Below are positions 1-20,488 of a stretch of 20,488 bases of DNA, piece by piece (position 1 is the stretch's first letter; the number at the start of each line of letters is the position of its first letter). Source of the DNA: a virus; IMG/VR virus record IMGVR_UViG_3300045051_000111, positions 1-20,488 of that record. One strand, 5' to 3'. Under the pieces are notes generated by a model. The model was not told the origin of the DNA. It saw only the letters and a program-made list of their open reading frames with translations, and did no database searches. The position numbers were made by a program, and so were the translations under genes.

Positions 1-680
1 CTAGCGTTGCTGCGCTGATAGTAAGTAATGGTATGAGATGCCTTGCGATAGCGCCCCTGCTTGCGTTGTTCTTTGAGCACACGAAAACCCTTGGCATCAG
101 TTTCACATTCACTATCAGGTAGATGTTCGTTCCAATGCATCCATCCGCGCTCACCCTGAGGTGCCGAGGCCACCAACTCAGCCCACTTGCTATCAGCAAC
201 CAGCACACCATGACGAGTAACCGAGTCGGGCGGCGCTACAAACTCACCCCACGGCCGAACGCTGGTATTCTGAACCGCATGACCAGTGAGCTTGGTGAAC
301 ATCTCACCCTCGCAGTACCACGTACAACTTTGGCGAGTATTGATAGCCATGCCAAGTTGTGGGTCGGGTGCTAGTGGCAAAATTAACCACACGACAGCAT
401 AACGCTTACCAACTGGAAAATCATCAGGATCATCATTCCACATGGTAAGCCTTATGCCATCCTCACCGGCGAGCAGATACTGCTCAACCGCAACATTGTC
501 GAACCCTTCGGCCATAATGCCTTGCACGCTGACATTAGCCAACCAGCCAGGGGCATTGTCCTGCCCGCCCAACTCGCCCTTCTTAGGTACTGCCTTCTTG
601 GGCAACGCAGACCACTGGGTAGCATCTACCTGCTCCCAGCCGGTCGGATTTTTCTTTGCCCATTGATAGAGTACCTTCAT
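1..680 (-). CDS. Hypothetical phage protein, cut by left edge
   Basis: The frame is open from an ATG at 680 to the window edge: 226 complete codons with no stop, so the C-terminus lies outside. The ATG overlaps the stop of the upstream repeat-protein gene as ATGA (677-680), which supports this start and translational coupling; only a weak, distant GGAAG precedes it. The protein begins MKVLYQWAKKNPTGWEQV and is rich in Trp and Pro. A Lys-rich N-terminal stretch is followed by an acidic WNDDPDDFPVGKRY segment near residues 81-94 and a Cys pair in SCTWYC at 119-123. No signal peptide or membrane segment is evident. I do not recognise a functional family. Its place after structural genes suggests a virion or tail-region protein, but that is inference. 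Confidence 0.8.
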   Translation of the reverse strand, partial: MKVLYQWAKKNPTGWEQVDATQWSALPKKAVPKKGELGGQDNAPGWLANVSVQGIMAEGFDNVAVEQYLLAGEDGIRLTMWNDDPDDFPVGKRYAVVWLILPLAPDPQLGMAINTRQSCTWYCEGEMFTKLTGHAVQNTSVRPWGEFVAPPDSVTRHGVLVADSKWAELVASAPQGERGWMHWNEHLPDSECETDAKGFRVLKEQRKQGRYRKASHTITYYQRSNA

Positions 681-2425
681 AGGTCGGGAAACTTCCGCTT
701 AAATAAATCAGTCTTAACTTCAGCCTCGGGCTTGCGCTTGAATATGTCGGTCTTACCCGCGAACATACCGCGCCGCCCCTTGTAGCGATCAGCCATGGCG
801 ATAAAGATGCGCTCCTTCACGCCGGTGGCAATCCGCTCCATGCCGTCAATAAACGCCACCTGATCCAGTATGTTCTTGACCAGCACGCGGTAGAGCGAGT
901 CAGCCATGGTGATGTTCTCATAGAAGCTCTTGTTGAGCCCCTTCAGGAACGTGTCCGTGACCGCCATCGCATCAGCCTTAGGCAGAATCGCCCGACGGCT
1001 GATGTAGTCAACTACCGCCTCGTAATCCAATTCGTAACGACGAACGATTTTTGTTTGATTGTCGGTAACCACTACGGTGTCCGACAGTATGGCCCCGAGC
1101 ACATTGGCCTCGGTAGCAAGGTCAGCCAACGCAATAGTCTCAGCCCTCGTAAGCCCGATGCGCTTAGCCACGGCATCCGCTAGGACAAAACTGTCCGCGC
1201 TCGCGCGTGTGACTACCTTAACCACCAAGTCAACCAGCGCCATGGCCTCTGCCCGAGAGAGCAGCGTAACCTTGGTAAGAGAGTCAGCCATAGCCACGCT
1301 ATCGGTGAGCCCCTTAACTACGGCCGGTATCATGAGGTCTGCCAAAGCCTCAAGGTCGGTGAAACTCTTAACGTTCTGTTTTGCGATGCTTTCAGCTATC
1401 GCCACCACATCAGTGACAGGCTTGCCAAGTGTCTTAGCAAGTGCCTCTGCCATGGTAACCATGTCTGACAGCGCCAATGTTTGTGCTGTGCCGTTAAGGA
1501 TCGCGTCGGTCATCCCGAACGTGTCCGCTAGGTACTTCTGAACCAGTACAGCCAAAGCGTCGCTCAGGACCACACTATCCGCCCGGTACAAACCGGTAGT
1601 CGCGTACTGCAGGTCCGAGATAGCCACCGCCTCCGCCCGCGTTAGTCCAGCCACCTTAATCAGCGAATCGATAACCCCAAAACTTTCACTCTGTGTCAAG
1701 CCGGTAACCCGAGCAATCGCATCTGATAAGGTAAGCCCCTCGTTCTTGGCCATCACCACGGCACTGAACATCGTATCGCTTAGATTCACTGTATCCGCCA
1801 AGGTAGCGAACCTCCCTGGGGTAAGCGCAATCGCATCGGTAATCCCCTCCGTATCGGTCAGGTACTGCACCACCGTATCGGTAAACGCATCGGACAAACT
1901 AACATTCTCAGCCAATGCCGTTGCCGCAGTCTTTTGCAGCAGGTCGGTAAGTACGGCCGTATCAGACAGCACCTTACCAAAGGCAATCGTTACCGCCTCG
2001 AGTAAGCCAACCGTGTCCACCTTAGTAAGCCCCTGCGTAGCAACCCGCGCATCCGTAAGGCCAAAGGCATCTGCCGCCAGCTTCCCCACCGTCACCACCC
2101 GGCCATCAGCCAGCGTGATCGTATCGGGTAGCGCCTTAGCTGCTGTTTTTGTAGCAGCATCAGCCAGCGTGACTGTGTCTGCCTTAATCACTCCCGAGGT
2201 AACCACCCTGCTGTCAGCTAGAGTAACCGTATCCGCAGCCACCTTGCCCTCCGTAGCCTTCCGTGTGTCCGCCAAGGTCATGGTGTCAGCCGAAACCTTT
2301 CCTGCCGTCTTGCGAGGCGTATCGGCCATCGTCATCGAGTCGGTATTAGCCAGCACGAACAAGTTAGGTATCCTGAACCCGCGAATCAACGGCTTGAAGT
2401 GTTGTGCTCTACCTAGTCGTGCCAT
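677..2425 (-). CDS. 18-residue tandem-repeat protein, probable fibre/virion protein
   Basis: This 582-residue protein is almost wholly repetitive. After about 30 non-repeat residues come about 29 copies of an 18-residue unit of the form ADTVxLAD plus ten variable residues, up to about residue 546. The tail carries two copies of KTD(I/L)FKRK and ends basic. The ATG at 2425 lies 2 bases after the stop of the Hint-interrupted gene; a TTG three codons earlier also opens the frame but overlaps that stop. The downstream gene overlaps by ATGA. No catalytic motif, signal peptide or membrane helix is visible. An 18-residue period fits a solenoid or beta-helix with three hexapeptide faces per turn, or an elongated fibre shaft, but the fold is inferred from period alone. 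Context among virion genes points to a structural or receptor-facing role. Confidence 0.85.
   Translation of the reverse strand: MARLGRAQHFKPLIRGFRIPNLFVLANTDSMTMADTPRKTAGKVSADTMTLADTRKATEGKVAADTVTLADSRVVTSGVIKADTVTLADAATKTAAKALPDTITLADGRVVTVGKLAADAFGLTDARVATQGLTKVDTVGLLEAVTIAFGKVLSDTAVLTDLLQKTAATALAENVSLSDAFTDTVVQYLTDTEGITDAIALTPGRFATLADTVNLSDTMFSAVVMAKNEGLTLSDAIARVTGLTQSESFGVIDSLIKVAGLTRAEAVAISDLQYATTGLYRADSVVLSDALAVLVQKYLADTFGMTDAILNGTAQTLALSDMVTMAEALAKTLGKPVTDVVAIAESIAKQNVKSFTDLEALADLMIPAVVKGLTDSVAMADSLTKVTLLSRAEAMALVDLVVKVVTRASADSFVLADAVAKRIGLTRAETIALADLATEANVLGAILSDTVVVTDNQTKIVRRYELDYEAVVDYISRRAILPKADAMAVTDTFLKGLNKSFYENITMADSLYRVLVKNILDQVAFIDGMERIATGVKERIFIAMADRYKGRRGMFAGKTDIFKRKPEAEVKTDLFKRKFPDL
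788..2344 (-). repeat. About 29 tandem 54-bp units (18 codons each)
   Basis: The second conserved acidic residue of each unit (D, or E twice to three times) recurs every 18 residues. There are three spacings of 20 (after units 10, 16 and 23) and a final spacing of 19. The consensus is roughly A-D-T/S-V-x-L-A/S-D followed by ten variable residues, often containing Gly or Lys near the end. The units are degenerate at both DNA and protein level, so they are old or under diversifying selection rather than freshly duplicated. Confidence 0.85.
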
Positions 2426-2427
2426 AG

Positions 2428-3477
2428 TTACCAAGATGAAGCCCGCTTAACCGCCTGGCGCATAATCCTTTGCTGTTGCAGAATCCCCCCCGCCGCAGCC
2501 GTGTAATAAACCGTTGCCCTTGCATAGTCCATCACAATAGTATTTGCGGATTGATTACCAGCCCACCCAATACCCAGGTCATTGTTGATTTCGTTTACGG
2601 TCCACGTAGTATCAAACAAGTCATCGGGGCCACCATATCCGAGATAGGAAAATGTGGTAGACCATTCCTGTCCAGCTACCCGATCACTACCAACCGGCGT
2701 TCCAGCCTTATACACCACGGCACTCACATCCTGTGTCAGGGCCGCGCCCTTGTTGTGCACCCAAAAGTTGTTGGCAATGAAGGTATTTGGCGCATCGACC
2801 GTGATGTCGTAAACAGTCACGAACTCCTGAACAATAAAGATGCTGGTGATGATCTCAAGCCCATACTGCTGGAAAACCGATGAGTCACTTTTGTAGTCCG
2901 CCCGAGTGTACGAAGTATAGAGCCTGTCACCGACAACCAAGTCTCGTGCCGGTACAAACTTCATAGCATCTGTAAAGAACGGATGTGTTCCAGTGGCCCT
3001 GATGGTTTGCCTATCAACAAACTTGCTCTCATCCCTGTGCAACCCATACAGATCAGGCATTCGCTTAGTAGTCGTGATGATGTAGTACTCCTTGGCCGGT
3101 ATCTTTGAGATAGTCAGAACCTTAACTGGCACCGTAGTCAGGTCATCCTTAAACCCAATCAATTCATCACCAACCTCGAGCTTCTCGATAGAAGCATCAT
3201 GCCCATCACTGAGGCGCACCAACGTTCCCTCCACCAAACACGAATCCTTAACCCTGAACTCGCTAAAGATACCATTGATAGTGGAACCAACAGGTATAGT
3301 AAACCCATGGAACCCCGCCAACGTCTGTATGCGATGCGAAGTGCCGGAACTTGCCGTTGAGAGCGTTAAACCACCCTCACCCGACAGTGCACCATTTGGG
3401 TTGATCCAGCTCACGGAACCAACCGAGGTGTCCTCCTGCCAGTTATCGGCACACCCGAATGGACCCTGTGAAGCCAT
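2428..3477 (-). CDS. Virion beta-sandwich protein interrupted by an intein-like Hint domain
   Basis: This 349-residue ORF has three parts. Residues 1-79 and 243-349 look like two halves of one phage beta-sandwich domain: the first ends with a strand containing IPVGSTINGIFSEFRV, and the second resumes with VSAVVYKAGTPVGSD, a GGPDDLFDTTW segment and a closing VTVYYT-like strand (ATVYYTAA). That order is familiar in single uninterrupted phage proteins. Between them, residues 80-242 form a Hint domain (Cys80, T162-G-T-H165, His241-Asn242) with Lys243 at +1. Joining 79 to 243 would restore the domain. The C-terminus ends with a Gln/Arg-rich tail. The ATG at 3477 lacks a strong ribosome binding site. 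It sits 12 bases from the upstream gene and 2 bases from the repeat-protein start. Whether it splices or only cleaves is unknown. Confidence 0.85.
   Translation of the reverse strand: MASQGPFGCADNWQEDTSVGSVSWINPNGALSGEGGLTLSTASSGTSHRIQTLAGFHGFTIPVGSTINGIFSEFRVKDSCLVEGTLVRLSDGHDASIEKLEVGDELIGFKDDLTTVPVKVLTISKIPAKEYYIITTTKRMPDLYGLHRDESKFVDRQTIRATGTHPFFTDAMKFVPARDLVVGDRLYTSYTRADYKSDSSVFQQYGLEIITSIFIVQEFVTVYDITVDAPNTFIANNFWVHNKGAALTQDVSAVVYKAGTPVGSDRVAGQEWSTTFSYLGYGGPDDLFDTTWTVNEINNDLGIGWAGNQSANTIVMDYARATVYYTAAAGGILQQQRIMRQAVKRASSW
2752..3240 (-). other. Intein-like Hint/BIL domain (163 codons)
   Basis: The domain starts at Cys80 of the host protein with CLVEGTLVRLSDG (block A), has TGTH (TxxH, block B), and ends VYDITVDAPNTFIANNFWVHN (blocks F and G). 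There is no room for, and no motif of, a homing endonuclease. The residue after the terminal Asn is Lys, not Cys/Ser/Thr. Absence of a +1 nucleophile is the hallmark of A-type bacterial intein-like (BIL) domains, which are known to cleave and, in some cases, splice. The DNA frame is continuous with both flanks. Exact boundaries were checked at the Cys codon (3238-3240) and the Asn codon (2752-2754). Confidence 0.88.
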
Positions 3478-3489
3478 ATTGTGAAAGAA

Positions 3490-3990
3490 CTATATCTCAA
3501 CCTCTATCCAGCAGTAGCAGTTAACCGCCGCACCAGCCGTCACGCGTATACGACAGGCATTGCCAATAACAAGCACCGGCTCCTGCCCAAGCGGAAACTG
3601 CATCACGTACTGGTTGGTAGGCGCCACAAACTCACAGTCGAACATGCGCGAGGTGGTAATCGTACCCTCACTAGTGCAGGTATACCCACTGGCGCTCGTG
3701 CCAAGCGTCAGTCCGGCCACTGACGCCACCGCCTGATCCGCGCCGTTCTGCTTAACGCAGTCAGCATCGGCATAGGCGGTCACCGTACCGAATACTGTGC
3801 CGGTCTCTAAGAGCTCACACTTAATCGGTGTGGCAGCAGCACTGCCATCAAAGGAAATACCCCACGCCACAATCTTGCACTGGTTGAACGGCTTCAACTG
3901 CATCATCGTCTTGATAGCCGTACCTGTGGTAACAGCCACCTGTGCCGCAGTAGTCGGTGCCGGTCCGTTGTAGATCTTGTAGCGTGCCAT
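3490..3990 (-). CDS. Conserved phage structural-type protein
   Basis: This 166-residue protein begins MARYKIYNGPAPTT. It has a run of short beta-type segments: TGTAIKTMMQLKP, then CKIVAWGISFDGSAAATP, then LTLGTSASGYTCTSEGTITTSRMFD, then QFPLGQEPVLVIG, ending in RIRVTAGAAVNCYCWIEVEI. This layout resembles a family of uncharacterised phage proteins found downstream of capsid genes. I infer an all-beta virion protein (decoration, tail or neck), with no specific role assigned. It contains several Cys residues and no signal peptide or membrane helix. A GGAG lies 11 bases before the ATG. It is 3 bases after the upstream structural gene. Confidence 0.8.
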   Translation of the reverse strand: MARYKIYNGPAPTTAAQVAVTTGTAIKTMMQLKPFNQCKIVAWGISFDGSAAATPIKCELLETGTVFGTVTAYADADCVKQNGADQAVASVAGLTLGTSASGYTCTSEGTITTSRMFDCEFVAPTNQYVMQFPLGQEPVLVIGNACRIRVTAGAAVNCYCWIEVEI

Positions 3991-3993
3991 AGA

Positions 3994-4476
3994 TTAAGAG
4001 GCTCCAAACGTCACAGTCCAGTTGATTTGCAAGGTATCAGAAGCGCCCTTGTTGATCACTGAGAATGACGAGTATACGAACATGCCCGGGCCTGAAGCCG
4101 CGTTAAATATACCAGCCTCGGTAATCGCACCAGTACCATCACCAGCCGCCCAGTCACCCACGTACTTCACGTCGTTGTCGTCAACGCCGGTCTGTTGCGT
4201 GGTAGAAGTAAGAGCGTTACGGTCGAGCTCGGTAGCAAGCGAATTGAACGATGAGGTGCCGCCGGTACCAGTACCGATAGCCATGTGCGACGGTGCGTTG
4301 ATGGTAGCGCCCGACAAACGGTTGGCCACCATTTTATCACCGAACGTAGTGACGGTATTGGGGAAACGCCTGAGCTCCTTGATCATGCGGTGATCCTTGA
4401 GTGAGCCATCGGGCCCCCACAGTTTGATCTCGACACGACCCTTAAGGCCGAACCGAGAAGCAATGTAGTTATCCAT
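3994..4476 (-). CDS. Putative phage virion structural protein
   Basis: This 160-residue protein has an N-terminal strand-rich part (GRVEIKLWGPDGSLKDHR), then a central HMAIGTGTGGTSSFNSLATEL motif, followed by R(N)ALTSTTQQ, GDGTGAITEAGIFNAAS and a closing VINKGASDTLQINWTVTF. The order GTGT(G), T-x-L-x-R-x-A-L and GAITEAGLFNA is a recurring pattern in uncharacterised phage tail or virion proteins. The fold is likely beta-rich. The assignment to the virion is family recognition by eye plus context, not proof. An AAAGGA ribosome binding site lies 9 bases before the ATG. The upstream small gene ends 2 bases away. Confidence 0.8.
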   Translation of the reverse strand: MDNYIASRFGLKGRVEIKLWGPDGSLKDHRMIKELRRFPNTVTTFGDKMVANRLSGATINAPSHMAIGTGTGGTSSFNSLATELDRNALTSTTQQTGVDDNDVKYVGDWAAGDGTGAITEAGIFNAASGPGMFVYSSFSVINKGASDTLQINWTVTFGAS

Positions 4477-4478
4477 AC

Positions 4479-4685
4479 TTACCAGTCCTTTCGGGCATCG
4501 GCGATGGCTGCTGTTGCTTCAGCCTCGCGCTGAGCCTTAATTTTGCTAATTAGTGCCTCGTCGCGCTCAACGTCACCGGCACGCATGTGGTTAACCGCTC
4601 GCGCCTCATTCATATCGACCACCTGGCCGGGCTCCACAAATGTTCCGTTGTACTTGAACGCCTTGAGGATCTTGACCTTGATCAT
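4479..4685 (-). CDS. Small capsid-adjacent phage protein
   Basis: This 68-residue protein starts MIKVKILKAFKYNGTFVEPGQVVDMNEARAV and ends in a charged, probably helical tail with Lys/Arg/Glu/Ala. The first 50 residues resemble the short SH3-like or beta-barrel proteins often encoded next to phage capsid genes (a KAFxYNGxxxxPG pattern); function is unknown. The ATG at 4685 is chosen because GAGGAA lies 7 bases upstream. A longer frame opens at a TTG at 4772, adding 29 residues, but that TTG sits inside a strong hairpin and has no ribosome binding site. The gene lies about 120 bases after the major capsid stop and just before the next structural gene. Confidence 0.75.
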   Translation of the reverse strand: MIKVKILKAFKYNGTFVEPGQVVDMNEARAVNHMRAGDVERDEALISKIKAQREAEATAAIADARKDW

Positions 4686-4692
4686 AGATTTG

Positions 4693-4698
4693 TTCCTC
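4693..4698 (-). promoter_or_regulatory. Ribosome binding site fixing the small-protein start
   Basis: On the minus strand this reads GAGGAA, 7 bases before the ATG at 4685. It favours that internal Met over the TTG at 4772 and over two intervening ATG codons that lack comparable sites. Confidence 0.7.
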
Positions 4699-4760
4699 GC
4701 GTCGCCCGGTCGAACCATACGGTCTTGGGGCGGATTAGTAATCATAAGCGGTTCATTGGT

Positions 4761-4787
4761 GGGGGCTGACAAAGGATGCCAGCCCCC
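4761..4787 (-). other. GC-rich hairpin after the capsid gene
   Basis: An 8-bp perfect stem, GGGGGCTG with CAGCCCCC, has an 11-base loop and lies 19 bases past the major capsid stop. No U-run follows on either strand, so it is not a canonical intrinsic terminator. It could act as a transcript 3'-end stabiliser, a processing site or a weak attenuator that keeps capsid expression above that of downstream genes. The role is inferred. Confidence 0.65.
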
Positions 4788-4806
4788 TAGACTAAAAGGT
4801 CAGCTA

Positions 4807-6039
4807 CTAAGGAATACTGACAAGCGCTCGAGCAGCCTCACCCAACACGACGTTACCACCAAGGCGTACCACGACGCGAATTGCGGTCGCATCGGTAGTG
4901 AAAGCCTGGGTGACATCGGTAGAGATTTTGACAGTCATGCGCTTACGGTCGCCAAGCCAGTAGGCCAGCTTCCAGTTCCCGAAGTAGATCGCACTCTCAG
5001 GCATATCGTACTTCTCGTACACAGGGTACGAGTAAAGCGAGGGATAGCCTTCAGGTGTCGACGGATCCTGCCACATGTAACGGCCCTGCGAGTCCTTGAG
5101 CTTCCTCAGCTCGAGAACGTTCGTGGGGTGCACAATGAACGAAGAACCAGAGCGGTACTTAGCCTTGAGCCCGTAGATTACGGCGAGGACATTGTCGAAG
5201 CTGAGGTTACCATTGCAGGTAACCGAGGGGATGGTGCTGGCAGTAACGGCCGTGCTGAGCCCAGTGGGTTCAGTAGTACCATTGCCGCGCAGAATTACGC
5301 GATCCTCTTCCTCGCCAATAGCCTCAGCAAACAGGTCAATGATCAGCCGGACCACGTCGATCTGATCAGAGTCCTCAATCAATTCATCCGAGGCGTACAG
5401 AATAGCAGCCGCTTTCTTTGCAGTAAGCGTAGCCTGGCCAAAGGCAGCCGTAGTGGTTGACTTTGTACCAAGTTCTGCTGTCCAGGTAACCTTCGGGCGA
5501 TTGAGCAGTGAGGGTGCGTTGAGGACATCGCGACGCATCGTAACGACGCGCACAAGTCCGCGCAAGCGAGGCAGTTCGGCTAGAGGCCGAATCAGCTCTG
5601 ACAAAAACTCATTGGGGAACAGGTAGCCACCGTCGGCATCAGTGCCTTCGGACAAAGCCTTCAAGATAGTGTCATTCTTAGTTGCCACACCGTGGAACCA
5701 AGCGACAATTTTCTCGTCGGCTGTCATCTGATCCTTATCCTTGACCAAGTCCTTGCCGTGAAGCAAAGCCTTGAGCTTGGAGTTTTCGGGCGCATCAACC
5801 TGACGGTTGACAGCCTTCAACGTCTCGGCCAAACCATCAATGCCAAGTTCCTTGCGGAACGCAGCACCGAGCAGCTTGGCAGCCTTACCCACTTCCTCCT
5901 CCAAAGCACCATCGCCTTCCGGCTTCGGTTCCTCGGTGGGGGTAACAGGTGTCGGCTGATCAGCATTGTCCTCATCGCCGATTTGCTTCTCGTCGATGTA
6001 GACCTTTTTGCCGTTGACTACTATGAACTTTTTTCCCAT
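4807..6039 (-). CDS. Major capsid protein, HK97 fold
   Basis: This 410-residue protein forms the icosahedral shell. Residues 1 to about 130 are charged and partly helical (an acidic, Pro/Glu-rich segment near 21-50, then a Lys/Leu/Ala helix), typical of the scaffolding delta domain that the prohead protease removes. From about residue 131 the HK97-type shell begins with EGTDADGGYLFPNEF, followed by a P-domain-like region with YASDELIEDSD and RLIIDLFAEAIGEEEDR, then RGNGTTEPTGLST and a C-terminal segment ending VRLGGNVVLGEAARALVSIP. These are standard landmarks of the HK97 capsid superfamily. The start is fixed by AAGGAG 8 bases upstream. It directly follows the protease gene, as expected in this module. 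The exact cleavage site is not predictable here. Confidence 0.95.
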   Translation of the reverse strand: MGKKFIVVNGKKVYIDEKQIGDEDNADQPTPVTPTEEPKPEGDGALEEEVGKAAKLLGAAFRKELGIDGLAETLKAVNRQVDAPENSKLKALLHGKDLVKDKDQMTADEKIVAWFHGVATKNDTILKALSEGTDADGGYLFPNEFLSELIRPLAELPRLRGLVRVVTMRRDVLNAPSLLNRPKVTWTAELGTKSTTTAAFGQATLTAKKAAAILYASDELIEDSDQIDVVRLIIDLFAEAIGEEEDRVILRGNGTTEPTGLSTAVTASTIPSVTCNGNLSFDNVLAVIYGLKAKYRSGSSFIVHPTNVLELRKLKDSQGRYMWQDPSTPEGYPSLYSYPVYEKYDMPESAIYFGNWKLAYWLGDRKRMTVKISTDVTQAFTTDATAIRVVVRLGGNVVLGEAARALVSIP

Positions 6040-6047
6040 AGTTATGT

Positions 6048-6053
6048 CTCCTT
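6048..6053 (-). promoter_or_regulatory. Strong ribosome binding site of the major capsid gene
   Basis: On the minus strand this reads AAGGAG, 8 bases before the capsid ATG at 6039. It is among the strongest ribosome binding sites in the window, fitting the high demand for capsid protein. Many neighbours rely on overlap coupling instead. Confidence 0.75.
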
Positions 6054-6077
6054 GAGTAGAGCGAGCGTATCAGCGCC

Positions 6078-7070
6078 CTACTTTAATTCTTTAAGCATGG
6101 CGTTTGTTTCGCCATTGATGCGCTGCAAAGCCCGAACCACGACCGATAGACTCGGCCCACGTTCCTCCTTTGGTTCTCGACCTTTATTACCCAGGCTGTC
6201 CTTTTCCGTCCTTGTTTTAGCAAGGTCGGCAGCTGCGCTGTTACGCGCGGTAATTATCTCATTCAAGAGCTTAGGGTGTACCAGCACGCCATCCTCACCC
6301 TTAGCTTCCAAACTCTTAAGCAACTCATCCTCGGTAGCAATCGGAACCTCGGCCGCCTTCTTTGGCCTGCAGATAACCGCCTCCACGCCATCCATCATGT
6401 CGATAGTCCTGAAGCTGTCCTGCTGGCACGACCCTGGCTCCATCTGCCTGAACCTGTACGACGTCTCGGTCTCATCAGCCTTGTCAGCTTTGAAGTCATG
6501 CGATTTGCACCATGTGGCAGCCTCCTCCATAGACGCGAACTTTTCCTTAGAGCAGATGATAGTCTGCACCTCGGTGTTCTCGCGCTGCTTCTCAACCCAT
6601 GCCTTAACCTCGGCCTGCCCTGTCTCATCGATAGCCTTAGCCATCACCGCGCGTAACCGCTCAGCCGATGGGTTAGCCGGTACTGGCACAAAGCTGATCT
6701 CAAACAGTTCGTTGCTTGCCTTGTCGCCATCCTTCTTGGGGCCATGAGGCATGAAGCCAACGGACACCGTGTTGAGTATGCCCTGCTCAACCATGTCCTT
6801 GACCTCACGCGATAGCTGCGTGATACCGTGGAACTCGGGATCAAACAGCAACTGTCCCGACTCAACCCGCACCCGCTTGGCAAGGCCCACGATGTTCTCA
6901 ACCTTATAGTCGTGGTTCACCAGCAGCACCGGGTTTTTCTTAAAGTTGGACAGATCCCATGAGTCAATGGGTATGACCTCGCCGCCACGGTCGAGCGTCT
7001 CATCCGAGGCCACGAACGTGATACGACCATCCTCCTTCTTTAGCGTTGCACTGATGTACTGATTGGGCAT
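6078..7070 (-). CDS. HK97-type prohead maturation protease with C-terminal extension
   Basis: Residues 1 to about 150 match the HK97 prohead protease (peptidase S78 type). They include SDETLDRGGEVIPIDSWD, the catalytic His in VNHDY (His53), the Ser in LNTVSVGF (Ser103), and an acidic ELFEISFVPVPANPSA segment (about 121-135). This enzyme trims capsid delta domains during head maturation and is packaged inside the prohead. At 330 residues it is longer than a minimal enzyme of about 200. Residues about 167-237 form a separate domain with IICSKEKF, a central Cys-Lys pair, DETETSYRFRQ, and DGVEAVICRPK, a pattern seen attached to other phage proteases but of unknown role. The rest is Lys/Glu-rich and may be scaffold-like. 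It lies between portal and capsid genes. The ATG has no strong ribosome binding site. Confidence 0.92.
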   Translation of the reverse strand: MPNQYISATLKKEDGRITFVASDETLDRGGEVIPIDSWDLSNFKKNPVLLVNHDYKVENIVGLAKRVRVESGQLLFDPEFHGITQLSREVKDMVEQGILNTVSVGFMPHGPKKDGDKASNELFEISFVPVPANPSAERLRAVMAKAIDETGQAEVKAWVEKQRENTEVQTIICSKEKFASMEEAATWCKSHDFKADKADETETSYRFRQMEPGSCQQDSFRTIDMMDGVEAVICRPKKAAEVPIATEDELLKSLEAKGEDGVLVHPKLLNEIITARNSAAADLAKTRTEKDSLGNKGREPKEERGPSLSVVVRALQRINGETNAMLKELK

Positions 7071-7085
7071 ATGGGTTAGATTAAA

Positions 7086-9410
7086 TTACTTAACAATCGG
7101 CACCACTGTGCACCGGCAATTCGGATGCAAGGGCGGAAAGTCTACTGATTCGTAGTTAAGGTTTAGTGTGCCACCGTCGAGGCCCCGAAAGGTGTCACCC
7201 TTGTCGAAAAAGCTCCCTCCGAGTGACACCTCTCTGCCATCCATGGGCTCACACCACTGGCAGGTATGCTCATCCTCAGTCGTCAACCACTGCAACTTAT
7301 CGACCACGCCAGACTGGTCGTAAGCCTCCGTAGCAGCGAAGTTAGACGCCCGCACAACCTCGGACCGCGCAATACGCTCAGCCCGATACTTCTCAAAGTT
7401 ATCAAACAAACCCCGTACACGCTTGGTAAGGTCAGGAATACCCTCGCCCGCAGCCACGCCCTCCTTGAGCGTGTCCTTGAGCAAGCGGTTCGTTTCCTCG
7501 GTAACCTCAAAGCTGAACTTGAACGTGCGGTCACCCAGGTAGTCCTGCACCGTCTTGGTAGCCAAACTGAACCTGTGACCAGCACCAATAAGCTGCGAAG
7601 CGCGATGCCCCTGATCGTCAATGATTTTGTGCAACTGTGGCTGGTAGGCCTGCACCATAACGCGCGTCTCATCCTCCTCGTCAAGCTGGTACTCGTTGAT
7701 GTCGATGATGGCCTTCATGGGAAACTTGCGAACAATCTTTTCCATTTGGTTCTGAAACATAGTGCGTGTAGTAACCAACATCACCTTCTCGTGCTCATCC
7801 ATCGCCCGCACGAATAGCTTGCCAAACTGCTGGTGAACGGCCCGCGAGGTAGCCTCGGCCTGCTTTGACTTCTGCCTGCGAGCGGTAACTATGCTGCGCA
7901 CCATGTTGGCAGCCACTTGATCAATCTTGCCCTCAATGTGCTTGATGTCCTTCTCAACCGTAGCCTGCGCCGCAGCCCGGGCCTTCTGCGCCTCGACACG
8001 CTGCTTCGCCCGCGCGTAGCCCCCGCCTGAGCGAGCCATAATGCCACGGCGCTCAGTGAGTGTCCTAGATCCCGACCGGCGCACCTTAAACGATCCAATC
8101 CCTTTGGTTGGGTAACCGTTTGCAGGTGCGGCCGGTTGAGAGCCAAGCATATCAAGCGGCACCAAAACATTCGGCAGATAGATAACATCGCCCTGCTCGC
8201 CGATGTCCTCGAGGTTCTGTGCCGCGCGAACCTCGTTGATAGTCATCCAGCCCTTGCCCAACGCCGAGTCGTACCGCTTAACCTCAGCATCCACATCCTG
8301 CGGTACAGGATCCTCGTAAGCCAAAAACATGCGCTCCGTACCCTTAAACATGGGCAGGTAGAACTCATTAAGCTGCGCCACAATCCGGTCCAGCTTCGGG
8401 CGCACGGTGTACTTAGAAAACACATACTCGCCAATCTTAGCGTTCGCCAGGTTCACATCCTCAGCCATACCGAGCACCGCCTTAGGCACGCGGAATATGG
8501 CCATGATTTTCTTGGCGTCGTACTCCTGCTGTTGCAAAAAGTCCATGTCCTTCTGCGAGAGGGTCATGGGTGCGAACTTCAAACCTGATTCAAGTACCAA
8601 AGTCTTGTGAGCCTTATCAACGCCCTGGTATAACTTCTTAACCGAAGCCGATAGCGTAGCCTTCTGCGCTGCCGATAGTTTCTGATCGCTGGACAGCACC
8701 GTATCGGGCCGCGCCGAATTAAAGAAAAACCGCTTGTTGAACTCCTCGGAGTACTCGTCGATATCAACCGTGCGAGCGGCCGCCTGCAGCGTACCCTTGC
8801 CCCTGAACGCATTGACCGGGTCGGGATACTTCAGGAATACAAGCTCAGACGGCTTGATATCCATGTCAGTGCCAAGATCCATTTTGTACACGTACTTCTC
8901 AATGGGTGTAGGTGAACTCTTGTCCTTGGATTGCACGATAGCCAGCGCATCGGGCCTGAGCAACAGAATGCTCTTAGGCTCACCCTCGCCTGACTCGCCG
9001 CGATCAATGAACCACGGCGCCTCACCGGTAAGGTCAAGGTACTGCTGCGTCAACCACGTGTGATCGTAGCGAGTAGTAAACGCATTAACACGATCGAGCA
9101 GTTCAGTAGCAGCATGGTTCTCAACCTCTGTAATGTTGCCTTGCTTGTCGATCTCATACAGCCCGATATCCACCTTAGCCACGCTGTCAGCAATAGCCGA
9201 TACGCAGGCGTACACCCACCCGATAGCGGCCTTAAGCTGGTCGGCCGCCCCGCGCTTCGGGGGTATGTCGCCAAAAAAAACGCCATCAGTTCTGAATCCC
9301 TGAGGCTCATCCATCTCAATGCTCGAGCCGGTAAGCCCGCGCTCGATTGAACTTCGCAGGTTGCCAAGGTTGGCCTCCTGCCCCTTCACGATCTCGGCGA
9401 TGATATCCAT
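7086..9410 (-). CDS. Portal protein fused to a MuF-like head morphogenesis domain
   Basis: Using the ATG at 9410 this is a 774-residue protein. The N-terminal half is a phage portal: AAIGWVYACVSAIADSVAKV, WLTQQYLDLTGEAPW, then GLKFAPMTLSQKDMDFLQQQEYDAKKI and FRVPKAVLGMAEDVNLANA. A basic Ala/Arg linker follows. The C-terminal part is MuF-like (SPP1 gp7 / Mu F): ERIARSEVVRASNFAATEAYDQSG, then Cys717 and Cys720 in CQWC, and HPNCRC near the end (Cys765, Cys767). Portal forms the DNA channel; MuF-type proteins act in head assembly or ejection. The same frame opens 21 codons earlier at 9473, but that stretch encodes an intrinsic terminator and hairpin, so the 9410 start is preferred although its ribosome binding site is weak. 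A natural fusion rather than two genes; no internal stop was seen. Confidence 0.92.
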   Translation of the reverse strand: MDIIAEIVKGQEANLGNLRSSIERGLTGSSIEMDEPQGFRTDGVFFGDIPPKRGAADQLKAAIGWVYACVSAIADSVAKVDIGLYEIDKQGNITEVENHAATELLDRVNAFTTRYDHTWLTQQYLDLTGEAPWFIDRGESGEGEPKSILLLRPDALAIVQSKDKSSPTPIEKYVYKMDLGTDMDIKPSELVFLKYPDPVNAFRGKGTLQAAARTVDIDEYSEEFNKRFFFNSARPDTVLSSDQKLSAAQKATLSASVKKLYQGVDKAHKTLVLESGLKFAPMTLSQKDMDFLQQQEYDAKKIMAIFRVPKAVLGMAEDVNLANAKIGEYVFSKYTVRPKLDRIVAQLNEFYLPMFKGTERMFLAYEDPVPQDVDAEVKRYDSALGKGWMTINEVRAAQNLEDIGEQGDVIYLPNVLVPLDMLGSQPAAPANGYPTKGIGSFKVRRSGSRTLTERRGIMARSGGGYARAKQRVEAQKARAAAQATVEKDIKHIEGKIDQVAANMVRSIVTARRQKSKQAEATSRAVHQQFGKLFVRAMDEHEKVMLVTTRTMFQNQMEKIVRKFPMKAIIDINEYQLDEEDETRVMVQAYQPQLHKIIDDQGHRASQLIGAGHRFSLATKTVQDYLGDRTFKFSFEVTEETNRLLKDTLKEGVAAGEGIPDLTKRVRGLFDNFEKYRAERIARSEVVRASNFAATEAYDQSGVVDKLQWLTTEDEHTCQWCEPMDGREVSLGGSFFDKGDTFRGLDGGTLNLNYESVDFPPLHPNCRCTVVPIVK

Positions 9411-9424
9411 GAGCGTGTTGTGGT

Positions 9425-9459
9425 AAAAAAAGAGCCCCCCACCGAAAGGTAGGCGGCTC
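9425..9459 (-). terminator. Intrinsic terminator before the portal gene
   Basis: On the minus strand a hairpin of 11 base pairs with one G-G mismatch (outer stem GAGCC/GGCTC, inner stem closed by a TTTC loop) is followed at once by seven T residues (9431-9425). This is a textbook Rho-independent terminator oriented to stop the operon between the zinc-ribbon gene and the portal gene. No promoter fits in the 14 bases before the portal ATG, so head genes must depend on read-through, antitermination or transcript processing. Confidence 0.85.
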
Positions 9460-9475
9460 ACGTAGTCCCCCATGC

Positions 9476-9494
9476 GCAGGGTGTACGGCCCTGC
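9476..9494 (-). other. Hairpin just upstream of the terminator
   Basis: A 6-bp stem, GCAGGG with CCCTGC, has a 7-base loop and lies 10 bases after the zinc-ribbon stop and 16 bases before the terminator stem. No T-run follows. Two stacked hairpins could form an attenuator or an antitermination element; that is inference. Confidence 0.5.
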
Positions 9495-9503
9495 AAAAAA
9501 GCC

Positions 9504-9731
9504 CTAGATTGATAAGACCACCATATCACAGTTTTCATCATCTGTCAACTCAGGTTTTTCCACAGCTTTGATAACTTTGGTAATCACACGGTCGGGGGTG
9601 CCAATCATCTGCACGATAGAGCCACAATGAAAGCAGCGAATGGTAAGCGAGCTCTCAGACCTGAGGTAAACATCCTTGGCAATAGGGCGCCCGCAACCCT
9701 TAGCCGGACATGTAGCCACCACCTTCCTCAT
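9504..9731 (-). CDS. Small zinc-ribbon protein
   Basis: This 75-residue protein carries two metal-binding knuckles: Cys8 and Cys13 in CPAKGCGRPI, and Cys33 and Cys36 in IRCFHCGSI. The spacing suits one Zn(II) ion in a zinc ribbon. The C-terminal half is acidic with a short amphipathic region. Small zinc fingers of this kind occur near phage terminase and head genes; Mu Com is one that binds mRNA, but homology to Com is not shown here. The ATG overlaps the terL stop (ATGA, 9728-9731). The gene is followed by the hairpin and terminator pair, so an RNA-binding or regulatory role is possible but unproven. Confidence 0.82.
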   Translation of the reverse strand: MRKVVATCPAKGCGRPIAKDVYLRSESSLTIRCFHCGSIVQMIGTPDRVITKVIKAVEKPELTDDENCDMVVLSI

Positions 9732-11116
9732 AGGTCATCGTCAGAACTAGAGATAACCGTAAGCTCGGGCGTAGGCTGCAACCGGCCAGTGCTCCAGGCG
9801 ATAGCCACGGCATCAGCACGGTCAGGTGATTTTAGCCCGCGCTTTTTCATGTCATCCTTTGACTCGATCTTGATCTTGCCCTTGCGTGTGTAGCTGTACT
9901 TGATACTCGACAGCTGGTTGATCAGGTCCTTGTCGTCAGGCAACGACAACTTCTTGTCGCGGATATCACAGCGCAGATTCCAGTAAATCTCAGCCTTAAG
10001 GTTCTCGAACTTTTCCTCCTCGATGGCAGACGCCCCGAAGTTGAACGCCTCAAAGTCCAAACCAGCATCGCGACAGCCATCAGTAACGCCCCCGCCCACG
10101 CCAGTATCGTCACCACCCATGAACTCGTAGTTGTCCTGCGTGTGCAGTACCCTAATGCGCCCGATAGTCCAGTTGGTATCCTTTTTGTTCACCGCCTCAA
10201 GCGGTTGCAGCGTGGGGCCATAGAATCGCGCCAGGACAGTCAGATCACCGCCAAAGCGTGCAACGTCAGCCCCCAGGCGCTTAGGCCCCTCAGTGCCCAA
10301 ATCCAACCCAATACAGCCCTCCACCCATGACAATGGAATAAGCGTATCCTCACCCTCGTCAGGGAACTCACCCATGACCTTAGCCTTCCACAGTGGGCTA
10401 TCCTCGCCCCAATCTCTGCGCCGCTCATCAATCCAATCGGTAGTAACAGCACCGGGTATGACAACCCTGTTCTCTTTGACATTCGGGTGATCAAAGCTCG
10501 AGATGTGCACCTTAGTCCACAACGGTGACTTGCAAGCCTCGTAGAAGTCGCCAGTAGGTGAGGTGGGGTTGCCAATAGCCAGCAGTTTGTTGTTGTCGCC
10601 AGTGATAAGCGTCTCAACCGAGATCCATACCTCATGCTCAACACCTGGCGCCTCATCGAGCAGCACCAGCATGTTGGGCGAGTGGTAGCCCTGAAACTTA
10701 GGCGTACCGTACTCACGCTCGGCCGCCTTGCCGCGCGTACTGAAACCGATAGCAAACCAATCCTCCTTGATCTTAAGCTGCGTCAGCAGCATGGTGCCAC
10801 CAAGCGGTACCCGGGCAGCACCCCACGCCTTGCGCATTTCAGACCACAGCAGGTTCTCAACCTGAGGCCAGGTAGGTGCAGTAGTAATAACCTTGCTAGG
10901 CACATGGCAATACAAAAACCACAGCGCCACACGCGCCGCCAGCCATGTCTTACCAACGCCGTGCCCCGATGGTACGACAACCCGCCGATTCTTTAAGAGT
11001 GCGTTGAGTACCTCCTCGAGCTTATCCCAAAGGTATACATCAGGCCACGCATCCTTAAAGAACTCAATCGGGTTCTGTTGGTACTGTTGTAGATTGTCCT
11101 CGTTGAGCTCTGGCAT
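9728..11116 (-). CDS. terL: Terminase large subunit
   Basis: With the ATG at 11116 this is a 462-residue packaging motor. ATPase part: Walker A SGHGVGKT (about 50-57), an ITTAPTWPQVENLLW segment, and Walker B LVLLDEAPG (about 151-158). Nuclease part (RNase H fold): Asp284 in GADVARFGGD, the Asp pair in GGDDTGVGGG (about 334-343), and the Asp residues in SPDRADAVAIAW (about 431-442). It cuts concatemeric DNA and translocates it through the portal. The frame extends 32 codons further upstream, but that stretch is basic, unlike the family N-terminus, and overlaps terS deeply; MPELNEDNLQQY is the better start, with a 53-base overlap that suggests coupling. No strong ribosome binding site is visible before it. 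Confidence 0.95.
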   Translation of the reverse strand: MPELNEDNLQQYQQNPIEFFKDAWPDVYLWDKLEEVLNALLKNRRVVVPSGHGVGKTWLAARVALWFLYCHVPSKVITTAPTWPQVENLLWSEMRKAWGAARVPLGGTMLLTQLKIKEDWFAIGFSTRGKAAEREYGTPKFQGYHSPNMLVLLDEAPGVEHEVWISVETLITGDNNKLLAIGNPTSPTGDFYEACKSPLWTKVHISSFDHPNVKENRVVIPGAVTTDWIDERRRDWGEDSPLWKAKVMGEFPDEGEDTLIPLSWVEGCIGLDLGTEGPKRLGADVARFGGDLTVLARFYGPTLQPLEAVNKKDTNWTIGRIRVLHTQDNYEFMGGDDTGVGGGVTDGCRDAGLDFEAFNFGASAIEEEKFENLKAEIYWNLRCDIRDKKLSLPDDKDLINQLSSIKYSYTRKGKIKIESKDDMKKRGLKSPDRADAVAIAWSTGRLQPTPELTVISSSDDDL

Positions 11117-11549
11117 CAAGTTTAGCTTGCATGGCTTCGGCCCACTCTGCAAAGGTGCCATGCACAACACCAATACTGCCCGACAAGTTAACCTTCTGCG
11201 GCGCCGGACCAAGCGTGCGGTCGAATATCATTTTGCGGGCAATAACCCCCACCATACTGTTCTGTTTCTTGGCATCCAGCACGTTAGCCACCACAATATC
11301 CTCGAGGTTGCCCCACTCGGTATCCATCACCTGCTCGAGGATGCCTTTTTTCTTATCCTCAACGTAAGCCCGCCAGTATGTGTACAGCACGCCATCCCGA
11401 GCAAACAGGTGTTTAATCCAATCCTCACTATACCCAGTGCGAGCAGCAATTTGCCCATAGGTTAGCCCCACCATGCGGTAGCCTATCATCTCGTAGTAAA
11501 CCGGGGGCAGGTGGGTGGTAGTGTTGTTTGGTGTCGTAACTTCGTTCAT
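11064..11549 (-). CDS. terS: Terminase small subunit
   Basis: This 161-residue protein has an N-terminal helix-turn-helix (about residues 29-50, GLTYGQIAARTGYSEDWIKHLFA) as in phage TerS DNA-recognition domains. A long helical middle with EDKKKGILEQ and EWGNLEDIVVANVLDAKK would serve oligomerisation. The C-terminal segment (WAEAMQAKLDARA) may touch TerL. It selects the packaging site and stimulates the motor. The start at 11549 is fixed by GGAGG 7 bases upstream; a GTG seven codons earlier would cover that site. It overlaps the upstream methyltransferase by ATGA and overlaps terL by 53 bases. Identity rests on HTH, size and position; sequence similarity between TerS families is low. Confidence 0.88.
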   Translation of the reverse strand: MNEVTTPNNTTTHLPPVYYEMIGYRMVGLTYGQIAARTGYSEDWIKHLFARDGVLYTYWRAYVEDKKKGILEQVMDTEWGNLEDIVVANVLDAKKQNSMVGVIARKMIFDRTLGPAPQKVNLSGSIGVVHGTFAEWAEAMQAKLDARAQRGQSTTVPTEPD

Positions 11550-12094
11550 AGCTTTACCTCCACGGTGCACAGCGTATCGTTTTTACTTCCACCGTGTGCA
11601 ATATCCAAAATCTCGATGATTTTGAACCCCCGCCGCTTGCCAAATCCGTTGGTGTTCCAACCAAAGCTGATGGCATATCCGCCTGGCACTATCTTATCGC
11701 AGAATGCGCTCTTGGCCTTTTCATAAAATGCCATGCTGGTCTGTAGCTGGGTGGCCTTTTGCCCCACGCTTTTGTAGTGCTCACTGATCTGCCGAAAACT
11801 ATACGGCGGATCAAATAAGATACCGACGTAGCCATTACCAATTACCTTAGCAAACTCAAGTACCTCAAGGTGGTACTGCGCGGGCATGGCAGGGTTGTGA
11901 TCGTTGGTTATACCGGCCGGTGAGGTTTTACCAGCAAAGGGATCAATCCACCTTGCGCCATTACCTACGTACCGCGATAGTAGTTCCTTAATCGGCCCAA
12001 TCTCAAAAGTCCAAGCATTAGGCATGGCCCACACCCTGGTGTATTTAATATCCAATATCTCCTCAGCCCCACGATAGATGGTTCCAGTTTTCAT
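11546..12094 (-). CDS. Orphan DNA methyltransferase, adenine-type
   Basis: This 182-residue enzyme has a SAM-binding motif near the N-terminus (WIDPFAGKTS, residues 49-58) and the catalytic DPPY (residues 95-98, followed by SFRQISEHYK). A (D/N)PPY motif indicates amino-methylation of adenine N6 or cytosine N4. It is short for a sequence-specific enzyme and lacks an obvious separate target-recognition domain. Similar small DPPY proteins are common in phages, where they can block host restriction or mark DNA. No restriction endonuclease is adjacent. Both ends overlap neighbours by ATGA: the ParB-methyltransferase upstream and terS downstream. Target sequence cannot be told. Confidence 0.87.
   Translation of the reverse strand: MKTGTIYRGAEEILDIKYTRVWAMPNAWTFEIGPIKELLSRYVGNGARWIDPFAGKTSPAGITNDHNPAMPAQYHLEVLEFAKVIGNGYVGILFDPPYSFRQISEHYKSVGQKATQLQTSMAFYEKAKSAFCDKIVPGGYAISFGWNTNGFGKRRGFKIIEILDIAHGGSKNDTLCTVEVKL
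11557..11561 (-). promoter_or_regulatory. Ribosome binding site fixing the terS start
   Basis: On the minus strand this reads GGAGG, 7 bases before the ATG at 11549. It sits inside the end of the upstream methyltransferase gene and decides against the GTG seven codons earlier. Confidence 0.72.
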
Positions 12095-13347
12095 ACCTTC
12101 TCAGCCTTAAGGCCGGTAAGCTGCTCCCACCGCGCCACAATAACGTCAACGTACCGAGGATCAAGCTCCATGGTGTAGCACGCCCGACCAGCCTGTTGTG
12201 CAGCGATAAGCGTAGAGCCGGAACCACCAAACGGATCAAGCACAATGCCCCCGGGCTTCGTAGAATTGAATATAGCCCGGGCGCAAAGGCCGACAGGCTT
12301 CTGTGTGGGGTGATCAGGTGACTTCGACGGCTTATCAAAAAACCATACATCCCCCTGCTTTCTGCCCCCATACCACTCGTGCTTGCTCCAACCGTAGAGC
12401 ATAGGCATAGCATCGTGCTCGTACTTGCCCCTGTCCCCGGCCTCAGCCGTTTCCGCGTCAGCCTGCGATAGCCCATGCATAATAGGCTCGTACTGGTGCT
12501 GGTAGTCGGAACGCGATAGCGTGAACGTGTTCTTGGCCCATATGATATACGTCTGCCAGTGTCCGCCCGCCTCAGTAAACGCCCGCCACAGGTTGTGCAA
12601 CTCGGAACTGCTCATGCAGACGTAGAACGCCCCCTTGGTGTAGTGCAGCATGTTCTTGCACACCTCCAGTAAAAAGCCGTAGAACTTCTCAGCCGACATC
12701 TTGTCGTTCAGTATCTTGCGCCGCTTCGACTGCGAACCATCAGCGTGCATGCCGCCGGAGTAGTCCACGTTGTACGGTGGATCCGTGAACACCATGTCAG
12801 CCATAGCACCACCCATCAACTTGTCGTAGTCCGCCCTGAGCGTGGCATCCCCGCAGAGCACGCGGTGCTCCCCTAGCTTGTATAGATCGCCGAGCTTGCT
12901 CTTGGCCTCCTTAGGCAGCTCGGGTGCCTCATCCTCGGTAATAGGCATCCGCAGGTCAAACTCTCTAGCCAGCAGCAGCTTATCAAAGCCCACCTCAACC
13001 AGCAGGTCCTTGTCAAAATTAACCAATAAGTCCCAATCCCACTCGCCAGTGTTTTGGTTGCTCCTGAGGTTATACTCCCGAAGCTCCGCCTCGGTGAGAG
13101 CGCGATTAGGTACACGAACGTCTATCTCCTCATCACCCCGGCCGAGTAGCTGCATCGTGCGCAGGCGCATATGTCCGGCCACGATCGTGTTGTCCGTGTT
13201 TATAGCAGGTACTTCCACCAAGTTGAACCGCTCCAAGCTGGTGCGCAGACGCTCCGCCTGCTCCTGCGTCATCTTGCGCGGGTTCTCTTTGTACGGCAAA
13301 AGCGCATCAACCTTCCTGCGCTCATTGTGCCAAACTAGATTATCCAT
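12091..13347 (-). CDS. ParB-like domain fused to a DNA methyltransferase
   Basis: From the ATG at 13347 this is 418 residues. Residues about 8-110 are ParB/sulfiredoxin-like (PYKENPRKM, then IVAGHMRLRTMQLLG, then an RALTEAELREYNLRSNQNTG segment). After a linker comes a beta-class amino-methyltransferase: LGEHRVLCGDAT, catalytic TDPPYNVDYSGG (DPPY 189-192), HPTQKP (346-351), and the SAM motif DPFGGSGST (371-379) at the C-terminal side. This ParB-plus-methylase arrangement is recurrent in phages and mobile elements, usually as an orphan enzyme. An AAAGGA lies 9 bases before the ATG; an upstream in-frame extension of 14 codons inside the epimerase gene is rejected. The start overlaps the epimerase stop by 8 bases. 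The target site is unknown. Confidence 0.93.
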   Translation of the reverse strand: MDNLVWHNERRKVDALLPYKENPRKMTQEQAERLRTSLERFNLVEVPAINTDNTIVAGHMRLRTMQLLGRGDEEIDVRVPNRALTEAELREYNLRSNQNTGEWDWDLLVNFDKDLLVEVGFDKLLLAREFDLRMPITEDEAPELPKEAKSKLGDLYKLGEHRVLCGDATLRADYDKLMGGAMADMVFTDPPYNVDYSGGMHADGSQSKRRKILNDKMSAEKFYGFLLEVCKNMLHYTKGAFYVCMSSSELHNLWRAFTEAGGHWQTYIIWAKNTFTLSRSDYQHQYEPIMHGLSQADAETAEAGDRGKYEHDAMPMLYGWSKHEWYGGRKQGDVWFFDKPSKSPDHPTQKPVGLCARAIFNSTKPGGIVLDPFGGSGSTLIAAQQAGRACYTMELDPRYVDVIVARWEQLTGLKAEKV

Positions 13348-14245
13348 TGGCTTTGATCCTTTCCGCCAAAACCAAGGCGGTAACACCATCCTTGAATTTG
13401 GTCTTAGGCTCCCACCCTAAATGCTCACGGATCTGCTCGAGCGAGGCCAGTGTATCAGTAGGCTCCTCCACCGCCGGTAGGTTCTCAACCTCCCCGCCGA
13501 TAAGCTGAGCCACCTCCCTGACGCTATGATTCTCACCCCCACCCACGTTAAAGCCAGCAAAACGGAACGGTAGATCAGCCTCAGCTGCGTACAGCAGCGC
13601 CCGGACAACGTCAGAAACGTGGGTATAGTCCCGGGTATGTAGCCCATCCCCGCGCATGGGTAGCTTCCTGCCCTCGCGCTTAGCGTCTAAAAAGGCCTGT
13701 ATAACCGTCGAGTACTGCCCTGAAGCCATCCGTGGCCCATAGACGTTGAAAAACCGCAGGGCGACGCAGGATAGGCCGTAACAGCGACTGTACTCGGCAC
13801 ATAGCTGCTCCCCTAGGGCCTTATCAAAGGCGTAGGGGCTGGTAGGCCTCGGGGCCATATCCTCCCTGAATGGCATGTCCTCCTTGCCATACCCGCCGTA
13901 AATAGACGAGCTTGAAGCCAGTATGAACCGCTTGGCCCCGCACTTGCGAGCAAACTCTAGCATAGTAGCCGTGCCCAAAACGTTGTTCTTGTGGTACTCG
14001 AGCGGATGCTCGAACGACGGCACCACCCGGGCCTTGGCCGCTAGGTGATACACTAGGTCAAACCGCTCGCCATGGTGCACGGCCGAGGTAACATCCTGCA
14101 AAATAAAGTCCGCCTCACCGTTGATGTTCTCGCGCTTGCCGCTCGACAAGTCGTCGTACACGGTAACCTTATGCCCGAGCAGCAGCAGGGCGTCAACTAG
14201 GTGCGAACCAATGAATCCGGCACCGCCGGTGACTAGTATGTTCAT
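13340..14245 (-). CDS. NAD-dependent sugar epimerase/dehydratase (extended SDR)
   Basis: This 301-residue protein is a Rossmann extended SDR of the GalE/UDP-glucuronate epimerase kind. The NAD motif is GGAGFIG (residues 7-13). An acidic pair follows beta-2 (YDDLSSGK), then HLAAKARV near residues 68-74. The catalytic triad is visible as Ser in ASSSSIYG (about 110-117) and Y138-x3-K142 in SPYAFDKALGE. The substrate side contains RFFNVYGPRM and RDYTHVSDVV, typical for nucleotide-sugar enzymes. It probably interconverts a UDP- or GDP-sugar in the cytoplasm; the exact substrate cannot be read. It closes the glycan cassette: the start overlaps the small peptide ORF by ATGA, and its end overlaps the ParB-methyltransferase. 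Confidence 0.93.
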   Translation of the reverse strand: MNILVTGGAGFIGSHLVDALLLLGHKVTVYDDLSSGKRENINGEADFILQDVTSAVHHGERFDLVYHLAAKARVVPSFEHPLEYHKNNVLGTATMLEFARKCGAKRFILASSSSIYGGYGKEDMPFREDMAPRPTSPYAFDKALGEQLCAEYSRCYGLSCVALRFFNVYGPRMASGQYSTVIQAFLDAKREGRKLPMRGDGLHTRDYTHVSDVVRALLYAAEADLPFRFAGFNVGGGENHSVREVAQLIGGEVENLPAVEEPTDTLASLEQIREHLGWEPKTKFKDGVTALVLAERIKANG

Positions 14246-14376
14246 ACGAAAAAGTGCTTAACCCAATCGATAACTTTACGCCACCAAGGTCGAAGTGCCA
14301 ACAACTTCTGCTGTCGCTTCCACTCCTTAAGATACCGTTGCCTTAATTTTGCGAAACTAACCCTGTCTTGTTGCAT
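14242..14376 (-). CDS. Small basic Trp-rich ORF, unknown
   Basis: A 44-residue frame (MQQDRVSFAKLRQRYLKEW, then a Lys/Arg/Gln stretch, RPWWRKVIDWVKHFFV) fills the only gap inside the sugar cassette. It overlaps the upstream glycosyltransferase by 20 bases and the downstream epimerase by ATGA, the same packing as its neighbours. It is strongly basic with four Trp residues, and its C-terminal half could be amphipathic and membrane-associating. No strong ribosome binding site is seen. The neat overlaps argue for a real gene, but short length leaves doubt; no function is assigned. Confidence 0.5.
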   Translation of the reverse strand: MQQDRVSFAKLRQRYLKEWKRQQKLLALRPWWRKVIDWVKHFFV

Positions 14377-15235
14377 AAATGTCCGTGATTAAGGCCTTGT
14401 ACTCCTCGACCGACTTCTTAACATCAAACTCTGCCAGCACCTCAGCCCGACGCTTATCAACCTCAGCAATTCTCTGCTCCTCCGTCATAAGCTCGGCAAG
14501 CTCCGCCTTAGTGTGCGCCACCGGCAAGCCGAGCGCCCAAGCCAAGATGGTCTTGTTGTTAGACTTATACTTCCAGCGCCCGCTGTCCAGCCTTGGGTTG
14601 ATAACCACATCCGCCCTGAGCAAATCGTCGTTGGCCGTACCAGCAGTCCAGGGGTAGTTGATGAGGTTGATTTTATCGGCCACCGAGGGGGGCAGCATAA
14701 ATGGGTTACCCTTAGAGGCGATCACGATAAGGTTCTGCACCTTAAGCTCAACCAGCGCCAAAATAGAAGCCTCCAGCATCGGGTAGTTCTCGGCGTAACC
14801 ATACCACGCCACGGTCTTGGTGGGGCCGTTGCCCTTGTGGTTCTTAACCTTGCCGCCCAAAGTAGCGAAGTCGATACGGTCGGGTATACACCACACCGGC
14901 TTGTCCGTGAGCTTCACCATGTACTTGGCAAGCTCCATGGTAGACGTAACCACAGCGTCAACCGACTCGGTCAGCTGCTTGATGCGATAGCCCCAGTGCT
15001 TGAAGTCCGCATCACAGATGTCGAGTATCTTAACGCCATCAAACAACTCGGCATACTCAGGCCAGTACGACTTCTGAAACACCACCACGTCGTACTTCTT
15101 GCCCATCACAGCCACCTCAGCCTCCGGCCAGTAGTTGCATAGCCAGTTGGCGCGGATCCGCGACGAGCCGATGTCCGACCGGCCGTAGTACTTCTCGAAC
15201 GTAATGAAACCGACTGTGGGGTTTATTTTCTCCAT
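14357..15235 (-). CDS. Putative GT-B glycosyltransferase
   Basis: This 292-residue protein begins MEKINPTVGFITFEKYYG. Its pattern fits a GT-B (GT4-like) transferase: an N-terminal Rossmann part with KKYDVVVFQKSYWPEY and ILDICDADFKHW, then VVTSTMELAKYM, and a C-terminal donor half with TVAWYGYAENYPML, LIVIASKGNPF, DDLLRADVVINPRL and KSNNKTILAWALGLPVAHT. The final segment corresponds to the donor-binding helix of GT4 enzymes, but a clean EX7E pair is not present. Acceptor and donor are unknown. The start is taken at 15235, overlapping the upstream methyltransferase by 13 bases; nine further codons upstream are open but unsupported. Confidence 0.75.
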   Translation of the reverse strand: MEKINPTVGFITFEKYYGRSDIGSSRIRANWLCNYWPEAEVAVMGKKYDVVVFQKSYWPEYAELFDGVKILDICDADFKHWGYRIKQLTESVDAVVTSTMELAKYMVKLTDKPVWCIPDRIDFATLGGKVKNHKGNGPTKTVAWYGYAENYPMLEASILALVELKVQNLIVIASKGNPFMLPPSVADKINLINYPWTAGTANDDLLRADVVINPRLDSGRWKYKSNNKTILAWALGLPVAHTKAELAELMTEEQRIAEVDKRRAEVLAEFDVKKSVEEYKALITDIYATRQG

Positions 15236-15780
15236 ACCTTGAATGCTATGTAAGGCCCGCATGCGGCTGGCACATCCAGGCGCTCGAAATTAAACTCTTT
15301 GAATAGCTCGGCAAAACTCTGAGCGGTGAACTCCTGCTCGTGGTACGAATTGACCGCCGGTGATTTGCTGCCGTCGTCGGTAACAATGATGCCGAACTTA
15401 CTGACATGCTTCATGATCTCGACCATAGCCTTCGGGTCGTCAAGGTGCTCAATGGTGTTCATCGAAAACAGGTAGTCCACCTCCATACTGCGTGTGGCAA
15501 ACTTCTCGGCCTGCTCAATGAAAAACTCGGCCGTGATGTTGTGCTTCAGGGCCCAATCGACCCCCTCATACGACGGATCGACGCCAAAGCACTTAAAGCC
15601 CCAATCATCCAAAAACGACAGCGCCAAGCCATCACCGCAGCCAATATCAACCACCGAGCCAGGCTTGGCATCCTTCAGGGGCTGTAAAGCAAAGTTAACC
15701 AAAGCAAAGTACGCAGGCGTGTTGTGGTACCACTGCCAATGGATGTCGCCCTCGGCGTACTTATCGTACTCTCTGTGCAT
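15223..15780 (-). CDS. Class I SAM-dependent methyltransferase
   Basis: This 185-residue enzyme starts MHREYDKYAEGDIHWQWY. Motif I is SVVDIGCGDGLAL (about 42-54), the acidic end of beta-2 is FGVDPSYEG (about 65-73), and NTIEHLDDP is the common post-IV motif of small-molecule and sugar methyltransferases. The terminal part ends ERLDVPAACGPYIAFKVWRK. It resembles enzymes in polysaccharide clusters that methylate a sugar or glycan end, and the flanking glycosyltransferases support that reading. The start at 15780 overlaps the upstream gene by 20 bases. A longer frame of 20 more codons lies wholly inside the upstream gene and is not used. Confidence 0.88.
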   Translation of the reverse strand: MHREYDKYAEGDIHWQWYHNTPAYFALVNFALQPLKDAKPGSVVDIGCGDGLALSFLDDWGFKCFGVDPSYEGVDWALKHNITAEFFIEQAEKFATRSMEVDYLFSMNTIEHLDDPKAMVEIMKHVSKFGIIVTDDGSKSPAVNSYHEQEFTAQSFAELFKEFNFERLDVPAACGPYIAFKVWRK

Positions 15781-16747
15781 AGTCGTTGATGACAAAATTA
15801 AGATACTCCTCCCATTCTTTGGCGTAGCGATCCCACCCAAACAGCTTCTGCGCGGTGGCCTTGCCCGCCTGCCCGACCTTCAAAGCAATCTCAGGGTTGT
15901 CGAGCAGCTTCTCAATTAGGTTCACAATCTCGAGTGGCTCGCGGTGTACCAAGTACCCATTGACGCCATTCTCAATGAACGTATCAGCATCCTGATGGGG
16001 CGTAGTAACAACGCAGCAGCCGGACAGCATGGCCTCAGTTCGTGCTCTAGGCATTGGGCTCTCGCGCGTCGGGTTAAAGTACACCAGGCTCCTGCCCAAA
16101 AAGTTGCGGTACTCGTCAAATGATCGGGCGTTGAAGTCAACGGTAATGTGGCACAAAGCAATATCGCGCTCGGCCAAACCCTCCTTCACGTACTCGAGCA
16201 GAGTGCGATCGTAGTAGGCAGGTAGTCCAGCCGGGCTGATCATGGTAACCACCCGGGGCTCCTTGGGTAGATCCCACCACTCCGCCGGATCCATGCCGTG
16301 AATGATAGGCTTGCCAAAACCCCACTGCTCCGCCGCACGGTGCGAATTGACTACCATGTAGTTATCACCCACCATCTCCTTAACCTTGTCGACAATGTCC
16401 TTACTGTTCGGAAACATCTCGGGGTAGAACGGCGTGCCGTGCATGATGACAATCTTGGGGATGTCGGTGATCACACGGTTAAGGTCGCGGTACACCGAAC
16501 CCTTGCCGACCTTCAAAATGCCCTCCTCAATGCACTGCTGATCAAGGTGCAGGATAGCCACGTCGTACTTCCCCGGCTCGTAGTAGGGAACCCATTTGAA
16601 CATTTTCTCAAGGTCGCCGCGAGGCCCCTGGCCGTACTCGCGCCGGTGCTGCCTCAGCCACGACCACTCGGCAAACGGAAACTTCAACTGCTCATACTGG
16701 TGAGAGATGTGCCACGGAACGTCAAATATCCTGATTTTTTTCTCCAT
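15761..16747 (-). CDS. GT4-like glycosyltransferase
   Basis: From the ATG at 16747 this is 328 residues. The N-terminal half carries IRIFDVPWHISHQYEQ, YDVAILHLDQQ and KIVIMHGTPFYPE. The C-terminal half has the GT4 donor signature RESPMPRARTEAMLSGCCVVTT (about 228-249), followed by DADTFIENGVNGYLV and a terminal helical region (EIVNLIEKLLDNPEIALKVG). These are GT-B retaining transferase features. It acts in the cytoplasm on an unknown acceptor. The start lies 4 bases after the FkbM-like stop; the longer upstream frame runs inside that gene and is rejected. It has several His/Trp-rich patches but no membrane segment. Confidence 0.88.
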   Translation of the reverse strand: MEKKIRIFDVPWHISHQYEQLKFPFAEWSWLRQHRREYGQGPRGDLEKMFKWVPYYEPGKYDVAILHLDQQCIEEGILKVGKGSVYRDLNRVITDIPKIVIMHGTPFYPEMFPNSKDIVDKVKEMVGDNYMVVNSHRAAEQWGFGKPIIHGMDPAEWWDLPKEPRVVTMISPAGLPAYYDRTLLEYVKEGLAERDIALCHITVDFNARSFDEYRNFLGRSLVYFNPTRESPMPRARTEAMLSGCCVVTTPHQDADTFIENGVNGYLVHREPLEIVNLIEKLLDNPEIALKVGQAGKATAQKLFGWDRYAKEWEEYLNFVINDYAQRVR

Positions 16748-16751
16748 AGTT

Positions 16752-17273
16752 TTAGTGCCAATCAAAGAATTTAGTGTGCTGTTTAAGGCGCTCCCTAAGC
16801 GCAATCATTTGGGTAGTCGTGTACTCGGGCACCTTGTTGGCGTGGAACTCAACGTGCAATTCCGACACCAAGTCGATAGTACCATCCGCCAGCATTTTCT
16901 CTAGCACCGGGAACTCCGCCCCCTCGATATCCATCTTGACCACCACATAGCATCCCTCGAACCGTTTGAGCCATGTACTAAAGTCAAAACACGAAACCAT
17001 TACCTTCTCGCCAACCTTCCAAACCGCCTTACTTTGCATCAATGTAGATCCAAATGGCGAATCATTGCTAGGATCAACCGCAAACCACATCTCGCCATCC
17101 TCAATCCAAGCAGCCTTATTAGATATCAGCAGATACGGATACTGCGCCGAAGCCTCAGTCAACTGCTGCCAGCACTTAGGGTTTGGCTCAAACGCATACG
17201 CCTCGTCAAACGTGCCAAACTTCTCAAGCGTATCGCCGGTGAATGCTCCAAGATCTATGTATACCCGCTTCAT
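16752..17273 (-). CDS. FkbM-family methyltransferase
   Basis: This 173-residue protein has YIDLGAFTGDT (motif I, about 5-15), an acidic AFEPNPKCW segment (about 27-35) where FkbM enzymes bind SAM, and VVKMDIEGAEFPVLEKM (about 111-127), the hallmark of the family. FkbM-type enzymes are O-methyltransferases, often in glycan gene clusters. It is somewhat shorter than many family members. Its ATG overlaps the upstream gene by ATGA (17270-17273), and the next glycosyltransferase starts 4 bases downstream. Substrate is unknown; a sugar hydroxyl is the contextual guess. Confidence 0.9.
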   Translation of the reverse strand: MKRVYIDLGAFTGDTLEKFGTFDEAYAFEPNPKCWQQLTEASAQYPYLLISNKAAWIEDGEMWFAVDPSNDSPFGSTLMQSKAVWKVGEKVMVSCFDFSTWLKRFEGCYVVVKMDIEGAEFPVLEKMLADGTIDLVSELHVEFHANKVPEYTTTQMIALRERLKQHTKFFDWH

Positions 17274-17827
17274 AGTGACGTTAGCTTACGAGCCAAGTCG
17301 AGGTCATAGTCAGCCTCCTGGTGCCGCTCCTGCTTGTGCTTTAGGTGCCGGTTGAACGAGGCGTAGTCCTGAAAAAAGCCATGCAAGCCAACCACCCGGG
17401 GCGCGGTCAGGGTATGACGCACAATAGCCGGTAACCGCCAAGCGCTGGCTTCGGGCCTGCCGAGGTCGGTAAGGTTCGGGAACTGTTCACGGATAATCTC
17501 GAGCGCCTTCTTGGAGTACCATACTGGCGAGGTAACGCCGACATTGTTGCGGTAGAGGTCGTAGGTGTTGAACTGCACCATAAGCGTACCTTCGAACATC
17601 TCGGTGATAGCCTTGATCACGTTGGGGATGTCGGCAATCTCAGTATTGGGGATGATGTCCGCGTCAATGCGGATACAGTCCTCGTCAGCCTCGCTGATGA
17701 ACCGCCGGTACTTCTGTGGCCATGGCTCCTGACCATCAAGCAGCACAACCTCATAACCAAACCGTTTAAGCTGGTCACAGCAGATCTTGGTCGTGCGCTC
17801 GCCGATGGATGTCACAAAAGCCTTCAT
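17270..17827 (-). CDS. GT-A-like protein, possible glycosyltransferase
   Basis: This 185-residue protein starts MKAFVTSIGERTTKICCDQL. A first beta-alpha unit is followed by EVVLLDGQEPWPQKYRR and then DEDCIRIDADIIPN, in which DAD (55-57) is a candidate DxD metal and nucleotide-sugar motif. Later segments include TLMVQFNTYDLYRNNVGVTSPVWYS and ASAWRLPAIVRHTL. This is the layout of a small GT-A fold, but the similarity is loose and no family is certain. The C-terminus is rich in His, Lys and Asp. Both ends overlap neighbours by ATGA. If active it would add a sugar in the same pathway; an inactive or accessory role cannot be excluded. Confidence 0.68.
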   Translation of the reverse strand: MKAFVTSIGERTTKICCDQLKRFGYEVVLLDGQEPWPQKYRRFISEADEDCIRIDADIIPNTEIADIPNVIKAITEMFEGTLMVQFNTYDLYRNNVGVTSPVWYSKKALEIIREQFPNLTDLGRPEASAWRLPAIVRHTLTAPRVVGLHGFFQDYASFNRHLKHKQERHQEADYDLDLARKLTSL

Positions 17828-19401
17828 AGTCCCATCTTGAACAGTTTAAGTTTAGAGGCGATGATATCGCGCCTGCGTTCAGTGGTAAGGTGGCTGCCGG
17901 ACATCTGTGTAGCCTTAGCCGAGGCCAACCGCTCAGCCTTGAATCCTTGGGCATCAAACCGTGTCCGCACCTCCTGCGAGATGCCACCGTAGCGGTCAAT
18001 GCGCTCGTTAAACATACCAGCCCGAATAAACTGCGCCCGCGAGATGGCCGAGAAGTTCTCAACGAACGTACTCTTGCCGGTATCCTTGTCGCCGTACCAC
18101 CAAACCTTCTCGGCCTTATGATCCACGTACTTCAAAACAAACTGCGAGATAGCGTCAGGCTGCGGTAGCAACCGACTATCACAAAACACCAGCAACTCCC
18201 CGGCCGCTTCAATCACAGCCATGTTCCGAGCCATCGCCAGATTGTAGCCACCAACCTTGCCGGTAACCATCAGCTTGATGGGTATGTGATACTTGTCGGT
18301 GTCAATCTTAATCTCTGCGCTAACCGCCTGGTCAAAACAAACCACAGCCTCAAGGTGAGCATAGTCAGAGTCCTCAAGCGCCGCCAGTATTTTCTCAACC
18401 TGTCCGATGCGCTCATAGGTGGCAGGAATGATAACGGACACCAACGGTTCAGGCAGGTAGGCCTTGTGATACACATCCTCAAACTCCCTAGCCATCCGCT
18501 CCTCTGTGTGGTTCTTGAGCGTCTGCCAACCAGCCCGCCGAAGCTGTTCCCTAAGGTCGCCATCCTCCACTAGCTGTCTTAGATTTGCCTTAAGCGCATC
18601 AAAGTCATTGTACGGCACGACCAAAGCGTTCTCATGATCGACACAGATGTCCGCCGCCACCCCTGAGGGGGTAGTAAGCACCGGCACCCCGCAAGCCATA
18701 GCCTCCTGCAACGGCATGGTGCCCTCCTCATGGTTCGGTCCCGAATTGCCAACGTACACGCCAATGTGCTTGAAAAAATCACGCCGCTCGTTATCAGCCA
18801 CCATCATGAACCCGAGATCCATGTTCACCCTGTGCTCAATGGGGATCTCCTCCCAGTACGACGGCTTGTCCATCTTGCCCATAATGGCCAACTGATAGCC
18901 AAGTTCATAACACGCCCGGGCAATCTCCTTGAGTCCCTTCCACGGCACAATCCGCCCAACGTAGCCAACCACCTTGTTGGTCTTGTCGTAGTCCTCAATG
19001 TACTCGAAGTAAGACAGATCAAAGCCGTACTGAATCAGCTTAACATTCTCATACCCCGCCTTGTGCAGCACCTCCTCGGCGTACTTGGTATGCACCACGT
19101 GCCAGTTGATATCACGCCAATCGTAGGCCAGCAAGTCCTTCTGATTGTGGTGCGTCAGAATCAACTGCTTAGTCCTAAGCTCGGGCAACGCCTCGAGCAA
19201 CTGCCGGGCCGTGTTCCAGTACTGCAGATCAACCACGTCAGCCCACGGCAGCGCAGCCCGAACCTCCTCCAAGTGCTCCTGCACCTCGCGCGGGTGAACG
19301 TAGAGCGTCTTGAACTCGAGGTGAGGTAGGTACTTGCGCGGTATAGCCGCCAAGTGTCCTATCGCCCAATTTGGTACATCAACGATTTGAAGTATTCTCA
19401 T
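17824..19401 (-). CDS. Two-domain glycosyltransferase (GT4 plus GT2)
   Basis: This 525-residue protein joins two transferases. Residues 1 to about 315 are GT-B/GT4: KVVGYVGRIVPWKGLKEI (about 143-160), and Glu225 and Glu233 of the EX7E motif in HEEGTMPLQEAMACGVPVLTT. Residues about 317-525 are GT-A/GT2: LVSVIIPATYERIGQVEKIL, then LEAVVCFDQ, NLAMARNMAV and LLVFCDSRLLP (about 404-413), where a DxD-like Asp-Ser-Arg stands in for the usual DxD. The last part includes FVENFSAISRAQFIRAGMFNERI. Such fusions allow two successive sugar additions. The ATG at 19401 overlaps the dehydrogenase gene by 23 bases; its end overlaps the next gene by ATGA. No membrane helix is seen, so it should act in the cytoplasm. 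Confidence 0.9.
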   Translation of the reverse strand: MRILQIVDVPNWAIGHLAAIPRKYLPHLEFKTLYVHPREVQEHLEEVRAALPWADVVDLQYWNTARQLLEALPELRTKQLILTHHNQKDLLAYDWRDINWHVVHTKYAEEVLHKAGYENVKLIQYGFDLSYFEYIEDYDKTNKVVGYVGRIVPWKGLKEIARACYELGYQLAIMGKMDKPSYWEEIPIEHRVNMDLGFMMVADNERRDFFKHIGVYVGNSGPNHEEGTMPLQEAMACGVPVLTTPSGVAADICVDHENALVVPYNDFDALKANLRQLVEDGDLREQLRRAGWQTLKNHTEERMAREFEDVYHKAYLPEPLVSVIIPATYERIGQVEKILAALEDSDYAHLEAVVCFDQAVSAEIKIDTDKYHIPIKLMVTGKVGGYNLAMARNMAVIEAAGELLVFCDSRLLPQPDAISQFVLKYVDHKAEKVWWYGDKDTGKSTFVENFSAISRAQFIRAGMFNERIDRYGGISQEVRTRFDAQGFKAERLASAKATQMSGSHLTTERRRDIIASKLKLFKMGL

Positions 19402-20209
19402 CGCCTCGGTAGTTAACGTTTTTACGCAATACCGCCTCCATCAACGTGAGTGGGCTGCCAACCTGCTGCGCCACCCGCACAATGCCGTTGAGATCTTTGG
19501 GGTAGCACTTGCCACTGAACCCACGGTTGTCCGTGAACACTGCCGTGTGCATACGCTCCACGCGATTGTCTAACGCCCAACCCTCGCGCACGCGCACGTA
19601 TGAGGCACCGAGCTTCTGACAAAGGTCGTAGAACTCCTGCGCCCAAATGACCTTCAGCCCACCCCAACAGTTCTCCATGTACTTCACAATCTCGGCCTCC
19701 ACAGCGTCAATCAGGTAGTAAAACTTTTCAGGCCCCAGGCGACGAACCAGCCAGTTGGCAATATCATTGCGCGTGGATGGCTCCCCGCCAACGATTTGAA
19801 ATTCGTGCAGCCTGGGGTCTGACGGATCCATGTACTTCCAGGGCGTGATCTGGTACTTGCCTTCGCCCACGTACTCCGGGCTGAACGCGATCCGTTTGCC
19901 GGTCTCTTTGACCAGCCGATCGGTAGTGCCCGGGGGGATAGTAGATTTGATCAAAATAAGTGGAACCTCGAGCCAGGCCACCGTCTCCTCAATGGCCGAG
20001 AGATCCACCGGCTTAAACTCGTCAGGCACATCCTGCATGGGTGTAGGTACACAGACAATAGCCAGCCCACACTCCTCGTTGATGCGCTCCTTGGTAGCGT
20101 AAAAATCCTCCGTGCCCGGGTGCGACGTATATACCAAGGCGTCAGGAAAAACCTTGTGGTACGCCTTGCCGACGTAACCGTACCCGATGATCGCAACTTT
20201 GTCCTTCAT
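19379..20209 (-). CDS. Short UDP-glucose/GDP-mannose dehydrogenase-like enzyme
   Basis: This 276-residue protein has the NAD motif GYGYVG (9-14), IVCVPTPMQ (51-59), STIPPGTT (89-96), and ELVK/N-type catalytic residues in EAEIVKYMENCW (Lys176, Asn180). The catalytic Cys is Cys235 in GFSGKCYPKD, the usual GFGGSCFPKD site. The family oxidises UDP-glucose (or a relative) to the uronic acid. Typical members have about 400-450 residues with a C-terminal UDP-binding domain; here the frame stops soon after the central helix, so that domain is missing. All key catalytic residues present suggest function or recent loss of the end. The next gene overlaps by 23 bases, so the stop is not a simple assembly break. 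Confidence 0.9.
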   Translation of the reverse strand: MKDKVAIIGYGYVGKAYHKVFPDALVYTSHPGTEDFYATKERINEECGLAIVCVPTPMQDVPDEFKPVDLSAIEETVAWLEVPLILIKSTIPPGTTDRLVKETGKRIAFSPEYVGEGKYQITPWKYMDPSDPRLHEFQIVGGEPSTRNDIANWLVRRLGPEKFYYLIDAVEAEIVKYMENCWGGLKVIWAQEFYDLCQKLGASYVRVREGWALDNRVERMHTAVFTDNRGFSGKCYPKDLNGIVRVAQQVGSPLTLMEAVLRKNVNYRGDENTSNR

Positions 20210-20220
20210 AAAGTTGTTGG

Positions 20221-20488
20221 TTATTTTTTAGCTGAAATAATATAGCCGATAGGAAAATCATACGCGGGCGCAAGTTCCTTACTCAGCCGCATTCCCTCCT
20301 CGCGGATGAATGCAGCAAGGTTCTCGCGCCCGGCCGTGGCCAACCGAGGTGTGATAACGATATCCCTAAAGCCCACCGCTTCGAGGAGTCGTTTGATACC
20401 CCAGTCCGTATATCGCAGGTAATCCTTGCCCACCGGGTTGTGATGGGGGTAGATAAAGGCGTAGCTCCCCATGTACGTGCCTCCCGGC
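20221..20488 (-). CDS. Class I methyltransferase, C-terminal part
   Basis: The frame is open to the right edge, so the N-terminus lies outside; an ATG at 20472 is in frame, but the reading continues upstream as PGGTYM without a stop. PGGTYMGSYAFIYPHHNPVGKDYLRYT and KRLLEAVGFRDIVI match the end of small SAM methyltransferases, in which the PGG loop precedes a late beta strand. The SAM motif I is not in the window. The stop is 11 bases before the dehydrogenase ATG. By context it belongs to the glycan cassette. The precise substrate is unknown. Confidence 0.8.
   Translation of the reverse strand, partial: PGGTYMGSYAFIYPHHNPVGKDYLRYTDWGIKRLLEAVGFRDIVITPRLATAGRENLAAFIREEGMRLSKELAPAYDFPIGYIISAKK

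Follow-up and report, generated by a model that had tools for sequence, protein, structure and literature searches.

Described relatives of the Hint domain

BIL domains are said to occupy variable regions or the stretches between domains, and to undergo cleavage more than splicing. In the route proposed for those of type A, a thioester forms at the N-terminus, the C-terminal Asn cyclises and the amine set free attacks the thioester; cleaved products predominate (PMC4031507). Mostly cleaved products were described for BILs without a nucleophile at position +1 (PMC7664689; PMC4031507), and one BIL spliced only once its +1 residue had been mutated to Cys (PMC4031507). In Tetrahymena BUBL1, BIL2 (6y75, 6tmm) stands between two separate, independently folded ubiquitin-like domains and does not disrupt one protein (PMC9200820). 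For this BIL2, splicing with a Lys epsilon isopeptide was reported by the structure providers (PMC8616854).

The Hint domain of this study splits a single fold, and is encoded in a virus record of 20,488 bases (the window, meaning this whole stretch of DNA). The window Hint shares with the type A BILs (e.g. C. thermocellum CthBIL4, 2lwy) the Hint fold, the N-terminal Cys, the TxxH motif, the C-terminal His-Asn and the lack of Cys, Ser or Thr (C/S/T) at +1. It also shares the insertion in a variable region, in this case a hairpin turn with 15-31 residues between anchors across the host family. The known type A BILs, however, have been described from bacterial proteins that are not conserved, in the variable parts of these, whereas the window Hint interrupts one folded, probable virion domain in the fashion of an intein, and carries Lys at +1. 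In the Foldseek search with the model of the window Hint, BUBL1 BIL2 came first, but the window Hint lies within one domain and its reaction is putative. It resembles the class 1 mini-inteins (e.g. Ssp DnaB) in the fold, in Cys1, TxxH and His-Asn, and in being inserted in frame so that the host domain is restored on removal. Unlike these, it lacks C/S/T at +1, occupies a variable turn instead of a conserved site, and is hosted by a structural domain, whereas the mini-intein hosts are replication or packaging enzymes. By the +1 test (Lys243), the window Hint is not a class 1 intein, and by its testable features it probably belongs near the type A BILs, in a subgroup with the ending HN/KG (the slash marks the downstream junction). 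The window Hint also scored above the Pfam cut-off of the pre-toxin family PT-HINT (PF07591), but no toxin follows it; the C-flank is half of a beta-sandwich, and a pre-toxin reading was rejected.

The Hint domain and its motifs

The Hint region matched PF07591 above the Pfam cut-off (1.2e-6; 29.3 bits, cut-off 27.7) and PF14890 Intein_splicing below it (8.9e-7; 29.3 bits, cut-off 35.8). On the window protein, TIGR01443 (NCBIfam, intein C-terminal splicing region) scored 20.5 bits (cut-off 15.6), and the PF14623 profile gave no match in the window record. In the 163-aa window Hint, neither a LAGLIDADG-like or other homing endonuclease motif nor any other domain match was found; the endonuclease domain by which homing inteins are recognised is thus absent. 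The preliminary description, made from the sequence alone, had taken Cys80, TGTH and a terminal His-Asn as the marks of a 163-residue Hint without homing endonuclease. This was borne out by the profile HMMs, with PT-HINT and TIGR01443 above their cut-offs, and by the intact motifs; the window Hint keeps all catalytic residues (Cys, TxxH and HN), with the conservation given in Table 1.

Table 1. Positions in the window of the Hint-bearing gene and its parts
Feature	Position	Strand	Remarks
Whole gene	2428..3477	-	Single intact ORF, 349 aa; Hint nested in a probable virion beta-sandwich domain
N-flank, residues 1-79	3241..3477	-	First half of the beta-sandwich, end ...GIFSEFRVKDS; 34.5 bits alone with the HMM of 60 uninterrupted copies (columns 6-82)
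Hint domain, residues 80-242, 163 aa	2752..3240	-	PF07591, PF14890, TIGR01443; model pLDDT 86.8; Foldseek matches to BIL2, mini-inteins and CthBIL4
Cys80, expected thioester nucleophile	3238..3240	-	No variation across the 46 aligned Hints
T162-G-T-H165, block B TxxH motif	2983..2994	-	T and H each kept in 90% or more of the 46 Hints
His241-Asn242, C-terminal Asn for predicted cyclisation	2752..2757	-	Invariant in the 46 Hints
Lys243, +1 residue instead of Cys/Ser/Thr; Gly244 next	2749..2751	-	HN/KG recurrent elsewhere
C-flank, residues 243-349	2431..2751	-	Second half of the beta-sandwich plus a tail of about 20 residues; 57.0 bits alone with the same HMM (columns 89-171)

The Hint and the beta-sandwich domain were modelled separately. 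The best Foldseek match of the Hint model was Tetrahymena BIL2 (6y75; E 1.7e-10), and the other best PDB matches were the Ssp DnaB mini-intein and CthBIL4 (2lwy), so that BILs and mini-inteins were mixed. When the Hint-group profile was compared with solved structures, 2lwy was first (92 bits) and BIL2 second, both above every solved intein. A search of the same structures with the window Hint as a single sequence placed an intein (6rpq) first and did not discriminate between BILs and inteins.

The interrupted beta-sandwich domain

The host family was found by a degenerate DNA search of viral contigs with the motif D-L-W-G-[STAP]-T-W-T. This gave 71 loci, about 60 of which encode a domain of about 165 aa without interruption. 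The joined flanks aligned contiguously, at 99.9 bits, with an HMM built from 60 of the uninterrupted viral copies, compared with the lower scores of either flank alone (Table 1) and -1.7 bits for the Hint. BLASTP alignments of the joined flanks with single family members also crossed the junction (e.g. 34% over 158 residues, 2e-20). Counted between fixed anchors, the hairpin of the joined flanks is 25 residues long, and the family mode is 24-25. Among 625 boundary-shifted deletions, the exact removal of residues 80-242 had the top score, tied with one neighbouring variant; as boundary shifts of 1-2 residues cost less than 1 bit, the score places the site to within a few residues and not to one. 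It is almost certain that the Hint lies inside one beta-sandwich domain. The two flanks had been described beforehand as consecutive strands of one known-looking phage domain that would be rebuilt by removal of the insert. The rebuilding is upheld by the joined alignment, the normal hairpin length and the rank of the exact deletion, and uninterrupted homologues aligned straight across the junction. The domain being a known one holds only in part: about 60 viral copies exist, but the joined flanks had no match in Pfam or NCBIfam and no convincing PHROG family, even though the domain is widespread.

The model of one homologue (L059; pLDDT 96) is a beta-sandwich, in which the aligned junction is the turn between strands 73-82 and 88-97. 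Structurally it was closest to viral proteins, either of the tail or unnamed (TM up to 0.88), and its matches to carbohydrate-binding modules were weak (TM about 0.4). The insertion site is thus, as predicted from the alignments and the model, a variable beta-hairpin turn. One family protein (L038) runs on into a PHROG virion structural protein, and the host is for this reason likely to be a virion protein.

Searches of viral contigs, phages and plasmids with the whole protein or the joined flanks returned no direct relatives and only weak matches to ordinary inteins. A close relative with the Hint in the same host protein was not found; no other of the 328 loci had both domains in one reading frame, and the beta-sandwich profile search revealed no second split copy. 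The nearest phages by capsid relatedness (L001-L011) have no beta-sandwich gene, and hence no uninterrupted orthologue is present there. The Hint might in principle be a stable, unprocessed surface insert that has lost its function or taken another role such as binding. The lack of a +1 nucleophile would agree with this, no relative is there to reveal selection, and an exposed turn could accommodate an insert. The catalytic residues and the reading frame are intact, however, and a dead phage Hint would be expected to decay, which makes such an insert highly improbable.

Residue +1 and the HN/KG ending

Viral contigs were scanned for Hint C-termini with the +1 residue left free (pattern FIA[ND]G..VHN), and at least 126 matches were listed. 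Among these 126, the +1 residue was Cys in 48, Ser in 38, Ala in 14, Thr in 11, Lys in 10 and Gly in 4, with one match lying at an end; Lys is slightly inflated by a few Hints taken from an earlier scan that selected for HN/KG. Summed over the matches listed, C/S/T was found in 97 versus 28 with Ala, Lys or Gly, and with few exceptions the hosts of the latter were tail adhesins or J proteins of the tail tip. Thinning of the matches listed at 85% identity over the last 60 residues left 108 (Cys 42, Ser 37, Thr 10, Lys 8, Ala 6, Gly 4). The hosts with C/S/T at +1 were apparent terminases, portals, helicases and other enzymes, as judged by reading of the sequences and not by individual searches. 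Of the matches listed, six with Lys, nearly all with Ala and every one of the four with Gly were located at the N-terminus of J proteins of the tail tip, flanked by Gly-rich stretches. PHROG confirmed three of these as J proteins, and Pfam agreed for two of the three. Two cases with Lys at +1 were in Gp38-like tail adhesins, one of which (L095) was confirmed.

The N-terminal Hints of J proteins with Lys, Ala or Gly at +1 were at L085, L087, L089, L091, L092, L097, L098, L102, L117, L121, L130, L142, L144, L155, L161, L166, L175 and other loci. In the adhesins L094:2527-3798 (-) and L095:2648-3946 (+), a Hint ending in HN/KGGGK is within the Gly-rich part of the protein. L088:97-1443 (-) has a Hint-like N-terminus with HN/KGGG, in which position 1 is Gly and not Cys.

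With a pattern that required HN/KG, the viral contigs yielded 11 genuine Hints, and a collection of 84,980 genomes of bacteria and archaea about two dozen genuine Hint proteins. Many of these bacterial and archaeal proteins carry two to three tandem Hints linked by KG or KGGG, and a Tim44-like domain was present in both tandem-Hint proteins tested (L224, L245). As the pattern itself selects Lys, the Hints outside it were counted in the tandem-Hint proteins, and all 22 of 22 also had HN/KG. Lys at +1 is not a one-off, and HN/KG is, at the level of sequence, a recurring signature. Among L219-L247 (e.g. L221, L227, L236, L243, L245), some proteins continue after the tandem Hints with a likely membrane segment and the Tim44-like domain. 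No description of such HN/KG Hints in phage structural or bacterial membrane proteins was found in the open-licence papers searched. The recurrence of HN/KG makes the Hint a repeated feature of phage structural proteins and no curiosity. Found in tail adhesins, J proteins of the tail tip and membrane proteins with tandem Hints, the ending offers a sequence signature by which joining in the absence of a thiol or hydroxyl at +1 can be tested. An amine-using joining reaction becomes testable because the His-Asn/Lys-Gly ending recurs in both phage tail and bacterial membrane proteins. The preliminary description had likened the +1 Lys to type A BILs; Lys243 is present, but a non-nucleophilic +1 residue is not unusual in Hints of virion proteins such as the J proteins and adhesins.

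None of ten beta-sandwich proteins with equal hairpin length had Lys at the junction position, which fits, but does not prove, the arrival of the Hint with its own KG. In the tree, the window Hint was placed among the Hints with Lys at +1, and a placement with the C/S/T inteins was not rejected (p-AU 0.25). The window Hint scored 89.7 bits with an HMM of bacterial Hints with Lys at +1 and 57.9 bits with one of C/S/T Hints, a difference that is only indicative with 33 versus 10 training sequences. The tree result, and the first rank of 6rpq in the single-sequence search, would be compatible with an ordinary class 1 intein that has drifted at +1 and now splices poorly. The HMM difference points the other way, to the limited extent just given, as does the KG at +1/+2, which fits the recurring signature, and a drifted intein is considered very unlikely.

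The Lys residue might also take part through its side chain. The N-flank would then be taken from the Cys80 thioester by an epsilon-amine, either that of Lys243 or that of a different lysine, possibly on another virion protein, resulting in a side-chain join or in conjugation elsewhere. This would parallel the isopeptide reported for BIL2, the best structural match, and both the constancy of Lys in the tandem bacterial Hints outside the search pattern and its absence from the ten family members speak for it. Main-chain joining is, however, geometrically simpler, and related J proteins also have Ala or Gly at +1, so the Lys side chain is not needed throughout. Isopeptide formation is on balance improbable.

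Proposed reaction

We infer the following chemical steps for a small, probable virion protein formed by one beta-sandwich, with a type-A-BIL-like HN/KG Hint in a beta-hairpin turn. After folding, a thioester between Cys80 and Ser79 would form by an N-S acyl shift, assisted by TxxH. Cyclisation of Asn242 would free Lys243, the amine of which would attack the Ser79 thioester; the halves would be rejoined in a protein of 186 residues and the Hint released. With both halves in one fold, the thioester and the amine would be held close, and joining would be favoured over hydrolysis. As the Hint interrupts one fold that would hold both ends together, splicing by aminolysis is the favoured reading, and splicing of the type A BIL kind is given a probability of about 0.5 as the main outcome. 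Since a single folded domain is split, joining can be scored by whether the known fold is rebuilt.

The BIL that required a mutation of +1 to Cys counts against splicing in the window protein, as does the variable turn, where a nick or even the whole insert might be tolerated by the domain. The same holds for the lack of an uninterrupted orthologue in L001-L011 and of a close relative with the Hint, and for the tree test, in which a place with the C/S/T inteins was not rejected. One alternative to splicing is cleavage without joining. Asn242 would cyclise and the thioester would be hydrolysed, or only the C-terminal cleavage would take place; the Hint would leave and the halves would stay together as a nicked domain. 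The predominance of cleavage in BILs lacking a +1 nucleophile, cited above, agrees with this, and the break would fall in a variable surface turn. Excision nevertheless restores a normal domain length, as expected if joining matters, and domains that only cleave would be expected between domains and not within one. Cleavage alone is unlikely, but it deserves serious consideration beside splicing.

It is also conceivable, and rather doubtful, that the HN/KG Hints form a splicing class of their own, with the amine of the +1 Lys (as side-chain isopeptide or freed main-chain amine) taking the N-flank from the thioester. Phages would use this class in virion and tail proteins, in the window like an intein inside one fold. 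As for the diversification or cross-linking of a virion protein that had been suggested earlier, nothing was found that favours either over plain excision.

Genomic setting

The Hint gene is in a structural block, with an HK97-type capsid, an S78 protease, a portal with a Mu F domain and a terminase upstream in the direction of transcription; these neighbours agree with the placement among likely head and tail genes in the preliminary description. Two of the capsid-related phages (L005:352-3840 (+) and L010:1118-4414 (+)) have intein-like insertions of greater length, with additional sequence resembling an endonuclease, close to the HPN-C end of a portal-fused Mu F domain; the portal of the window (7086-9473) is without an insert. 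The Hint gene is adjoined by a gene (677-2434, -) for a 585-aa protein of degenerate short repeats (ADTVTLADxxxxTxGK...), the sole match of which was an unnamed PHROG (12240). A block of sugar genes is also present on this phage contig (13340-20472, -), including a nucleotide-sugar epimerase, glycosyltransferases and a UDP-glucose dehydrogenase-like gene.
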